Origin: Gammaproteobacteria bacterium
GTDB lineage: Bacteria; Pseudomonadota; Gammaproteobacteria; Pseudomonadales; Azotimanducaceae
DNA length: 64,000 nucleotides
NCBI GenBank assembly: GCA_030428905.1
Contig: JAUIED010000004.1
Location: 1-64,000, forward strand
Direction: 5' to 3'
Shown here: positions 1 through 64,000 of the stretch, piece after piece
How positions within the stretch are numbered: position 1 is the first letter of the stretch
Layout of the letters: each line of letters opens with the position of its first letter
The notes under the pieces: generated by a model
What the model was told of the DNA's origin: nothing
The model's input: the letters and a program-made list of their open reading frames with translations, nothing else
The model's database searches: none
Position numbers and translations under genes: made by a program

Positions 1-11
1 GGGCCGCGAAC

Positions 12-91
12 CAAGCACGTAAGTGCTTGATTCGGCGTGAGCGGGCGACAGCCCGCGGTCGCTGAAAAAGTACAGGAAGTACTTTTTCAGC
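12..91. repeat. Three consecutive inverted repeats
   Basis: Three perfect hairpins lie in 80 bases. They are CAAGCAC/GTGCTTG (12-18 with 23-29, loop GTAA), GCGGGC/GCCCGC (41-46 with 51-56, loop GACA), and a 13-bp stem at 61-73 with 79-91 around loop AGGAA. The last stem contains A5/T5 runs but neither side is followed by a T tract, so it is not a classical terminator. They sit just beyond the 3' end of the desaturase gene. They could be a repetitive extragenic palindrome or part of a transcription end region. No coding frame in 1-148 looks real. Confidence 0.6.
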
Positions 92-148
92 ACCCTGTTA
101 GGCCTCTGGCGGTGGGAGGGTATTGCGGGAACTACGCAGTAGTGGGGA

Positions 149-1003
149 TCAGAGGTTGCCCAGATCGCAGCCGCGACGCTCCAGAATCGGTTTCAACGCC
201 CGGTAGGCGGCCGGAGTGTGCGTCAGGGGAATGGTCGGGTACAGGTGATGCACGATGTGGTACTGCATGCCGAGCGAGCCGATATTGCCCAGGCGGCTCT
301 TGAACGCGCGCGTATCGCGGTAGCGGCCGGTGGCTTCCCCCGGGTGGTGCGGCATCCACGAAAGGTAGTAGCGGATGTACGCCAATGCCAGGTGGCGGGG
401 TAGCCACCACAGGAGTGCCGCCTCCAGCGCGTAGCCGCTCCAGGCGAGGGTAAACAGGATGAGAAGGTAGGCCGCATTGAACAGGATGCCTTCCATCAGC
501 ACGTCTGTGCGGCCGATACGCTGCAGCGTTTCGCCGTATCGGTCCAGGTTGGGTGCGGCGAAGTGGCGCAGCAGAAACTGCCAGGTGTTCTTTGCGTGTA
601 CGTCGTAGTCCGGGTCCAGCGCCGGTTCATTGGCGTACTTGTGATGCTCGTAGTGGGTGTGGCGCAGCACACGAAAGGAGTTTGCCAGAGGCAGCACCGA
701 GAAATAGCCGACGAACTCGTTGAACCAGCGCAGACGGTGGCCGCGCCGGGCGATGATGTTGTGCTGCGCATCGTGAGAGGGTAGGTAAGACAATGCGATG
801 GTCAGCGTTGCCAGTACGAATCCGAGCCACAACGGTAACACGCCTTTGAGCACGAGCGGCCACAACGACAGCCAGAGCAGGCAGTTGCCGATGCCCCACA
901 GCACCATGCGCCAGGGGAAGATGTGCATGAAGCGTGCGGCGATGCGACGTTCCATGGCGTCGAGCTCGGCGGCGGATGCGGTGTGTACATCTGCGCTCGT
1001 CAT
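149..1003 (-). CDS. Fatty acid desaturase family membrane protein
   Basis: Integral-membrane di-iron desaturase or hydroxylase that would introduce a double bond or hydroxyl into an acyl chain or other lipid at the inner membrane. The three histidine boxes are visible: HDAQH (about residues 77-81), HTHYEHH (about 115-121) and a C-terminal HIVHH followed by LYP near 250. Hydrophobic segments lie between them. I place the start at ATG 1003 (284 aa) because it overlaps the stop of the preceding small gene as ATGA, a sign of translational coupling. A GTG 12 bases earlier (1015) is also possible. The exact substrate cannot be read from sequence; beta-carotene hydroxylase-like members share these boxes. 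Confidence 0.85.
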   Translation of the reverse strand: MTSADVHTASAAELDAMERRIAARFMHIFPWRMVLWGIGNCLLWLSLWPLVLKGVLPLWLGFVLATLTIALSYLPSHDAQHNIIARRGHRLRWFNEFVGYFSVLPLANSFRVLRHTHYEHHKYANEPALDPDYDVHAKNTWQFLLRHFAAPNLDRYGETLQRIGRTDVLMEGILFNAAYLLILFTLAWSGYALEAALLWWLPRHLALAYIRYYLSWMPHHPGEATGRYRDTRAFKSRLGNIGSLGMQYHIVHHLYPTIPLTHTPAAYRALKPILERRGCDLGNL

Positions 1004-1197
1004 GGGCGTTGCCACAACCAGTTGCCGCGAACCTGCGCGACGACGCCGAGGGTCACGGCGATGAGGAGGGATGCCGCGAGCACGGGTAGGCTGCCGAACT
1101 GCATGTCCAGCGTCGCGCAGATCTGGGCAATGAGCGGCGTGAGGAAGCCGATGGAAAACGCGATCGGCGAGAAGATCCAGTTGATCAGAAGCTGCAT
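1000..1197 (-). CDS. Small membrane protein upstream of desaturase
   Basis: A 65-residue protein with two predicted hydrophobic stretches (about residues 5-27 and 35-55) and a basic, Trp-rich tail. I do not recognise a family. The reason to call it is context: its TGA overlaps the desaturase ATG by four bases (ATGA) on the same strand, so the two are probably translated together. It may be a partner or stabilising subunit of the desaturase. It lies 52 bases downstream of the MATE transporter gene and may belong to the kor-MATE transcript. Confidence 0.55.
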   Translation of the reverse strand: MQLLINWIFSPIAFSIGFLTPLIAQICATLDMQFGSLPVLAASLLIAVTLGVVAQVRGNWLWQRP

Positions 1198-1249
1198 GCT
1201 GCGTCAGCCGAAATTTAAAGCAACACTGTGCAAGCCCTTGCTAAAGAGG

Positions 1250-2593
1250 TCAACCGCGAGCTTCGACGGCCGCTTCGATGCGCGGGTAGAGCAGCCCCAA
1301 CAGTACGCCGCGAATCAGCATGAACAGGGTAAAGCTGGCCCACAGTCCATGATTGCCGAACGGTTCGATGAGCAGCGCTGTGCCGAGGAGAAAGGCCGAT
1401 GCGGCGAGGAACATGCTGTTGCGCAGTTCGCGCACGTGTGTGGTGCCGATGAAAATGCCATCGCCCAGAAAGGCCCACACGCCGAGCAGCGGCCCGAGGA
1501 TCAGCCACGGCAGGTAGGTATCTGCGGTTTCACGCACCGCTGTCGAAGTGCTCAGCAGTGCGATGAAGTCGCTGCCCAAATGTGCAGTGGCGGCGGCGAT
1601 GAGGAGCGCCAGCAGCAGCGCCCAGGCAGTGCAGTAACGGGCGGCCGCACGCAGGCCGGCGCGGTCCCGGGCGCCGTAGGCGAAGCCGCAGAGAGATTCC
1701 GCCGAGTGGGCGAAGCCGTCCACTGCGAAGGCCATGAGCATGAAGAGCTGCATCAGCACGGCGTTGGCCGCGAGCGTCACATCGCCGAAGGTCGCGCTGA
1801 GAAGCGTGACGACGAAGAATGGCAGCTGCACGAAAAACGAGCGCACGATGAGGTTGCCGCTCACGCTGAAGAGCCGCGCGGTGCCGGAGTGCCACAATCG
1901 TGCTGGCAGGTTGGCGCGCCAGCCCAGCGACCGGAATGCACGCAGCACGGCACCGATGCTGACGGTTGCTGCGACCACTTCGGCGGCCACCGTTGCCAGG
2001 GCCACACCTTCTACACCCCACCCGAAGCAGAGCACGAACAGAACATCCAACGCGATGTTGAGGCCGTTGTAGAGGAGGCTGATGACGAGGGTGGCTCGCA
2101 TGCGTTGCAAGCCGAAGAGGATTCCGAGCATCACCGTCTGCACCAGGAGCGCAGGTGCGCCCCAGATACGTATCTGGAAGTAGGTGGAGGCGAGCTGCTC
2201 CACTTCGGAGGATGCTTCAAACAACCACAGCATGGCGGCGTTGATGGGCACCTGCGCCGACACAAGCCCGATGCCGATGCCAACGCCCAGGAGCGCTGAA
2301 CGCCAGGCGACCCGTCCGGCTTCTTCGCCATCCGCGCTGCCGAAGCATTGCGACACGAGACCCGTGGTCGCCATGCGCAGAAAGCCGAAGAGCCAGTACA
2401 TGGCGGAGAAGATCTGCGCGCCCACCGCCACCGCGCCGATGTAGCGGGGCTCGGTAAGCTGACCCATGACGGCGGTGTCCACCACGCCGACGAGCGGGAT
2501 GGTGATGTTGGCCAGCAGTACCGGCCAGGTGAGATGGAAGATGCGACCGTGCCACCCGGCGGCACTGCGCGGCAGTGAGCCGGGTGTGGTCAT
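1250..2593 (-). CDS. MATE family efflux transporter (DinF-like)
   Basis: A 447-residue polytopic inner-membrane protein with about 12 hydrophobic segments. The N-terminal region around residues 20-60 (segment containing TWPVLLANITIPLVGVVDTA followed by MGQL) is characteristic of the DinF branch of MATE Na+/H+-coupled multidrug exporters. Length matches the family. The ATG at 2593 follows the korB stop by only four bases, so it is almost certainly cotranscribed with korAB. No functional link between the pump and the oxidoreductase is obvious. The substrate is unknown. Confidence 0.85.
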   Translation of the reverse strand: MTTPGSLPRSAAGWHGRIFHLTWPVLLANITIPLVGVVDTAVMGQLTEPRYIGAVAVGAQIFSAMYWLFGFLRMATTGLVSQCFGSADGEEAGRVAWRSALLGVGIGIGLVSAQVPINAAMLWLFEASSEVEQLASTYFQIRIWGAPALLVQTVMLGILFGLQRMRATLVISLLYNGLNIALDVLFVLCFGWGVEGVALATVAAEVVAATVSIGAVLRAFRSLGWRANLPARLWHSGTARLFSVSGNLIVRSFFVQLPFFVVTLLSATFGDVTLAANAVLMQLFMLMAFAVDGFAHSAESLCGFAYGARDRAGLRAAARYCTAWALLLALLIAAATAHLGSDFIALLSTSTAVRETADTYLPWLILGPLLGVWAFLGDGIFIGTTHVRELRNSMFLAASAFLLGTALLIEPFGNHGLWASFTLFMLIRGVLLGLLYPRIEAAVEARG

Positions 2594-2597
2594 TGGA

Positions 2598-3590
2598 TCA
2601 TCGTCGGTCGAGCAGATTGCCTCGCCGCAGAAGATCCTTCACGCGGGTTTTGCGTTCCAGCGTCTTGCGCGCCCGGTAGGCCTGGTCGAAGGCTGGCTGT
2701 GTGCGCCGGTGGATCACGCCCATGGCGGTGGGCAACGGGTCGCGCATGCGCACCAGCAGTTCGGCGATCATCGGGTTGGTCTCATCGTGCACGAGGATGT
2801 CAGCCTCGGTCACGCCGTCCTCACCGATGGTGACTGCTTCGAGGCTGAGCGTGCGGGGGTTGAGGCGCAGCCCCTTGTCGCGTGCTTTACCGAAGATCAG
2901 TGGCGCGCCGTGCTCGCAGAGCACCTGGGCGTCGGCGGCGGTCTTCTTGCTGCTGACGTCGTCCCACACGTCTTTGTTGTAGACGATGCAGTTCTGCAGG
3001 ATCTCGACGAACGCCGTGCCCTCGTGGGCTTGCCCTGCGTTGAGAATGCCGGGCAGGGCTTTCTGGTCGATGTCCACGCATCGGGCGATGAATGTGGCGC
3101 CACAGCCGAGCGCGAACTGCGCCGGGTCGATGGGCTGGTCGATGGAGCCGCCGGGGCTCGAGGGGCTCGCCGTGCCTATGCGCGAGGTAGGGGAGTACTG
3201 GCCCTTCGTGAGGCCATAGATTTCGTTGTTGAACAGCAGAATGTTCAAGTCCACGTTGCGGCGAATGGCGTGCAGCAGGTGGTTACCGCCGATGGACAGA
3301 CCGTCGCCGTCGCCGGTGACCACCCACACGTCCAGCTCCGGGTTGGCCAGCTTCACGCCGGTGGCGATGGCCGGCGCGCGGCCGTGAATGGTGTGAAAGC
3401 CGTAGGTCTCCACGTAGTAAGGCAGCCGCGAGGAGCAGCCGATACCGGACACGAATACGGTGTTGGCCGGGTCGGCGCCGCTCTCCGCCAGCGCCCGGTG
3501 CACGGCCTTCAGAATCGAGTAGTCACCACAACCGGGGCACCAGCGTACTTCCTGGTCTGTGGCGTAGTCTTTTGCTGTCAGCTCAGCCAC
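2598..3590 (-). CDS. korB: 2-oxoglutarate (2-oxoacid):ferredoxin oxidoreductase beta subunit
   Basis: Thiamine-diphosphate and [4Fe-4S]-binding beta subunit that decarboxylates a 2-oxoacid to acyl-CoA with reduction of ferredoxin. Cluster ligands are visible as CPGCG (Cys18, Cys21), Cys52 in GIGCSSR and a later Cys in LQNCIVYN. The ThDP/Mg motif is GDGDGLSIGGNH near residue 95, preceded by HGRAPAIATG. Length (330 aa) matches KorB of two-subunit enzymes. The start is GTG 3590, with a very strong Shine-Dalgarno (CAGGAGGTGAACC) that lies inside the end of korA. The genes overlap by eight bases. Confidence 0.92.
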   Translation of the reverse strand: MAELTAKDYATDQEVRWCPGCGDYSILKAVHRALAESGADPANTVFVSGIGCSSRLPYYVETYGFHTIHGRAPAIATGVKLANPELDVWVVTGDGDGLSIGGNHLLHAIRRNVDLNILLFNNEIYGLTKGQYSPTSRIGTASPSSPGGSIDQPIDPAQFALGCGATFIARCVDIDQKALPGILNAGQAHEGTAFVEILQNCIVYNKDVWDDVSSKKTAADAQVLCEHGAPLIFGKARDKGLRLNPRTLSLEAVTIGEDGVTEADILVHDETNPMIAELLVRMRDPLPTAMGVIHRRTQPAFDQAYRARKTLERKTRVKDLLRRGNLLDRR

Positions 3591-5448
3591 GGTTCACCTC
3601 CTGCATGCGGCGTGGGGCATGGGCGGCGATGGCCGCCTTCACATCGGCCACCGCGAAGGGCTGGCCGTTCACCTGATTGAGTTGTATGGCGTCCACCAGC
3701 AGGCGGTCGCGCAGCACGGTGGCGAGCTGGCCGGTATTGAGCTCAGGCACCAGCACCGCCTCGAACTCGGTGAGCAGCTCGCCGAGATTGCTGGGCAACG
3801 GGTTGATGTGACGCAAATGAATGTGCGCCACGCTGTAGCCTTCCGCCAGGGCATCCTTCACGGCCTGATAGATGGTGCCGTAGGTGGAGCCCCAGGCAAC
3901 CACCGCAAGCCCGCCCATCACGCCTTGCTCCAGGGTCTGGTCGGGCATGTAATCTGCCACCTGGGCGAGCTTCTTTGCGCGCAGGTCGGTCATGCTCTGG
4001 TGGTTGGCAGCGTCGTAGGAGATGTTGCCGGATTGGGCGTCCTTCTCGATGCCGCCCACGCGGTGTATGTAGCCGGCGTCACCCGGTGCGGCCCACACCC
4101 GTGCCTGCGTCGCTGGGTTGCGCTCGAATACGGCGCCCTGGCTCCCCGGTGCGGGGCGGGCGGTGTCGATGGCAGCGTAGCTGTCGAAGTCCGGTAAGGG
4201 CCACAGCTCCGAGGCGTTGGCGATGTAGCCGTCGGTGAGGAGGAATACCGGTGTCATGTGCCGCAGGGCGATACGCACCGCTTCGATGGCGGTGTCGAAT
4301 GTGTCTGCCGGCGAGCGAGCGGCCACCACGGGAATCGGTGTGTCGCCGTTGCGGCCGTACACGGCCTGGTACAGGTCGCTCTGCTCGGTTTTCGTGGGCA
4401 TGCCGGTGGATGGGCCGGCGCGCTGGGAGTTGACCACCACCAGCGGCAACTCCGTTGCCACCGCCAGGCCCAGCGCCTCGGTTTTCAGCGCCACGCCCGG
4501 GCCGGAGCTCGATGTGACACCGAGCTTGCCGGCGAATGACGCGCCGATGGCGCTGCAAACCGCAGCGATCTCGTCTTCCGCCTGAAAAGTAGCCACCCCG
4601 GCCTCTTCGAGGCCAGTGAGGTGATGCAGCAGCGACGACGCAGGGGTGATCGGATAGGAACAGAACATCAGCTCGATGTCGGCGAGCTCGCCGGCCGCCA
4701 CGAGGCCCAGCGCCAGCGCCTCGGCGCCTGTGATGGTGCGGTATTCGGCTGCTGCGAGCGGCGCTTCCGGCACGTGTTTCTGCGCCAGTGTGCCGTCGAT
4801 CTCCATGGTCTCGCCGTAGGCATGGCCGGCGTCGAGGGCGGCCAGGTTGGCATCGCGCAGGGATTCGTCGCCGGCAAAACGGCGGTTGATCCAGCGGCGC
4901 GTGGGTTCCCGCGGCTGATCGAACATCCACAGCACCAGCCCCAGCACCCAGAAATTCTTGCAGCGGCCGGAGTCTTTGGCGCCGAGACCATGGGGCTTCA
5001 CGGCCTCGAGCGTCAAATCGCTGACGTCGATGGCATGCACCCGGAACGCGTCCAGGCGGCCGTCTTCCAGCGGATTGCTGTCCAGATCCGCGCGCTTGAG
5101 GCGTTGCGCGGTGAAGGCATTGCCATCGACGATGATGGTTGCGCCGGGCTCCAGATGCGGCAGGTTGACCACAAGCGCCGCGGGGTTGAAGGCGATGAGC
5201 ACCTCCGGCGCATCCCCCGGTGTGGTGATGCGATCGCCACCGAACTGAATCTGAAAGGCGCTGACGCCGTAACGCGTGCCTTGCGGGGCGCGGATCTCTG
5301 CCGGAAAGTCCGGCAAGGTCGCCAGGTCGTGCCCGGCGAGGGCTGATGCATTGGTGAACTGCGCGCCCTGCAGCTGGATGCCGTCGCCGGAATCGCCTGC
5401 GAAGCGCACGACGTGGCGTCTGGCCGCTTGCGTAGCGGTCGTGCTCAT
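3583..5448 (-). CDS. korA: 2-oxoglutarate (2-oxoacid):ferredoxin oxidoreductase alpha subunit (gamma-alpha fusion)
   Basis: A 621-residue fusion of a gamma domain (about residues 10-195, beginning RFAGDSGDGIQLQGAQ) and the alpha/pyrimidine-binding domain (from about 230, with YPITPAS and an AEDEIAA segment). With KorB it forms the two-subunit enzyme used by aerobes for CoA-dependent 2-oxoglutarate oxidation, or reverse-TCA carboxylation in autotrophs. I choose ATG 5448 (protein beginning MSTTATQ) rather than the longest frame from 5595, because the extra 49 residues lack conserved character and run through the putative promoter. The assignment as 2-oxoglutarate- rather than pyruvate-specific rests on family resemblance. 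Confidence 0.92.
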   Translation of the reverse strand: MSTTATQAARRHVVRFAGDSGDGIQLQGAQFTNASALAGHDLATLPDFPAEIRAPQGTRYGVSAFQIQFGGDRITTPGDAPEVLIAFNPAALVVNLPHLEPGATIIVDGNAFTAQRLKRADLDSNPLEDGRLDAFRVHAIDVSDLTLEAVKPHGLGAKDSGRCKNFWVLGLVLWMFDQPREPTRRWINRRFAGDESLRDANLAALDAGHAYGETMEIDGTLAQKHVPEAPLAAAEYRTITGAEALALGLVAAGELADIELMFCSYPITPASSLLHHLTGLEEAGVATFQAEDEIAAVCSAIGASFAGKLGVTSSSGPGVALKTEALGLAVATELPLVVVNSQRAGPSTGMPTKTEQSDLYQAVYGRNGDTPIPVVAARSPADTFDTAIEAVRIALRHMTPVFLLTDGYIANASELWPLPDFDSYAAIDTARPAPGSQGAVFERNPATQARVWAAPGDAGYIHRVGGIEKDAQSGNISYDAANHQSMTDLRAKKLAQVADYMPDQTLEQGVMGGLAVVAWGSTYGTIYQAVKDALAEGYSVAHIHLRHINPLPSNLGELLTEFEAVLVPELNTGQLATVLRDRLLVDAIQLNQVNGQPFAVADVKAAIAAHAPRRMQEVNRG

Positions 5449-5478
5449 GGTGGTGCCGCAAAGAAAAAAGGGGCGCGA

Positions 5479-5503
5479 ATTGTACGATATTGGAACGCGT
5501 TCC
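5479..5503 (-). promoter_or_regulatory. Candidate kor promoter with 12-bp palindrome
   Basis: On the minus strand a TACAAT -10-like hexamer (5484-5479) lies about 30 bases ahead of the korA ATG. Just upstream, in the spacer position, is the perfect palindrome GGAACGCGTTCC (5492-5503). No good -35 hexamer is seen, which would fit activator- or repressor-controlled expression. The binding protein is unknown. Confidence 0.35.
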
Positions 5504-5621
5504 GCGAAAGCCCGGTTCTGCATATGGATATACGTCACAAAGCCTGCCGGCACTTCCGCTCCCCGTCTCTTCCCGGTAGAGTGCGCCGCCTTCAATCACC
5601 GCTGAACAACAGGAGAAAGTC

Positions 5622-5843
5622 GTGAAAGTGATCGCACGCACGGACGAGTACACCATTTACCAGAAGCGCTCCGGCCGCCACGGCGTGAAAGGCGCCGACA
5701 AGCGCTGGATCAACGGCGAAGACAAGGTTCGCATCCTGCTGGAGCACAAGCTCATCGAAGCGCCGAAGGTGAAGGCGCCGGAGCCGGAAGCACCAGCCGA
5801 AGAGGCTGCAGACGCCGGCGCCGAAGAAGCCGCTGAGGAGTAA
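5622..5843 (+). CDS. Conserved small acidic-tailed protein
   Basis: A 73-residue protein with a GTG start preceded by AGGAG at good spacing. The first 45 residues (MKVIARTDEYTIYQKRSGRH onwards, rich in Lys/Arg) look like a compact globular unit. The last 28 are a low-complexity Pro/Ala/Glu tail ending EEAAEE. I believe similar short hypothetical proteins occur in other gammaproteobacteria, but the function is unknown. It is divergent from korA, sharing a 173-base intergenic region, and is followed by a strong hairpin, so it is probably monocistronic. Confidence 0.7.
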   Translation: MKVIARTDEYTIYQKRSGRHGVKGADKRWINGEDKVRILLEHKLIEAPKVKAPEPEAPAEEAADAGAEEAAEE

Positions 5844-5851
5844 CCGCGCAC

Positions 5852-5877
5852 GCTGCTGACAGCAGGCTGTCGGCAGC
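5852..5877 (+). terminator. Hairpin after the small acidic protein gene
   Basis: GCTGCTGACAG pairs with CTGTCGGCAGC (one G-T wobble) around a CAGG loop, starting 9 bases after the stop codon. No T tract follows, so termination would be weak or Rho-assisted. The hairpin may instead protect the mRNA 3' end. Confidence 0.4.
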
Positions 5878-5960
5878 GCCCTCCATCAGGCACGTGGGCG
5901 CGTGGCACTGGCCTCGCAGCTTTTGTAGGCTAGACGGTTTCCCCTCAGGCTGGCGCTGCT

Positions 5961-7985
5961 GTGCACACCGTTGCTGACTTTCAGGTCGTTTCCCCCTTTC
6001 AGCCGGCAGGCGACCAGCCTGCCGCCATCGACGCGCTGCTCGACGGTATTCAGTCCGGCCTCAGCCATCAGACGCTGCTTGGGGTCACCGGCTCGGGTAA
6101 GACCTTCACCGTAGCCCAGGTGATCCAGGCGCTGCAGCGGCCGACCATCGTCATGGCGCCCAACAAGACGCTGGCTGCCCAGCTCTACGGCGAGTTTCGC
6201 GACTTCTTCCCCCACAACGCCGTGGAGTACTTCGTTTCCTATTACGACTACTACCAGCCCGAAGCCTACGTACCTTCGTCGGACACCTACATCGAGAAAG
6301 ACTCGTCCATCAACGCACACATCGAGCAGATGCGGCTGTCGGCCACCAAGGCGCTGCTGGAGCGGCGCGACACCATCATCGTCGCGTCGGTGTCGGCTAT
6401 CTACGGCCTGGGGGACCCGCAGTCCTACCACCAGATGGTGCTGCACCTGGATCGCGGCGATCGGGTGGATCAGCGTTACCTGCTGCGGCGCCTGGCGGAG
6501 CTGCAGTACACCCGCAACGATATGGCCTTTTCCCGCGGCACCTACCGCGTGCGCGGCGATGTCATCGACGTCTTTCCGGCGGAGTCGGAAAAAGAAGCGG
6601 TGCGTGTGGAGCTCTTCGATGACGAGATCGAGGCGATCAGTGTCTTCGATCCGCTCACCGGCGAGCTGATCCGCAAGGTGCCGCGTTTCACCGTGTTTCC
6701 CAAGACCCACTACGTGACGCCTCGTGACCGCATCCTGTCGGTGGTGGACGAGATCCGTGAGGAGCTGCGTGAGCGGCTCGAGTATCTCAATCGCCACAAC
6801 AAGCTGGTGGAAGCACAGCGGCTGGAGCAGCGCACGCGCTTCGATCTGGAGATGATCAAGGAGCTCGGCTACTGCTCCGGCATCGAGAACTACTCACGCT
6901 ACCTTTCCGGCCGCGAGCCGGGCGAAGCGCCGCCGACGCTGTTCGACTACCTGCCCAACGACGCCCTGATGATCATCGACGAGTCGCACGTGACCGTGCC
7001 GCAGGTGGGCGGCATGTACAAGGGCGACCGGTCGCGCAAGGAAACGCTTGTGGAGTTCGGCTTTCGCCTGCCCTCGGCGCTGGACAATCGGCCGTTGCGC
7101 TTCGATGAGTGGGAGCGCTTGGCGCCGCAAACGATCTTCGTTTCTGCCACGCCGGGCCCCTATGAAGGGGAGCATGCCGGGCAGATCGTCGAGCAGGTGG
7201 TTCGGCCGACAGGGCTGGTGGATCCGGAAGTGCTTGTGCGGCCGGCGTCCACGCAGGTGGAAGACCTGTTGGGCGAGATCAACGAGACGGTGGGGCGGGG
7301 CGATCGGGTGCTGGTAACCACGCTCACCAAGCGCATGGCGGAGGACCTCACCGACTTTCTCGACGACCACGGCGTGCGCGTGCGCTACCTGCACTCGGAT
7401 ATCGATACGGTGGAGCGCATGGAGATCATCCGCGACCTGCGCCGCGGCGAGTTCGACGTGCTGGTGGGTATCAACCTGCTGCGTGAGGGCCTCGACATGC
7501 CGGAAGTATCGCTGGTGGCGATTCTCGATGCCGACAAGGAAGGCTTCCTGCGCTCGGAAGGCTCCCTCATCCAGACCATCGGCCGCGCGGCGCGTAACGT
7601 GCGCGGCAGGGCCATTCTGTACGCGGACAAGGTGACGGGTTCCATGGAGCGGGCCATCGCCGAAACCGAACGCCGCCGAGACAAGCAGATCGCGCACAAC
7701 GTCGAGCACGGCATCACGCCGCAGAGCATCACCAAGGCCATTGCCGATGTCATGGAAGGGGCGCGCGCGCCTGGCCCTGGCGCGGCGCGCAAGAAAGCAG
7801 CAGCCAGCGGTCCGCGAGGTCGCGGCCCTGCCATCGAGGTGCCGGATGATCCCAAGGCGCTGGGCAAATTTCTCGAAGGCCTCGAAAACACCATGCTCGA
7901 GCATGCCCGCAATCTCGAGTTCGAGGAGGCGGCGGCGCTGCGCGATCGAATCCGCGAGATCAAGGAGGAACGCCTCCTGGCCTGA
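5961..7985 (+). CDS. uvrB: Excinuclease ABC subunit B
   Basis: Damage-verification helicase of nucleotide excision repair, acting with UvrA and UvrC. The 674-residue length is typical. Visible are Walker A GVTGSGKT (41-48), the beta-hairpin region [20 protein letters not shown], the helicase motif DESHVT, motif V/VI segments with [14 protein letters not shown] and QTIGRAARN, and a C-terminal UVR domain ([19 protein letters not shown]). The start appears to be GTG 5961, giving [20 protein letters not shown]; no strong Shine-Dalgarno and no clear LexA box are visible upstream. It is followed by unrelated genes. Confidence 0.97.
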
Positions 7986-8059
7986 TCGTACGCACCTGCG
8001 ATGACGCACAGCCCTCACATCAGGCATGATGCAGGGAGCAATCATCGGGGAAGGGTGTG

Positions 8060-9370
8060 ATGCAAGCGCAAGCGCTGCTGGATACTGCGGTACAGGCCGA
8101 GCGGTTTATCCACTCGTTGCAGGTGCAAACGCCCAATGGCGTTGCCTGGGGCCTGGCGCGGGAGCGCCCCGACAAAGTACTGCACACGCTCTATGCGGGT
8201 TCTGCTGGCATCACTTTGTTTTACCTGGAGTTGGCGCGTGCCACCGGCGAGGCACGCTTTGTCGATGTGGCAACAGCGGCGGGAAGCGAGCTGCTCGCAG
8301 CACTGCCCACCATGCAACGCCCGACCTGTGCGCCCATGGGTGGGTGGGTCGGCTACATGTTCGTGCTGCACGAGCTGGCCTGCGCTACAGGTGAGCAACG
8401 CTTCGCCGACATGGCGCGGCGCTGCGCAGCCTGGCAGCGGGAACTGGCAGAGCCCATCGGCGCCGGCATTGGCTGGGTGCAGCAGATGCCCTACGCGAAG
8501 CTCACCGGCCATGAAGGCGTGCGCGAGATTTTCGACATGGCGGAAGGCGCCGCGGGTGCCGCCGTGTATTGGCTCTACGCCCACGAAAAAGGCGTTCATG
8601 CCGATGCGCTGGATTGGGCCGTCGCCGCCGGCAGGCGTCTGCTCGAGGTGTCCGAGCCCGCCGAGGGCGGTCGCCGCTGGCAGCTCATGCCCGACATACC
8701 CTGGCCCTTCGATGCGCCCAACTTCGCGCACGGCACGGCAGGAGTTGCCTACTGCATGGCGCGCCTCTACGAATGCACGGGTGACGCCGCGTTCCTCGAA
8801 GCGGCGCTGGCCGGCGCCGGGCATGTGCAGGCCATGGCTGAGTCCGTCGAAGGGGGTGGCCACCTCGTGCCGCACATTCTCGATGATGGCAGGCCGCATC
8901 GTTTCTACCTTGGCGTGTGCCACGGACCGCCCGGCACCGGGCGCCTTTTCGCGCTGCTCAGCCGGTTGACCAACGACACCCGGTGGGCCGCTTGGGGGCG
9001 TGGGCTCGACGATGGGCTCATCGCCTTGGGTGCGCCGGAGCAACGTGGCCGTGGCTTCTGGAACAATGTGAGTCAGTGCTGTTGCGATGCGGGTATCGGC
9101 GATCATGCGGTCAACATGTACCGGCACACGGGGGATACGCGGTACCTGGATCTGGCGGAGCGGGTAGCGGCGGAGCTCATCCGCCGCAGCGACGGTGACG
9201 AAGCGGGCAGGGCATGGCCCCAGGCCGAGCACCGTTCCCAGCCCGACTTCATCCAGACGCAGACAGGCTACATGCAGGGCGCGGCTGGCGTGGGCAGCTT
9301 TTTCGTGCACCTGGCCACCACGCTGCGCGGCGCGCCGGTAAAGATTCAGTTCCCCGATTCGCCGTTCTAA
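8060..9370 (+). CDS. LanC-like (lanthionine synthetase C family) protein
   Basis: A 436-residue alpha/alpha-toroid protein of the LanC-like superfamily. LanC enzymes use a Cys-Cys-His zinc site to add thiols to dehydroamino acids. The repeated glycine motifs are visible: FAHGTAG (about residue 230), CHGPPGTG (about 295), and a third position where the usual CHG is replaced by CCCDAGIGDH (about 345). QTGYMQGAAGVG closes the barrel. No lantibiotic precursor, dehydratase or dedicated exporter is adjacent, so a stand-alone LanC-like role (glutathione or peptide thiol chemistry) is more likely than lantibiotic synthesis. ATG 8060 has GGGGAAGG upstream; a GTG three bases earlier is also in frame. 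Confidence 0.8.
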   Translation: MQAQALLDTAVQAERFIHSLQVQTPNGVAWGLARERPDKVLHTLYAGSAGITLFYLELARATGEARFVDVATAAGSELLAALPTMQRPTCAPMGGWVGYMFVLHELACATGEQRFADMARRCAAWQRELAEPIGAGIGWVQQMPYAKLTGHEGVREIFDMAEGAAGAAVYWLYAHEKGVHADALDWAVAAGRRLLEVSEPAEGGRRWQLMPDIPWPFDAPNFAHGTAGVAYCMARLYECTGDAAFLEAALAGAGHVQAMAESVEGGGHLVPHILDDGRPHRFYLGVCHGPPGTGRLFALLSRLTNDTRWAAWGRGLDDGLIALGAPEQRGRGFWNNVSQCCCDAGIGDHAVNMYRHTGDTRYLDLAERVAAELIRRSDGDEAGRAWPQAEHRSQPDFIQTQTGYMQGAAGVGSFFVHLATTLRGAPVKIQFPDSPF

Positions 9371-9402
9371 CGCGCCTGTGAGCCGGTGAAGGGAGCAGCG
9401 CT

Positions 9403-10734
9403 GTGCAGCTGAATCGCGTGTTGTCGTTTCGCGACGTCTTCTTCATTGCCGTCGGCCAGATCATCGGCGCCGGCGTGGTGGCACTGACCGGGGTTGCCAT
9501 CGGCATGACCGGCCCGTCTGTGGTGCTTGCGTACCTTGCCTCGGCGGTGCTGGTGCTCATCGTCACGGCACTCATCATGATGGCGGGGTCTGTGCTGCCT
9601 GCGGTGGGAGCCTACTACGCCTGGACCTCCCGCCTCAGCGGCGGTTGGATGGGATCGATCGTGCTCATGCTGACGCTGCTGGCGAGCATGTCCTTTGCGC
9701 TGTATGGCAGTTCCTTTGGGCTATACCTTGAGCCCCTGTTTCCGATGCTCAGCGTCAACCAGTGGGGCATCCTTGTGGTGGTGCTGCTGTTCGCGGGCAA
9801 TCTGGTGGGTCTGCACCTGGCGGCGCGCCTGCAGATGCTGCTCGTGCTGCTGCTGGCTTCGGCGCTTGCGCTCTACGCCGGCTTCGCGGCGCCGCGGCTG
9901 GATGCGGACCTGCTGTCACCCGCCTTTCCGAACGGGGTGGTGGGCTTTCTCACCGCGGTTTTTCTGCTCAAGTTCGCTACCAGCGGCGCCTATATGATCG
10001 TCGGCTTGAGCGGTGAGATGCAGGAGCCCGCGCGCACGATTCCTCGGGTCATGACCCTGGCGACGGTGCTTGTTGCCGGCCTGTATGCGCTCGTAGCCCT
10101 GGCGAGCGTCGGCACGCTGCCATGGCAGGAGATGATCGATCAGCCCTTGACCGTGGCTGGGCGCACCTTTCTGCCGGGCTGGGCGATGACCTATTTCCTG
10201 GTGTTCGGCGCCGGGCTCGCCATCGTCACCACCATCAACGCCCAGTTCATGCAGCTGCCGCGTACGTTCATGCTGGCGAGCTGGGATGGCTTGCTTCCGG
10301 AGTGGTTTGGCCGCATCAACCGCCACGGTGCACCGTGGCTCATCCTCAGCGTCATGCTGGTTGTGGGCACCGCACCGCTTCTGCTGGACATGCAGATCGG
10401 TGACATCGCCCGTGCGGCGACCATCGCTGCGAACCTGCCGGCGATCTTTGTGTACTGGGCCGTCATGCAGATCCCCGACGCCTACCCGGACCGGTTTGCA
10501 ACTTCGGTGTTCAACATGAAGCGCAGCTATCTGTGGGCGCTTTTTACCTGCTCTCAGGGAGCAACCGTGGTCGGCATGTACTTTCTCGCCCAGGACCTCG
10601 AAGCAGGGGTCGTGTGGGTGCTGGGTGTCTGGACCCTGCTGTCGCTCGCCTACTACCCGCTGCGACGACGGGCGCTCGCCCGGCGGGGGATCGATCTTGA
10701 GGCGCGCATGACGGATCGCAGCGTCTTTGGGTAA
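9403..10734 (+). CDS. APC superfamily amino acid permease
   Basis: A 443-residue inner-membrane transporter with about 12 hydrophobic segments. The first helix carries the APC substrate-binding signature (VGQIIGAGVVALTGVAIG). A conserved segment with GLSGEMQEPARTIPRVM lies near residue 205, as in cationic or neutral amino acid/polyamine permeases. The start is GTG 9403 with GGGAG upstream. It lies 32 bases after the LanC-like gene and 30 bases before the DUF3604 gene, so the three may form one transcript. The substrate is not predictable. Confidence 0.8.
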   Translation: MQLNRVLSFRDVFFIAVGQIIGAGVVALTGVAIGMTGPSVVLAYLASAVLVLIVTALIMMAGSVLPAVGAYYAWTSRLSGGWMGSIVLMLTLLASMSFALYGSSFGLYLEPLFPMLSVNQWGILVVVLLFAGNLVGLHLAARLQMLLVLLLASALALYAGFAAPRLDADLLSPAFPNGVVGFLTAVFLLKFATSGAYMIVGLSGEMQEPARTIPRVMTLATVLVAGLYALVALASVGTLPWQEMIDQPLTVAGRTFLPGWAMTYFLVFGAGLAIVTTINAQFMQLPRTFMLASWDGLLPEWFGRINRHGAPWLILSVMLVVGTAPLLLDMQIGDIARAATIAANLPAIFVYWAVMQIPDAYPDRFATSVFNMKRSYLWALFTCSQGATVVGMYFLAQDLEAGVVWVLGVWTLLSLAYYPLRRRALARRGIDLEARMTDRSVFG

Positions 10735-10764
10735 TCTGCGCTGTCACATCGGTTTGGGAAGGGT

Positions 10765-12690
10765 ATGAAAGTACATGTTGCGCCTGATGCAGAAATCCGT
10801 CCGCGCTTGCGCCGGCTTACCACACGGTCTGCGTTTGCGTGTCTGTTGGCCGGCCTCGTTGCCTGCCAACCCGCGGACGAACAATCTGCTGCGGTAACCG
10901 CCACTCCGGCCGTTTCCGCAACCAGTGAATCAGCACCAGGCGCGCGCCAGGCACTCTTTGGCGACCTGCACGTACACACGATGTACTCCTTCGATGCCTT
11001 CATTTTCGGTACCTCGGCCTCCCCCGATGACGCCTACCGCTTTGCGAAAGGCGGCGCGATGCGGCATCCAGCCGGTTTCGATATGCAGCTGCGCCAGCCG
11101 CTGGATTTCTACGGCGTCACCGATCACGCGGTATATCTCGGCGCCATGCGCGCCATGGCCATGCCGGATTCGCCGCTGAGCGATCACCCCATGGCCGAAC
11201 TGGTGCGGGGCGTGGACGACGAAGCATCGCGCATCCAGGCCTTCAGGGAAGTGGTCGGGCACCTGCTGCGCGGGGAAGGCGATCCGGTAAGCTACGCAGA
11301 TGTTTCCCGGGAGGCGTGGGCGGATATCGTCGCTGCCGCAGAGCGCCACAACGATCCGGGTACGTTCACCACGTTTGTTGCCTACGAATTCACCGCGCGG
11401 GGCAACGCCTCTGCCAATCTGCATCGCAACGTCATCTTCCGTGCGGATCGGGCGCCGGAGGTGCCGTTTAGTGCTGCAGATTCGAGCAATCCTGAGGATC
11501 TGTGGCGCTGGATGGACGCGCAGCGCAGTGCCGGCATCGACGGGCTGGCCATCCCGCACAACGCCAACGGCAGCAACGGCGAGATGTTCAGCGCCGTGAG
11601 CTACGCCGGTGAGCCGCTGGACGCTGCGTACGCGCAGGCACGCATGCGCAACGAGCCGGTGGTGGAAATCGTGCAGATCAAAGGCCAATCCGACACGCAT
11701 CCGCTGCTGTCGCCCAACGACGAGCTCGCCGATTTCGAGATCATGCCGTACCGCATCGGCTCACGCCTGCCGAGCCAGGCGCCGGGCAGCTACGCGCGCG
11801 AAGCGCTGGGCAATGGCTTGAAGATGCAGGCCGAGCAGGGATTCAACCCATTCCGGTTCGGTTTTATCGGCTCCAGCGACACGCACAACGCATCCTACGC
11901 AGGTTATGAGGACGAGTTCTGGGGCAAGTCCGGCATCCGCGAAGATGAGCCACACGAGCGCGGATCGGTGCCCTTGGGCACCGATGCCGAGGGCAAGCCG
12001 CAGTACGGAGACGACTACTACACCCGCTTCGGCGCCGCAGGCCTCGCCGGCGTGTGGGCGGAGGAAAATACCCGGGAGTCGATTTTTCAGGCCCTGCGCC
12101 GCAAGGAGACGTTTGCGACGTCCGGACCGCGCATCAAGGTGCGTTTCTTTGCGGGCACGGAGTTGCCAGGTTTCGATGACGATAACCTTATCTCCGAAGC
12201 GTACGCCCGCGGCGTGCCGATGGGCGCTGAGCTGCTCCTGTCGAAAGGCGATCAGCCGGAGTTTCTCATCTGGGCGCAGGCGGATGCGGACGATGCGCCG
12301 CTCGCGCGGGCACAGATCATCAAATCCTACGTGGCGGATGGCGTTCGCCAGGAGCGCATCTTTGATGCGGCGTGCAGCAACGGCGCCAAGCCGGACCCTG
12401 CGACGCACCGCTGTCCCGACAACGGCGCACGGGTGGATCTGACCGATTGCAGCATCTCCCGGGATGTTGGCGCTGCGGAACTGAGAGCGCGCTGGCGCGA
12501 TCCTGAACATCAGGCTGGCGAAGCGGCTGTGTATTACGTGCGTGTGCTGCAGAACCCCACCTGCCGATGGTCGACGTGGGATGCCATACGCGCCGGCCTG
12601 CCGCCGCGGCAAGACCTGCAGCCCATCATCGTCGAGCGGGCATGGAGCTCACCGATCTGGGTCCCGGCTGCGGGCGCTGAGAGCCGCTGA
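10765..12690 (+). CDS. DUF3604 domain lipoprotein (PHP-like metal hydrolase fold)
   Basis: A 641-residue exported protein. The N-terminus has a basic n-region and a lipobox (LAGLVAC), indicating lipid modification and membrane anchoring. The rest matches DUF3604: FGDLHVHTMYSFDAF near residue 70, DFYGVTDHAVYLGAM near 115, EFTARGNASANLHRNVIF near 210, and FIGSSDTHNASYAGYEDEFW near 370. These His/Asp clusters resemble the metal site of PHP-type phosphoesterases. DUF3604 proteins are common in environmental proteobacteria and their substrate is not established to my knowledge. The start ATG 10765 has a purine-rich stretch very close to it. Confidence 0.85.
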   Translation: MKVHVAPDAEIRPRLRRLTTRSAFACLLAGLVACQPADEQSAAVTATPAVSATSESAPGARQALFGDLHVHTMYSFDAFIFGTSASPDDAYRFAKGGAMRHPAGFDMQLRQPLDFYGVTDHAVYLGAMRAMAMPDSPLSDHPMAELVRGVDDEASRIQAFREVVGHLLRGEGDPVSYADVSREAWADIVAAAERHNDPGTFTTFVAYEFTARGNASANLHRNVIFRADRAPEVPFSAADSSNPEDLWRWMDAQRSAGIDGLAIPHNANGSNGEMFSAVSYAGEPLDAAYAQARMRNEPVVEIVQIKGQSDTHPLLSPNDELADFEIMPYRIGSRLPSQAPGSYAREALGNGLKMQAEQGFNPFRFGFIGSSDTHNASYAGYEDEFWGKSGIREDEPHERGSVPLGTDAEGKPQYGDDYYTRFGAAGLAGVWAEENTRESIFQALRRKETFATSGPRIKVRFFAGTELPGFDDDNLISEAYARGVPMGAELLLSKGDQPEFLIWAQADADDAPLARAQIIKSYVADGVRQERIFDAACSNGAKPDPATHRCPDNGARVDLTDCSISRDVGAAELRARWRDPEHQAGEAAVYYVRVLQNPTCRWSTWDAIRAGLPPRQDLQPIIVERAWSSPIWVPAAGAESR

Positions 12691-12691
12691 C

Positions 12692-13066
12692 ATGCCAGCC
12701 AACCTGCCGCCGTTGGCTGTCACTGTTGGGCTACTTGTTGCCAGCAACGTTTTCATGACGGTGGCCTGGTACGCCCACCTGAAGGATCTCGCCCACAAAC
12801 CCTGGATCGTGGCCGCGCTTGTCAGCTGGGGCATCGCGTTATTTGAATATTTGCTGCAGGTACCGGCTAACCGCATCGGCTACACGGTGGCGAATCTCGG
12901 TCAGCTCAAGATTCTGCAGGAGGTGATCACGCTGGCGGTGTTCGTTCCCTTCGCGGTTCTGTACATGAAAGAACCGCTACGGCTGGACTACTTGTGGGCG
13001 GCGTTGTGTCTGCTTGCGGCGGTGGGATTCATATTCCGGCCGGAGATCGAGGCGGCGTTGCGCTGA
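12692..13066 (+). CDS. DUF486 / DMT family small membrane protein
   Basis: A 124-residue protein with four hydrophobic segments, beginning one base after the DUF3604 stop (TGACATG). The arrangement ASNVFMTVAWYAHLK, FEYLLQVPANRIGY and LKILQEVITL matches the DUF486 family of four-helix membrane proteins related to drug/metabolite transporters. Function is unknown. The spacing implies cotranscription with the DUF3604 gene. Confidence 0.85.
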   Translation: MPANLPPLAVTVGLLVASNVFMTVAWYAHLKDLAHKPWIVAALVSWGIALFEYLLQVPANRIGYTVANLGQLKILQEVITLAVFVPFAVLYMKEPLRLDYLWAALCLLAAVGFIFRPEIEAALR

Positions 13067-13137
13067 GTTCGAAAGAATCGGCGCTCGGCGGCCCGGTAGT
13101 GCTCGTTGTCCGGGGGCTGGAGCTGGATCTGAAGTAG

Positions 13138-13157
13138 GCACCACTTGCAAGTGGTGC
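13138..13157. promoter_or_regulatory. Perfect 20-bp palindrome in intergenic region
   Basis: GCACCACTTGCAAGTGGTGC is a perfect dyad of ten bases per arm with no spacer, about 140 bases upstream of the secreted lectin gene and 72 bases after the DUF486 stop. There is no T tract on either strand, so an operator or DNA-binding site is more likely than a terminator. The cognate protein is not identifiable. The rest of the 229-base gap shows nothing else clear. Confidence 0.45.
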
Positions 13158-13295
13158 GGGCAAAAACAATTAGCTTGCTTATCCCCATACGCCAATGCAA
13201 ATTGCGCCGCCTCTTCAGGCTGCGGCCACAATCAATGAACAACTGCGAATGTGAACCGTGAGAACGCAATGACAATGTTTTGGAGACGATAATAA

Positions 13296-14375
13296 ATGTT
13301 TCAGCGGTTGCTAGTTTCATGCGGATTTGTCGGGCTGGTTTTGGCTGGCTCAGGCGCGTATGCAGACTTGGCCGATGGAGCCTATACCATCGAAGTTTCG
13401 CACAGCGGCAAGTGCCTGGATGTTGCAGGCGGCCAGGACGGCGCAAGCGTCAAGCAGATGACGTGCAACGAAAAGGACAATCAGATCTGGGACGTCACGC
13501 ACGAGGGTAGCGGTACGTATCTGCTCAAGCCCCGTCACTCGGGTAAGTGTCTGGACATCGCAGTCGACCCTGCTCGCCCGAACGAAGGTGCCAGCAAAGC
13601 CAACTTTGCGGATGTCATTCAGTGGGCATGCCATGCAGGCCCCATGCAATCCTGGCAGCTGACGCAGGTGGAAGGGAGTGCCAGCACATTCACGGTGAAA
13701 TCCGCGTTTTCCGGCAAGTGCCTCGACATCAGCGGTCACAGCAAGGAGGAATCTGCCAACCTGCATAAGTACGAGTGCCACGGTCGGGACAATCAGCAGT
13801 TCACGTTCATTCCGATGGTCGAGGCTTCTACCGCGGCCGCCGAGTTCCAGGTCGTGGAAGGTGACTACACCTGTCCTGGCGGCTGGCGGCCGGCGACGTT
13901 GGATGAAGTGAATGCCAACGCTGCGGCTGCGCGTAGCACGCCTGGCTTGGGAGCGTGGCACATTGCTCGACTTGCCTGCGGCGGCTCGCAGGACGGTTCC
14001 GGCAACGAGTTCAGGAATCGGGCGGAGGATGCGCGCGAACTCGGTCACACGCTGTGCATCAAGAGTTCACAGCCTGAATTCTGTGAGGGACGAGGCATCA
14101 GCGCCAAAGTGCATGAGCACTGTAGTGCAGATTCCCAGTTCACCGAGTACACGCAGGTAGAGCATGCGCAGATGAACTGGCCGAACGGCTGGAACCTGCC
14201 GTCATACGTTACCCTTGCGGAAAACACCGGAATGACCGTGTATTCCGAGACGGGCTTTGCCGGTCAATCCCTGGCCGTTCTGAAGTCCTCCAACTTGTGT
14301 GAGCTGAAGTATCCTGACGGCACGGCCGTGAACGACCGCGTCAAGTCGCTGAAGATTTACTACGTGCCTAAGTAG
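13296..14375 (+). CDS. Secreted ricin-type beta-trefoil lectin with crystallin-like C-terminus
   Basis: A 359-residue exported protein. The signal peptide (about residues 1-24) is probably cleaved after GAYA. Residues 25-175 form a ricin B-type beta-trefoil with three repeats, each with SGKCLD and a Q-x-W/F motif (NQIWD, MQSWQL, NQQFTF). A Cys-rich linker follows (about 190-290). The last 60 residues (TVYSETGFAGQSLAVL, then NDRVKSLKIYY) resemble a single beta/gamma-crystallin-type Greek key motif. Carbohydrate binding outside the cell is likely, but no catalytic domain is evident. GGAGA precedes ATG 13296. Confidence 0.75.
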   Translation: MFQRLLVSCGFVGLVLAGSGAYADLADGAYTIEVSHSGKCLDVAGGQDGASVKQMTCNEKDNQIWDVTHEGSGTYLLKPRHSGKCLDIAVDPARPNEGASKANFADVIQWACHAGPMQSWQLTQVEGSASTFTVKSAFSGKCLDISGHSKEESANLHKYECHGRDNQQFTFIPMVEASTAAAEFQVVEGDYTCPGGWRPATLDEVNANAAAARSTPGLGAWHIARLACGGSQDGSGNEFRNRAEDARELGHTLCIKSSQPEFCEGRGISAKVHEHCSADSQFTEYTQVEHAQMNWPNGWNLPSYVTLAENTGMTVYSETGFAGQSLAVLKSSNLCELKYPDGTAVNDRVKSLKIYYVPK

Positions 14376-14593
14376 CTTTTCAGTCGAAGACCTGGGAACC
14401 CCTCAGCTTTTTTTGGCTGGGTGACGTACCAGGTCATGCAAGCGTCGAGGGTACAGTTCGGGGATCACCTTGTCTGGACTGCACCTTCGGCGCGTACCGG
14501 GCACGGGGTCGTGTGTGCTGCTGACTTGAAGCCCGACCGATCGTGGCGGTTCCACTCTGCAATGATCGGTGACGGGGGGTTGTGGCAGGCTTG

Positions 14594-15787
14594 TCAGGTG
14601 GCGCGAAACGTCACCGGCATCCGACGGATTCCCGAGATGAAATTGGACGGCAGCCACTCGACGTCACCTGCAGGCTCGATGTCGTGCAGGCGGTCGAGTA
14701 TGACCTCGAACATGCAGTCGATCTCCACGCGGGCGATGTGCTGGCCCAGGCACACGTGGGTGCCCGTACCGAAGGCGATCTGCTCGTTAGGTGTACGGCG
14801 GATGTCGAAACGTTCCGGGTCCGCAAACTGTTCGGGGTCGCGATTGGCGGCGCCGAAGTAGCGCACCACCTTGTCTCCCGCGCGCAGCCTCTGCCCGGCA
14901 AGCTCCGCGTCCTGCTTTACCGTGCGACGCATGTAGATCACCGGGCTCACCCAGCGCAGCATCTCGTCGCGCGCGCTCGGCAGCAGGGTGGGTTCGTCGC
15001 GCAGCGCCTGCAACTGCTCAGGGTGGTGCATCAGGGCGTGCAGCCCGCCCGCCACCAGGTTGCGCGTGGTGTCGCCGCCGGCGTCGATGAGCAGCATGAA
15101 GAAAAGCTGGAAGTCCATCTCGTCGAGCTTCCTGCCATCCACCTCGGCGTGCACGATCTGGCTCGCGAGGTCGTCTCCCGGGTTCGCGAGCTTGTCGCGG
15201 TACACCGTTTGCGCGTAGCCGAACATCTCCATCACAGCGCCAAAATGCGCGCCTTCCGGCAGGCTTTCCGCTGCGGAGTGAATGATCTCGGTGAGCCCGT
15301 AGAGCTTGCGGCCGTCGTCCAGCGGAATGCCGGTGAGCTCGGCGATCACATAGGAGGGTAGCTCGCCGGCGATCTGCGACACGAACTCGCAACCGCCGTC
15401 TTTCGCCACCCGGTCGATGATCTCGTTGGCAAGCTGGCGGATGCGCGGCCGTAGGGCCAGCGCCGGACCGCGGGTGAACTCGCGGCTGATGATCTTGCGG
15501 AAGCGGGTGTGCTGCGGCGGGTCCATCATGAGCATCATCTTGTGCTCAGCGTCGTGGGTGGGCAGCGACGACGCATCCGGATCGGCGATCATGATCGTTG
15601 GTTCGGATGAGTAGACGAATGGTTCGCGGCCCACACCCGCCACCTCCGCGTAGCGGCTGAGCACCCAGAAGCCCGGCCCGTCCTTTTCCTCGTGCCAGTA
15701 CACCGGCGCGTGTTCGCGCAGCCACGCATACTGCGCCGTCGGGTGGCCGCCGTCGAAGCTGGCGGGGCTCAGCAGATCGATGTTCAA
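14594..15787 (-). CDS. Cytochrome P450
   Basis: A soluble bacterial P450 of 397 residues. The I-helix oxygen-activation motif is DAGGDTTRN (about 240), the K-helix ExxR is in DEMLRW (about 282), and the heme loop is FGTGTHVCLGQH with Cys346 as axial ligand. It would insert one oxygen atom into an organic substrate using electrons from a ferredoxin; no partner gene is nearby. The start appears to be TTG 15787, whose TTGA overlaps the stop of the truncated PIN-domain frame upstream. No alternative ATG lies close enough to preserve the N-terminus. It differs from the CYP153-like P450s of this window. Confidence 0.9.
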   Translation of the reverse strand: MNIDLLSPASFDGGHPTAQYAWLREHAPVYWHEEKDGPGFWVLSRYAEVAGVGREPFVYSSEPTIMIADPDASSLPTHDAEHKMMLMMDPPQHTRFRKIISREFTRGPALALRPRIRQLANEIIDRVAKDGGCEFVSQIAGELPSYVIAELTGIPLDDGRKLYGLTEIIHSAAESLPEGAHFGAVMEMFGYAQTVYRDKLANPGDDLASQIVHAEVDGRKLDEMDFQLFFMLLIDAGGDTTRNLVAGGLHALMHHPEQLQALRDEPTLLPSARDEMLRWVSPVIYMRRTVKQDAELAGQRLRAGDKVVRYFGAANRDPEQFADPERFDIRRTPNEQIAFGTGTHVCLGQHIARVEIDCMFEVILDRLHDIEPAGDVEWLPSNFISGIRRMPVTFRAT

Positions 15788-16029
15788 GGGTCGAGCAGAC
15801 GGCAGTTGGGTAAAGCCAGCAGGTCGTGCAGGTAGGTCACGGCGTCGAGTGTCGGCGTGGGCGGAGTAATTACATCGGCATGGGTTGCGGTGCGCAGAAA
15901 CGCGGCGGCGGTAGCCGTGGACACGCCCCAGGGGTTGCCGCTGGATGCCAGACGCTGGATATCAGCCTGCGCGGCGGCGTGTTCCGGCTGTTCCGCGCGA
16001 TGTGCCTGCAGTAGCGTGTGCAAGTCCAC
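15784..16029 (-). pseudogene. Truncated VapC-type PIN toxin remnant
   Basis: From GTG 16029 the frame reads VDLHTLLQAHRAEQPEHAAA and continues through NPWGVSTATAAAFLRTATH, TPPTPTLDAVTYLHDLLALP and NCRLLDP. This follows the pattern of the actinobacterial-type VapC PIN toxins (DVNVLLYAHR, HxAAxAWL, FLRxVTH, PNVRLL). The frame stops after about 81 residues where the family runs to about 135-145, so the C-terminal half with two PIN acidic residues is lost. The stop overlaps the P450 start. No antitoxin gene is visible upstream. Most likely an inactive remnant left by a deletion when the P450 locus was assembled. Confidence 0.55.
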
Positions 16030-16193
16030 GCGTCGCGCAGCCCGCTCCACCGCAATGTGCGGACGCCTGTGCAGATCCTCTGCACGCTTGGGTGTGGTCC
16101 TCACGCCCTGACTCTCACTCCTCTTCCTGCACAGACCTTACCCCAGTGTGGCGGTTTGTGCACCCAGCAGTGTTGCCCGGTGCAGGTCGCTTG

Positions 16194-17102
16194 CTAAGGA
16201 TCCGAGCCGATCAACTGCTTGGGATATTCATCCACAAGAAAGTCGATCAGCGCGCGTACCGACGGCAGTTGGCTGCGGCGCGGTGGCATCAGCAGCGAGA
16301 TGCGCGCCCGTTGTGTAATCCAGGCAGGGAGCACCGTTTCCAGCGTACCGTTTGTGACGGCATCCCGGGCGACATAGCTGGGCAGCGAAACGATCCCGTG
16401 TCCGGCGATGGCGGCTTCTTTCAACGATTCCATGTCGCTGCTCTGCAACCTCGGCTTGATCGGTACCACTACGGTCTGCGCGTCGCGCATGAATTGCCAT
16501 GACAGATTGTCCGTGCCATCGCCCAGCGCGAGGGTGGCCAGTTGGGCGATGTCCGCAGGCTCAGACGGCGTGCCCTGTGCCGCGAGGTAGGCGGGTGCGG
16601 CAAAAACCTGCCAGGGTGTGTCCGCAAGCCGGCGTTGCACCAATGACGAGTCGGGCAATGCTGTGCGATGGCCGCGCAAGCCGATGTCGAATCCTTCCTC
16701 AATCAGGTCGACGTGCTTGTTAGTGGTGTAGAGCACCAGATCGACTTTGGGGTAGGCCGTCAGAAACTTGCTGATCAGCCCGCTGACGTCACGTGCCATG
16801 CCAACCGAGCATGTCATGCGTACCGTGCCCGTGGGCTCCGCCAGCAGGCTGGCCACCACATCCTCCGCGGCTTCGGCCTCGATCAGCATGGCTTTCGCGT
16901 GGCGATAGAAGGCGCTTCCTGCATCGGTCATCACGAATCTGCGGGACGTTCTCTCGATCAGCCGCACACCGAGCCTGGCTTCCAGTTCGATCACACGCCG
17001 ACTGATGGTTGATTTCGGGAGCCCCAGCGCGCGGCTGGCGGCGGCGAAGCCCCCGTGATCAACGGCATGCACGAAGTAGCGGTGGTCATTCAGGTCCAGC
17101 AT
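16194..17102 (-). CDS. LysR family transcriptional regulator
   Basis: A 302-residue LTTR. The N-terminal winged HTH (about 1-60, with AVDHGGFAAASRALGLPKST and SRRVIELEARLG) is followed by a periplasmic-binding-type effector domain (about 90-300), as in the subgroup that regulates adjacent detoxification genes. It is divergent from the VOC/flavin reductase pair with 115 bases between starts, the classic LysR arrangement, so it probably controls that pair and itself. The effector is unknown. Confidence 0.9.
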   Translation of the reverse strand: MLDLNDHRYFVHAVDHGGFAAASRALGLPKSTISRRVIELEARLGVRLIERTSRRFVMTDAGSAFYRHAKAMLIEAEAAEDVVASLLAEPTGTVRMTCSVGMARDVSGLISKFLTAYPKVDLVLYTTNKHVDLIEEGFDIGLRGHRTALPDSSLVQRRLADTPWQVFAAPAYLAAQGTPSEPADIAQLATLALGDGTDNLSWQFMRDAQTVVVPIKPRLQSSDMESLKEAAIAGHGIVSLPSYVARDAVTNGTLETVLPAWITQRARISLLMPPRRSQLPSVRALIDFLVDEYPKQLIGSDP

Positions 17103-17114
17103 CGGTCGATCAAT

Positions 17115-17130
17115 GTCCTATTTATGGGAC
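17115..17130. promoter_or_regulatory. Candidate LysR operator between divergent genes
   Basis: GTCCTATTTATGGGAC is a 7-bp inverted repeat with one mismatch around TT, 12 bases upstream of the lysR ATG. A further GTCC follows at 17136. Its position in the divergent LysR/VOC gap suggests an autoregulatory site. Confidence 0.35.
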
Positions 17131-17217
17131 GATAAGTCCAGAAATTACCGATTTTTGAGCTTTCGTTCCACGGGTAAGGTGTATCGCAACAGTTCAGCAG
17201 AGACGGAGGGCACCGCG

Positions 17218-17643
17218 ATGCATCAGATACTCAAGATCAATCACGTGGGATTGCGCGTGCGCAGCCTGGAGACGGCTCGCGACTTCTACGGCAAGCTCGG
17301 CTTCGTGTTCGTTGCAGGGCCCATTGGCCCGGAGCCGGTGGCGATCATGGAGCATCCGAGCGGCATCAACATCAACCTCATCCTGAACGCGTCTGAGCAC
17401 ACCCCGCGGTGCAATCTGCTCATGGATGTTGCGGCCAAACATACCGGCTTTACCCACATCGCTCTGGAGGTGGATGACATTCGAGTGGTCGAGCGCGAGA
17501 TACATGGCGCGGGTATCGAGATCACCGAATTCGTCCGCTTGCCCGAGGGTGCTGAGTTTTTCTTCGTACGAGATCCGGACGGAAACGTGCTCGAATTTCA
17601 CCAACCCGCCCAACGCCTTCAACACACGGGAGATAACCGATGA
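17218..17643 (+). CDS. VOC (glyoxalase/bleomycin resistance) family protein
   Basis: A 141-residue vicinal-oxygen-chelate protein with two beta-alpha-beta-beta-beta modules: KINHVGLRVRSLETARDFYG at the N-terminus and GFTHIALEVDDIRVVEREI from about residue 80, ending FFVRDPDGNVLEFHQP. Metal-ligand candidates are His9, a Glu in module 1, His82 and Glu134. The start ATG 17218 is preceded by GGAGG; the longer frame from 17113 runs into the LysR control region and is not used. Its stop overlaps the next gene as ATGA. It probably acts on a small electrophilic or ring-opened metabolite. Confidence 0.85.
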   Translation: MHQILKINHVGLRVRSLETARDFYGKLGFVFVAGPIGPEPVAIMEHPSGININLILNASEHTPRCNLLMDVAAKHTGFTHIALEVDDIRVVEREIHGAGIEITEFVRLPEGAEFFFVRDPDGNVLEFHQPAQRLQHTGDNR

Positions 17644-18212
17644 AGATCCTCGCTTTTGCAGCGTCCAATTCCAGCCAATCCATCAACAACAAACTGCTCC
17701 GCTATGCGGGCACGCTGATCGATCCTGCCGACATCGAGTGGCTGGACATCAACGACTACGAGATGCCGCTGTACAGCAGTGATCGCGAAGCGGCGCATGG
17801 CATCCCGGCTGAGGCGCGTCGTTTCTTCGAGAAAATCGGCGCTGCCGATGCGCTGCTCATCAGTTTCGCCGAGCACAACGGCTCCTACACCGCGGCTTAC
17901 AAAAATCTCTTCGACTGGGCGTCGCGCATCGACATGAAGGTTTACCAAAGCAAACCAACCGTCATGCTGGCGACATCACCCGGCGCTGGTGGGGCTGCGA
18001 ACGTGCTGTCTGCGGCCTCGAAGTCGGCGCCTCACTTTGGCATGGATCTTCGAGCCGCGTTGTCGGTGCCGAGCTTCTACGACAACTTCGACGCGCACAG
18101 CGGACGCCTCAGCGATGATGGTCTGGTGCAGGCGCTGCGCAACGCATTGTCGTGCCTGGTGGAAAGTCGCTCGCGAGAGCCAATGGCCAATGAGATGGCA
18201 GCTTCGCCGTGA
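17640..18212 (+). CDS. NAD(P)H-dependent FMN reductase family protein
   Basis: A 190-residue flavodoxin-like protein. The N-terminal phosphate-binding loop (ILAFAASNSSQSINNKL) and a central segment (FAEHNGSYTAAYKNLFDWAS) with the family's asparagine-glycine-serine signature place it among the NADPH-dependent FMN reductases and quinone or azo reductases. Translationally coupled to the VOC gene (ATGA at 17640) and opposite the LysR gene, it is probably part of an electrophile or quinone stress response. Confidence 0.85.
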   Translation: MKILAFAASNSSQSINNKLLRYAGTLIDPADIEWLDINDYEMPLYSSDREAAHGIPAEARRFFEKIGAADALLISFAEHNGSYTAAYKNLFDWASRIDMKVYQSKPTVMLATSPGAGGAANVLSAASKSAPHFGMDLRAALSVPSFYDNFDAHSGRLSDDGLVQALRNALSCLVESRSREPMANEMAASP

Positions 18213-18301
18213 GCCACTCCCTTGGTTTGCGTGTCGGCACCGCCTGGCGCCAAACTGTGGAATACTTACACTGCCTTCGTTTGCTGAGCTTCGATCATCG
18301 C

Positions 18302-18550
18302 ATGCACAGAAATGACGACAGAAATGACGAGAGTACAGAGTCCAAACAGCGCCTCGCGGCACAGCTGAGTGTGCCGATCTGGTTGGCGCTGGGTGTTGGC
18401 ATAGGAACGAGCCTGGGGGTGGCGATGGACAACCTCGCTCTGGGTGTTGCCATCGGCACTACCGCAGGTGTTGCCATTGGATCAGCGTTATCCATTGTAG
18501 GGTCTCGCTCGCGGACGAGGAAAGGCGCGGCGAAACGCGAGGTTTCTTAA
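18302..18550 (+). CDS. Small glycine-zipper membrane protein
   Basis: From ATG 18302 an 82-residue protein has a hydrophilic, Asp/Arg-rich N-terminus and two hydrophobic segments with repeated small residues (LGVGIGTSLGVAMDNLALGV, then AIGTTAGVAIGSALS). It ends in a basic tail. Such short Gly/Ala-rich membrane proteins are frequent and unassigned. A longer frame starts at GTG 18209 overlapping the FMN reductase stop, but the extra residues have no clear character. Moderate certainty that it is expressed. Confidence 0.5.
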   Translation: MHRNDDRNDESTESKQRLAAQLSVPIWLALGVGIGTSLGVAMDNLALGVAIGTTAGVAIGSALSIVGSRSRTRKGAAKREVS

Positions 18551-18562
18551 AGTGGTGCTCCC

Positions 18563-18804
18563 ATGCTGATAGATCATCCCCTGGAGGAGGAAGAGTTCGA
18601 GTGGCTTTAGGAGCAGCTGCTTGCGCGTGTCGATGAGGACGCGGTAACGGATGGTATGGATGAAGGGGTGCTCTGCATCCCCGAGCTCGACGGGTTTCTG
18701 ACCGCGGTTGTCAGTGGCCCCACGCCGCTCTGCGTCGAGAAGGGCCGGGGCGCAACGACCCCTGCCCCTGCGGCAAGAAGTTCAAGAAGTGCTGCCTGCA
18801 CTGA
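18563..18804 (+). pseudogene. Decayed YecA/UPF0149-like gene with SEC-C tail
   Basis: From ATG 18563 the frame reads MLIDHPLEEEEFEWL, then a TAG at 18608-18610. It continues with VDEDAVTDGMDEGVLCIPEL and DGFLTAVVSGPT, which matches the N-terminus of YecA/UPF0149-type proteins. A frame change follows, and the other frame carries GRNDPCPCGKKFKKCCLH and a stop at 18802-18804, an almost perfect SEC-C zinc-binding tail. The middle of the family is missing. The gene therefore has a nonsense codon, a large internal deletion and a frameshift, and is not functional. Confidence 0.75.
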
Positions 18805-18832
18805 TGGCCTGAGCGAGTGCACTCGCGGCCTA

Positions 18833-20074
18833 CTAGATCGGATGCAGCCGCACCGGCACGTCGCGAATGCCGCGAATGAAGTTGTTGGGCAGGCGTTCCA
18901 CGTCGCCTGCCAATTCCACGGTGTGGAAGCGCTTCATGATCTCTTCCCACAGCACCCGCAGCTGCAGCTCCGCCAGGCGGTTGCCCATGCAGCGGTGCAC
19001 GCCAAAGCCGAAGGAGACGTGCGCGCGTGCGTTGGGCCGGTCGATGATGAGGCGGTCGGCGTCGTCGAACACCGACTCGTCGCGGTTGCCCGACAGGTAC
19101 CACATCACCACCTTGTCACCCTCACGGATTTTCTGGCCGCCCAGTTCCACATCCGCGAGCGCGGTGCGCCGCATGTGGATCACCGGCGTCTGCCAGCGCA
19201 CGATCTCCGCCACCATGTTGGGGATGAGGGAGGGGTTCTTGCGCAGTTTCTCGTACTCGTCCGGATAATTGTTGAGCCCAATGACGCCGCCGCTGATGCT
19301 GTTGCGGGTGGTGTCGTTGCCACCGACGATGAGCAGCAGAATGGTGCCGAGGAACAGCTCCGGGTCCTCGTTCATGCGGGCGGTGGCCTCGCTGTGCTGC
19401 AGCATGGAGATGAGGTCGAAGGTGGGCGGTTGGCCGGCTTTTTCCGCCCAGAGCTGGTAGAACGCCGCTGCCGCGCCCATGAGCTCGTTGTAGCGGTCAC
19501 GCATATCGATGCTGTCGTCGCCGGTGACCTCCGGAATGGCTGTGGCCAGATCCGACCAGTACACGAGTTTGCGACGCTCTTCGTAAGGGAAGCCAAAGAT
19601 GGTGGCGAGCATACGGGCGGTCAGCTCGATAGACACCTTGTCCACCCAGTTGAACGTCTCATTCACCGGCAGGTTTTCCAGAATGTCGATGACACGCTCG
19701 CGGATCAGGGGTTCCAGCTCAGCCAGGTTTTTGGGTGCGACGGTGGGTGCCACCGCGCGGCGTTGCGGCGCGTGGCGCGGCTCGTCGAGGGTGATGAAGC
19801 TCTGCCCCTGAATCTGCCCTTCCTCCATCACATAAGGATCGACGATGGCGATGCCGCCTTTTTCCGAGGAGAACACGGTGTTGTTGGTGTCCACCTCCTT
19901 GATGTACTGGTGGCTTGTGACCGACCAGAACGGCCCGTTGGTGCTGTCGGCGAGGTAGTGCACGGGTGCGTCGCGGCGCAGTCGCGCAAACCAGGGCTGC
20001 CACGTGTCGGTGCGAAACAGCTCCGGGCGGCTGACATCGATGGTTTCCAGGGCGATATCGTCGGGGTGCTGCAT
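18833..20074 (-). CDS. Cytochrome P450, CYP153-like
   Basis: A 413-residue P450. The segments FNWVDKVSIELTARMLATIF, LLIVGGNDTTRNSISGGV (I-helix), IVRWQTPVIHMRRTA (ExxR region) and FGFGVHRCMGNRLAELQLR (heme loop, Cys362) closely track the CYP153 alkane/fatty-acid hydroxylase pattern. Compared with the CYP153A of this window (50328-51569), the F/G region and the C-terminus (LPNNFIRGIRDVPVRLHP) differ. The latter is almost the same as in the P450 at 57751, so the two are a paralogous pair. ATG 20074 has GGAAG upstream. It is divergent from a TetR gene. Terminal hydroxylation of a hydrophobic substrate is inferred. Confidence 0.9.
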   Translation of the reverse strand: MQHPDDIALETIDVSRPELFRTDTWQPWFARLRRDAPVHYLADSTNGPFWSVTSHQYIKEVDTNNTVFSSEKGGIAIVDPYVMEEGQIQGQSFITLDEPRHAPQRRAVAPTVAPKNLAELEPLIRERVIDILENLPVNETFNWVDKVSIELTARMLATIFGFPYEERRKLVYWSDLATAIPEVTGDDSIDMRDRYNELMGAAAAFYQLWAEKAGQPPTFDLISMLQHSEATARMNEDPELFLGTILLLIVGGNDTTRNSISGGVIGLNNYPDEYEKLRKNPSLIPNMVAEIVRWQTPVIHMRRTALADVELGGQKIREGDKVVMWYLSGNRDESVFDDADRLIIDRPNARAHVSFGFGVHRCMGNRLAELQLRVLWEEIMKRFHTVELAGDVERLPNNFIRGIRDVPVRLHPI

Positions 20075-20103
20075 GCGCGATCTTCCGTGTAGCGAGAGAA
20101 AGC

Positions 20104-20146
20104 GTAAACGTAAGGTGGTGCAAGAAAGTAGTCAAGTGTTTACTTT
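20104..20146 (-). promoter_or_regulatory. Promoter and operator of the CYP153-like gene
   Basis: On the minus strand TTGACT (20135-20130) and TACGTT (20112-20107) are separated by exactly 17 bases, a good sigma-70 promoter about 30 bases ahead of the gene. Two dyads overlap it: AAAGTA-N10-TACTTT (20125-20146, 22 bp, over the -35) and GTAAAC/GTTTAC (20104-20109 with 20138-20143). Both are typical of TetR-family operators, and the divergent tetR gene begins 28 bases away. Confidence 0.5.
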
Positions 20147-20173
20147 TGCGTTTGCTGCCTCTACGGTGCCGCC

Positions 20174-20782
20174 ATGAACACGCAGACCGGAGCGCGATTC
20201 CCGACATCTACCGATCCACGCATACGCCGGTCGGAGGCTGCCATCACCGGAGCGCTGCTGGGGATGCTGGCGCAGGGCAGGGAGCTGGCATCCGTCACGG
20301 TGTCTGAAGTTGCCGACGCGGCAGGGGTGACCCGCAAAACGTTCTACGCGCGGTTCGGCGCTCTGGATCAGGTGGTGGAGCGCCTGGTGTCGAGCCAGTT
20401 CGAGGACATCGCAGCGGGCATCGACGATGGCATGCTGCGCTTGCCCCTGGTGGACGATTCGCTGGCGCTCATGGTGTTCAAGGCCTATGCAGAGCATCAG
20501 GAGACGCTGGCCCCGCTGGTGCGTCAGTGTCCGGCCAGCCTGTTCATCGGGCCTGTGAGCCTGGTGGTGGAAGATCTTCTGGATCGGGTGATCCGGTTGA
20601 ACGCGTTGCCGTTGATGCCCGATGCTGAGCGCCACTACTTCGTGGCGACCATCGCTGCTGTGGTGCACACAGCACTGGACGTTTGGGTGCGCCGGGGGTT
20701 TCAGGAAACGCCGGAGCAGATCGCCAGCTTCATGGACGGATTGCTGTCGCAGGGTATGCAGCGGGTGCTCGGCGTGGACCGC

Positions 20783-20788
<6 letters not shown>
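20174..20788 (+). CDS. TetR family transcriptional regulator
   Basis: A 204-residue regulator. The N-terminal HTH (about 20-65) includes TVSEVADAAGVTRKTFYARF; the remainder is the ligand-binding all-helical domain. It is divergent from the CYP153-like gene at 18833-20074 and probably represses it until substrate or product binds. Its final Trp codon and stop (TGGTAG) lie on the 3' end of the oppositely oriented tRNA-Val gene, an unusual overlap. Confidence 0.88.
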
Positions 20789-20859
<71 letters not shown>

Positions 20860-20866
20860 GGAAACG

Positions 20867-20896
20867 GCCGCCGTCGTCAACGGTGCCGACGGCGGC
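20867..20896 (-). terminator. Strong GC hairpin between quinone oxidoreductase gene and tRNA-Val
   Basis: GCCGCCGTCG (20867-20876) and CGACGGCGGC (20887-20896) form a perfect 10-bp stem with a 10-base loop, starting 6 bases after the oxidoreductase stop (minus strand). Only a short CGTTTCC follows. It probably ends or attenuates the P450-VOC-oxidoreductase transcript before the tRNA, or serves as a processing structure if the tRNA is cotranscribed. Confidence 0.5.
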
Positions 20897-20901
20897 GCGG
20901 A

Positions 20902-21882
20902 TCATACACCAGGCCGGTTCACCATCACCAGCTTGCCGACGATGTCGCCTGCAAGCTGCTGTGTAAGCGCCGCAGGTAGTGCGTCCATTGGTTTTTCCAC
21001 GACGCCTGCGGGCTGCAGGCGGCCTGCGGCGATCATCTCGAAGAGCGTGCCCATGAGTTCCCGGTTGATGGCCGGGTTTGCGCGCATCTCACCGCCCCAG
21101 TCGACACCGACGATGCTGGCGCGTTTCAGCAGCGGCAGATTGAGCGGGATCTTCGCGATGTCGCCGGCGGCAAAACCCACCACCAGGAACCGACCGCCGG
21201 GTGACAGGTTACGAAAGGCCGCCTCAGACAGGGCACCGCCCACCGGGTCGTAGACCATATCCAGTTGGCCGCCGGTGAGCTCCTTCAGGGCGCTGCGCCA
21301 ATCGGGCGCCGTGTAATCCACGGCGGCATCAGCGCCGAAGCTTATCGCTGCCGTGCGCTTCGCCTCGCTCGAGGCGCCCGCGATTACCCGCGCGCCGAAG
21401 GCTTTCGCAACGGCGATGGCGGCAGACCCCACACCGCCGGCAGCGCCGAGCACGAGCACCGTCTCGCCAGCAGCCAGATGACCGCAGTCGCGCAGGCCGT
21501 ACAGGGCGGTTGCGTAGTTGATGAAGAATCCTGCAGCGGTGCTGAAATCGAGCGCTTCGGGCATCTCGTAGAGTGCCGCTGCTCTGGTCACCACCTGATC
21601 GGCGTAGGCGCCGGCGGCGGTGCCGAGCACACGGGCGCCCACGATGAGCCCCTGCACGTCGCGGCCGAGCGCACGCACGGTGCCGGCAAACTCGCTGCCA
21701 GGAAAGTAGGGCAGAGGTGGTTTGACCTGGTATTTACCCTGGATCATCAGCCCGTCCACGAAACCGACACCGGCGGCGGCGACGTCCACCAGCACCTCGT
21801 CGGCACGTGGTGTTGGTGCCTCCACGTCCACGCGCTGCAGGGACTCCGGCGGCCCGAAGGCGTCGCAGCGGTAGATCTTCAT
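20902..21882 (-). CDS. NADPH:quinone oxidoreductase family (zinc-free MDR)
   Basis: A 326-residue medium-chain dehydrogenase/reductase. The N-terminal GroES-like domain (PTPRADEVLVDVAAAGVGFV, PYFPGSEFAGTV) lacks the zinc cysteines. The Rossmann motif AAGGVGSAAIAVAKAFGARV is near residue 148. This is the quinone oxidoreductase/enoyl reductase-like branch, which reduces quinones or alpha,beta-unsaturated carbonyls with NADPH. It is coupled to the VOC gene upstream by ATGA (21882-21879) and is last in a four-gene P450 operon, suggesting it processes the P450 product. Confidence 0.88.
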   Translation of the reverse strand: MKIYRCDAFGPPESLQRVDVEAPTPRADEVLVDVAAAGVGFVDGLMIQGKYQVKPPLPYFPGSEFAGTVRALGRDVQGLIVGARVLGTAAGAYADQVVTRAAALYEMPEALDFSTAAGFFINYATALYGLRDCGHLAAGETVLVLGAAGGVGSAAIAVAKAFGARVIAGASSEAKRTAAISFGADAAVDYTAPDWRSALKELTGGQLDMVYDPVGGALSEAAFRNLSPGGRFLVVGFAAGDIAKIPLNLPLLKRASIVGVDWGGEMRANPAINRELMGTLFEMIAAGRLQPAGVVEKPMDALPAALTQQLAGDIVGKLVMVNRPGV

Positions 21883-22292
21883 GCCTGCGCGGCCATATCG
21901 ACGAACTCCACCCAGTTGCCGTCCGGGTCTTCCACCATGGCGATGGTCACGCCGGGCCGCACCTCGGTGATCGGTACCACAGTCTTGTGACCGGCCGCTT
22001 CGGTGGCCGCGAGAATCTCATCGAGGTTGCTGACGATCATGGTCCAGTAACGCACGCCGGTGGCGCGGGTGATGGGCCCGGGAGCGGGTTTCTCGGCCGG
22101 CGCATCCGTGGGCACGACGATCTTGATCAGGCTGGTGCCGCAGCGCAGGCGGTGCATGACGCCACCCATGGGAAACGGCGTTTGCGGCTCCTCGGTGAAG
22201 CCGAGCAGATCGCGGTAGAAGGCGACCATGGCGTCACCATTGGTTGTGACGATGCCGAGGTCGATGGAGTCCTTTTTCAGGGCGATGGTCAT
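21879..22292 (-). CDS. VOC family protein in P450 operon
   Basis: A 137-residue glyoxalase-fold protein. Module 1 begins IDLGIVTTNGDAMVAFYRDL with LLGF; module 2 includes YWTMIVSNLDEILAATEAAG and ends MVEDPDGNWVEFVD. I use ATG 22292 because the upstream part of the longer frame is low-complexity Arg/Pro sequence from another frame. Its stop overlaps the oxidoreductase ATG. It may bind or isomerise an intermediate between P450 and oxidoreductase steps. Confidence 0.85.
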   Translation of the reverse strand: MTIALKKDSIDLGIVTTNGDAMVAFYRDLLGFTEEPQTPFPMGGVMHRLRCGTSLIKIVVPTDAPAEKPAPGPITRATGVRYWTMIVSNLDEILAATEAAGHKTVVPITEVRPGVTIAMVEDPDGNWVEFVDMAAQA

Positions 22293-22318
22293 GGTGTGTG
22301 CTCCGGTTGGATGTCTTG

Positions 22319-22669
22319 TCAGGCGTGCGGGTTGCTGTTGCGCAGGTGTTCGGGGCCTGTGGCTTCGAACACCCACACCCGTGCGGTACGCTTGTTGAGT
22401 GCGGCGCTCTGCTGGCGCAGGTGTCTTGTGGCCGCCATCTGCTCGAGAACCTCTTCTGCGCTTTCGGCCTGCGCTTCGTAGGTGGCGAGATAGGGCAGCG
22501 GGCAGCCTTGTGTGCCGAGCTGGGCGCCGAGCTTGAAGCGCTGTGCCCTGGCCCAACCGGCGGTAGCCAGCACCTCATCGAGATGGGTGTGTTCGTAGTA
22601 ATCATTGAAGGCGTCTTCCTGACCTTCCGTGGGCTCGCTGAGCACGTGCACGATAAATGTCTTCGGCAT
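22319..22669 (-). CDS. DUF4286/EthD-like small protein
   Basis: A 116-residue protein of ferredoxin-like alpha/beta-barrel type. MPKTFIVHVLSEPTEGQEDA, FNDYYEHTHLDEVLATAGWA and PYLATYEAQAESAEEVLEQM are typical of the DUF4286 and EthD-like dimeric barrel families. It lies 16 bases after the P450 stop and 26 bases before the VOC gene. EthD-like proteins accompany P450s in other catabolic operons, as with ethRABCD for ethyl tert-butyl ether, which suits this context. The specific role here is unknown. Confidence 0.65.
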   Translation of the reverse strand: MPKTFIVHVLSEPTEGQEDAFNDYYEHTHLDEVLATAGWARAQRFKLGAQLGTQGCPLPYLATYEAQAESAEEVLEQMAATRHLRQQSAALNKRTARVWVFEATGPEHLRNSNPHA

Positions 22670-22685
22670 GTCGGGTTCCTGCTGG

Positions 22686-23942
22686 CTACTTCATGCGGTA
22701 GCGGATGGGCAACGATTTCAGGCCACCCACGAAGCTCGAGTGGGTGTAGCGTGGTTCGCCTGCAAGCTCGATGTGGTCGACGCGGGCGAGCAGCGTACGA
22801 TACAGCGCGCTCATCTCCATGCGCGCGAGGTGCTGGCCCAGGCACACGTGCGCGCCGTATCCAAAGGCGAGCTGCTTGGCGTCCTTGCGATCCGCACGAA
22901 ACTCGAACGGTGCGTCGAAAATGTCCTCGTCCCGATTGGCGGACGGGTACCACAGAACTGCCGACTCACCCTTGCGGATGGTCTTGCCTCGCAACTCATA
23001 GTCGTCTGTAGCCGTGCGCATGAAATGTCGCACCGGTGTTACCCAGCGGATCATCTCGTCGATCGCCGTGGGCAGCACGCCATCCACATCGGCGCGCAGC
23101 TTTGCCATCTCCTGCGGGTGCTCGAGGAGCGCCAGCAGGCCGCCGGCGGTGGAGGCGCTGGTGGTGTCGTGGCCGGCGGTGGCGATGATGATGTAGTAAC
23201 CGTTGGCTTCGAGCTCCGGTATGGCCTGGCCATCGACGTTGGCGTTGGCGATGAGGCTTGCCACGTCGTCGGTGGGGTTGGCGCGGCGATCGGCGCTCAT
23301 GGCGGAGAAGTAGGCTTCGAACTCGCGCGTGACGTCGAAAAATTCCTCCGCTTCGAAGGAGCGTTCGTTGTCCGGATCGGCCGGGCCGAAGAGCTCGCGC
23401 GTGAGCTTGAGCATGAACGCTTCGTCAGACTCCGGCACGCCGAGAATCTCCATGATCACCCGCAGCGGATACCACACCGCCACGTCTTTGACGAAATCAC
23501 ACTCGCCGCCGAGTTCCGCAAGACGATCCACGTACATCGACGCCAGGGCATCCACCCGCGCCTGCAGCTTGCGCAGGTTCGTGCCCATGAACCAGCCCTG
23601 GGTGAGCGTGCGGTACTTCATATGGTCCGGGTCGTCCATCTGCACCAGGGAGCGGATCAGGTGCTTGCGGCCGGTGATTGCCTGCACCAGCTCCTGCATG
23701 CCGGCCATGCCGAGGGTCGGCCGCGGGTCGTTGATGAAGAGCTGCTTGCGCCCTTCAATGGCCTTGATGTCGTCGTACTTGGTGATGTTCCAGAACGGTT
23801 CGTAGCCTTCAGGCTCCAGCCTGCGCACCGGGTCGTTGTGCCGAAGCCAGGTGAGCTGGGCATGAATGCCGTGCTCGTCGGCCCAGTTGGCGGGGTCGAC
23901 CATGGCGTTGTCGAGGGCAGGGGAGCTGGTGTAGAGGTGCAA
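22686..23942 (-). CDS. Cytochrome P450 (first gene of P450-DUF4286-VOC-QOR operon)
   Basis: A 418-residue P450 distinct from the CYP153 group. It has I-helix ATAGHDTTSAS (about 255), ExxR in DEMIRWVTPVRHFMR (about 298) and heme loop FGYGAHVCLGQH with Cys367. The longest frame begins at TTG 23942 without a clear Shine-Dalgarno; ATG 23903 (405 aa) is an alternative start. Three downstream genes follow with short gaps or overlaps on the same strand. Related bacterial P450s hydroxylate terpenoids and steroid side chains; the substrate here is open. Confidence 0.9.
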   Translation of the reverse strand: MHLYTSSPALDNAMVDPANWADEHGIHAQLTWLRHNDPVRRLEPEGYEPFWNITKYDDIKAIEGRKQLFINDPRPTLGMAGMQELVQAITGRKHLIRSLVQMDDPDHMKYRTLTQGWFMGTNLRKLQARVDALASMYVDRLAELGGECDFVKDVAVWYPLRVIMEILGVPESDEAFMLKLTRELFGPADPDNERSFEAEEFFDVTREFEAYFSAMSADRRANPTDDVASLIANANVDGQAIPELEANGYYIIIATAGHDTTSASTAGGLLALLEHPQEMAKLRADVDGVLPTAIDEMIRWVTPVRHFMRTATDDYELRGKTIRKGESAVLWYPSANRDEDIFDAPFEFRADRKDAKQLAFGYGAHVCLGQHLARMEMSALYRTLLARVDHIELAGEPRYTHSSFVGGLKSLPIRYRMK

Positions 23943-24041
23943 AGCGTGTACGTCCGGGTAAAAACGCCAGCCTACTCAGAATGCGGGAGGTGTGGCAATG
24001 CGCGTGTACCATGGCCGTTCACTCGCAGTCGGCTACCACCC

Positions 24042-24299
24042 ATGAACTATTTCTGGCACGACGCCGTGGGCAACCTGGGCGTGCTGCTCGTGCTCGCCTG
24101 CTACTTCCTCATTCAGACCGGCAAGCTCGATATCCGCGCCTTGCCCTACTCGGTGCTGAACGGCGTCGGCGCCATCCTCATCATGGTGTCGCTCTTCTAC
24201 AACTTTAACCTTTCATCGTTCGTCATCGAGTGCGCCTGGCTTGCCATCAGCGCCTATGGTGTGGTGCGGCGGCTGCTTGAGCTGCGGCGTGGGACGTAG
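24042..24299 (+). CDS. CBU_0592-like small membrane protein
   Basis: An 85-residue protein with three hydrophobic segments. The spacing of WHDAVGNLGVLLVLACYFL, LPYSVLNGVGAILIMVSLFY and ECAWLAISAYGV fits the CBU_0592-like membrane domain. Function is unknown. It is divergent from the P450 operon (99-base gap) and upstream of the TauD-type gene. ATG 24042 is used. Confidence 0.75.
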   Translation: MNYFWHDAVGNLGVLLVLACYFLIQTGKLDIRALPYSVLNGVGAILIMVSLFYNFNLSSFVIECAWLAISAYGVVRRLLELRRGT

Positions 24300-24334
24300 C
24301 ACAGTAGGGCGGTATCGAAGGGGAGGAGCGCGAT

Positions 24335-25180
24335 ATGGTTGCCGTAGCGGGATATCACACCATCGGCGTGGACAGCCTCACGCCGCACCTGGGTGCCGAG
24401 ATCGACGGTGTCGATCTGTCGCAGGAGCTGTCCAACGAGACGTTTTCCGAAATCTACAGGGCGTGGCTCGACTGGAAGGTGCTGGTGTTTCGTGATCAGC
24501 ACATCGACCGCGAGCAGCACAAGGCTTTCGGACGACGGTTCGGGCGCCTGCACGTGCACCCCATGCAGCACAGTTATGGCGGCGACCCGGAAATTCTGCG
24601 CATCAAGACCACCAAGGACTCCGCCTACACCGCGGGCAACGGCTGGCACACGGATGTGACCTGCGACGAGGTGCCGCCGCTCGGCTCAATGCTCTACATC
24701 ACCGAGACACCGGAATCCGGCGGCGGAGACACGCTGTTTGCCAACATGGCCATGGCCTACGATCTGTTGAGCGATACGATGAAATCCATGCTCGACGGGT
24801 TGACCGCCGTGCACGACGGTGCGCTGCCTTACCTCGGCAGCTACGGCGTGGCACCGCCGGACGGCGCGAAGTACCCGAAGAATGAGCATCCGGTGATAGC
24901 CACGCATCCGGAATCCGGCCAGAAAATTCTCTACATAAACTCCGGCTTCACGGCGTACATCAAAGGCATGCAACCGTGGGAGAGCCGCATGCTGCTCGAT
25001 GGGTTGTTCCGGTTCATTGCCCAGACGCCGCGGCTCGTGTGTCGCGTACAGTGGCAACCCAACACGCTCACGTTCTGGGACAACCGTTGCACGCAGCACC
25101 ACGCGGTGTGGGACTACTACCCGCACACGCGTTACGGCGAGCGGGTGTCCATCGTCGGCGAGCAGCGACCCGCAGCCTGA
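24335..25180 (+). CDS. TauD/TfdA family Fe(II)/2-oxoglutarate dioxygenase
   Basis: A 281-residue enzyme that couples 2-oxoglutarate decarboxylation to substrate hydroxylation. The facial triad is His105-x-Asp107 (in GNGWHTDVTCDEVPP) and a C-terminal His in DNRCTQHHAVWDY. The 2-oxoglutarate-binding Arg is probably in HTRYGERVSIVG. TauD hallmarks GAEIDGVDLSQEL and WKVLVFRDQ are at the N-terminus. GGGGAGG precedes ATG 24335. An MFS transporter gene follows 10 bases later, so the pair probably imports and hydroxylates the same compound, such as a sulfonate, phenoxyacid or other carboxylate. Confidence 0.9.
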   Translation: MVAVAGYHTIGVDSLTPHLGAEIDGVDLSQELSNETFSEIYRAWLDWKVLVFRDQHIDREQHKAFGRRFGRLHVHPMQHSYGGDPEILRIKTTKDSAYTAGNGWHTDVTCDEVPPLGSMLYITETPESGGGDTLFANMAMAYDLLSDTMKSMLDGLTAVHDGALPYLGSYGVAPPDGAKYPKNEHPVIATHPESGQKILYINSGFTAYIKGMQPWESRMLLDGLFRFIAQTPRLVCRVQWQPNTLTFWDNRCTQHHAVWDYYPHTRYGERVSIVGEQRPAA

Positions 25181-25190
25181 CAGCGCCGGG

Positions 25191-26510
25191 GTGAGCCGCC
25201 CACACTTCTGGAGCTACCTGCGGCAAAGGCAGCTCGATCACGTTCCCGTGGGCGCGTTGCGCTGGTGGCTGCTCGCGCTGATCGTGCTCGGCTGGGCGGT
25301 GGAGCAGTACGAGGCGTTGAAGAACGGCCCGGTGCTGGTCTACATCCTGCGCGACTTCGACATCACGCTCGTGCAGTGGGGCTACGCCGCTGCCGCGTTC
25401 GGCCTGGTCTACAGTATTGGCGCCGTGTTGTTGAGCCGGGCGGGAGACCGCTTCGGCCGCCGGCCCATGCTGATCTGGCCGGTTGCCGCCTACGCGGTGA
25501 TCTCCGTAGCAGGTGCCCTGTCGCAAAGCTTCTGGGCGCTGGCGGCGCTGATCGCTGCAGGTTCCTTCCTCATGGCCGGCATGAACCCGGCGGTGCATGC
25601 GGCTTCCCGCGACCTGACGCCGCGGATGGGCCGCGCCATGGTCTATGCGTGGGTGTCGCTGGCATTCACCATCGGCGCGTTGCTGTCCACTGCCGTCGCG
25701 GCGCAGACGCTTCCTATCTGGCCGGGATGGCGTTCGCAGTACTGGATTGCCGCCGCCCTGGCCGCCACCACCGCGGCGGTGATCTTCGTGTTCTACCGCG
25801 ACCTCAGCCCCCAGGTTCGGGGCCAGGTGCTCGAGGAGCGCGTGGATGTTCCCGTTTCGACGACGCCGGCGATAGACACCTATGCCGATGGACGCAAGGT
25901 GTACCGCAGCCCGCGGCTGTGGTTTCTGTCGACGGTCATCGTCTTCTGGTCTTTGGCCTATGTGACGGTCTCCGCCTACGTGCCGACCTTCCTGGTGCAG
26001 AACTACGCACTCGATCCGGCCCGCGCGGCCGGCGTGACGTCGTGGTTCTGGATCGTCTTTACCGCGAGTGTATTTCTATCAGGTTGTCTGTCGGACACGC
26101 TGCGTGTGCGCAAAACCGTTACCGCCTTCGGCGGGGTAACAACAGGACTCTGCTTCATCTACGGTGCAATGCTGCCGGCAAGCACCAGTGAGGCGACGCT
26201 GGTCGCGGTGTGGTCTGCCACCGGCTTCTTCGCCGGCTTCATCTATCCCGCCTGGTGCGCGCTCTACTCCGAGACCGCCGAGGCCATCAGCCCGCACGGC
26301 GTGGCGCGTGCCTTTGGCATCACGGCGACGCTCTCTCCGCTCACCGGGCTGATCCTGAACCTCGGGCTGCCGCGGGTGGTGGAGGCGTGGGGTTGGAGCG
26401 CCTGGATGACGATTGCCGGCGTGTGCTGCTTTGTGGTGGCCGTGCTGGTGTCGTTTGGCGGCGGGCCGTGGTGGGTGCGGGCGGGATCACGCCCGACACG
26501 GTTGGCATGA
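25191..26510 (+). CDS. MFS transporter
   Basis: A 439-residue 12-helix major facilitator. Conserved loop 2-3 signature GDRFGRRPML follows the second helix. The start is taken as GTG 25191 (MSRPHFWSYLRQ), ten bases after the dioxygenase stop. The shape resembles sialate/aromatic-acid proton symporters. Cotranscription with the TauD-type gene suggests uptake of its substrate. Confidence 0.85.
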   Translation: MSRPHFWSYLRQRQLDHVPVGALRWWLLALIVLGWAVEQYEALKNGPVLVYILRDFDITLVQWGYAAAAFGLVYSIGAVLLSRAGDRFGRRPMLIWPVAAYAVISVAGALSQSFWALAALIAAGSFLMAGMNPAVHAASRDLTPRMGRAMVYAWVSLAFTIGALLSTAVAAQTLPIWPGWRSQYWIAAALAATTAAVIFVFYRDLSPQVRGQVLEERVDVPVSTTPAIDTYADGRKVYRSPRLWFLSTVIVFWSLAYVTVSAYVPTFLVQNYALDPARAAGVTSWFWIVFTASVFLSGCLSDTLRVRKTVTAFGGVTTGLCFIYGAMLPASTSEATLVAVWSATGFFAGFIYPAWCALYSETAEAISPHGVARAFGITATLSPLTGLILNLGLPRVVEAWGWSAWMTIAGVCCFVVAVLVSFGGGPWWVRAGSRPTRLA

Positions 26511-26521
26511 GAGATTCTCGC

Positions 26522-26833
26522 TCAGGCTGCGTTCAGCGGATTGATACGCGCCACGTCATCCTTCAGGGCCTGGGTTGCTTCCCACAGATCAACGGCTTGC
26601 TGTGCACCAAGCCAGAATGCTGGCGAGTTGCCAAACAGCCTGCCCAGGCGCACTGCCATTTCAGGGCTGAGGCTTCTTCGCTCTCGAAGCAGCTCGTTCA
26701 CCGACTGCCTGGACACGCCAATGGCGTGCGCCAATTCAGATACGGAAAGGCCGTAGTCAGGAAGAAAATCCTCGCGCAGCATTTCGCCCGGGTGTGTGGG
26801 TCGACGCCTGATTCCTGTATTTCGAATACTCAT
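26522..26833 (-). CDS. higA: HigA family antitoxin (XRE-type)
   Basis: A 103-residue HigA: RPTHPGEMLREDFLPDYGLS, then HTH LSVSELAHAIGVSRQSVNEL, then SLSPEMAVRLGRLFGNSPAF WLGAQ. It would neutralise HigB and repress the operon. The start ATG 26833 has TAGGAG overlapping the stop of the upstream higB. Gene order (toxin first) is normal for higBA. The antitoxin is intact whereas the toxin frame is interrupted. Confidence 0.9.
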   Translation of the reverse strand: MSIRNTGIRRRPTHPGEMLREDFLPDYGLSVSELAHAIGVSRQSVNELLRERRSLSPEMAVRLGRLFGNSPAFWLGAQQAVDLWEATQALKDDVARINPLNAA

Positions 26834-26843
26834 ACCAAAACTC

Positions 26844-27125
26844 CTAGTGGTAGTCGCACACCTCGACTTCGAATGCATCGCCATCTTCGAATCGGAAGCA
26901 GATCCTCCATTGGCCGTTAGTCGAAATCGAGTACTGACCCAATCGGTCGGCGGTCAGCGCATGAAGCCGATTGCCGGGTGGTGTTCGCAGGTCATCGACG
27001 CTGTTAGCCAGATCAACGTATTCCAGTTATCGTGCCGCTCGTCTGCAGATATCTGGTGGAAACCTCCTGGAGCGTCCTGTGGCGTAGAGCATCTCGGTAT
27101 GCCTGTCTGCAAACGACTTGATCAC
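26844..27125 (-). pseudogene. higB: higB toxin with premature stop codon
   Basis: Read on the minus strand from GTG 27125 the frame gives VIKSFADRHTEMLYATGRSR, then RFPPDICRRAAR, TAA at 27029-27027 (codon 33), then LEYVDLANSVDDLRTPPGNR, LHALTADRLGQYSISTNGQW, RICFRFEDGDAFEVEVCDYH and a stop. Apart from that codon it matches HigB/RelE-type toxins over their full length (about 93 codons), including the conserved GQWRICFRFEDGDA. One base change would restore the reading frame. The toxin is therefore probably recently inactivated. Confidence 0.85.
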
Positions 27126-27208
27126 AGGTGAAATGTATCGCGTCACGTGACATGTTGCAACATTTTCTGAGATATTGCGCGTAGCAGAGTCATCGAGCCG
27201 GATGAGTT

Positions 27209-28000
27209 TCAGCGGCGCCTTCCCGCCGTCAGCGTCACACCCCCGTCCACCGCCAGCGTCTGACCGGTGATGTAACGCGCTCGGTCAGACAGCAGAAATA
27301 CCACCGCCTCGCCGACATCCCAGCCGCTGCCCTCGATGTCCAACGGTGCAGCGCTGCGGCGCAGGGCGCGCAGCTCATCCGACATACCATCGCCCGCCAC
27401 CATAGGCGTATATACAGGTCCGGGGGCAACACAGTTCACGCGAATGCCTGCACGTGCATGGTCTGTGGCCATCGCCCGGGTGAGGGAGATGACCGCGCCC
27501 TTAGACGATGCGTATGTGGTCAGCCCGCTCGGCCGCAGAGCCGCGATGGAGGAGACATTGACGATGGCGCCGCCGCCACGCGCGGTCATGACTGGAATGG
27601 CGTACTTGCCCATCAGGAACATGGAGCGCACGTTGATGCGCATCACCCGGTCCCAGGTGTCCGGGTCTTCATCCACAACGGTGCCGCGGCTGCCGACGCC
27701 GACATTGTTGTCGAGCAGGTCGACGCCGCCGAACGCCGCGGTCGCCTTGCTGACCACTCGTTCGCAGTCCTCTGCGCTGGTGACATCCGCTTGCACGGCC
27801 AGCGCCTCGCCGCCTTCTTCCGAAATCATCGCCACGGTGCGCTCGGCCAGCGGTAACTGCCGGTCGACGGCTACTACCCTGGCGCCTGCTCGGGCCAGCA
27901 GGATCGCCGCCGCTCGGCCGTTGCCGATGCCTTCGCCCCGCGCGCCTGCGCCGGTGACGATGGCCACCTTGCCGGCCATGTCTGCTGCCTGATAGTCCAT
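27209..28000 (-). CDS. Short-chain dehydrogenase/reductase
   Basis: A 263-residue classical SDR. The cofactor motif is TGAGARGEGIGNG (about 16-28) and the catalytic residues are Ser in NVSSIAA and Tyr-x-x-x-Lys in YASSKGA (about 157-161). A C-terminal TGQTLAVDGGVTL segment is typical of the 3-oxoacyl-ACP reductase/alcohol dehydrogenase type. GGAG precedes ATG 28000. It follows malonyl-CoA decarboxylase on the same strand with 60 bases between. The substrate is not predictable. Confidence 0.88.
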   Translation of the reverse strand: MDYQAADMAGKVAIVTGAGARGEGIGNGRAAAILLARAGARVVAVDRQLPLAERTVAMISEEGGEALAVQADVTSAEDCERVVSKATAAFGGVDLLDNNVGVGSRGTVVDEDPDTWDRVMRINVRSMFLMGKYAIPVMTARGGGAIVNVSSIAALRPSGLTTYASSKGAVISLTRAMATDHARAGIRVNCVAPGPVYTPMVAGDGMSDELRALRRSAAPLDIEGSGWDVGEAVVFLLSDRARYITGQTLAVDGGVTLTAGRRR

Positions 28001-28060
28001 GCTTGTGCTCCGCGTTTCCGTGAGTCCAAGACTACGGCGGCGTTGCGCGCTTGTCAGGTG

Positions 28061-29338
28061 TCAGAAGCGTTTGAGGCTTTGCTGTATCGCGGTGCTGGTG
28101 GTCACCTCGTGGTGGTACACGAAACGTTCGTGGTACGCACTCACATGGTCGAGGTCGTAGACGTAGTTGACGAGCATCCCATGGGATTGCAGCAACCCTT
28201 TTTCTGAGGTGTCGCCGAGCCAGTTGATGCGCTCCAACCGCGCGCCGTTGCGAAGGTGAAATCGGGCCACCGGGTCCAGCGGCTGCTCGTTGCTGCCCTG
28301 GCTCGTGAGGTAATACGCGCACAACCCCTCCAGGGTCGCCCGCATGTCCTTGGCCTGGGAAGACTGCCACCAGTCCGGCAGGGCCAACACATTGCGCAGG
28401 GAGCGCAGGGATGCATCATCAATTCGCTCCGGCGCCGGGTTCGGCTCGCTGGACAGCCACCGGCCAAATCCCGGTATGGGTGACAAGGTGGCGAACCGGG
28501 TGATGTGGGGCGCCTCCGCGGTGATGAGATTCGCCACCTGCTTGATGAGCAGATCGCCCAGGGCAATGCCCACGAGGCCCGTCTGGCAGTTGCTGATGGA
28601 GTAGAAGATCGCCGTGTCCGCAGCCGCTTCGTCCGCAGGCAGGGCGTCTGCGCCGATGATGTCGCGGATGTTCGAGGCAAGCCCGCCCGCCAGCGCCACC
28701 TGCACGAAGATCAGTGGCTCATCGGGCATCACGGGATGGAAAAAGGCGTAGCAGCGTTTGCCGGCGGAAAGCCGCTGCTTGAGGTCCGGCCAGCCGCCGA
28801 TCTCGTGCACTGCCTCGTAGCGGATGAGTTTCTCCAGAAGGAAGGCCGGCGTGTTCCAGTCGATGCGTTTGAGATCGAGGATGCCGCGGTTGAACCAGTT
28901 GCGGAACAGCTCCGCGAGGTCTGAAGATACGGCGCCGAGCTCGGGGCAGTCGCGCTGCAGGCGGATTAGGGTCGCGCGCATGCTGAGCAGCACCGCCATG
29001 CCGCCCGGCACCATGTTCAGAAGTTCGAATAACCGACGTCGGTTGGGCTGGCTTGCGAGGTTGAGGGTCTGCACCTGCATGGGGCCGGGTTCGGCCTGGT
29101 AGGCGGCGATGGCGGCGGCCAGGGCATCGTGATCCACGCGAAACTCGCGTAAGAGATGCTCGAAGAAGGCGAGCCGTTGTGCATCGTCGAAGCCTTCGTA
29201 GCGCTCCAGCAACTCCACAGCCAGGCGCAGAACCGTGGCGTCGTCCTTCAGCCGCAGCAGGTCGCGGCAGATCTCCTGCCAGGTGTTGGGGAGCGGCAGC
29301 ACGCCGCTCACCAGTCGTTTCAGCGCGGTCAGTGGCAC
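28061..29338 (-). CDS. Malonyl-CoA decarboxylase
   Basis: A 425-residue protein of the malonyl-CoA decarboxylase family, converting malonyl-CoA to acetyl-CoA and CO2. The N-terminal helical domain is followed by the GNAT-like catalytic domain. It contains HPVMPDEPLIFVQVAL (about 200), ADTAIFYSISNCQTGL (about 240), TLSPIPGFGRWL (about 285) and the conserved C-terminal HGMLVNYVYDLDHV. The start is GTG 29338 with GGAG upstream. It may detoxify malonate/malonyl-CoA or feed acetyl-CoA. No malonate transporter or CoA-transferase is adjacent. Confidence 0.93.
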   Translation of the reverse strand: MPLTALKRLVSGVLPLPNTWQEICRDLLRLKDDATVLRLAVELLERYEGFDDAQRLAFFEHLLREFRVDHDALAAAIAAYQAEPGPMQVQTLNLASQPNRRRLFELLNMVPGGMAVLLSMRATLIRLQRDCPELGAVSSDLAELFRNWFNRGILDLKRIDWNTPAFLLEKLIRYEAVHEIGGWPDLKQRLSAGKRCYAFFHPVMPDEPLIFVQVALAGGLASNIRDIIGADALPADEAAADTAIFYSISNCQTGLVGIALGDLLIKQVANLITAEAPHITRFATLSPIPGFGRWLSSEPNPAPERIDDASLRSLRNVLALPDWWQSSQAKDMRATLEGLCAYYLTSQGSNEQPLDPVARFHLRNGARLERINWLGDTSEKGLLQSHGMLVNYVYDLDHVSAYHERFVYHHEVTTSTAIQQSLKRF

Positions 29339-29439
29339 GCGAGCCGCTCCGGTTCCGTGAGCTGCCTTGAGTGTACGCCGCAGCCCTCCAGCGGCCGGGA
29401 ATCGTTGGTGCGATTGTGCGCTGGGTCTCGCTGCCTGCT

Positions 29440-30216
29440 CTAACCCGTTCCCGCCGCCAGACCCTTTGCTTTCGCCAGGAAGGTGCGCACCGCAGCGTCG
29501 AACTGCTCGTGCGCTTCGATGTTCACGGAGTGACCAGCGGGCAGATCCACCACCTCGATATGGGGGTGTGCCTCGCGCAGGTACGCAGCGTCCGCCTGAA
29601 ACGACTTCTCGTACTGACCGTTGGTGAGCAGCATTGGCGCGCGCACCTCACTGAGCATATCCAGGCAGTTCAGGCGTGCACCCAACCGCCCGCTGCGCCG
29701 CACCGCCTCCGGTGTCATGGCGTCGGCGCTGGCCACCAACGCGGCTTTGACGTGTTCGGGAAATCTCCGTGCGTGGACCGGATGGTCGGGCAGGGCGCGC
29801 AGCTCCAGTTCAGGTGCGCGCAGATCGGCCTGCGGCCGCTCCTTCGCGGCGGCAGGCACCTGGCCGAAGGCGGAGCGGGAGTTGGTGACCACCACCGCGG
29901 GTACCCGGTCCGGCTGGCGTGCAGCGTAGCGAATCACGAGCCCGGCGCCGTAGGACTGGCCCACGACCGCCCAGCGATCGATATCGAGTTTCTCCCGTAT
30001 AGCCTCGAACTGGTCGACGTACGCGGCCACGGTGAATGCATCATCATCCTCCGGCAGCGGCGAGCTGCCGTGGCCCCAGAGCTCCACCATCACGAGGTGG
30101 TGGTGCTGCGCGAGCGCCTGGTTCATCAGCCACTGGGCGTTGCTGGACATGAAACCGTGCAGCAGCATCACGGCCGGGGCTTGAGGGTCGCCCAGGCACT
30201 CATAGTGCAGAATCAT
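29440..30216 (-). CDS. Alpha/beta hydrolase
   Basis: A 258-residue alpha/beta-hydrolase fold protein. The oxyanion region is MLLHGFMSSNAQW, the nucleophile elbow VVGQSYGAG (Ser near residue 92), and the catalytic His lies in LPAGHSVNIEAHEQF. The start ATG 30216 lies 13 bases after the preceding SDR stop with AGGAG between. It is the third gene of the MarR-SDR-hydrolase unit. Ester, lactone or C-C bond (meta-cleavage-type) hydrolysis are all possible. Confidence 0.85.
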   Translation of the reverse strand: MILHYECLGDPQAPAVMLLHGFMSSNAQWLMNQALAQHHHLVMVELWGHGSSPLPEDDDAFTVAAYVDQFEAIREKLDIDRWAVVGQSYGAGLVIRYAARQPDRVPAVVVTNSRSAFGQVPAAAKERPQADLRAPELELRALPDHPVHARRFPEHVKAALVASADAMTPEAVRRSGRLGARLNCLDMLSEVRAPMLLTNGQYEKSFQADAAYLREAHPHIEVVDLPAGHSVNIEAHEQFDAAVRTFLAKAKGLAAGTG

Positions 30217-30229
30217 CGCGCCACGCTCC

Positions 30230-31063
30230 TCAAAAACTCGGCTTGCTGACGTGGGGCGTGAGCTGCAGCTCGTGCGTCCAGCAGGACGGGTGTTGGGTGT
30301 GCAGGTAGTAAAACGCCTCGGCGATCTTCTCCGGATCGATGAGCAGCTCCGGTTTCTTCTGCACAAACGGTAGATGGCGCGTACCGGGTGAGTCGATGAT
30401 GCCGTCGATGACAATGTTGGCCACGTGAATGCCGTGCTCTGAGTACTCCTCCGTGAGCACCTGCGCAAGCGTACGCATCAGCACGCGCGGGTAGTACAAT
30501 GACTGGCCCGTGTAGCGCTTACGGCCGCGTAGGGATGCCGCGTTGTTGGAGATGAAGAACGAGCCGCTGCCCTGGGCGCGCATGGCTGGCAGTACCTCTT
30601 TGGCGACGAGAAATGGCCCGCGGCTGCAGATGTGCTGGGCGGTCTCGAAAATCTCCAGGGGCACATGCTCAAGAAGCTCCATTTCCGGCGGCAGGTCGCG
30701 GCCGTCGAGGTAGCCTGCGTTGTACACCAGTACCTGTGGGTCTCCGTGTTCAGTGCGAATGGCGGCGAAGGCCGTGCTGATGGAGTCCGGTGATACGAGG
30801 TCCAGTTCCTGGATGGAAGCGCTGCCGCCTGCGTCGGTAATGGCTTTCTCAAGCGCGCCGGCGTTGCTCGCCGTGCGGGTGGTGAGTACGACGTGATATC
30901 CCTCGGCAGCAAAGCGCTGCGCCACCGCACCGCCCACGCCCCAGCGCAGGCCCACAGGTAACTCGTCTTCGGCGAGGGTGTGGCCGTGGGCGAGGAGGGT
31001 GTTGCGGCCGTCGGGTTGCCACTTCGACGTGGCGCCGATGACTACGGCGAGTGGTTTAGGCAT
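30230..31063 (-). CDS. Atypical short-chain dehydrogenase/reductase-like protein
   Basis: A 277-residue Rossmann protein with SDR architecture: VVIGAT at the N-terminus, GGAVAQRFAAEGYHVVLTTR, VLVYNAGYLDGRDLP, and a C-terminal EHGIHVANIVIDGIIDSPG. Two features are odd. About 25 residues are inserted between VIGAT and the glycine-rich helix (GVGGAVA). The expected Tyr-x-x-x-Lys is replaced by a SLYYPRVLMRTLAQ segment with no lysine. It may have altered cofactor handling or no dehydrogenase activity. Upstream lies the MarR gene. Confidence 0.75.
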   Translation of the reverse strand: MPKPLAVVIGATSKWQPDGRNTLLAHGHTLAEDELPVGLRWGVGGAVAQRFAAEGYHVVLTTRTASNAGALEKAITDAGGSASIQELDLVSPDSISTAFAAIRTEHGDPQVLVYNAGYLDGRDLPPEMELLEHVPLEIFETAQHICSRGPFLVAKEVLPAMRAQGSGSFFISNNAASLRGRKRYTGQSLYYPRVLMRTLAQVLTEEYSEHGIHVANIVIDGIIDSPGTRHLPFVQKKPELLIDPEKIAEAFYYLHTQHPSCWTHELQLTPHVSKPSF

Positions 31064-31135
31064 TGGCGACGGTCCTCGGCGGGTTTGGCGATTTCTTAAT
31101 GCTTTGATGCTGCCACAGAATTGCCGCGCGCAGTA

Positions 31136-31615
31136 TCAGGGCTCGTCCAGCCAGTCCCGGGCGATGCTGCTGAGCCAGCCGCGTAAAAAAGCGTCCTGCC
31201 GTTGTGTGAGCGTCTCCGCTAGGGCTGCTTCCACGCGCTCCACACGCTCGCGGCAGGCCGCCAGAAGCTGCTGTCCATGGGGTGTGAGCGATAGACGCAG
31301 TTTGCGCCCGTGATCAGGGTCGGGCGCCTTTTGTAACGCGCCGTCGCGCTCGAGGTTGCGCAGGATCACGTTGACGGTCTGTGGTGTCAGCAGGGTCAGC
31401 CTGGCGAGATCCGCGCCGGAAATGCCGTCATAAGCAGCGATCATGGTCATCGTCGAAAACTGCGGAGGCGTGACGTTCAGGTCTGCCAGTTCCCGTTCCA
31501 TTCGCAGGCGCACCGCCGCGGCCCCCTGGCGGAGCAGGTAGGCCAGATGTCCATCGACACCGCGCTTTGCGTCGCCGGGCCCAGGCACCGGTCGGGGGCT
31601 TGTGTGCTTGACCAT
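31136..31615 (-). CDS. MarR family transcriptional regulator
   Basis: A 159-residue winged-helix regulator: dimerisation helix (GHLAYLLRQGAAAVRLRMER), HTH (ISGADLARLTLLTPQTVNVILRNLERDG) and wing (KAPDPDHGRKLRLSLT). It precedes the SDR and hydrolase genes on the same strand and is divergent from a SnoaL-like gene. The 90-base divergent region carries repeated ATTGTCAG sites, so it probably controls both sides in response to a phenolic or acyl-type ligand. Confidence 0.9.
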   Translation of the reverse strand: MVKHTSPRPVPGPGDAKRGVDGHLAYLLRQGAAAVRLRMERELADLNVTPPQFSTMTMIAAYDGISGADLARLTLLTPQTVNVILRNLERDGALQKAPDPDHGRKLRLSLTPHGQQLLAACRERVERVEAALAETLTQRQDAFLRGWLSSIARDWLDEP

Positions 31616-31654
31616 ATTGTCAGTGCTCTTATATATTGTCAGAGTTCTGATAAT
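31616..31654. promoter_or_regulatory. MarR operator sites in divergent region
   Basis: ATTGTCAG occurs at 31616-31623 and again at 31635-31642, 19 bases apart. The second copy is the left arm of the near-perfect 20-bp palindrome ATTGTCAGAGTTCTGATAAT (31635-31654, one mismatch per arm pair). The first touches the marR start codon. Size and position fit a MarR dimer operator repressing both transcripts. Confidence 0.55.
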
Positions 31655-31705
31655 AAGCCGGCAGCACTCTCGATGCCAGAATCACCCCAGGGCGCGGAGG
31701 CTTCG

Positions 31706-32164
31706 ATGACCGCAGATCTTCAGAAAACGCTCTTCAAGCACCTGCAGGCTGAGAACGCCCATGATCTGCAGGGTACGCTTGCCACGCTCACGTCGAATTG
31801 CGTGTTTCGCGACCACGCCACTGGACAGTGCTGGCACGGGCACGCCGGTGCTGCAGACCACTACCGGCAGTGGTGGGACAGCTTCGATGTGCAGGTAACG
31901 CGATCGGATGGGCAGGAAGCACACTGGCTTGGGACATCTGCCTATGTGGCAGAGGCGACCTGGGTGGGCACCCACATCGGCGACTACCTGGGCATTGCGC
32001 CAACAGGGCGCACCATTTGCCAACCGTTTACGGTGTTCGTACGGTTCGATCAGGGTCTGCTGTCGGGCGAGGTGTTCTACTACGACATCGCGAGCCTGCT
32101 CCGCCAGCTCGGTGAAGATCGTGTGCCGGATGTTGCGAGGCTGCCATACCGCGACGTCGCATAA
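31706..32164 (+). CDS. SnoaL/NTF2-like protein
   Basis: A 152-residue cone-shaped alpha+beta protein of the NTF2-like fold: LFKHLQAENAHDLQGTLATL, CVFRDHATGQCWHGHAGAAD, TGRTICQPFTVFVRFDQGLL and a final FYYDIASLLRQLG. SnoaL-like proteins act as cyclases, isomerases or ligand-binding partners in polyketide and aromatic pathways. ATG 31706 has GGAGG six bases upstream and is preferred to ATG 31673. It is divergent from marR and probably in its regulon. Confidence 0.75.
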   Translation: MTADLQKTLFKHLQAENAHDLQGTLATLTSNCVFRDHATGQCWHGHAGAADHYRQWWDSFDVQVTRSDGQEAHWLGTSAYVAEATWVGTHIGDYLGIAPTGRTICQPFTVFVRFDQGLLSGEVFYYDIASLLRQLGEDRVPDVARLPYRDVA

Positions 32165-32266
32165 GTCGTCCGGTGCCTGCGCTGGTGACCGGTGCAGCCG
32201 TGATGGCGGTTTGACAGCTACCAGACCCGCACCCAATATCGTTGTCGGGCGTGCCTGGGGGGCGAG

Positions 32267-32761
32267 ATGAGCGATCCGGATTTTTCCACTTTCGAAACCT
32301 GGCGGCGGGGTCGGCAATTCGAAGACTTCACCGTGGGTCAGCATTTCGACCACCACTGGGGCCGCACCATCACTGCGGGTGATGCGACGCTCTTTTCTTC
32401 ACTGGCCTTGCGCTACTCACCTCTGTACGTCAATGCAGAGTACGCGAAGGAGGAGGGGCACCCGGATCTCGTGGTGGACCCGATGCTGGTCCTTGCCACG
32501 GTCATCGGCTTGTCAGTGGAAGATCTGTCGGAGATTGGCGGTCCGTTCCTCGGCGTCAACGATGTGGAGTTCGATGCGCCGGTGTATCCGGGCGATACCA
32601 TTACCTGCCGCAGCGAGGTGGTGGATACCCGCGAGTCGGAATCGCGGCCAAACACAGGCATCGTCACCTGGCGCACGGTCGCGCACAACCAGCACGGCGA
32701 GGTGGTGGTGCGGTATCAGCGCACCAACCTGGTGGCGAAGCGGCGCGGAGGTGGCGCATGA
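32267..32761 (+). CDS. MaoC-like (R)-hydratase family protein, first of pair
   Basis: A 164-residue hot-dog fold protein. FEDFTVGQHFDHHWGRTITA and GDATLFSSLALRYSPLYVNA and EYAKEEGH match the MaoC dehydratase core. The usual catalytic Asp and flanking residues are present, but the conserved His of the NPLHxD motif is Tyr here (SPLYVN). FLGVNDVEFDAPVYPGDTIT is the second conserved strand. Its ATGA stop overlaps the next MaoC gene, and the two probably form a heterodimeric hydratase with a single active half. Confidence 0.85.
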   Translation: MSDPDFSTFETWRRGRQFEDFTVGQHFDHHWGRTITAGDATLFSSLALRYSPLYVNAEYAKEEGHPDLVVDPMLVLATVIGLSVEDLSEIGGPFLGVNDVEFDAPVYPGDTITCRSEVVDTRESESRPNTGIVTWRTVAHNQHGEVVVRYQRTNLVAKRRGGGA

Positions 32762-33207
32762 AACTGACCAGCGCCAACAACTATTTCGAAGACTTCCACG
32801 TGGGCCAGCGCATCCGTCATGCGCGCGGCACCACCATCGACGAAGTGGAGAATCAGCTCCTCACCAAGCTTGTGATGAACAGCGCCCAGGGGCATTGGAA
32901 CGAGCATGCCATGGAGGGCACGCCCTACGGCAAGCGGCTGGTGTTCGGCTTCATTACCGCCTCCATGGTCATCGGTCTCGCCACCCAGGACACAGCGGAA
33001 AATGCCATCAAGGAAATTTCGCTGGATAAGATCCGTTTCCGCCGGCCGGTGTTTCACGGCGACACGGTGTATGCCTACACCGAGGTACTCGACACCGTCG
33101 ATGCGGATGCCGGCGGAATCGTCACCTTCAAGCACTGGGGTGTAAACCAGCGCGAAGAGATTGTGTTCGAAGGTGAGCGGCGCGTGTTGCTCAAACGCAG
33201 GCCCTGA
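32758..33207 (+). CDS. MaoC-like (R)-hydratase family protein, second of pair
   Basis: A 149-residue hot-dog protein: YFEDFHVGQRIRHARGTTID, EVENQLLTKLVMNSAQGHWN with EHAMEG, GFITASMVIGLATQDT, and IRFRRPVFHGDTVYAYTEVL. The HWNEH segment retains the histidine missing from its partner. It is coupled to the first MaoC gene by ATGA and lies one base before the CoA-transferase gene. Hydration of a branched or dicarboxylic enoyl-CoA (itaconyl- or mesaconyl-CoA-like) is suggested by the MaoC plus class III CoA-transferase arrangement but not proven. Confidence 0.85.
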   Translation: MKLTSANNYFEDFHVGQRIRHARGTTIDEVENQLLTKLVMNSAQGHWNEHAMEGTPYGKRLVFGFITASMVIGLATQDTAENAIKEISLDKIRFRRPVFHGDTVYAYTEVLDTVDADAGGIVTFKHWGVNQREEIVFEGERRVLLKRRP

Positions 33208-33208
33208 C

Positions 33209-34426
33209 ATGCAGCGTACCGGCCCTCTGAGCGACATCACCATTATCGACTGCACCATGGCGTTGGCGGGTCCGTTCGGCACCGCCATGCTGGCGGATCT
33301 TGGCGCTGATGTGATCAAGGTGGAGCCCCCAGGCGGTGACGGAGCGCGATCCATACCGCCCATCCCGCCCGACTACGGCAACGCGAAGAAGGGCGAAACG
33401 ACGGGGGTGGATTACGGCGGTTACTTCGCCAGCATCAACCGCAACAAGCGCAGCATCGTGCTCGACCTCAAAGACCCGGCTGACAAGGAGGCGTTGCTGC
33501 GCTTGTGCGAAGGCGCGGACGCCATTGTCGAGAACATGCGGGTCGGCGTCATGGATCGCCTCGGCCTTGGCTATGAGGTGGTGCGCGAGCGCAATCCGGC
33601 GATCGTCTACGGCGCCATTCGCGGTTTTGGCGATCCGCGCACCGGCGAGAGCCCCTATGCCGACTGGCCGGCCTTTGATGTGGTGGCCCAGGCAATGAGC
33701 GGTTTCGTGCACATCACCGGGCCGCAGGACGGCAGCGGCTATCCAGCGGGGGCGAGCGTGGGGGATATCTATCCCGGCACGCTTTTAGCACTTGGCCTGG
33801 TGAGCGCCGTGCACCACGCGCGCCGCACCGGCGAGGGGCAGTTCGTCGACGTGGGTATGGTGGATGCCATGGTGGCGCTGAGCGAGACGGTGATCGCCAA
33901 CTACGGTTTTGCCGGGCGCTCTCTCGGGCCGCGCGGTAAGCATCATCCCAACCTCATGCCCTTTGGTTTCTACCCCACGAAAGACGGGGCGGTGGCTATC
34001 GCTGCGTTGCCGCCGCCGCACTGGGGGCATCTGTGCGACGCCATGGGGCGGCCAGAGCTGAAGGACGACCCGCGCACAAAAAACAACTTCGTGCGCAAGG
34101 ACAATGAGAGCTTCGTGGCGGAGGTGATCACCGCCTGGACCAGCACGCTGACAAAGCAGCAGGTGGTGGATGCCCTTGGTGGCCACGTACCCTGCGGGCC
34201 GGTGAACACGGCCGAGGATCTGTTCGAAGAGCCACATCTGGAGGCGCGCGGCATGCTCACCCGTTTCCAGCTTCCGGGTGACAATCCCGAGGTGACCATC
34301 ACCGGCAGCCCCATCAAGTTCACCAAGAGCCCCACGGGGTTCTACCGTCAGCCGCCCCGTCTCAACGAGCACGAAGACGAGGTGCGTGCCCAGTTCGGGC
34401 TGCCGCCTCGGGAGGGCGGCGACTAG
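33209..34426 (+). CDS. CaiB/BaiF (class III) CoA-transferase
   Basis: A 405-residue interlocked-dimer CoA-transferase. GPFGTAMLADLGADVIKVEP (residues 21-40) is the family hallmark, NRNKRSIVLDLKDP follows at 77-90, and the catalytic Asp is Asp157 in WPAFDVVAQAMSG. The C-terminal VPCGPVNTAEDLFEEPHLEARGM is also typical. ATG 33209 is one base after the MaoC stop, so the three genes are one operon. It would activate the acid whose enoyl-CoA the MaoC pair hydrates. Confidence 0.9.
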   Translation: MQRTGPLSDITIIDCTMALAGPFGTAMLADLGADVIKVEPPGGDGARSIPPIPPDYGNAKKGETTGVDYGGYFASINRNKRSIVLDLKDPADKEALLRLCEGADAIVENMRVGVMDRLGLGYEVVRERNPAIVYGAIRGFGDPRTGESPYADWPAFDVVAQAMSGFVHITGPQDGSGYPAGASVGDIYPGTLLALGLVSAVHHARRTGEGQFVDVGMVDAMVALSETVIANYGFAGRSLGPRGKHHPNLMPFGFYPTKDGAVAIAALPPPHWGHLCDAMGRPELKDDPRTKNNFVRKDNESFVAEVITAWTSTLTKQQVVDALGGHVPCGPVNTAEDLFEEPHLEARGMLTRFQLPGDNPEVTITGSPIKFTKSPTGFYRQPPRLNEHEDEVRAQFGLPPREGGD

Positions 34427-34447
34427 CGGCGTTCCTGCGGGGCAGGG

Positions 34448-34924
34448 TTAGATGCGCTCTTCGAGCAGATAGCGCGGCCCCGCGCCACGCCGTGCGGCAC
34501 GGTCTTCGGGGTTGTACAACGCACAGTTTGCGAGCGACAGGCAACCGCAGCCGATGCAGCCGTCCAGACGGTCACGGGTGCGGGTGAGCACGTCGATGCG
34601 TGCGTCGAGCACGTTGCGAAAAGCGCGGGAAATCTTCGCCCAGTCACGTTGCGTCGGCGTGCGTCCCGCGGGCAGAGCAGCGAGACGCTCGCGTATCTCG
34701 TCCAGCGAAAAGCCGAGTTGCTGGGCAATGAGCACGAACGACAGGCGCCGGATGTCCGAGCGCAGAAAGCGCCGCTGGCCGCCGCCGGTGCGTACGGGCG
34801 TTACCAGCCCAGTCTCCTCGTAGTAGCGGATGGCCGACACCGACAGGCCGGTGCGCTCGGCGATCTGGCCGATGGAAATACGCGGGTCGGTGCGCGGTAC
34901 ATGCCCCTTCGTCTGTTGTTTCAC
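34448..34924 (-). CDS. soxR: Redox-sensitive transcriptional activator SoxR
   Basis: A 158-residue MerR-type activator. The HTH is ISIGQIAERTGLSVSAIRYY (about 16-35). The [2Fe-2S] ligands are Cys123, Cys126, Cys128 and Cys134 in CIGCGCLSLANC, with the same spacing as E. coli SoxR. It senses redox-cycling compounds and one-electron oxidation. It is divergent from a VOC gene whose promoter is an ideal SoxR box. No soxS is visible, as expected outside enterics, where SoxR directly regulates a small set of genes. Confidence 0.95.
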   Translation of the reverse strand: MKQQTKGHVPRTDPRISIGQIAERTGLSVSAIRYYEETGLVTPVRTGGGQRRFLRSDIRRLSFVLIAQQLGFSLDEIRERLAALPAGRTPTQRDWAKISRAFRNVLDARIDVLTRTRDRLDGCIGCGCLSLANCALYNPEDRAARRGAGPRYLLEERI

Positions 34925-34942
34925 GATGCTCCGAAAAAATAC

Positions 34943-34973
34943 TTGACCTAAAGTAAGCTTGAGGTCTTAGGCT
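34943..34973 (+). promoter_or_regulatory. SoxR-dependent promoter
   Basis: TTGACC (-35, 34943-34948) and TAGGCT (-10, 34968-34973) are separated by 19 bases, the long spacer typical of MerR-type activation. Centred between them is CCTAAAGTAAGCTTGAGG (34947-34964), a close match to the SoxR-box consensus CCTCAAGTTAACTTGAGG. Transcription would run rightward into the VOC gene at 35004. Confidence 0.8.
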
Positions 34974-35003
34974 GTGCCCGTCAATCGAAAACAGGAGAAC
35001 GAC

Positions 35004-35381
35004 ATGGCACAACTCGAACACGTGAACGTTACCGTCAGCGATCCGGCGAAAACCGCAGCGCTGCTTGGCGACATCTTTGGTTGGCACGTGCGCTGGTCCG
35101 GACCATCACAGATGGGTGGCAACACGGTGCACGTGGGCACCGATGATACCTATGTCGCGGTTTATACCTGCGACGGCAAGCCGCAGGATGGGCCTGATGC
35201 GGGATTGACCAAGTCAGGGCTGAACCATATAGGTGTGCTGGTGGATGACCTTGACGCTGTAGAAGCGCGGGTTCGTGCGTCGGGCCTCGAGCCGTTCAGC
35301 CATCAGACCTACGACCCGGGGCGCCGGTTCTACTTTCTTGACTCGGACGGTGTGGAGTACGAGGTGGTGAGCTACGCGTAG
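35004..35381 (+). CDS. VOC family protein, SoxR-regulated
   Basis: A 125-residue glyoxalase-fold protein: LEHVNVTVSDPAKTAALLGD and IFGWHVRW, then GLNHIGVLVDDLDAVEARVR and YFLDSDGVEYEVVSYA. AGGAG precedes ATG 35004. The SoxR promoter directly upstream indicates induction by redox-active compounds such as phenazines or quinones. It could sequester or modify such a compound, or an electrophile formed by it. Confidence 0.88.
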   Translation: MAQLEHVNVTVSDPAKTAALLGDIFGWHVRWSGPSQMGGNTVHVGTDDTYVAVYTCDGKPQDGPDAGLTKSGLNHIGVLVDDLDAVEARVRASGLEPFSHQTYDPGRRFYFLDSDGVEYEVVSYA

Positions 35382-35408
35382 TGCTGCGTCCTGGCTCGTG
35401 GCCGCCGC

Positions 35409-36176
35409 TCAGAAGTTGACGCCCCGGGTAAACGCCCCGTCCACCCGCACGGTGGTGCCGTTCACCCAGCTCGCGGCGGGGCTGGCGAGGAAAGTCGCTA
35501 CGCGGGCGACCTCTTCGCCCGTACCCATGCGTTTGGTGGGGTGGTAGTCGCGGTCGCGCTCGTACAGTGCCGGGGCGTTGTCCTTGATGCCGTTCCACAC
35601 CCCATGCTCGATGAAGATCGGCCCGGGCGCGACGGTGTTGGCGCGTATGCCTTTTGGTCCCCATTGCTGGGCGAGCTGCGCCATGTGACGAATCGAGGCG
35701 GCTTTCATGGCGCCATAGCTCGGGCTGATGGGCACGTCGTGGTGCTCGATGCCGGTAATGGAGGCGATCTGCACCAATGCCGCGCGCTCGGACTGTTCGA
35801 GAAAGGGCAAGGCGCCTTCGCTCATGCCTACCATGCCGAGCACATCGACGTTGAAGTTGTTGATCCAGGACTGCGGCCCCGGGCCTGGTTGGCCGCTGGC
35901 GGTGGCGTTGTGCACGACGATGTCGATGCCGCCGAGTGCTGCCGCGGCATCCTGCATCCAAGCCACGGTGGCGTCGTAATTCGTCACGTCGCACACCTGT
36001 CCGACGGCGGTGCCGAGCGAAGATAGTTCTTTCAGCGCTGCATCCACGCCCTCGCGTCTGCGTGCAGCGATACTCACCGAAACCCCTTCGGCCATGAGTT
36101 GTTTGGCAATCGCGAGCCCGATGCCCTGTGTACCTCCGGATATGACGGCTTTCGCCCCGGTCAGTCCAAGATCCAT
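35409..36176 (-). CDS. Short-chain dehydrogenase/reductase
   Basis: A 255-residue classical SDR: SGGTQGIGLAIAKQLMAEGV (cofactor motif about 12-18), VVHNATASGQPGP, catalytic Ser in IASITGIEHH, YGAMK (Tyr-x-x-x-Lys), and C-terminal WVNGTTVRVDGAF. ATG 36176 with AGGAG upstream is chosen over the longer frame to 36251. It is divergent from the LLM oxidoreductase gene. The two may catalyse successive oxidation or reduction steps. Confidence 0.88.
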   Translation of the reverse strand: MDLGLTGAKAVISGGTQGIGLAIAKQLMAEGVSVSIAARRREGVDAALKELSSLGTAVGQVCDVTNYDATVAWMQDAAAALGGIDIVVHNATASGQPGPGPQSWINNFNVDVLGMVGMSEGALPFLEQSERAALVQIASITGIEHHDVPISPSYGAMKAASIRHMAQLAQQWGPKGIRANTVAPGPIFIEHGVWNGIKDNAPALYERDRDYHPTKRMGTGEEVARVATFLASPAASWVNGTTVRVDGAFTRGVNF

Positions 36177-36222
36177 GCTGCATGCTCCTGTGTTTGTTCG
36201 CAGGAAGAATACCTGGTGTGGT

Positions 36223-36252
36223 TTTACTTTGTGCGTGGCGATGGTGTGCAAT
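36223..36252 (+). promoter_or_regulatory. Candidate promoter of the LLM oxidoreductase gene
   Basis: TTTACT (36223-36228) and TGCAAT (36247-36252) are spaced 18 bases apart, about 33 bases ahead of ATG 36285. Both hexamers are only partial consensus matches. Confidence 0.3.
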
Positions 36253-36284
36253 ACGTAATCGTTATCTCACTACAGGTGCCTCAC

Positions 36285-37130
36285 ATGAAATTCGCCCTGG
36301 TCCCCGTCAATGTCGGTGTGCAGTCCGCCGAGCAGATGCTCGGCATCGCGCGCGCCGCGGAAGAACTCAACTTCGAATCCGTGTGGACCTTCGAGCACGT
36401 CATCGTGCCGATGGACTACGACTCGAAGTATCCCTACAACCCCACGGGCAAGATGGGCATTCCGCCCGAGACCAACTTCGTCGACCCGCTGGTAGGCATC
36501 GCCGCCATGGCGGCGGTTACCGAGCGGCTGAAGTTCGGTACCGGGGTGAACATCCTCTCCCAGGCGAACCCGTTGTACGTCGCCAAACAGGCTGCAAGCC
36601 TGGACTTCGTCTCGGGCGGGCGTTTCATGCTGGGCGTTGGCATTGGTTGGCTGCGCGAAGAGTTCCGAGCGGCCGGCGTTCCGTTCGAGCGTCGCGGTGC
36701 ACGTTTCGATGACTACGTGGAAGCCATGCGCAAGATCTGGAGCGGCGAGGTTGTGGAGCATCAGAGCGATTTCCTCGACTGGACGGGTTTCAAGAGCTAT
36801 CCGGTACCGCGGCAGCTGCCGGTGGTGATGGGTGGTGACAAGGGCAAGATCTTCGAGCGCATCGCAAAGCATGGCGACGGCTGGTTTGCGCCCATACAGG
36901 ACGTCGAAGACCTGCCGCCGGCCCTCGATCGCCTGCGCGCAGCGTGTGACGCGCAAAAGCGCGACTTCTCTGACATCGAGATCAGCTGCATGTGGACCAC
37001 CCAGGGCGGGGCGGATGCGGTGGCGCGCTATGCCGAGGCCGGTGCGCACCGGCTCATCGTACCCCTGCAGGCACTCGGCGATGACCCGCTGGCGGGCATG
37101 CAGCGACTGTCTGCCGATGTGATCGTCTAG
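36285..37130 (+). CDS. LLM class flavin-dependent oxidoreductase (F420-type)
   Basis: A 281-residue luciferase-like TIM barrel: NFESVWTFEHVIVP, AAMAAVTERLKFGTGVNILS, and the conserved FVSGGRFMLGVGIGWLREEF with FDDYVEAMRKIW. This subgroup is often annotated as F420-dependent; whether F420 or FMN is used here cannot be told, and F420 biosynthesis genes would need to be found elsewhere. ATG 36285 follows AGGTG. It sits opposite an SDR gene and before a VOC gene, in a region of small-molecule oxidoreductases. Confidence 0.85.
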   Translation: MKFALVPVNVGVQSAEQMLGIARAAEELNFESVWTFEHVIVPMDYDSKYPYNPTGKMGIPPETNFVDPLVGIAAMAAVTERLKFGTGVNILSQANPLYVAKQAASLDFVSGGRFMLGVGIGWLREEFRAAGVPFERRGARFDDYVEAMRKIWSGEVVEHQSDFLDWTGFKSYPVPRQLPVVMGGDKGKIFERIAKHGDGWFAPIQDVEDLPPALDRLRAACDAQKRDFSDIEISCMWTTQGGADAVARYAEAGAHRLIVPLQALGDDPLAGMQRLSADVIV

Positions 37131-37191
37131 CGGCGCCAGGCCGCGGGGAGTAGTCTTCCCCGCGGCATTCAACCACCAGGAGAAACACTCG

Positions 37192-37566
37192 ATGTTCAGC
37201 CATGTGATGCTCGGCGCCAACGACGTTGCCGCCTCGAAAACGTTCTACGACGCCGTGCTCGGGGCGCTGGGCCATAAGCCCGGTGTGATGGACCCCAACG
37301 GCCGCTGCTTCTACTTTACGCCGTCCGGCATCTTTGCCCTCACGCCGCCCATCGACGGAAAGCCTGCCTCCCACGGTAACGGCTCGACCATCGGTTTCGC
37401 CGCCGCAAACCCGGCAGAGGCCGATGCATGGCACGCGGCTGGCATTGCGAATGGTGGTACAACCTGCGAAGACCCGCCCGGTGAGCGCGAAGGTTCTGGG
37501 TTGTACCTCGCCTACCTGCGCGACCCCTCAGGCAACAAGATCTGCGCGCTGCACCGCCTCGGCTGA
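37192..37566 (+). CDS. VOC family protein
   Basis: A 124-residue glyoxalase-like protein of the short type: MFSHVMLGANDVAASKTFYD with AVLGALG, then GSTIGFAAANPAEADAWHAA and LYLAYLRDPSGNKICALHRL. GGAG precedes ATG 37192. It follows the LLM oxidoreductase by 61 bases and ends before a strong hairpin. Such short VOC proteins are widespread and of uncertain substrate. Confidence 0.85.
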   Translation: MFSHVMLGANDVAASKTFYDAVLGALGHKPGVMDPNGRCFYFTPSGIFALTPPIDGKPASHGNGSTIGFAAANPAEADAWHAAGIANGGTTCEDPPGEREGSGLYLAYLRDPSGNKICALHRLG

Positions 37567-37576
37567 TCCTGCTATT

Positions 37577-37607
37577 GGGCGGGTGTAGTACACCCGCCCT
37601 AATTGTC
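37577..37607 (+). terminator. Terminator-like hairpin after VOC gene
   Basis: GGGCGGGTGTA (37577-37587) and TACACCCGCCC (37589-37599) form an 11-bp stem, followed by TAATTGT. It lies 10 bases after the VOC stop, separating the LLM/VOC unit from the next gene. Confidence 0.65.
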
Positions 37608-37658
37608 GTCGCATCTACCGCTGAGCACCATGGAGCTCCCTGACAATGAGAGCGTGCC

Positions 37659-38294
37659 ATGGCCATTCGAATCCCTTCACTGTTTCTGCTGGTTGCCATC
37701 GCCATGTTGCATGCGCCGGTGGCGCAGGCCGATCTGCAGACGGTGTGTCCTGAAGCCTACAAACACCTGCAAACTGCTGAGCAGCACCGCAACGCCTGGC
37801 TTAAGCACCTGCAGACCATGGAATCCATCGATGCGAAGAAAAATGCCAGCATCGGTCGGGCCATCGATGAACTGCGCGAAATTTCCTTTCAGAACGCCAT
37901 CGCGGACGCCGCCACCGATGCGGCCTTCGAAGCGTCTCAGGATATCGTCGAACTGTTCGGCAAACGCTGTATGCGGGTGGGGGCGAAAGTCATCGGCAAG
38001 GCCAACGCCATTGTCAGCGTGCTGCAAACGGCGCTGAGCCTGTCCAACATTGCCCCGGGTGTGATCGATGCCCTTGGGCTGAACTCGGCGCAGGCGGAAG
38101 CCTATGCCAACGCGCAGAGTGCCGGCGCCTGGGAGGCCAACCGCATGGAAAAGGCCATGGCCGCCTACAAAGCTGCGCTTGAAAAGTGCAAGTGCAAGCG
38201 CGCATCGAAGACGCCGCCGGTGGTCGGCAAGGATGACAGTAAGGAGCCGTCCAAGAGCGTGCAGGACGAAGGCGGCCATCCCCAGCGCCGCTGA
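37659..38294 (+). CDS. Secreted alpha-helical protein of unknown function
   Basis: A 211-residue exported protein not matched to any family I know. A signal peptide (about 1-24) probably ends at AQA before DLQTV. The mature part is predicted mostly helical, with long Ala/Lys/Glu-rich segments (HRNAWLKHLQTMESIDAKKN, ANRMEKAMAAYKAALEKCKC), four cysteines and a hydrophilic Lys/Asp tail. The hydrophobic centre (AIVSVLQTALSLSNIAPGVI) could pack in a bundle. It stands alone between a VOC gene and the molybdenum hydroxylase genes. A periplasmic or surface role is an inference. Confidence 0.6.
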   Translation: MAIRIPSLFLLVAIAMLHAPVAQADLQTVCPEAYKHLQTAEQHRNAWLKHLQTMESIDAKKNASIGRAIDELREISFQNAIADAATDAAFEASQDIVELFGKRCMRVGAKVIGKANAIVSVLQTALSLSNIAPGVIDALGLNSAQAEAYANAQSAGAWEANRMEKAMAAYKAALEKCKCKRASKTPPVVGKDDSKEPSKSVQDEGGHPQRR

Positions 38295-38307
38295 AGTCCA
38301 ACCCGCG

Positions 38308-38336
38308 TTGACTGTAACCAAAAGTAACGGGACACT
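38308..38336 (+). promoter_or_regulatory. Candidate promoter of the molybdenum hydroxylase operon
   Basis: TTGACT (38308-38313) and GACACT (38331-38336) are 17 bases apart and lie 35 bases ahead of the GTG start at 38371. Confidence 0.4.
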
Positions 38337-38370
38337 GCGCCTCCGTTGACCTGCAACCGAGGCGCACCCC

Positions 38371-38844
38371 GTGATCCGATTCGAACTCAATGGCCACATC
38401 GTCGAAACGGACGACGCCCCCGACACGCCGCTGCTGTGGGTGGTGCGCGACACCTTCAAGCTCAAAGGTTCCAAGTACGGCTGTGGCGCCGGCCTCTGCG
38501 GCGCCTGCACCATGCATCTGGACGGCCAGGCGGTGCGCACCTGCGTGCTGCCGGTATCGGCGGTAGCCGGTAAGACCATCACCACCATCGAAGGGCTCGG
38601 CACGCCGGAAGCGCCGCATCCGCTACAGGCGGTGTGGGCGGAGCAGGGGGTTCCCCAGTGCGGCTACTGCCAGTCCGGTCAGATCATGAGCGCGGCGGCG
38701 CTTCTCGAGTCGAACCCGGCGCCCAGCGACGAGCAGGTTGAACAGGCCATGGCCGGCAACATTTGCCGTTGCGGTTGCTACCCGCGCATCAAGCAGGCCA
38801 TTCTCACCGCCGCGGCGGAGCTGGCGGTGGAGGTGACGGCATGA
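38371..38844 (+). CDS. Molybdenum hydroxylase [2Fe-2S] small subunit (IorA-type)
   Basis: A 157-residue electron-transfer subunit. The plant-type [2Fe-2S] ligands are in KYGCGAGLCGACTMHLDG with a later RTC (about 40-63). The second cluster domain has CGYCQSGQIM and NICRCGCYPRIKQAI (about 99-145). This is the two-subunit isoquinoline 1-oxidoreductase/aldehyde oxidoreductase type. The start is GTG 38371. Its stop overlaps the large-subunit ATG (ATGA at 38841). Confidence 0.92.
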   Translation: MIRFELNGHIVETDDAPDTPLLWVVRDTFKLKGSKYGCGAGLCGACTMHLDGQAVRTCVLPVSAVAGKTITTIEGLGTPEAPHPLQAVWAEQGVPQCGYCQSGQIMSAAALLESNPAPSDEQVEQAMAGNICRCGCYPRIKQAILTAAAELAVEVTA

Positions 38845-41036
38845 GCACCGCGAATCTGTCTCGCAGAGGATTCCTCAAGACCAGCGGCATCGTTGGCGGC
38901 GGCCTGGTCGTGGGTTTCTCCCTCAACGGCTGCAGTGCCGGGCCTGTGCCGCTGAAGTCCGTGGCCAGCGCCTGGGCGCCCAACGCCTTTGTGCAGATCA
39001 CGCCGGACAACGTGATGCGCTTTTACTGCCCGCGAGACGAGATGGGGCAGGGCGTGACCACCGGGCTCGCCACGCTGGTGGCGGAAGATCTGGATGTCTC
39101 CCCGGAGCGGCTGCTCATCGAGCTTGCAGGGCCGCACCCGGACTACAACAACCCGGCGTTCGGCGCCCAGGGCACCGGCGGCAGCACGTCGGTGAAGGCG
39201 CATTACACGCAGCTTCGGCAGGTGGGTGCCGATGTGCGCCAGGTGTTGCTGCAGGCCGCAGCGCAGGACCTGGGTGTGCCGATAGATTCGCTGGATACCG
39301 ACGATGGCCACATCGTGCACGGCGATGATCGGTTGCCCTACGGGCGCTTCGTTGCAACTGCCGCCGGGCTTGAAATTGGCGGCGGCGCGGCTTTGAAACC
39401 GCCCAGCGCATTCAAACACATCGGCCGCGAGTTCCCGCGCCTGGATGCGCTGGCCAAGTCCACGGGCACCGCGCAGTTCGGTATCGATGTGGACGTGCCC
39501 GGCATGGAGCACGCAGTCGTGGTTCGCTGCCCGGTCGCCGGCGGTACCGTAAAGCGCTTCGAGTCCGAAGCTGCGCGCGCCATGCCCGGTGTCACCGCTG
39601 TGGTGCAGATCTCCAGCGGCGTGGCGGTTGTCGCGCAGAAGTACTGGCAGGCCAAACAGGCCGCCGGAAAGCTGGAGGTGGAGTGGACGTCTCCACAGCT
39701 TGCCGACGTCAGCTCTGCTGACATGCGCGCGGAATACGCACTCGCCTTGGAGGACGCGGGCGATACGGCGCATTCCGAAGGCGATCTCGAAGCGGGTTTT
39801 ACTTCGGCACAGACGGTGATCGAGCAGGACTACTGGGCGCCGTACCTGTCGCACTCGCCCATGGAGCCCATGAATGCCGTGGTGCATGTCCGAGAGGGCG
39901 AGGCCGATGTGTGGAGCGGTACTCAGGGTATTGGCATCGCGCAAGGGCTGGTGGCTCGTTACGCCGGGCTCGATGTGGAAAACGTGCGCGCACACGCAAC
40001 CTATCTCGGCGGCGGCTTTGGCCGTCGCGCCACGCTCACGCACATCATCGAGGCGACCGAAGTCTCTGTTGCCACTGGCAAGCCGATCCACCTGTTGTGG
40101 AGCCGCGAGGACGACATCCGCCACGGCGTGTTCCGGCCGGCATCCCTCGTGCGCATTCGCACGGGTGTGGACGACGAAGGACGGCTGACTGCCTGGCAGG
40201 CCCGCCGCGTGGGCGGCAACATCACGCCTTACACGCTGAAGGCGGCGCTGCCCGGCGTGCTGCCGTCGCTCGGTGATGGAACCGTGGATTGGCTTGTTGG
40301 CGTTGCCCACGGCGCGTTCGACGGCTGGGTGGTGGATTCGTCTGGCGTGGAAGGCCTGCATGAGGATCTGGACGTTGCCAATGTCGCGGTGGAACACGTC
40401 ACGCGGGAGAACGGCCTGCCGCTCACCTTCTGGCGCTCGGTGGGGCACTCTTACACCGCCTTTGCCAAGGAGACCGCGCTCGATGAGTTGGCGGTGCAGG
40501 CGGGCATCGATCCGATCGAGCTGCGCCTGCGCAACACCGGCGGCAAACCGCGCCTGCAGGGCGTGATCCGCGAAGCGGGTGCACGCATGCAGCAAATGCA
40601 GCCAGCGCCCGGTCGCAGTCTCGGTTTTGCGGCGCACAGTTCTTTCGACACCGACGTTGCCGAGGTGGCAGAGGTGAGTGTGGAGGGCGGCCGCATCCGC
40701 GTGCACAAAGTGCTGTGTGTGGTGGACTGCGGCATCGCCGTAAACCCGGACGTGGTACGCGCACAGATGGAAGGGGCGATCATGTTCGGGCTGACGGCTG
40801 CGTTGCACGGCGAGCACACACTGGAGAACGGCGCTGTGGTGCAGAGCAATTTTCACGACTATCCGATTCTGCGCATGAACGAAGCGCCAGAAGTGGAGGT
40901 GGTGATCATCGAAAGCGCCGAAGAACCCACCGGTGTGGGTGAGCCGGGTCTGCCTCCCATCGCGCCGGCGGTGGCCAATGCGGTGTATGCGGCTACCGGT
41001 CAGCGCCTGCGGTCGCTGCCGCTCCGGTTGGCCTAA
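38841..41036 (+). CDS. Molybdenum hydroxylase large subunit with Tat signal (IorB-type)
   Basis: A 731-residue molybdopterin-cytosine-dinucleotide subunit. The N-terminus carries a twin-arginine signal ([10 protein letters not shown]) and a lipobox-like SLNGC, indicating export with the small subunit. Molybdopterin regions include [36 protein letters not shown] and the catalytic Glu in [20 protein letters not shown] near the C-terminus. IorB-like enzymes hydroxylate N-heterocycles or oxidise aldehydes in the periplasm. No cytochrome c subunit or XdhC/MCD maturation gene is next to it. It ends four bases inside the convergent CMD gene. Confidence 0.9.
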
Positions 41037-41605
41037 CCGGCCTCGGGAAACGGCAGCTCGGCACCGTCCGGCAAGCCAACACGGAAGCCGTTCAGTGTCA
41101 TGGACACCAGGCTGTAAAAGCCGGCCAGGCTGACAAGCTCCGCCACGCCCTGCTCGCCGAAGGCGGCAATGGCGTCGGCATAGGTGGCATCGCTGATCTG
41201 GTGAGTGTTGTGCAGCTCGTGGGCGAGTGCCCATGCCGCTTTGTCACCGGCGTCGTCGAGTTGCGGCGCCTCGCCGCAACGAATGGCGTCGATCACGCCG
41301 TCCGGCACGCCGGCTTTGCGCGCCATGGGTTCGTGGGCATACCACTCGAACTGCGCCCGCCAGTGGGCGCCGGTGACGAGGATGACGAGCTCTATGTAAC
41401 GCCGATCCACGCTGCTCTCGAAGCGGAACAACCCACCCAGCTCCACCAGCAGCTTCGCCATCTTCGGGTTGGCGAGCCAGATGTCGAACGGGCCGCCGAT
41501 GTGGCCGTCCGTCGGTTTGATCGGCCGGTTGGCGACGATGAAGTCGAACACCTCACGCTGCGCGTCGGTGAGCGAGGCCAGGGTTCTTCTCTGCAGGCGG
41601 CTCAT
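41033..41605 (-). CDS. Carboxymuconolactone decarboxylase (CMD) family protein
   Basis: A 190-residue all-helical CMD/AhpD-fold protein: IELVILVTGAHWRAQFEWYA and HEPMARKAGVPDGVIDAIRC, then ALAHELHNTHQISDATYADA and VAELVSLAGFYSLVSMTLNG. The AhpD CxxC is absent, replaced by GAHWRAQFEWYAHE as in the non-redox CMD branch. It overlaps the end of the molybdenum hydroxylase gene by four bases and is followed by the DUF5916 gene. Substrate unknown. Confidence 0.85.
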   Translation of the reverse strand: MSRLQRRTLASLTDAQREVFDFIVANRPIKPTDGHIGGPFDIWLANPKMAKLLVELGGLFRFESSVDRRYIELVILVTGAHWRAQFEWYAHEPMARKAGVPDGVIDAIRCGEAPQLDDAGDKAAWALAHELHNTHQISDATYADAIAAFGEQGVAELVSLAGFYSLVSMTLNGFRVGLPDGAELPFPEAG

Positions 41606-41614
41606 GGCGGCTCC

Positions 41615-44068
41615 TCAGTTGGCGAAGCGGTAGCGTAGCTTGATGATGAACAGATCCACCAGTGGGTCGTCGAAGGCGTCGGTAAAGAGATCGTCGAACG
41701 GCTCGTGCGTGCGGGTGAGGGTGTTGTTGCCGCGGTTATACACCACGAACAGGTCGGTAAGCGGCGCAATCTCCCAGCGGTAGCGCAGCTGTGCGGTGAG
41801 CAGGCTCACGCGAAAGTCGTGATCTGCGAGCGTACGCGCGGCGGGGATCAGGTCGCCATCGCGATCCGGCACGGCGAAGAAGCCGCGCTCATCAGCTTTC
41901 ACGCCCGCCCACTGCAGGCTGAACCGCACCTGGTGAGCGGAGTTGATGAACCACGTCACGTTCATTTTCGGCTGCCATTCGGTGCCGTGGTAGGCGCCGA
42001 AGTTTCGCCCGCCCTGATACACCAGCCAGCCGTCGCGGGCACGGTAGGTGAGATCCAGCGAGGCGGTGAAGCTGGCGGTTGGCCGCCATGTTACGCCGAG
42101 TTTGCTCTGCCAGGTCCAGTCGCCCAGATGTTCCGACCAGCCGCCCACGCCGAACGAGTACTCCAGCGGCTTGCTGGAGTCGGTGGCGAGCAGCACGTCC
42201 CACCACATGCCGTCTTGGGTGCGGTAGGCGCCGTTGCCGCGCGTGTCCACGTCTTCGTAGCGTTCGGGAAACCAGGCAAGCGCGGTGCGCACCGTGTTGC
42301 GGCCGGGCCATATGGCCGTGTTGCGCCAATAGACGCCGCTTTCCACCACCTGACCGGAACTGACGTTGTAGCGTTGGTCGACGGTGACGCCACCGCGGTT
42401 GGCGAGCATGGGTCCGAAGCCGCCTTCGCGCACGTAGGTGTAGGTGTATTGCGCCGCCTGATAGTCGTTGCGGGCGAGAAAGCCCAAGTCGTTGACGTTC
42501 ACGGTCTCGTCGAAATAGTCAAAGCGCAGGGTGTGCCGGTTGCGGCTATCCGGGCGGTAGGAAAGATCGAGCAGGGCGCCGTCGCCGCGTACGTCGTCCA
42601 CGTCGCTTGTGAGCCACTGCAGATCGGCGCCGTAACGACCGTCTGCGGAGCTGTAGTGCAGGTCGGCTGCGTGCACCGTCGCGTCGTATGCAGGTCCCGT
42701 GACGTAGCTGCCGAAGTAGCCAGCGCCGAAACGGTTGTGGCCGCTGGATTCGTACACGGCGCGCACCACGCCGAAATCGCGCCCGTCGTCGCGCAGCGTG
42801 CGCCCGTTGTCGGCAATCCACTCCACCTCGTCTTCGAACGCGCCGAGCACGCCATAACGAAACGCGCCGGCGGAACCGGTGACTTTGGCCGCACCCAGCA
42901 GATCCGTCGGCCGCTCTCGCTCGCCGCGGCGCAGTGGCTCGGTCGTGCGCATCTGCGTGGCCGTGCCGCCGATGCGGCGGGTGTTGATGAGGGATATGGG
43001 GGCCGGCAGGTAGTCGGTGGTGAACACACGGCGAGAGGTGGTGCGGAAGTCCTCGGCATTGTAGATGCGCATGTTGTTGCCGCTGCTGGAGCGGTTGGTG
43101 GTTTCGAATACTTCGTTGCCTTCGAGGAAAAACAGGCGCTTCTCCGGGAAGAACGTTTCCAGCGCCGTGAGATTGAGCACGACATCGTCTGCTTCTACGG
43201 CGCCAAAATCCGGGTTGAGGGCTGCGGAGACCTCGAATGACGGCGATGGCTTCCAGATGAGGTCGGCGCCGATGCGTACTTCGTCTTCGTTGCGCACGCC
43301 GTCGCTGGTGCCTGACACGTAGGGGATGATCTCCTGCTGCCGCCGCGGTTCTACATGGCCGACGTTGAGGGTGTTCAGGGCGGTGACGAACTGGGGCGAG
43401 GCCTGGGAGTGGCCGGGCCACTGGTAGCGCTCGTTGATGAACGACACCGTACGAGCGATGGCAAAGCCGATCTCGCGGTCACCCGGCACGTTCGGCAGCG
43501 CCATCATCGACCAGGGTAGAAACAGTTCAACGGACCAGCCGTCTTCGATTTCGGCGGTGCGCGCCGTCCAGGGCCCGTCCCAGTCGTTGCTGTAACGCCG
43601 CTCCGGCAGCACCTTGCCGTCCATCAGCGAGCCGCCGAGCGCGACGATGAACCAGTAGGCGAAGGTACCGTTGCCGGTGGCGTCGATGGTGATGCCGAAG
43701 TTATCGCGGTCGATGAACTCATCGCGGTTGGTCAGGCGGCGGATCAGGGATTCCCGCGGCTGCTTCATGACAGCGCTGACGTACAGTCCGCGTTCGGTGG
43801 GCAGCATGCGCACTTCGGTGGGCCAGTCTGCCTTTGCGCCGGTGCCGGGCATGGAAACGAGCATCTCGTCGTGGGCGGGCACGCTCTGCCACAGCGGTTC
43901 GTCGACCAGGCCGTCCAGTTGGATTGCGACGTCGGCGTCCTGCATGGGCTGCACCGTCACATAGTGCATGGGGATGTCGTCCAGGCGGCCGGTCTCCTTC
44001 AGCGGCTCGGCGGCAAGCGCGCAAGGCAGGCACAGCAGCAGAACGATCCGACTTGGCGCAAGGCTCAC
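41615..44068 (-). CDS. DUF5916 / CBM9-like outer membrane protein
   Basis: About 817 residues. The N-terminal domain (roughly 30-220) is CBM9-like: AIQLDGLVDEPLWQSVP, LYVSAVMKQP, DNFGITIDATGNGTFAYWFI. The rest is a DUF5916 beta-barrel with the hallmark ALNPDFGAVEADDVVLNLTA followed by LETFFPEKRLFFLEG, ending in alternating strands and a terminal aromatic-rich strand (LFIIKLRYRFAN). I take GTG 44068 as the start because it places a clean signal peptide (LLLCLPCALAA) at the N-terminus. ATG 44140 would overlap the divergent acyl-CoA dehydrogenase start. Probable surface binding or uptake of a carbohydrate or hydrophobic ligand. Confidence 0.85.
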   Translation of the reverse strand: MSLAPSRIVLLLCLPCALAAEPLKETGRLDDIPMHYVTVQPMQDADVAIQLDGLVDEPLWQSVPAHDEMLVSMPGTGAKADWPTEVRMLPTERGLYVSAVMKQPRESLIRRLTNRDEFIDRDNFGITIDATGNGTFAYWFIVALGGSLMDGKVLPERRYSNDWDGPWTARTAEIEDGWSVELFLPWSMMALPNVPGDREIGFAIARTVSFINERYQWPGHSQASPQFVTALNTLNVGHVEPRRQQEIIPYVSGTSDGVRNEDEVRIGADLIWKPSPSFEVSAALNPDFGAVEADDVVLNLTALETFFPEKRLFFLEGNEVFETTNRSSSGNNMRIYNAEDFRTTSRRVFTTDYLPAPISLINTRRIGGTATQMRTTEPLRRGERERPTDLLGAAKVTGSAGAFRYGVLGAFEDEVEWIADNGRTLRDDGRDFGVVRAVYESSGHNRFGAGYFGSYVTGPAYDATVHAADLHYSSADGRYGADLQWLTSDVDDVRGDGALLDLSYRPDSRNRHTLRFDYFDETVNVNDLGFLARNDYQAAQYTYTYVREGGFGPMLANRGGVTVDQRYNVSSGQVVESGVYWRNTAIWPGRNTVRTALAWFPERYEDVDTRGNGAYRTQDGMWWDVLLATDSSKPLEYSFGVGGWSEHLGDWTWQSKLGVTWRPTASFTASLDLTYRARDGWLVYQGGRNFGAYHGTEWQPKMNVTWFINSAHQVRFSLQWAGVKADERGFFAVPDRDGDLIPAARTLADHDFRVSLLTAQLRYRWEIAPLTDLFVVYNRGNNTLTRTHEPFDDLFTDAFDDPLVDLFIIKLRYRFAN

Positions 44069-44138
44069 AATGGGTATCCCGACGACGCAAAACTCCCCAT
44101 TATACGGATACAGCGCGGGATGTGACGCGGGAGAGGAC

Positions 44139-45314
44139 ATGACGCACGGCTATTTTTCCGAGGAGCGCAAGCTCATCCAGCAGACGGCGCGGGAGTTCAC
44201 CGCCCACGAGGTGCTGCCGGTGGCCAACCGGCTCGATCCGGAGCAGGGGCTCATCCCCCGTGAGTTGATCGAGAAGATGGGCCAGCTCGGCTACTTCGGC
44301 ATTCTCATTCCGGAGGAGCTCGGCGGTCTCGGCCTCGGCGTGTTCGAGTACTGCCTGGTGGCGGAGGAACTTGCCCGCGGTTGGATGAGCGTGGCCTCCA
44401 TCATCGCCCGCGGTAACGGCTTCTACCGTTCTATTCCCGGCTGGGGTGCAGAGCGGGAGGAGAAGATCGCGCGCATGGCGGTAGGTGACTACCTCGGCGC
44501 GTTTGCCATGTCGGAGCCCAGCGCCGGTTCTGATATGGCCGGGGTGCGCTGCCGTGCCAGGCTGGACGGCGACGAATGGGTGATCAGCGGCAACAAGTAC
44601 TGGTGTACGTTCGCTGACGGTGCCGACTTCATCAGCGTCATTTGCCGCATCGACACCGACGATGATGCCCGTCAGGCGGGCATGAAGAGCATCAGCGTGG
44701 AGAAGCCGCGCGGTGAGCTGCCGGCCGGCGTCACCGGCAGCCCCATCCCGAAGGTTGGCTACCACGGCTGGAAAACCTGGGAGCTGCACTTCGACGAGGT
44801 GCGCGCGCCGAACATCGAATCTCCCCCCGAGGCGCGCCGCGGCGCGCCGGGCATGAGCGGCGGCTTCGTCGGCATCCAGCAGGGCCTGGAGGTGGCGCGG
44901 GCGCATACTGCCGCCCGCTCCATCGGCGCGGCCGAAGGCGCCCTGCAGGTTGCTGTGGCCTACGCTGCGGAGCGTGAGCAGTTTGGCCAGCCCATTGCCA
45001 AATTTCAGGCCATCCGTTTCAAGATCGCCACCATGGCGACGGAGATCGAAGCGGCCCGGCAGCTCATGTACTACGTGTGCAGCGAGATCGACTCAGGGCG
45101 CCGCTGCGACAAGGAGGCCGCCATGGTGAAGTACTTCGCGGCGGAGATGTCGGAGCGGGTCACATCCGATGCGCTGCAGATTCTGGGTGGTGCAGGCTAC
45201 ACCACGCACTACCCGGTGGAGCGCTACTGGCGCGATGCGCGGTTGACGAAGATCTTCGAAGGCACCTCGGAGATCATGCAGCGCATCATCTCTGACCGTA
45301 TTCTCGGCAAGTAG
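44139..45314 (+). CDS. Acyl-CoA dehydrogenase
   Basis: A 391-residue FAD acyl-CoA dehydrogenase: FAMSEPSAGSDMAGVRCRAR (about 125), the middle domain, YAAEREQFGQPIAKFQAIRF, and catalytic Glu374 in IFEGTSEIMQRIISDRILGK. GGGAGAGG precedes ATG 44139. It is first of three same-strand genes (dehydrogenase, MmgE/PrpD, alpha/beta hydrolase) and divergent from the DUF5916 gene. Oxidation of a branched or dicarboxylic acyl-CoA would suit the PrpD partner. Confidence 0.92.
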   Translation: MTHGYFSEERKLIQQTAREFTAHEVLPVANRLDPEQGLIPRELIEKMGQLGYFGILIPEELGGLGLGVFEYCLVAEELARGWMSVASIIARGNGFYRSIPGWGAEREEKIARMAVGDYLGAFAMSEPSAGSDMAGVRCRARLDGDEWVISGNKYWCTFADGADFISVICRIDTDDDARQAGMKSISVEKPRGELPAGVTGSPIPKVGYHGWKTWELHFDEVRAPNIESPPEARRGAPGMSGGFVGIQQGLEVARAHTAARSIGAAEGALQVAVAYAAEREQFGQPIAKFQAIRFKIATMATEIEAARQLMYYVCSEIDSGRRCDKEAAMVKYFAAEMSERVTSDALQILGGAGYTTHYPVERYWRDARLTKIFEGTSEIMQRIISDRILGK

Positions 45315-45325
45315 GAGGGGCGGGC

Positions 45326-46606
45326 ATGAACTACCTCGAAGCATGGAACCGTTTCGGCAGGCTGACCTACGACGACCTGCCGGAAGATGTGGCGCGTGTT
45401 GCGCACCATTGCGTGCTCGACTGGACAGGCTGCGCCTCAGCGGGCAGCCGTGAGCCGTTGGCGGAATTGTTGCGCGCCGAGTATGCGCATCGTGCAGGCG
45501 ACTGCCGCGTCATAGGCCATGACAAACAGGCAGATGCGGAGACCGCGGCGCTCCTCAACGGCGCCAGCGGCCATGCGTTGGATTACGACGACACCAACCC
45601 GGCGGTGGGTTGCCACGCCACCGCTCCCGTGTTGCCGGCGGTACTCGCAGCCGCAGACATGCTCGGCGCGTCCGGTGCCGATCTCATTACCGCGTTCGTA
45701 GTTGGGGTGGAGATCGAAGCCCGGGTTGGCCGCGCCATCGGCACCGAGCACTACAACCGTGGCTGGCATACCACGGCGACGTTCGGCGCATTCGGCGCGA
45801 CAGCGGCGGTAGCACATCTGTTGCAGCTCGATGGGGCGCAGTATGCCGTTGCTATGGGGTTGGCAGCATCTCGCGCGTCGGGGGTGAAAGCCAATTTCGG
45901 CACCATGACCAAGCCCTATCATGCCGGCCTCGCGGCTGCGTCTGGCGTTGCGGCAGCACAGCTCGCGGCGCGCGGTTTTACCGCCAACCCGGACGCCGTG
46001 TTTGGCAATCAGGGCTACCTGCAGGCGGCGGCGACGGGGCGCGCCTATGACGAGCGCGTGAACGCGGTGGCGGATCGCTGGCTGATCGCCGAGACCTTGT
46101 TCAAGCACCATGCAGCCTGCCATCTAACGCACGCGGCCATCGAGGGCGTACGATCATTGCGCCACACGGCGCCGCCGGCCGAGGTGCAGGAGGTGATCCT
46201 CACCGTGCATCCGTCCATCCTCGACGTGTGCGGCATTCCGGAGCCCGATACCGGCCTCGAGGGCAAGTTCAGCCTGCGCTGCACCGCAGCCATGGCGCTG
46301 CTCGGCATCGATACGGCGAACCCGCAGGTGTTCGTCGATGCGCTCATCCGCCGCGACGATGTGCAACACACCCTGCGCCGGGTGACGGTGGAGACCGATC
46401 CTTCGCTGACAACCATGCAGACGCGGGTGAATCTCCTGTGGGGCGATGGCGAGCGACGTGAGGCCTGGCACGACACCAACCTGCCGGAGCGGGACCTTGA
46501 CCGTCAGCAGCAACAGTTGCTCGCCAAGTTCGAAAGCCTCACAGGGGACGCGCGTCGCGGCGAGGCGATCCTGGGTCTCGGTTCGCAGGCGCACATCACG
46601 CTATAA
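45326..46606 (+). CDS. MmgE/PrpD family protein
   Basis: A 426-residue protein of the 2-methylcitrate dehydratase/cis-aconitate decarboxylase/iminodisuccinate epimerase family. HVLDWTGCASAGSREPLAEL, NGASGHALDYDDTNPAVGCH (conserved Asp-His cluster about 85-98), AFGATAAVAHLLQLDGAQYA and a C-terminal lid domain are visible. GGAGG precedes ATG 45326, eleven bases after the acyl-CoA dehydrogenase. The substrate within the family is not predictable. Confidence 0.88.
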   Translation: MNYLEAWNRFGRLTYDDLPEDVARVAHHCVLDWTGCASAGSREPLAELLRAEYAHRAGDCRVIGHDKQADAETAALLNGASGHALDYDDTNPAVGCHATAPVLPAVLAAADMLGASGADLITAFVVGVEIEARVGRAIGTEHYNRGWHTTATFGAFGATAAVAHLLQLDGAQYAVAMGLAASRASGVKANFGTMTKPYHAGLAAASGVAAAQLAARGFTANPDAVFGNQGYLQAAATGRAYDERVNAVADRWLIAETLFKHHAACHLTHAAIEGVRSLRHTAPPAEVQEVILTVHPSILDVCGIPEPDTGLEGKFSLRCTAAMALLGIDTANPQVFVDALIRRDDVQHTLRRVTVETDPSLTTMQTRVNLLWGDGERREAWHDTNLPERDLDRQQQQLLAKFESLTGDARRGEAILGLGSQAHITL

Positions 46607-46637
46607 TCCGCGCCCCGCATCAGCAGTAGTCATCATC

Positions 46638-47501
46638 GTGCAGCCGCAACTGAAATACGCACACGTCAACGGCGTACGCCTGGCGTACTTCGAGCGCGGC
46701 GCCCGCCGTGACGACCTGCCGACCCTGTTTTTCGTGCACGCCACGGGATTTCATGGTCGGGTGTGGGACTATCACGCCGAGGCGTTTCCCGAGCATCACA
46801 TCATTGCGCTGGAGCAGCGCGGCCACGGACGCAGCGATCCGGTGGCAGTGGATCACTGGCGTACCTTCGGTGAAGACCAGGCAGCGTTCGTCGCGGCGCT
46901 GGGGCTAACCGACCTCATCGGCATCGGCCACTCCATGGGCGCTCATGCCATGATTCAGGGCGCAGCGTTCAGCGGCGTCTTTGCCAGCCTCATCCTGCTC
47001 GACCCGGTGGTTGCGGCGCGCGCTGACTACGCGGCACCACCCGTGGTGTGGCCTGAAGGCGCGCACCCGGCGAGCAAGCGGCGCAGCACCTTTGCCTCGC
47101 CGCAAGACATGAAAGCGCGTCTTGGCAGCAAGAGCGCCTTTCCCCTGTTTCATCCGCGTATCTTCGACGACTACTGCGTGCACGGCCTCGAGCGCACCGA
47201 GTCGGGCGAGTGGACATTGCTGTGCCGCCCAGAGGTCGAGGCGGCGGTGTACGCCAACGCCCGCAGCAACGGCGCGATCTACGATGCCGTCGCGAGCCTC
47301 GACATTCCGGTGCTCGTGGTGCGGGCGCAGGCAGCCGAACCCGGCGAGGAGATGAATTTCTCTCGGTCACCCACATCGCCGGAGCTGGTGCGGGCGTTCC
47401 CTCAGGGTAGGGAGTTGCACTGGGCGGACTGCACCCACTTCATTCCCATGGAACGGCCGGATGCGGTGGTGGCGCTGATTCGCGAGGCGGCGGCCGTTTA
47501 G
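46638..47501 (+). CDS. Alpha/beta hydrolase
   Basis: A 287-residue alpha/beta-hydrolase: LFFVHATGFHGRVWDYHAEA (oxyanion region), HIIALEQRGHGRSD, nucleophile elbow GIGHSMGAHA (Ser near 103) and catalytic His in DCTHFIPMERPDAV. The start is GTG 46638. A TATAAT at 46602-46607 overlaps the end of the upstream gene and could give it its own promoter, although no -35 is evident. It ends four bases inside the convergent DUF454 gene. Confidence 0.82.
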   Translation: MQPQLKYAHVNGVRLAYFERGARRDDLPTLFFVHATGFHGRVWDYHAEAFPEHHIIALEQRGHGRSDPVAVDHWRTFGEDQAAFVAALGLTDLIGIGHSMGAHAMIQGAAFSGVFASLILLDPVVAARADYAAPPVVWPEGAHPASKRRSTFASPQDMKARLGSKSAFPLFHPRIFDDYCVHGLERTESGEWTLLCRPEVEAAVYANARSNGAIYDAVASLDIPVLVVRAQAAEPGEEMNFSRSPTSPELVRAFPQGRELHWADCTHFIPMERPDAVVALIREAAAV

Positions 47502-47791
47502 CGGCGCCGCACGTAGGCAGTCAACGCCGAAACGGAGAGAAGGCCCGCCAGCTTGATGCGTTGCCATTCGCTCAGGCCCTGGGCGGCGTCAAATCGCTCG
47601 AAGTAGGGCCGGAAATGGCGCTTGCTGCGCAGCTTGCGGCGCAACCGCTCGCTGGCCCCCACGAAACACACCGCGGCGATGGCGAAGAAGACAATTCCCG
47701 GCAGCACCGGCACGACAATACCGATGAATCCGAGCACCGTGGCGGCCATGCCAACGCCGATGAGGCCGAGTTTGCGGGCGGTCTGCTTCAT
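47498..47791 (-). CDS. DUF454-like small inner membrane protein
   Basis: A 97-residue protein with two adjacent hydrophobic segments (LGLIGVGMAATVLGFIGIVV and PVLPGIVFFAIAAVCFVGAS) followed by a very basic loop (ERLRRKLRSKRHFRPYFERF). The PVLPG turn and basic segment resemble the YbaN/DUF454 family. Function unknown. ATG 47791 is used. A CMD gene pair lies upstream on the same strand. Confidence 0.6.
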   Translation of the reverse strand: MKQTARKLGLIGVGMAATVLGFIGIVVPVLPGIVFFAIAAVCFVGASERLRRKLRSKRHFRPYFERFDAAQGLSEWQRIKLAGLLSVSALTAYVRRR

Positions 47792-47887
47792 GATCTGCTC
47801 TGGGTTTTCCTGGCTGAGGGTCCTTGGGTGTTGCAATTCACGGGCCAGGCTGCAGGCCGCAGAACGCCGTCTGTCTAGACGCAGGGC

Positions 47888-47912
47888 CTGGCGAAATACG
47901 CCAGATTTTGGT
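47888..47912. terminator. Hairpin between CMD pair and DUF454 gene
   Basis: CTGGCG (47888-47893) and CGCCAG (47899-47904) pair around AAATA; on the plus strand ATTTTGG follows. It lies 12 bases beyond the 3' end of the minus-strand CMD gene. The T tract is on the plus-strand side, so directionality is uncertain. Confidence 0.35.
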
Positions 47913-47915
47913 GTT

Positions 47916-48431
47916 TCAAACGCTGCCGGGCGTGGGCAGCACGGTGGTTTCCATCTGCTCCGGTTCGAGCCCTAAGCAGATAAGCACCTTGGACATGCCG
48001 AGAAAGAGGCCAACGCCCATTGCGGCCTCCACGATCTGTTCGTTGGAAAACTCGGCCTGCAAAGCAGACTTCGTCTCGTCGGTCAGCCTGTGTGGATCGC
48101 CGATGAGCGCGTCGGTGAGCTGCAGCAGGGCGGTTTCTGCCGGGCTCAGGTGATCTTCGTAGCCGTCGGCAACCAGGCTCGCTCTGTCTTCCGTCAGCCC
48201 CGCTGCACGAGCGGAGTCGAAGCGCACGTTGCGTCAGTAGCCGCAGTCGGTGATGCGGGCGTTGCGCAGCCGTGTCAGCTCCTTCAGCTCCGGCGCCAGC
48301 ACGCCGTTCTGCCAGAACTCGGCGTAGAGCTCGAAGAAGCGGCCGATGATGTCAGGGGTGTGCGCCATGACGGAGCCGAAGTCGGCGGCCTGGCGCGGGT
48401 CGGCGGCGCCGATGCGCGGTGTGGTGGACAT
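47916..48431 (-). CDS. Candidate selenocysteine-containing CMD/AhpD-like protein (in-frame UGA)
   Basis: From ATG 48431 the frame encodes 65 residues to TDCGY, meets TGA at 48236-48234, and continues in the same frame with RNVRFDSARAAGL for another 105 residues to a normal stop at 47918-47916 (171 aa in all). CMD/AhpD-type proteins have a redox CxxC followed by N-x-R. Here the UGA occupies the second cysteine (Cys63-Gly-Tyr-U66-Arg-Asn). Helices on both sides (VMAHTPDIIGRFFELYAEFW; PAETALLQLTDALIGDPHRL) are intact. The start is coupled to the upstream CMD gene by a one-base overlap (TGATG). The alternative is a TGC/TGT to TGA nonsense mutation. Selenocysteine needs selA, selB, selC and selD elsewhere in the genome. 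Confidence 0.6.
48188..48222 (-). promoter_or_regulatory. Candidate bacterial SECIS hairpin
   Basis: Directly after the in-frame UGA the mRNA can form a seven-pair stem CUCCGCU/AGCGGGG (18-24 with 30-36 bases after UGA) closed by the pentaloop CGUGC. An internal loop and a four-pair lower stem CUUC/GAAG (12-15 with 43-46) lie below it. Bacterial SECIS elements are stem-loops about this far downstream with a G-U in the apical loop; here GU is at +26/+27. The structure was drawn by eye and its stability has not been calculated. Confidence 0.45.
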
Positions 48432-48877
48432 CAGGCAGTCACTCCCAGGGTGATTTTCCAGCGGCAGATCACGTCAAAAAACGCACACGCGGTGAGCAGG
48501 GCGACAGTGCCCTGGTCGCCGAGCGCGGCCTGCACCGCATGCACCTGTTCGTCGGCCATGCCGTGGTGGTTGAAAGGAATGGTATCGGCTATCGCCAATA
48601 CCTGCTGCTCCTCGGCGGAGAACATGGAGAAGTCGCCTCGCTTGAGCGCCGAGAGCTCCGCCTCCGAGCAGTGTCCGTGCCGCTGCTGCCATTCGGCGTC
48701 GCAGCCGTGCACCGCGGCGATGCGCAGCCGGCAGAGCTCGCGCAACCGGTCAGGCACGGCCTGCGATCGGCACAGCGTCTCGTAGAAAGCAGTGAACCGT
48801 TCCATCAGTTCCGGCCGTGCGCCCAGCACGGTGCTGAGATCGGTCGCTGCGCTTGCGTTGCCTTCGAGCCAGGTCAT
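48431..48877 (-). CDS. CMD family protein, partner of the UGA-containing gene
   Basis: A 148-residue CMD/AhpD-fold protein: VLGARPELMERFTAFYETLC, RLRELCRLRIAAVHGCDAEW and QQRHGHCSEAELSALKRGDF, then SAEEQQVLAIADTIPFNHHG. Only one cysteine (Cys in HGCDAEW) remains at the CxxC position. I use ATG 48877; GTG 48892 is an alternative. Its stop overlaps the start of the UGA-containing CMD gene (TGATG), so the two are translated together and may form a mixed oligomer. Confidence 0.82.
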   Translation of the reverse strand: MTWLEGNASAATDLSTVLGARPELMERFTAFYETLCRSQAVPDRLRELCRLRIAAVHGCDAEWQQRHGHCSEAELSALKRGDFSMFSAEEQQVLAIADTIPFNHHGMADEQVHAVQAALGDQGTVALLTACAFFDVICRWKITLGVTA

Positions 48878-48916
48878 GCGGTTAGGATACACGGCTCAAA
48901 CCCACCGGAGAATCGT

Positions 48917-49738
48917 ATGACCGCGCCGCTCGATGTGTTTGCGCCGAACCTCTTTGCCGACAAAGTGGTGCTTGTCACCGGCGGTGGTCGCGGCATCGGC
49001 CGCGAGGTGGCGCTGGCGTTTGCCCGGCTGGGCGCTCACTGCGTGGTAACCGGTCGCCACCAGGAAACCCTCGAGGAGACGGCGCAGATGGTGCGCGCGC
49101 ACGGCGTGCGCTGTCTGCCGCTGGCCATGAGCATCCGCGATCTCGCGCAGGTGGATGCCACGGTGGAGCAGGCTGTGCAGGAGATGGGCCGCATCGACTT
49201 TCTCATCAACAACGCCGGTGGCCAGTTTCCGTCACGACCGCTGGACATCAGCGACAACGGCTGGCGCTCGGTGATCGATTTGAATCTCAACGGCACCTGG
49301 AACATGACGAGCCGGGTCGGCCGGCACATGGTTGGCAACCGCTTCGGCGCTATCGTCAACATCGTGCACATCTATTCCTACGAGCGTGGCGCCCCGGATT
49401 TCGCGCACTCCGGCGCGGCGCGCGCGGGTGTGGTGAACCTGAGCAAGTCCCTGGCCTTTCATTGGGCGCGGCACAACGTCACGGTGAACTGCATCGCACC
49501 CGGAACCATCGAAACCGAGGGGGTGCGCGAGGAGGAGTTCGCTGCATCTGACAAGGCAGACTACGAGCGGTTGGCAACCGAGCAGATACCGGCAGGCAGG
49601 CTCGGGCGGGTAGATGAGACGGCGGCGATGTGTGTGTATCTCTGTTCACCGGCGGCGCGCTACATTACCGGCACCGATCTCGTGGTGGACGGCGCCAACT
49701 ACCTCGGCAACTGGGTGCCCATCATCGACCCGGAGTAA
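48917..49738 (+). CDS. Short-chain dehydrogenase/reductase (dienoyl/enoyl-CoA reductase-like)
   Basis: A 273-residue SDR: VVLVTGGGRGIGREVALAFA (cofactor motif), FLINNAGGQFPSRPLDISDN, and C-terminal YITGTDLVVDGANYLGNW. The usual YxxxK is replaced by AHSGAARAGVVNLSK, as in the branch containing 2,4-dienoyl-CoA and peroxisomal enoyl-CoA reductases, which often lack the catalytic Tyr. GGAG precedes ATG 48917. It converges with the TetR gene, overlapping it by 17 bases. A role in acyl-CoA metabolism fits the alkane-hydroxylase neighbourhood. Confidence 0.85.
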   Translation: MTAPLDVFAPNLFADKVVLVTGGGRGIGREVALAFARLGAHCVVTGRHQETLEETAQMVRAHGVRCLPLAMSIRDLAQVDATVEQAVQEMGRIDFLINNAGGQFPSRPLDISDNGWRSVIDLNLNGTWNMTSRVGRHMVGNRFGAIVNIVHIYSYERGAPDFAHSGAARAGVVNLSKSLAFHWARHNVTVNCIAPGTIETEGVREEEFAASDKADYERLATEQIPAGRLGRVDETAAMCVYLCSPAARYITGTDLVVDGANYLGNWVPIIDPE

Positions 49739-50324
49739 CCCACCGCTTGCGCCAGGAGGCCAATGTGCGGTCGACCATGGCTTCGACCTGCGCGTGGGAG
49801 GGCACATCCCGGAACAGCAGCCCAGGCACCAGGGTGAAATGCTCGATGGCGCCGCGCAGTTCCATGCCTGCCTGTAATCGATCCGTATCGGGCCGCAGCA
49901 CATGCCGGGCAATTTCTGCCTGGAACTCGTTCAGAAAGATGGCCGCACCGTGCGTCGCCAGGTGCTCACGAAAGCCGGCGTCTGGCTCGTTGATGACGGC
50001 CCGTAAACAACCCAGCACCAGCTCATCGCTGAGGAGTGTGGCGTATCGCAGGCAAAGCTCGCGTAGAGCGTCCCGACCTTGCATCGGCGCTTCTGCCGAG
50101 GCGACGATGACGTCCTCCACCAGGTAGCGCACCACACTTGCGAAGATGTCTTCCTTGGCGTCGAAGTGTCGGTACACCGTGGCGGTGGACACGCCGGCCG
50201 CATCGGCCAGGCGTGCCATGGACACGGCCTGCAGGCCATGCTCGGCAAACAGCCGCGTGGCTGCGTCGATGATGGCCTGCCTTTTTTCTTCGGCGCGGTT
50301 CTTGCGAAACGCCTCGAGGGTCAT
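49722..50324 (-). CDS. TetR family regulator in the CYP153A operon
   Basis: A 200-residue TetR: RQAIIDAATRLFAEHGLQAV, HTH MARLADAAGVSTATVYRHFD, then a ligand-binding domain with a C-terminal VEAMVDRTLASWRKRW. It begins three bases after the CYP153A stop, so it is cotranscribed with the enzyme it probably controls. A 22-bp palindrome on the CYP153A promoter is a suitable site, implying autoregulation. Confidence 0.88.
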   Translation of the reverse strand: MTLEAFRKNRAEEKRQAIIDAATRLFAEHGLQAVSMARLADAAGVSTATVYRHFDAKEDIFASVVRYLVEDVIVASAEAPMQGRDALRELCLRYATLLSDELVLGCLRAVINEPDAGFREHLATHGAAIFLNEFQAEIARHVLRPDTDRLQAGMELRGAIEHFTLVPGLLFRDVPSHAQVEAMVDRTLASWRKRWVTPGR

Positions 50325-50327
50325 GGG

Positions 50328-51569
50328 CTACACGCGCTGTACTCTCACGGGGAGCGCAGTGTAGCCCTTCACGAACGGTGAAGGCACGCGCTGCGGCTCG
50401 CCCACCACTTCGATCTTGTGAAAGCGCTTGTGGATTTCCTCCCACAGCACGCGTAGCTGCATCTCGCCGAGCCGATTGCCCATGCAGCGGTGAATGCCGA
50501 AGCCGAACGACAGGTGCTGGCGGGCGTTGGGGCGGTCGATGATGAGCCGCTCCGCGTCCTCGAACACGGTTTCGTCGCGGTTGCCTGACACGTACCACAT
50601 CACTACTTTGTCACCGGCCTTGATCTGTTGCCCGCCGAGCAGGGTGTCTCGGTTGGCCGTGCGGCGCATGTGCGCCAGCGGCGTCTGCCAGCGGATGATC
50701 TCCGCCACCATGTTGGGGATGAGCGCGGGGTTGGCGCGCAGCTTGTCGTACTCTTCCGGGTGCTGGTTCAGTGCCAGCACACCGCCGGTGATGGAGTTAC
50801 GCGTGGTGTCGTTGCCGCCGACGATGAGCAGCAGCACGTTGCCGAGGTACTCCATGGGTTCCATGTTCCGCGTCGCCTCGCCGTGGGCGAGCATGGAGAT
50901 CATGTCGCCGGTAGGCGGCTCCTTGACCTTCTGGTTCCACAGTTCGATGAAGTACTGCAGGCATTCGAGCAGCTCCTCGCGGCGTTGCTCTACCGTTTCC
51001 ACCAGGCCGCTCTCCGGGCCTGCGGTGGTGATGTCAGACCAGCGCGTCAGCTTGCGCCGTTGTTCGAACGGAAAGCCGAGGATGGTGGCCAGCATCTGCG
51101 TTGTCAGCTCGATGGACACTCGGTCTACCCAGTTGAACGTCTCGCCTACCGGCAGGTCGTCAAGAATCTGGCCCACGCGTTCGCGGATGATGGATTCCAG
51201 GCCCGACAGATTGCGCGGCGATACCACGGGTTGCACCACCTTGCGCTGCTGGTCGTGTTTCGGCCGGTCCATGGCGATGAACATGGGCATGTAGAAGTCT
51301 TCGGGCTGGTCGAAGATGGTGATGCTCGGCTCGGAGCTGAACAGTTCGTGGTTCTCGTCCACGTCCTTGATCAGGCGATAGCTCGACACCGACCAGTAGG
51401 GGCCGAAGGGGCTGTCCGGGCAGTAATGCACCGGCGCATCGCGGCGCAGGCGTGCGAAGTAGTCTGCCTGCATGTCGTCGCGAAACAGGCGCCCCTGGCC
51501 GACGTCGATGTCGGCCAGCGGCATTGTCCAGGCGTCCGGATACTCGTGGTTGATGCGGGCTTCGCTCAT
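50328..51569 (-). CDS. CYP153A-type alkane (fatty acid) terminal hydroxylase
   Basis: A 413-residue P450 that closely follows the CYP153A pattern: FIAMDRPKHDQQRKVVQPVV, ETFNWVDRVSIELTTQMLAT, LLLIVGGNDTTRNSITGGVL (I-helix), EIIRWQTPLAHMRRTANRDT (ExxR region), heme loop FGFGIHRCMGNRLGEMQLRV with Cys362, and end region FVKGYTALPVRV. CYP153A enzymes hydroxylate the terminal carbon of medium-chain alkanes or fatty acids using ferredoxin and ferredoxin reductase; neither is nearby. ATG 51569 (MSEARINHEYPDAW) is used rather than the long frame to 51647. Followed by tetR. Confidence 0.92.
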   Translation of the reverse strand: MSEARINHEYPDAWTMPLADIDVGQGRLFRDDMQADYFARLRRDAPVHYCPDSPFGPYWSVSSYRLIKDVDENHELFSSEPSITIFDQPEDFYMPMFIAMDRPKHDQQRKVVQPVVSPRNLSGLESIIRERVGQILDDLPVGETFNWVDRVSIELTTQMLATILGFPFEQRRKLTRWSDITTAGPESGLVETVEQRREELLECLQYFIELWNQKVKEPPTGDMISMLAHGEATRNMEPMEYLGNVLLLIVGGNDTTRNSITGGVLALNQHPEEYDKLRANPALIPNMVAEIIRWQTPLAHMRRTANRDTLLGGQQIKAGDKVVMWYVSGNRDETVFEDAERLIIDRPNARQHLSFGFGIHRCMGNRLGEMQLRVLWEEIHKRFHKIEVVGEPQRVPSPFVKGYTALPVRVQRV

Positions 51570-51601
51570 GGTGCGGGGTTCCGTAGTGGTTGATGTGCGT
51601 A

Positions 51602-51637
51602 TGGTAGCGATTGCTAACGAAAATGCAACGTTTCGTT
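51602..51637 (-). promoter_or_regulatory. CYP153A promoter with TetR-like operator
   Basis: AACGAAA (51616-51622) and TTTCGTT (51631-51637) form a 22-bp perfect dyad with an 8-base spacer. On the minus strand the spacer contains the -35-like TTGCAT (51628-51623), followed after 16 bases by TACCAT, about 30 bases ahead of ATG 51569. Binding of a TetR dimer here would block RNA polymerase. The operon's own TetR is the likely ligand. Confidence 0.5.
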
Positions 51638-51937
51638 TAGAAAGCATTGCCCTAGGTAGGTTTTGTGTAGGAAGCCATCCGGATTGAATGTGATGCCGAA
51701 CCAGCAGATAGGCTTTGCGCGGGCAATCGGGCGGTGTAGACTGCGTGGCCTCGGCAATATGCCGTGGGCGAAGGCAGCAACGCCTTCAGCCTGAACGACC
51801 GCAGAAGCGACGGCGGCGCCAGCTTGAAAGGGCAGGCCCGGCGTAGAGCGCTGCGGTTTTCTGTTTGCTCGCGAAACTGTTTTTCTACTGAAAGCAGTGC
51901 GACGAACGGAGAAAAGGAATGCGAATGGAGAGCGTTT
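51638..51937 (+). other. Leader/promoter region of the infC operon
   Basis: Together with 51570-51637 this makes a 368-base gap between divergent CYP153A and infC. TTGCGC (51715-51720) and TAGACT (51737-51742), 16 bases apart, are a weak candidate promoter reading right. That leaves a leader of about 190 bases before infC with several short dyads. The thrS gene that often precedes infC is absent. A frame in phase with infC extends upstream to 51764 but its residues do not look like IF3. Confidence 0.35.
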
Positions 51938-52519
51938 ATTAAGAAAAGTGGAGCGAAGCGCGTAGAGCGGAGCATTCTCAATGAGGATATTCGGGCTCAC
52001 AACGTGCGATTGATTGGCGCCGACGGAGAACAGGTCGGTGTCGTGTCACGGGACGAAGCGTTGGGCGCTGCCCGACGGGCGGGACTGGATCTGGTGTTGA
52101 TCGCGCCGGATGCCGAACCGCCGGTTGTCAAAGTCATGGACTACGGCAAGCATCTCTTCGAACAGAAAAAGACCAAGGCTGCGCAGCGTAAGAAGCAGAA
52201 GCAGACTCAGGTCAAAGAGATGAAGTTTCGCCCGGGCACCGAAGAAGGCGACTATCAGGTAAAACTACGCAACCTGAAGCGCTTCCTTGAGGACGGTGAC
52301 AAAGCCAAGGTCTCTCTCCGGTTTCGCGGGCGCGAGGTAGTGCACCCCGAGATCGGTATGGATCTGATGCACCGAATAGCGCAGGACCTCGATGAGTTCG
52401 CGACCGTGGAAGCGGCGCCGAAGTTCGAGGGCCGCCAGGTCATCATGGTGTTGGCACCGCGCCGGAAGAAGTCGTCCGGCAAGCAGGCTGCACCGGAGCC
52501 GCAGGCTAACCAGGCCTGA
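51938..52519 (+). CDS. infC: Translation initiation factor IF-3 (AUU start)
   Basis: A 193-residue IF3: [20 protein letters not shown] at the N-domain, [20 protein letters not shown] linker region with Lys-rich helix, [40 protein letters not shown] and [15 protein letters not shown]. No ATG, GTG or TTG lies at the expected position. The codon at 51938 is ATT with TGGAG 7 bases upstream, giving [12 protein letters not shown], the same design as the AUU start of E. coli infC, which allows IF3 to repress its own translation. The C-terminus has an extra Ala/Gln/Pro tail. Confidence 0.95.
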
Positions 52520-52541
52520 ACTCCATCGGCTGACGCCGGAC

Positions 52542-52590
52542 TCCAGCAAGCTGGAATCCAGTAACAAGAAACACCACCGCAATAGCGGTG
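52542..52590 (+). promoter_or_regulatory. Hairpins in the infC-rpmI gap
   Basis: Two short hairpins lie in the 91-base gap: TCCAG-CAAG-CTGGA (52542-52555) and CACCGC-AATA-GCGGTG (52575-52590). In enterics L20 controls rpmI-rplT translation by binding structured RNA in this area, so these could be the equivalent, although the sequence similarity was not tested. Confidence 0.35.
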
Positions 52591-52610
52591 CGGAATGCGT
52601 GGAGCATTAA

Positions 52611-52811
52611 ATGCCGAAGATGAAAACCCACCGTGGTGCTGCCAAGCGGTTTCGCCGCACAGCCAACGGTTTCAAACACCGGGCCACCAACCGGGGCCAC
52701 AATTTCACGGGTCGCAGCATGAAGCGTAAGCGTCAACTGCGCGGCCTTGAAGACGTTTCACCCGCAGACGTAGCAGGCCTCGACCGCATGCTGCCGAAGA
52801 AAGCACGCTAG
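52611..52811 (+). CDS. rpmI: 50S ribosomal protein L35
   Basis: A 66-residue, very basic protein starting [20 protein letters not shown] and containing [16 protein letters not shown], diagnostic of L35. GGAG precedes ATG 52611. It lies between infC and rplT as in most bacteria. Confidence 0.98.
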
Positions 52812-52820
52812 GGGGCCGCT

Positions 52821-53201
52821 ATGCCGAGAGCAAAATCTGGTCCCGCCGCGAAGGCGCGTCGTAAAAAGGTATTGAAGGCGGCCCGCGGTTATTACGGAGC
52901 CCGCAGCCGTACCTACCGTGTTGCCAAACAAGCCGTTGTTCGTGCCGGTACCAATGCGTACCGCGACCGACGGCAGCGTAAAAGACAATTCCGTTCCCTT
53001 TGGATCGTGCGTATCAACGCAGGTGCCCGGGAGCACGGTCTGTCCTACAGCAGGCTGATTGCCGGCCTCAAGAAAGCAGGCATTGAGGTGGATCGCAAAG
53101 TGCTGGCAGACCTCGCCGTGCACGAGAAATCCGCCTTTGCAGCGCTCGCCGAGGCTGCCAAAGAGGCACTGGCTGCAGCACCGGACGCGCAAGCCGCGTA
53201 A
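52821..53201 (+). CDS. rplT: 50S ribosomal protein L20
   Basis: A 126-residue L20: [60 protein letters not shown] and [20 protein letters not shown]. The C-terminus has a short Ala-rich extension. It starts nine bases after rpmI. It assembles into the large subunit early and probably controls the operon. A GC hairpin (GCCGCGG/CCGCGGC, 53207-53231) follows before pheS. Confidence 0.98.
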
Positions 53202-53254
53202 ACGGGGCCGCGGGGCTGCGTGCTCCGCGGCACACACTTCCGAGGGGATCACCG

Positions 53255-54280
53255 GTGGCGGACGATGTTTCCGAGCTGAAAGCAGCGCTCGAATCGGCAC
53301 TTGCGCAGGCGGCAACGCCTGACGCCGTGGAGCAGATTCGCGTGGCGTATCTGGGCCGCAAGGGGCATATCACGGGGCTGCTGAAAGGCCTCGGAAAGAT
53401 GCCGCCGGAAGCGCGCAAGGCTGCAGGACAGCGCATCAACGAGCTGAAATCTGCAGCCGCGGACGCGCTGGAAGCGCGCAAGCTGTCGCTGGTGGACGCC
53501 GGCGGCAGCGCTGTCACCATCGATGTCACCGCTCCCGGGCTCCTGGCGGCGCCCGGCGGTCTGCACCCGATCACGCAGATGATGTACGACCTGGACGATG
53601 CGTTCGCAGCGCTCAATTTCGAGGTGTATCAGGGCCCGGAAATCACCAGCGAAGCGTCCGATTTCGACAACATGAATTTCCCGCCGGACCACCCGGCACG
53701 GGAGAGCATGGATACCTACTGGTTGTCTGGCGAGAGCAACGATGCGCGGCGTTGTCTGCGACCGCACCTCACTGGCGGCAGCGTGCGCCGCATGCTGGAG
53801 GGCCCGCCGCCGTACCGGTTCGTCTATCCCGGTCACGTGTACCGCAACGAAACTACAGACGCGCGGCACGAGCGCGCCTTTGTGCAGTACGAGGCGCTCA
53901 TTGTCGACCGCGATGTGCCGTTCACTGCTGGTCGCTTGTTGATAGACACCATTCTGCAGACAGTTTTCGGCAGGCCGGTGAAGACGCGTATGCGCGCGGG
54001 CTTCTTTCCGTTCGTGGAACCGGGCTACGAAATTGATATGGAGTGCCAGGTGTGCAGTGGTTCGGGCTGTTCCGTGTGCAAGCATGTCGGCTGGCTGGAG
54101 GTGATGCCCGGCGGTGTGCCGCATCCCAACGTGCTGCGGCGCGCTGGCCTTGATCCCGATGAATGGACAGGTTTTTATGTCAACGTTGGTCTCGACCGTC
54201 TGGTCATGATGCGCTACGGCATAGACGATGTGCGCTTGTTTCACAGTGCAGACCTGCGTTTTCTCAGGCAGTTCCGCTGA
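53255..54280 (+). CDS. pheS: Phenylalanyl-tRNA synthetase alpha subunit
   Basis: A 341-residue class II synthetase subunit. An N-terminal coiled-coil (about 1-85) with AYLGRKGHITGLLKGLGKMP precedes the catalytic core: GGLHPITQMMYDLDDAF, FDNMNFPPDHPARESMDTYW, YRNETTDARHERAFVQYEAL, FFPFVEPGYEIDMECQVCSG and GLDRLVMMRYGIDDVR (motif 3). The start is GTG 53255 with GAGGGG upstream. It pairs with PheT, overlapping by one base. Confidence 0.98.
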   Translation: MADDVSELKAALESALAQAATPDAVEQIRVAYLGRKGHITGLLKGLGKMPPEARKAAGQRINELKSAAADALEARKLSLVDAGGSAVTIDVTAPGLLAAPGGLHPITQMMYDLDDAFAALNFEVYQGPEITSEASDFDNMNFPPDHPARESMDTYWLSGESNDARRCLRPHLTGGSVRRMLEGPPPYRFVYPGHVYRNETTDARHERAFVQYEALIVDRDVPFTAGRLLIDTILQTVFGRPVKTRMRAGFFPFVEPGYEIDMECQVCSGSGCSVCKHVGWLEVMPGGVPHPNVLRRAGLDPDEWTGFYVNVGLDRLVMMRYGIDDVRLFHSADLRFLRQFR

Positions 54281-56664
54281 TGCTGGTTTCTCTGGAATGG
54301 CTCAAAGAGTACGTCGACCTGCCCGCGGGTCTTACCCCTGAGCAGATCATGCACGATCTCACGCTGGCCACCGTCGAGGTGGAAGGCGTGGTGTTCACGG
54401 GCCAGGCGCTTGACCGTGTCTGCGTGGCCGAGGTGCTGCAGGCTGACAAAGTTCCAGACACTAAGCTGACGCTGACGACATGTGATGCAGGTGAGCACGG
54501 TGTGCTCAGCGTCGTTTGCGGTGCGACGAACGTGCGCGCCGGTTTGCGTGTGGCTTTGGCGTTGCCCGGAGCGCAGATCTATCCGAAAGGTGCGGCCGAA
54601 GCGGTGGAGGTGCGCGAGGCCGAAGTGCGTGGTCTGGCGAGTCATGCGGTGATCTGCTCGGCTGGTGAGATCGGCCTTGCGGCGGTTTTCCCACCGGCGG
54701 ATGAACAGTCGATCATGGAGTTGGACGAGCTCGCTGGCATCCCTGCCGGGACGCCGCTTGCCAGTGCCATCGGCTTCACCGATGCGGTGTTCGAGATAGA
54801 CAACAAGTCGCTCACCAACCGCCCGGACCTGTGGGGCCACTACGGCATCGCCCGTGAGCTGGCCGCCATTTACGATGCACCGCTCAGCACTTTGCCGCGC
54901 GCCCCTGAGGTCGCCGCGTCCGACGCGTTGCTTGCGCCTTCGGATGCGGCGCTGTGCAACCGCTTTACCGCCACCGTGTTCGAAGGCGTGACGGTCACCG
55001 GCGCGCCGCTTGCCATGCGAAGCCGTCTGGCGCGCGTCGGGCAGCGCAGCATCGATCTCTTTGTGGATCTGACCAACTACGTGATGTTTGCCTGCGGGCA
55101 ACCGAGTCATGCGTACGATGCCGACGAGCTGGATCTGCCGATGTGTGCGCGGGCGAGTCGCGATGGCGAGGCGGTGACATTGCTCGACGGTTCCGAGGTT
55201 CATGCACACCCGTCGGTGCCATACATCGCTGACGCTCGCAGACCGCTGGCTGTGGCGGGCGTGATGGGCGGCGAAGCGTCAGGCGTCACGCCGGGCAGCC
55301 GACGTATTTTTCTCGAGATGGCGAATTTCGATGCGCGCCTGATACGTGCCGCCTCACAGCGCACCGGTGCGCGCACTGAAGCCTCGTCGCGCTTTGAAAA
55401 GGCCCTGGACACGCAGCGGATAGATGCGGGCCTCGGCTTGTTCCATCAATTGCTCGCGGACATTCAGCCTGAGGCCAAGGCTGTGGCGTTTCAGGATGCC
55501 GCGGCTGCCCCTACCGTGCCGGCGGAAGTGCGAGTGGGGCATCGCTACATCACCAGCCGCCTGGGCGTTGATTTTCCGGTGGCGCGGATCACCCGCTACC
55601 TGGAATCGTTGGGTTTTTCCGTTCAGGAATCAGCCGGCATCTTCACGCTCACGGCGCCCACCTGGCGCTCCACCGGCGATGTCTCACTGCCTGCCGACAT
55701 TGTTGAGGAAGTGGCGCGGCTGCACGGCTATGACAACTTCCGTTTCGTGCCGCCGCAAGTGGCGCTAACCCACTTGCCCCGCGCCAAACGGGTGCCCCTG
55801 GACCGCCAGGTGCGCGAGTTGCTGGCGGGCGCCGGGCTTCAGGAAGTCTTTACCTACCCCTGGGCGAAGCGTGCGCAGCTGCAGGCAGCTGCTGACAGCT
55901 GGCAGGAGTTCATGACCCTGGAGATGCCGCCCGCGCCGGATCAGGAGCGCTTGCGGCCGGTGCTGTTGCCAAACCTGCTGGAAGCGGTGGACACCAATCT
56001 GCGCTATTTCGACACGTTTGGCCTGTTCGAAGTCGGCGCGGTGTATCCGGGTGCAGGAGAAGGCGTGGCTGCTGCGGCGGTGCTGGTGGGCGACGATGCG
56101 GGTCATCTTTTCCGTCGTGTGCGCGGGGTGGTCGAGCACGTGATTCGCGGGGCGCAACTCAAGGGCGTCGAGCTGCGGCCGTCCATTGAGCCCCATGATT
56201 GGGTCGACCCGAGCGTACGTCTGGACATCCACTCCGGGGGCGAGGTGATTGGTGTTGTGGGGCGGGTCAGCAACCGCAGCAAGCGCCTGGCGGGTATCGA
56301 CCGAGCTGAGGTTCTCGCCTTTGAATGCCGTCTGGAAGCCCTGCAGTTTCAGCCTACCCGGGAAAACAGTTACCAGCGCGTGGCTGAGTTTCCCACGAGC
56401 TGGTTCGACGTCAGCGTGCTGTTGGCCGATACGGTGCCGTGGGCGCAGGTCGAGGCCGCCGTGGTGGGCATGGATTCGCTGCTACGAGAGGTACGCTGGG
56501 TGGGCGAGTATCGCGGCGACGGCGTGCCGCAGGGCGCCCGGTCGCTGACTCTGCGAGTGATCGCAGGCGCGGAAGATCGCACGCTGGTCTCGGAAGAGGT
56601 GGATGGCTTGCGAGCCCGTGTTCTAGAGACGCTGGAGAAAACCCTAGGCGCTCGGCAGCGTTAA
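54280..56664 (+). CDS. pheT: Phenylalanyl-tRNA synthetase beta subunit
   Basis: A 794-residue subunit of the alpha2-beta2 PheRS. It begins MLVSLEWLKEYVDLPAGLTP, with the tRNA-binding EMAP-like domain at about 40-150, B3/B4 editing domain (NKSLTNRPDLWGHYGIAREL; DLTNYVMFACGQPSHAYDAD), B5 domain, core-like domain, and the C-terminal ferredoxin-fold anticodon-binding domain (FPTSWFDVSVLLADTVPWAQ; LTLRVIAGAEDRTLVSEEVD). ATG 54280 overlaps the pheS TGA (TGATG). Length is as expected. Confidence 0.98.
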   Translation: MLVSLEWLKEYVDLPAGLTPEQIMHDLTLATVEVEGVVFTGQALDRVCVAEVLQADKVPDTKLTLTTCDAGEHGVLSVVCGATNVRAGLRVALALPGAQIYPKGAAEAVEVREAEVRGLASHAVICSAGEIGLAAVFPPADEQSIMELDELAGIPAGTPLASAIGFTDAVFEIDNKSLTNRPDLWGHYGIARELAAIYDAPLSTLPRAPEVAASDALLAPSDAALCNRFTATVFEGVTVTGAPLAMRSRLARVGQRSIDLFVDLTNYVMFACGQPSHAYDADELDLPMCARASRDGEAVTLLDGSEVHAHPSVPYIADARRPLAVAGVMGGEASGVTPGSRRIFLEMANFDARLIRAASQRTGARTEASSRFEKALDTQRIDAGLGLFHQLLADIQPEAKAVAFQDAAAAPTVPAEVRVGHRYITSRLGVDFPVARITRYLESLGFSVQESAGIFTLTAPTWRSTGDVSLPADIVEEVARLHGYDNFRFVPPQVALTHLPRAKRVPLDRQVRELLAGAGLQEVFTYPWAKRAQLQAAADSWQEFMTLEMPPAPDQERLRPVLLPNLLEAVDTNLRYFDTFGLFEVGAVYPGAGEGVAAAAVLVGDDAGHLFRRVRGVVEHVIRGAQLKGVELRPSIEPHDWVDPSVRLDIHSGGEVIGVVGRVSNRSKRLAGIDRAEVLAFECRLEALQFQPTRENSYQRVAEFPTSWFDVSVLLADTVPWAQVEAAVVGMDSLLREVRWVGEYRGDGVPQGARSLTLRVIAGAEDRTLVSEEVDGLRARVLETLEKTLGARQR

Positions 56665-57045
56665 CCGGACAATCTCAGTTCTTTTTTGCAAAAACCTGCA
56701 AAGTTCTTGATTTGTATCAAGAAAACAACGCTCCATTCTTGACCTGAATGCTATGCTGGGAGAGGCTAGGCAAGAAAATTAGCCCCCAAGCTGTTGATAT
56801 GACTGAAAAATCAAAGTCAATACTTGGGATGGCGCCAGGCTTGAGTTAGCATCTGCCGAATCGTGACGCGATGCGCCGATACCAACGATGAGCCGCGGGG
56901 AAGCCTCAAAGCTAGACCTGAAAGGAAAAACCGCAGGCTGTCATCCAGGGAAGGTGGCGCGTGAAAAACAGAACAATCGACTCGCGCACGATGTTGGGGG
57001 ATTTGCCAGGCCGGGCCTGAACATGGACAAGGGAGGCGGTGCGCT
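56665..57045 (+). other. AT-rich intergenic leader before ihfA
   Basis: This 381-base gap is markedly richer in A+T than its surroundings at its left end. TTCTTGAT-TTGT-ATCAAGAA (56704-56723) is a perfect 8-bp inverted repeat. The minus strand of 56700-56712 (AATCAAGAACTTT) is one mismatch from the IHF consensus WATCAANNNNTTR, compatible with IHF autoregulation of ihfA. No coding frame with recognisable character is present. A conventional terminator for pheT is not visible. Confidence 0.4.
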
Positions 57046-57351
57046 TTGAGTGCTCTGACCAAGGCTGCGATGGCCGATCGTTTGTTCGACGAGTTGGGTT
57101 TGAACAAGCGTGAAGCGAAAGAAATCGTCGAGCTCTTCTTCAACGAGATCAGCGATAGTCTCGAACGCAACGAGCAGGTGAAGCTGTCGGGGTTCGGCAA
57201 TTTCGATCTGCGTGAGAAAGGTGAAAGGCCGGGTCGTAACCCCAAGACAGGCGAAGAGATTCCCATCACGGCGCGCCGGGTGGTAACTTTCCGTCCAGGA
57301 CAGAAACTCAAGACACGCGTGGAAGCATATGCTGGACCCGGGAGAGAATAA
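57046..57351 (+). CDS. ihfA: Integration host factor alpha subunit
   Basis: A 101-residue DNA-bending HU/IHF-fold protein: [80 protein letters not shown]. The [14 protein letters not shown] arm with the intercalating proline is diagnostic of IHF. The start is TTG 57046 with GGGAGG upstream. Position after pheT is conserved in gammaproteobacteria. The end overlaps the merR start by 23 bases. Confidence 0.96.
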
Positions 57352-57685
57352 CGAACTGCCGCCCATCCCGGGCAAACGCTACTTCACCATCGGCGAAGTG
57401 TCGCAGCTTTGTGATGTGAAACCGCATGTGTTGCGTTACTGGGAGCAGGAGTTTCCGCAGCTCAAGCCCGTTAAGCGGCGCGGCAATCGGCGTTACTACC
57501 AGCGCCAGGATGTGCTCACCATCCGTCAGATCCGCGCGCTTCTCTACGAACAGGGCTTCACCATTACCGGTGCCCGGCAACGTCTGGAAGGCAGCGAAGC
57601 GAAAGAGGATCAGACCCAGTTCAAGCTGCTCGTCAAGCAGATGATCGTGGAGCTGGAAGACGTGCTGCGCGTGCTGAAATCCTGA
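57329..57685 (+). CDS. MerR family transcriptional regulator (ihfA-linked)
   Basis: A 118-residue MerR-type protein: [20 protein letters not shown] (HTH), [20 protein letters not shown] (wing), then a dimerisation helix [20 protein letters not shown]. It lacks metal-binding cysteines. This short MerR-like gene commonly follows ihfA in gammaproteobacteria. It starts within ihfA. Targets are unknown. Confidence 0.92.
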
Positions 57686-57750
57686 TCGACGCCACGCCGG
57701 TAGCGCGTGATGTCGGCTAGAATGGGAGTCTACCCGTTCGAGGAATCAGC

Positions 57751-59019
57751 ATGTCGGAAGCGGTCGTTTCGAAACCGATTGATGTAGAAAGCCTGTCGCT
57801 CGATGAGATCGACGTTTCCCAGGCCAGCCTGTATCAGCGCGATGCCTGGCGCCCCTATTTCGAACGGCTGCGCCGGGAGGCACCGGTGCACTTCCAACCG
57901 AACAGCCCCGTGGGGGCCTTCTGGTCGGTGAGCTCCCACGAGCTCATCAAGGCGGTGGATACCAACCACGACGTGTTTTCTTCCGAAGCCGGCGGTGTGG
58001 CCATTGCCGATCCGCCGGAGAACATCGATCCCAGCATGATGATCGAGAACTTCATCTCCATGGACCCGCCGCGGCACGGGCCGCAACGCAAGGTGGTGTC
58101 GCCAGCGGTCGCACCGACGAACCTGGCGAACCTCGAGCCGCTCATCCGCGAGCGGGTGATCGATATTCTCGACAACCTGCCGGTGGGCGAGACGTTCGAC
58201 TGGGTCGACCGGGTGTCTATCGAGCTGACATCGCGCATGCTGGCGACGCTGTTCGATTTCCCTTACGAGGACCGGCGCAAGCTCGTGCACTGGTCAGATA
58301 TCACCACTGCCGTACCGCAGACCACCGGCGATGACTCCATCGACGAAAACGTGCGGCAGGCGGAGCTCATGGAGTGCGCCACGGCGTTCTACCAGCTTTG
58401 GGCGGAGCGTGCGGCGCAACCGCCGAAGTTCGATCTGATCTCCATGCTCGCCCACGGCGAAGCGACCAGGAACATGCCGGAAAATCCGCAGCTGTTCCTG
58501 GGTAACGTGCTGCTGCTCATCGTCGGCGGTAATGACACCACCCGTAACAGCATCAGCGGCGGCGTCATCGCGCTCAACGAGCATCCGGATCAGTACGACA
58601 AGCTCATGAACGAGCCGCGATTGATTCCCAACATGGTGGCGGAGATGGTGCGCTGGCAGACGCCGGTGATCCACATGCGCCGCAACGCCTTGCGGGACGT
58701 GGAGCTCGGGGGCAAGACCATTCGCGCCGGTGACAAGGTGGTGATGTGGTACCTGTCCGGCAACCGCGACGAGCAGGTGTTCGACGATGCGGATGCGTTT
58801 CGCATCGATCGTGCAAACGCCCGCCAGCACGTGTCGTTCGGCTACGGCATCCACCGATGCATGGGCAACCGCCTGGCGGAGCTTCAGTTGCGCACGCTCT
58901 GGGAAGAGATCGTCAAGCGCTTCGAGCGGGTGGAGCTTACCGGTGATGTGGTTCGCTTGCCCAACAACTTCATTCGCGGCATCAAAGAAGTGCCGGTGCG
59001 GCTGCATCCGAAGCGGTGA
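57751..59019 (+). CDS. Cytochrome P450, CYP153-like
   Basis: A 422-residue P450: FISMDPPRHGPQRKVVSPAV, ETFDWVDRVSIELTSRMLAT, LLIVGGNDTTRNSISGGVIA (I-helix), EMVRWQTPVIHMRRNALRDV (ExxR region), heme loop FGYGIHRCMGNRLAELQLRT with Cys370, and C-terminus LPNNFIRGIKEVPVRLHP. It is most like the P450 at 18833-20074 and more distant from the CYP153A at 50328. GAGGA precedes ATG 57751. It follows the ihfA-merR block on the same strand. Hydroxylation of a hydrophobic chain is inferred from family resemblance. Confidence 0.9.
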   Translation: MSEAVVSKPIDVESLSLDEIDVSQASLYQRDAWRPYFERLRREAPVHFQPNSPVGAFWSVSSHELIKAVDTNHDVFSSEAGGVAIADPPENIDPSMMIENFISMDPPRHGPQRKVVSPAVAPTNLANLEPLIRERVIDILDNLPVGETFDWVDRVSIELTSRMLATLFDFPYEDRRKLVHWSDITTAVPQTTGDDSIDENVRQAELMECATAFYQLWAERAAQPPKFDLISMLAHGEATRNMPENPQLFLGNVLLLIVGGNDTTRNSISGGVIALNEHPDQYDKLMNEPRLIPNMVAEMVRWQTPVIHMRRNALRDVELGGKTIRAGDKVVMWYLSGNRDEQVFDDADAFRIDRANARQHVSFGYGIHRCMGNRLAELQLRTLWEEIVKRFERVELTGDVVRLPNNFIRGIKEVPVRLHPKR

Positions 59020-59039
59020 GCCGCTGCCTGGCAGGCGCG

Positions 59040-59525
59040 TCAGGTGCCGAGGATCAGATCGCGTAGCCCGCGGCTTGACAGTATTTCTATCCAGTAGCCG
59101 TCCGGATCTCGTATGAAAGCGAGGCCCTTCATGTTGCCGTCGTCCGGGCGCTTGACGAACTCCACGCCGAGGTCTTCGAAGCGCTCGCACGCCGCGTAGA
59201 CGTCGGGCACCGACAGGCCGATGTGGCCGAAGCCGCGCGGGTCGTCATTGCCGTTGTGGTAGGAGAAGTCGTCGTCCGCTTCCGTGCCGTGATTGTGTGT
59301 GAGTTCGAGCAGCGCTGGCTGATCGAAAATCCAACGTGCGCGCTCTGCGCGATCCTCCGGCACGGGCTCGGCCGGGTAGCCCATGAAATACAGGGAAAAT
59401 GCCATGTCCAGGAAGTCGAAGCGGTCGAGTAGCGTCATGCCCAGTACGTCCCGGTAGAACGGTACGGATTTCTCCGGGTCTTTTATGCGGAGCATGGTCT
59501 GGTTCATGACGAATTGCTGGCTCAA
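59040..59525 (-). CDS. gloA: Lactoylglutathione lyase (glyoxalase I)
   Basis: A 161-residue glyoxalase I of the longer type: [80 protein letters not shown] and [14 protein letters not shown]. Metal ligands are expected at the Gln of NQT, Glu of LELTHN, His of GHIG and Glu of WIEI. It isomerises the methylglyoxal-glutathione hemithioacetal. The start is TTG 59525 with GGAG eight bases upstream; ATG 59507 is an alternative. Confidence 0.92.
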
Positions 59526-59656
59526 CGGTGTTCTCCTTGCTGGGGGCCACCGCGCATTGTAGCAGCAGCCTCACAGCGGCCGGGCTACGGAAATCCGCGA
59601 TGACGCGGCTCGGCGGACTGCGCATCATGCGCAGGCAACAATCAGGGAGCCCGCGC

Positions 59657-60217
59657 ATGGCCGATGCCAAAACCAACTATGACGATGTGTCCGTTTACCC
59701 GCTGGACGATGCAAAAATCGAGCGCATGCTGCAGCTACAGAGCGAGTGCGCCGTGCTGTGGAGCACGAAGGACGCCTGGCCGGTGGGAGTGATGCATCGG
59801 TTCGTGTATCAGGACGGCAAGTTCTGGGTCACCTGCGCCGGCCAGCGCAAGCGGGTACCGGCGTTGAAGGCGCGGGACAAAAGCGCCGTCATCATATCCA
59901 GCGAAGGCACTGCCCTCGGCCGCGACCAGACTATGACCGTGAAGTGCAGGGCCACCGTGCACGACGACAACCCACAGGTGAAGGGCTGGTTCTACCATGC
60001 CCTTGCCATGAAGATGAACAACGGCAACGAGGCAGGTGCTGCCGGCTTCGAGAAGTTTCTCGATACGCCTGCGCGCGTGATCATCGAGCTTGTGCCGGTG
60101 AAGTGGATTACCTACGACGGCACCAAAGTGGCGGCGCACGTGGCCGGTCAGTGGCAGCCCGGCGAGCCCTGGGAGCAGGAGCTTCCGCCCGCGCCGCCGT
60201 GGGTGGGTAAGGTCTGA
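59657..60217 (+). CDS. Pyridoxamine 5'-phosphate oxidase-like (split barrel) protein
   Basis: A 186-residue split-barrel flavin/F420-binding-fold protein: ECAVLWSTKDAWPVGVMHRF, VYQDGKFWVTCAGQRKRVPA, LKARDKSAVIISSEGTAL and VIIELVPVKWITYDGTKV. This general-stress/PNPOx-like family binds FMN, F420 or heme. The start is ATG 59657 (MADAKTNYDDV). It is divergent from gloA. The function is not predictable beyond cofactor binding. Confidence 0.75.
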   Translation: MADAKTNYDDVSVYPLDDAKIERMLQLQSECAVLWSTKDAWPVGVMHRFVYQDGKFWVTCAGQRKRVPALKARDKSAVIISSEGTALGRDQTMTVKCRATVHDDNPQVKGWFYHALAMKMNNGNEAGAAGFEKFLDTPARVIIELVPVKWITYDGTKVAAHVAGQWQPGEPWEQELPPAPPWVGKV

Positions 60218-60230
60218 CCGCCGTGCAGAG

Positions 60231-60788
60231 TTACAGCTCGTAGTAGGGCGGCAGGTCGGATCGGTCGATCGGCTTCAGCGTCGTCATCGGGTTCTCGCCG
60301 AAGTAGATGTCCTCGCCGATCAGCTTGCCTTCAGCATCTGCGGGCCACACGGTGATCAGCTGCGCGTTGGACAGCCACAGGCTGTCCTCGCTCACTTCGG
60401 TATCTCCCACGCTGGTAATGCCCATCTGAAGCAAGGCTGCGCCCTTGTACACCTGTTTTACCTGCCCCTCGGTGATGACGTGGCTGTCACTGGCAACGAT
60501 GTTGTCCACCACTACTTCGAATTGCTGGCCACCCCGTCCGATCATGTCGGAGTAGAAGCCGCGGATGGTGTCCTGGCCCGAAAGCACCATCGGATCACCC
60601 GGCCCCCAGAAGTGATAGACCGGCTCTGCGGTAAGTGTGGCCATGAGCGGCTCGAGTTGGCCGGTGATCTCTGCCTCCATGTGTCGCCCCACCTCGGCGA
60701 TGAGCTGCGCCTTGCGCGGGTCGGGCTCGGCTGCGGCGGCGGCCTCCAGCGGCAGCCAGCTCTGATGCGGGTCGATGGCGTAGGTCAT
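60231..60788 (-). CDS. NTF2/SnoaL-like protein
   Basis: A 185-residue protein with NTF2-like fold features: HMEAEITGQLEPLMATLTAE, PVYHFWGPGDPMVLSGQDTI, RGFYSDMIGRGGQQFEVVVD and DIYFGENPMTTLKPIDRSDL. AGGAG precedes ATG 60788. It is divergent from the flavin monooxygenase gene and convergent with the split-barrel gene. SnoaL-like enzymes occur in aromatic and steroid catabolic clusters; the substrate is unknown. Confidence 0.75.
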   Translation of the reverse strand: MTYAIDPHQSWLPLEAAAAAEPDPRKAQLIAEVGRHMEAEITGQLEPLMATLTAEPVYHFWGPGDPMVLSGQDTIRGFYSDMIGRGGQQFEVVVDNIVASDSHVITEGQVKQVYKGAALLQMGITSVGDTEVSEDSLWLSNAQLITVWPADAEGKLIGEDIYFGENPMTTLKPIDRSDLPPYYEL

Positions 60789-60891
60789 GGTCGGCTCCTG
60801 GCAGTGTCTCGGGTTTTACTCATACCCGGTGCGTTAGCGTTTGTATAGGTTGGAACGCGGTTCAATTTTGATGCAATTCTAAGGTGGGGCG

Positions 60892-62133
60892 ATGACGACG
60901 TCGATCGAATGCAGGGACAAACTGGTGGGCACGCCGCTGGAGCGGGTGGCGCGCATCGAAGAGGCCATCGTGCGTGGCGGCGACCAGGCTCAGGAGCTGC
61001 GTCGTATGCCCGACGATCTCAAGGACCTGATGATCGACGAGGGCCTGTTTCGTTTCACCCTACCCCGGGAATTGGGCGGTGAGGACGCAAGCGCGCTCGA
61101 GACCGTAGAGGTGCTCGAAGCGATTTCGGCCATCGATGCCTCCATCGGCTGGAACATCATGCTCGGGTCCGAGATCAACGCCATGGCCGCCGGCGGCATG
61201 CCCAAGGATCTCGCCAGAGAGGTCTACGTGGATGACCCTCGGGTGGTGATGTGCGGCGGCGGCGGCCCCGGCTCCAAACCCTCGTATGCCGTCGAACAGA
61301 AAGACGGCAGCTTCCAGGTGTTCGGCGAGACCACCTTCATCAGCGGTTGCCACAACTCCACCTGGTGTTTTATGGGGGCTGCGCTGGTAGACGATGGTCA
61401 GCCGCGGCTCGACGATCATGGTGCTCCGATCATCAAGATGTTCTTTCTGCACCGATCCCAGTGGGAAATCATCGACACCTGGAACACTGCGGGGCTGCGC
61501 GGTTCTGGAAGCCACAACGTGCGTGCAGAGGGGGCGGTGGTGGAGCCCAAGTGGCTGCCGGTGGACCTGATGCTCACGCCAGCGCTCTACGATAACCCCG
61601 TGTTCCGTATCCCGGTGCCGTTGCGCCTCTCCTACAACAAGGTCGCCATCGGCCTGGGTGTTGCCAAAGGGGCACTCGATACGTTCGTGGACATTGCCAA
61701 CAACAAAGTGCCGATGATGTCGGCGTCGAAGCTGCGCGAACGACCGATTGCGCAGTACCGCATGGCAGAGATGACCGGAAAGTATCGTGCGGCGCGAGCG
61801 CTGGTGATGGACACCATGGGCGCTGTGGAGGAAGAGCTGCGCCGTGGCGCCGACTTGCCTGGACCGAAGACCACGTTCGATGCGCGGCTGGCCTGCACCT
61901 GGGCGGCGCAAGCCTGCATGGAGGTCGTGGATGTAGTGCATGCGTCCTGTGGTACCAGTGCGAGCGAGATGACCAACCCGCTGGAGCGCAAGCTGCGGGA
62001 CGCGCATGGCGCGGCGTCGCATCGCTGGGTAGCGCACCCACTCTACGAGACCATGGGGGGCATCCTGTTCGGCAACGAGCCGGATGCGGAATTCTCCGGG
62101 CAAGGAGGGCCGGTGCTGGGCGGAAAGAAATAG
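60892..62133 (+). CDS. Acyl-CoA dehydrogenase-fold flavin-dependent monooxygenase (HsaA/HpaH-like)
   Basis: A 413-residue protein of the ACAD superfamily, group D monooxygenase branch: RMPDDLKDLMIDEGLFRFTL, PRELGGEDASALETVEVLEA, IDASIGWNIMLGSE, TAGLRGSGSHNVRAEGAVVE and a C-terminal DAHGAASHRWVAHPLYE. The usual ACAD catalytic Glu is lacking and the C-terminal histidine region is typical of hydroxylases such as HsaA (3-HSA hydroxylase). It would need a separate flavin reductase; the FMN reductase at 17640 is not adjacent. AAGGTGGGG precedes ATG 60892. Confidence 0.8.
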   Translation: MTTSIECRDKLVGTPLERVARIEEAIVRGGDQAQELRRMPDDLKDLMIDEGLFRFTLPRELGGEDASALETVEVLEAISAIDASIGWNIMLGSEINAMAAGGMPKDLAREVYVDDPRVVMCGGGGPGSKPSYAVEQKDGSFQVFGETTFISGCHNSTWCFMGAALVDDGQPRLDDHGAPIIKMFFLHRSQWEIIDTWNTAGLRGSGSHNVRAEGAVVEPKWLPVDLMLTPALYDNPVFRIPVPLRLSYNKVAIGLGVAKGALDTFVDIANNKVPMMSASKLRERPIAQYRMAEMTGKYRAARALVMDTMGAVEEELRRGADLPGPKTTFDARLACTWAAQACMEVVDVVHASCGTSASEMTNPLERKLRDAHGAASHRWVAHPLYETMGGILFGNEPDAEFSGQGGPVLGGKK

Positions 62134-62214
62134 ACGCCACCGGCAGCATGCCGGTATCTTGGTACGTGTTCTTAAATTGCCTTATCACTTTGGCGCCGCG
62201 GGGAAGCACGTACC

Positions 62215-63963
62215 ATGCACGATTACATCATCAGAAACGCCACTATCGTCGACGGGACAGGTTCTGCACCCTACACCGGTAACGTTGCCATCAAGGATGG
62301 CGTGATTGCTGGTGTGGGTAGCGATGCTGAGGGACGTGCCAGGGAGACTCTCGATGCTCACGGCGCCTACCTCACACCCGGTTGGGTGGACGTGCACACC
62401 CACTACGACGGCCAGGTGAGCTGGGACGATACCATCGAACCGTCCTTCAGCCACGGCGTGACCAGCATCGTCATGGGCAACTGCGGTGTTGGTTTCGCAC
62501 CGTGCCCACCCGGCGGTGAGCAGCGCATGATCGAGCTCATGGAAGGGGTGGAGGACATCCCAGGTACGGCGCTGTACGAAGGCATCGAATGGGGCCGCTG
62601 GGAAACCTTTCCCGAGTACATCGACTACCTCGGCAGCAAGCGTTACACCATGGATGTGGGCGCGCAGATCCCGCACTCGGCGGTGCGCAACTACGTTATG
62701 GGTGAGCGTGCGCTGCGCCATGAAGATGCTAGCGCCGAGGATCTGGCGCGCATGCAGGAGATCGTGCGTGAAGGTTTGCTGGCGGGCGCGGTGGGTTTCT
62801 CCACTTCGCGCACCATCGGCCACCGTTCGGTTGCTGGTGAGCCGATTCCCGGCACGTTCGCCGAGAAGGCGGAGCTTCTCGCCATCGCCGAGGCCATGAA
62901 AGCGGCGGGGAAGGGGGTGTTTCAGGCGGTTCCGGCTGGCGTGGTCGGCGACATCGCCGGGCCCGAGCACTGGACCACCGAACAGGAAGTGGAGCTCTTT
63001 ACCGAGCTCACCCGCGCCAGCGGGCGCAACTGTACGTTCACGCTGGTGCAGAACGGCAACCGGCCGGATCAGTGGCGAAACTGCCTGGCGCTCGTGGAGG
63101 CGGCGAATGCCGAAGGCCTGCCTATCACCCCGCAGATCGCCACGCGGCCCATCGGCTTTGTCACCAGCCTGCGCTCCTACCACATGTTCCAGCGACGGGA
63201 GACCTATCTTGCGCTCATGGACCTGCCCTTCGAAGCGCGCCTGGCTGAGATGCGCAAGCCCGAAGTGAAGGCGAGGATTCTTGCGGATCGCGACGTGCCC
63301 CCGGATCAGCCGGGTACCATGGCCAACGTCTACGGGCTGCTGGCCATGGCAGCGCCCGGCATGTTCCCCATCGAACTGCCCATCGACTACGAGCCGAAGC
63401 CGGAGCAGAGCATCGGCGCCCGAGCAGCTGCGGAGGGCCGGGAGGTACATGAGTATATGTACGACTTCCTGGTGGCGGGTAACGGCGATCAGTTCGCTAT
63501 TCTGTTAGGCGCCAACTTCGTCGATGGCAGCTTCCGGGTCATGGAAGAGATGATTACCCACCCGAACACGACCATTGGGCTCTCTGATGCGGGTGCGCAC
63601 GTCAATCTCATCTTCGACGCCGTCGGACCCACTTACCAGCTTACGCACTGGGTACGGGATCGAAGCCGCGGCCCGAAAATGCCGCTGGAACTGATGGTGC
63701 ACAAGCAGACACAGGTCAACGCACGGCTCTACGGTTTGCACGACCGCGGTTGTATCGCCGTGGGCAAGAAAGCGGATCTGAATCTGTTTGATCTGCAGCG
63801 TCTGGCGTTGGGTGGTCTTGAGGTACACCACGATCTGCCGGCCGGCGGCAGCCGTATCCTGCAGGGTGCCAGCGGCTATCTGGCGACATTCGTATCCGGC
63901 GTGAAAACCCGGGAGAACGACAAGGATACCGGAGCGCGGCCCGGGCGGGTCATCCGCGCCTGA
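62215..63963 (+). CDS. N-acyl-D-amino-acid deacylase family amidohydrolase
   Basis: A 582-residue metal-dependent amidohydrolase of the D-aminoacylase type. It has YIIRNATIVDGTGSAPYTGN, PGWVDVHTHYDGQVSWDDTI (His-x-His metal site), VMGNCGVGFAPCPPGGEQRM, and GLSDAGAHVNLIFDAVGPTY near 460. A C-terminal GKKADLNLFDLQRL follows. Many such proteins are annotated as deacylases without known substrate. ATG 62215 has GGGAAG upstream. It follows the monooxygenase by 81 bases. The remaining 37 bases to the window end contain nothing recognisable. Confidence 0.88.
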   Translation: MHDYIIRNATIVDGTGSAPYTGNVAIKDGVIAGVGSDAEGRARETLDAHGAYLTPGWVDVHTHYDGQVSWDDTIEPSFSHGVTSIVMGNCGVGFAPCPPGGEQRMIELMEGVEDIPGTALYEGIEWGRWETFPEYIDYLGSKRYTMDVGAQIPHSAVRNYVMGERALRHEDASAEDLARMQEIVREGLLAGAVGFSTSRTIGHRSVAGEPIPGTFAEKAELLAIAEAMKAAGKGVFQAVPAGVVGDIAGPEHWTTEQEVELFTELTRASGRNCTFTLVQNGNRPDQWRNCLALVEAANAEGLPITPQIATRPIGFVTSLRSYHMFQRRETYLALMDLPFEARLAEMRKPEVKARILADRDVPPDQPGTMANVYGLLAMAAPGMFPIELPIDYEPKPEQSIGARAAAEGREVHEYMYDFLVAGNGDQFAILLGANFVDGSFRVMEEMITHPNTTIGLSDAGAHVNLIFDAVGPTYQLTHWVRDRSRGPKMPLELMVHKQTQVNARLYGLHDRGCIAVGKKADLNLFDLQRLALGGLEVHHDLPAGGSRILQGASGYLATFVSGVKTRENDKDTGARPGRVIRA

Positions 63964-64000
63964 GGCGTCTCAGCGGGAAAACTGGTGGTTGTCGGAGCGG

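Follow-up and report, generated by a model that had tools for sequence, protein, structure and literature searches.

A CMD/AhpD-type gene on the minus strand of the window, the 64,000-nucleotide stretch of gammaproteobacterial DNA analysed here, is interrupted by one in-frame TGA at the position of the second cysteine of its CxxC motif. This arrangement raises the question of whether the gene is decaying after a nonsense mutation, or whether the UGA is read as Sec. Our sequence analysis leads to the second answer: the gene very probably encodes a selenoprotein, with UGA66 as the predicted Sec codon, and is not a pseudogene. The computed results comprise the conserved UGA, the Sec/Cys exchange among homologues, a covarying hairpin that is lost together with the UGA in Cys homologues, the decoding genes of the source genome, purifying selection and the fold.

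Reading frame and conservation of the in-frame UGA

Translation of the minus strand gives 171 codons followed by a terminal TGA at 47918–47916, and the 171-residue product reads MSTTPRI...RLRNARITDCGY-U-RNVRFDSARAAGL...PTPGSV (Table 1). The only internal TGA lies at codon 66 in the context C63-G-Y-TGA-R-N, with 105 codons beyond it. The PF02627 (CMD) match spans this TGA, covering residues 36–107 with 39.6 bits against a gathering cut-off of 23 bits. Translation and profile match together bear out what the preliminary description had read from the locus, namely the exact interval 47916–48431, the 171-codon frame with one TGA at the second Cys of CxxC, and family features on both sides of it. 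That description left the minus strand unstated, and was silent on the conserved tandem CMD partner and on the Arg replacing the AhpD catalytic His.

Table 1 Positions in the window of the predicted selenoprotein gene, its elements and its partner gene
Feature	Position	Strand	Basis
Predicted CMD/AhpD-fold selenoprotein gene	48431 to 47916	-	Translation, PF02627, AlphaFold2 and Foldseek, 45 genomes of the source family
In-frame UGA, codon 66, predicted U of CxxU	48236-48234	-	Sequence; UGA/Cys exchange in homologues
Cys63, predicted counterpart of Sec66 in C-G-Y-U	48243..48245	-	Invariant in alignment
Glu51, equivalent of AhpD Glu118 / PA0269 Glu36	48279..48281	-	Invariant; role from PMC3141380
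Arg70, at the catalytic-His position (AhpD His137 / PA0269 His55)	48222..48224	-	Invariant; spacing compared with PMC3141380
Bacterial SECIS-like hairpin	48198..48216	-	Alignment fold and pair counts, 23 distinct UGA sequences
CMD paralogue without CxxC	48431..48877	-	PF02627, 26.5 bits; synteny; AhpD-fold model

A scan of the genomes of 84,980 species returned nine homologues, whose identity to the window protein ranges from 90% to 54%; all nine have their TGA at this codon. In the source family, a 12-sequence profile searched against 207 genomes located the gene in 45 of them, belonging to 13 genera; a single TGA is present in 43 homologues and Cys in the other two (G026 and G035). Direct reading of the 35 distinct loci of the family gave TGA in 33 and TGC in these two, and the UGA occupies the identical codon in homologues ranging from 90% to 53% identity. 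Searches at the order and class levels added homologues in 18 further genomes outside the source family, none of which contains a stop, and the 17 that were read, from seven families, all have Cys at the codon-66 position. The comparison of close homologues at codon 66, which the preliminary description had put forward as a check, thereby yields UGA, with Cys in the more distant ones. The decay that it had named as a mark of a pseudogene is absent, as the homologue loci read contain no added stops or frameshifts. Moreover, between the window gene and a 90%-identical relative, dN is 0.065 and dS is 1.05 downstream of the UGA; substitution in this part is mostly synonymous and indicative of purifying selection.

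A maximum-likelihood tree of 48 proteins, calculated with the Sec residue masked, requires two Cys/Sec changes. Most simply, Cys would have been replaced by Sec once, no later than the base of the source-family clade, and Sec by Cys once, in the lineage of G026 and G035. Both revertant genomes retain tRNA-Sec and selB above cut-off. In another genome of the set (G093), a copy of the Sec gene (L015/L039) carries about 29 extra codons, inserted in frame into the loop that follows the SECIS region, with the TGA and the hairpin intact.

The downstream hairpin and the Sec decoding genes

The bacterial SECIS, as outlined in the relevant passages of PMC1088965, is a stem-loop right behind the UGA, with a G in a small apical loop. 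A SECIS search of the 60 bases behind the UGA had been put forward as a check in the preliminary description, and a conserved, covarying stem-loop is present there. The spacer between the UGA and the first base of the hairpin is 17 nt. The stem comprises 7 bp, in which 48216–48210 pairs with 48204–48198, enclosing the loop CGTGC at 48209–48205; both its location directly 3' of the UGA and the G in its small apical loop fit the published features. Among the 23 distinct UGA sequences, 21 form all seven pairs and the other two form five of seven. The loop is CGUGN, with its first four bases (CGUG) invariant. Over these sequences, 97.5% of the hairpin cells are paired versus 91.1% in shuffled controls, and 15 cells with compensatory double changes are observed versus 4.7 in the shuffles. 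When the stem partner is slid as a control, pairing is at most 59%.

In a synonymous-recoding test, P is about 0.02–0.03 per sequence for seven of seven pairs, and the two sequences with five pairs are not significant; because the sequences are related, these values were kept per sequence and not multiplied. An Rfam search returned no SECIS match, just chance snoRNA matches; Rfam is without a matching family, and we relied on covariation. In the two Cys homologues the hairpin is lost, with two and three of the seven pairs remaining. That the hairpin is lost precisely in those sequences that no longer have a UGA is our most specific evidence for its predicted role in UGA decoding.

The source assembly (5.2 Mb, 99.6% complete) was searched for the Sec decoding genes, a check named in the preliminary description, which took an absence of selB/selC in a complete genome as a sign of a pseudogene. 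All four, selA, selB, selC (tRNA-Sec) and selD, were found. The selA (530 bits), selB (381 bits) and tRNA-Sec (72.7 bits) genes are contiguous on one contig (C7), which also contains selD (268 bits), and each scores above its curated cut-off. In addition, the source genome has two genes of the NF041238 (seleno)protein family, each with an in-frame TGA (449 and 343 bits versus a cut-off of 175), and these point independently to actual use of UGA decoding. In the source family, selB and tRNA-Sec are above cut-off in 81 and 84 of 101 genomes, respectively. Sec is used by most members of the family, so the co-occurrence of the gene with selB and tRNA-Sec is uninformative within it. In one draft genome (G089), the UGA gene is accompanied by selB but by no tRNA-Sec above cut-off.

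Further genes of this type with an in-frame TGA were observed alongside. A second CMD selenoprotein candidate in the source genome (L094; G000:C327, TGA at 683–685, plus strand) has the motif N-D-C-F-T-U and is 30% identical to the window protein; its best NCBIfam match is NF053654, at 54 bits versus a cut-off of 310. Its TGA is followed by a hairpin, TTTCCATC-GGC-GATGGAAA, of which relatives have covarying versions (TTTCTGTC...ACAGAAA). The two NF041238 copies, with the motif C-F-Y-U, are separated by about 9 kb on a single contig (G000:C114:9079-10128, L100, and G000:C114:19402-20457). Together with the window gene and L094, they bring the predicted CMD/AhpD-type selenoprotein genes of the source genome to at least four. 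TGA-bearing matches to the second CMD family were also found at L042 (G018) and at G088:C1:1499996-1500418, in genomes without a selB or tRNA-Sec match above cut-off, which are probably incomplete assemblies.

Fold, active site and the tandem CMD partner

In a profile search against solved structures, the best solved relative is PA0269 (2IJC/2O4D/7XW1, E 2e-12), an AhpD-like weak peroxidase of Pseudomonas aeruginosa (PMC3141380). Other profile matches are Atu0492, Mlr4105 and the debrominase Bmp8 (E 0.0021). The AlphaFold2 model is all-helical and of moderate confidence (mean pLDDT 67.6), and Foldseek of this model retrieved 2O4D, 2GMY, 3C1L and 6K40, with TM-scores of about 0.7 by query. Profile and Foldseek searches agree on an AhpD fold shared with PA0269, Atu0492 and the D. 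radiodurans AhpD-like proteins; Bmp8 also matches.

The active site of PA0269 and of M. tuberculosis AhpD is composed of a Glu, a Cys-x-x-Cys motif and a His four residues past the second Cys (PMC3141380). In the window protein, Glu51 sits 12 residues before Cys63, an AhpD-like spacing, and Glu51, Cys63 and position 66 are invariant. Tyr65 is retained along with Glu51 and Cys63, and the predicted Sec66 takes the second-Cys position; the Glu and CxYC positions match those of PA0269, which also ranks with the best fold matches (TM-score about 0.7). The catalytic His expected four residues after the second Cys is absent in the alignment, and its place is held by the invariant Arg70. Thus PA0269 has Cys and the relay His55, whereas the window protein has Sec66 and Arg70. 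From the sequence, the redox pair is judged intact and the proton relay altered, and with Arg70 in place of the relay His, it is uncertain whether the protein could act as a peroxidase in the manner of AhpD.

In AhpD, the second Cys is the one that attacks the peroxide. For the window gene, we propose that the ribosome would decode UGA66 as Sec, with the hairpin 17 nt downstream as the site at which SelB and Sec-tRNA act, and that the product would be an all-helical AhpD/CMD-fold subunit bearing the C63-G-Y-U66 redox pair. The Sec66 selenolate may attack a hydroperoxide or a disulfide, Cys63 may resolve the Sec66 intermediate as a selenenylsulfide, and a dithiol donor of the thioredoxin or lipoate type may reset the pair. 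Judging from the modelled fold and the motif, we lean towards a role as thiol/selenol peroxidase or disulfide reductase.

A CMD paralogue without CxxC is located immediately upstream. Its start was set at the Met conserved in relatives, and the longest ORF extends to 48892. The TGA stop of the partner and the ATG of the selenoprotein gene have one base in common (TGATG, 48433–48429), and the two genes form a two-gene operon. The partner is the immediate upstream neighbour, on the same strand, in 34 of the 35 distinct source-family loci, and likewise in each of the 17 Cys loci that were read outside the family. The sole exception among the 35 is the locus of G003, where no partner ORF was found beside the Sec gene, which suggests that the partner is not strictly required.

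The two proteins are homologous to each other (up to 52 bits), and the model of the partner has the AhpD fold (pLDDT 79). In the eight aligned partners, the invariant features are a helix rich in Arg, a His and, at the position of Cys63, a Cys; Glu occupies the Sec66 position, and the Cys is missing from some more distant partners. Beyond the CMD pair, no neighbours are shared past close relatives, and they give no functional clue; a scan for sigma-70 promoters found nothing. On the grounds of synteny and gene overlap, a mixed oligomer can be envisaged, and the partner may be its co-translated structural or regulatory subunit, a reading to which we give about even weight. More tentatively, the locus could specify a two-subunit selenoenzyme, in which a Sec subunit with Arg for His and a paralogue without CxxC, made from the same mRNA, assemble into the mixed oligomer, with a history of one Cys-to-Sec change and one reversal accompanied by SECIS loss.

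Alternative explanations and relation to known selenoproteins

A lone in-frame stop on one metagenome-type contig resembles a young pseudogene, and automated annotation would agree with such a reading, in which a nonsense mutation has struck a decaying CMD gene. We rejected it because the TGA and the downstream frame are conserved across divergent species: TGA persists in 43 of the 45 homologues from 13 genera, the loci read show no extra stops or frameshifts, dN is well under dS downstream, and the hairpin covaries. The chance that the gene is a pseudogene is therefore practically negligible. It is likewise highly improbable that the UGA is decoded as Trp or passed by general readthrough, or that the locus yields two separate proteins, a 65-residue N-terminal part and the product of a downstream restart. 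A 103-codon ORF with a GTG start does follow the UGA, but this GTG is a Val codon within a conserved NVRFD motif and not a domain edge, and the two Cys homologues are single unbroken chains. Reassignment of the stop codon was rejected because homologues without the UGA have Cys at this position and in no case Trp, and the genome has the complete Sec machinery.

With the gene taken to encode a selenoprotein, the main rival to the proposed function is a reaction like that of Bmp8 on a small organic substrate. The protein would then belong to the Bmp8 / gamma-CMD type and act on that substrate with its Cys/Sec pair, either as a decarboxylase or as a reductive dehalogenase. Both the fold and the profile searches match Bmp8, an Arg in place of the catalytic His could bind a carboxylate, and the neighbours past the CMD pair are not conserved and offer no antioxidant context. 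We nevertheless consider this function unlikely, as the peroxidase-related PA0269/Atu0492 group matches closer and the profile match to Bmp8 is weak (E 0.0021).

The statement in the preliminary description that AhpD-like selenoproteins have been reported from marine metagenomes is correct. A CxxU AhpD-like (COG2128/TIGR01926) selenoprotein from the Sargasso Sea is presented in the passages of Zhang & Gladyshev 2005 on this family (PMC1088965; included in PMC13188914), and the corresponding passages of PMC1088965 and PMC13188914 give CMD-domain CxxU selenoproteins (PF02627) as a Pfam-level group of four Sargasso sequences. CxxU AhpD-like/CMD selenoproteins also figure in the pertinent sections of reviews from 2022 and 2026 (PMC9312934, PMC13188914). 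The claim of a new selenoprotein would consequently hold for the subfamily and fails for the kind, since, by the account in PMC1088965, CxxU AhpD-like selenoproteins have been known since 2005.

As described in those passages, the Sargasso AhpD-like selenoprotein resembles the window protein in belonging to the AhpD/CMD superfamily, in having Sec second in CxxU and in a SECIS just after the UGA; against TIGR01926, however, the window protein scores 40.1 bits, below the cut-off of 81.8. The Sargasso CMD-like selenoprotein also combines a PF02627 domain with CxxU, and for this group the passages in PMC1088965 and PMC13188914 describe no subfamily, operon or partner, unlike the window pair. NF041238 (AhpD_rel_CFYUT, hypothetical protein 1 of the Sargasso Sea) likewise has Sec in C-x-x-U, with the motif C-F-Y-U, but is one chain of about 355 residues, and the window protein reaches 26.3 bits versus its cut-off of 175. 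The notion that this two-half selenoprotein is a fused CMD pair (a 'Rosetta stone') was rejected because the similarity is too weak. For NF053654, the YciW-related (seleno)protein, the score is 23.6 bits, under the cut-off of 310.

The scores below cut-off on TIGR01926, NF041238 and NF053654 point to a distinct branch with no NCBIfam model at cut-off. The Cys homologues found outside the source family, at the order and class levels (L058-L074, L093), share the two-gene CMD/CMD arrangement, a CxxC followed by [KR] and the Arg four residues past the second Cys; unlike the window gene, they have Cys and no UGA. Hence, by model scores, the window protein appears to represent a lineage-restricted, unmodelled branch of a known kind of selenoprotein.

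An apparent pseudogene would thus become an intact enzyme gene in 43 or more genomes of a single gammaproteobacterial family, and a database model for the subfamily would stop annotation from splitting it. The tree and the two Cys revertants, which have kept selB and tRNA-Sec, form a natural before/after set for studying what a CxxC enzyme gains from Sec, if anything, and how a SECIS decays when it is no longer needed. Moreover, the conserved partner without CxxC makes it possible to test whether the AhpD superfamily includes a non-catalytic subunit.
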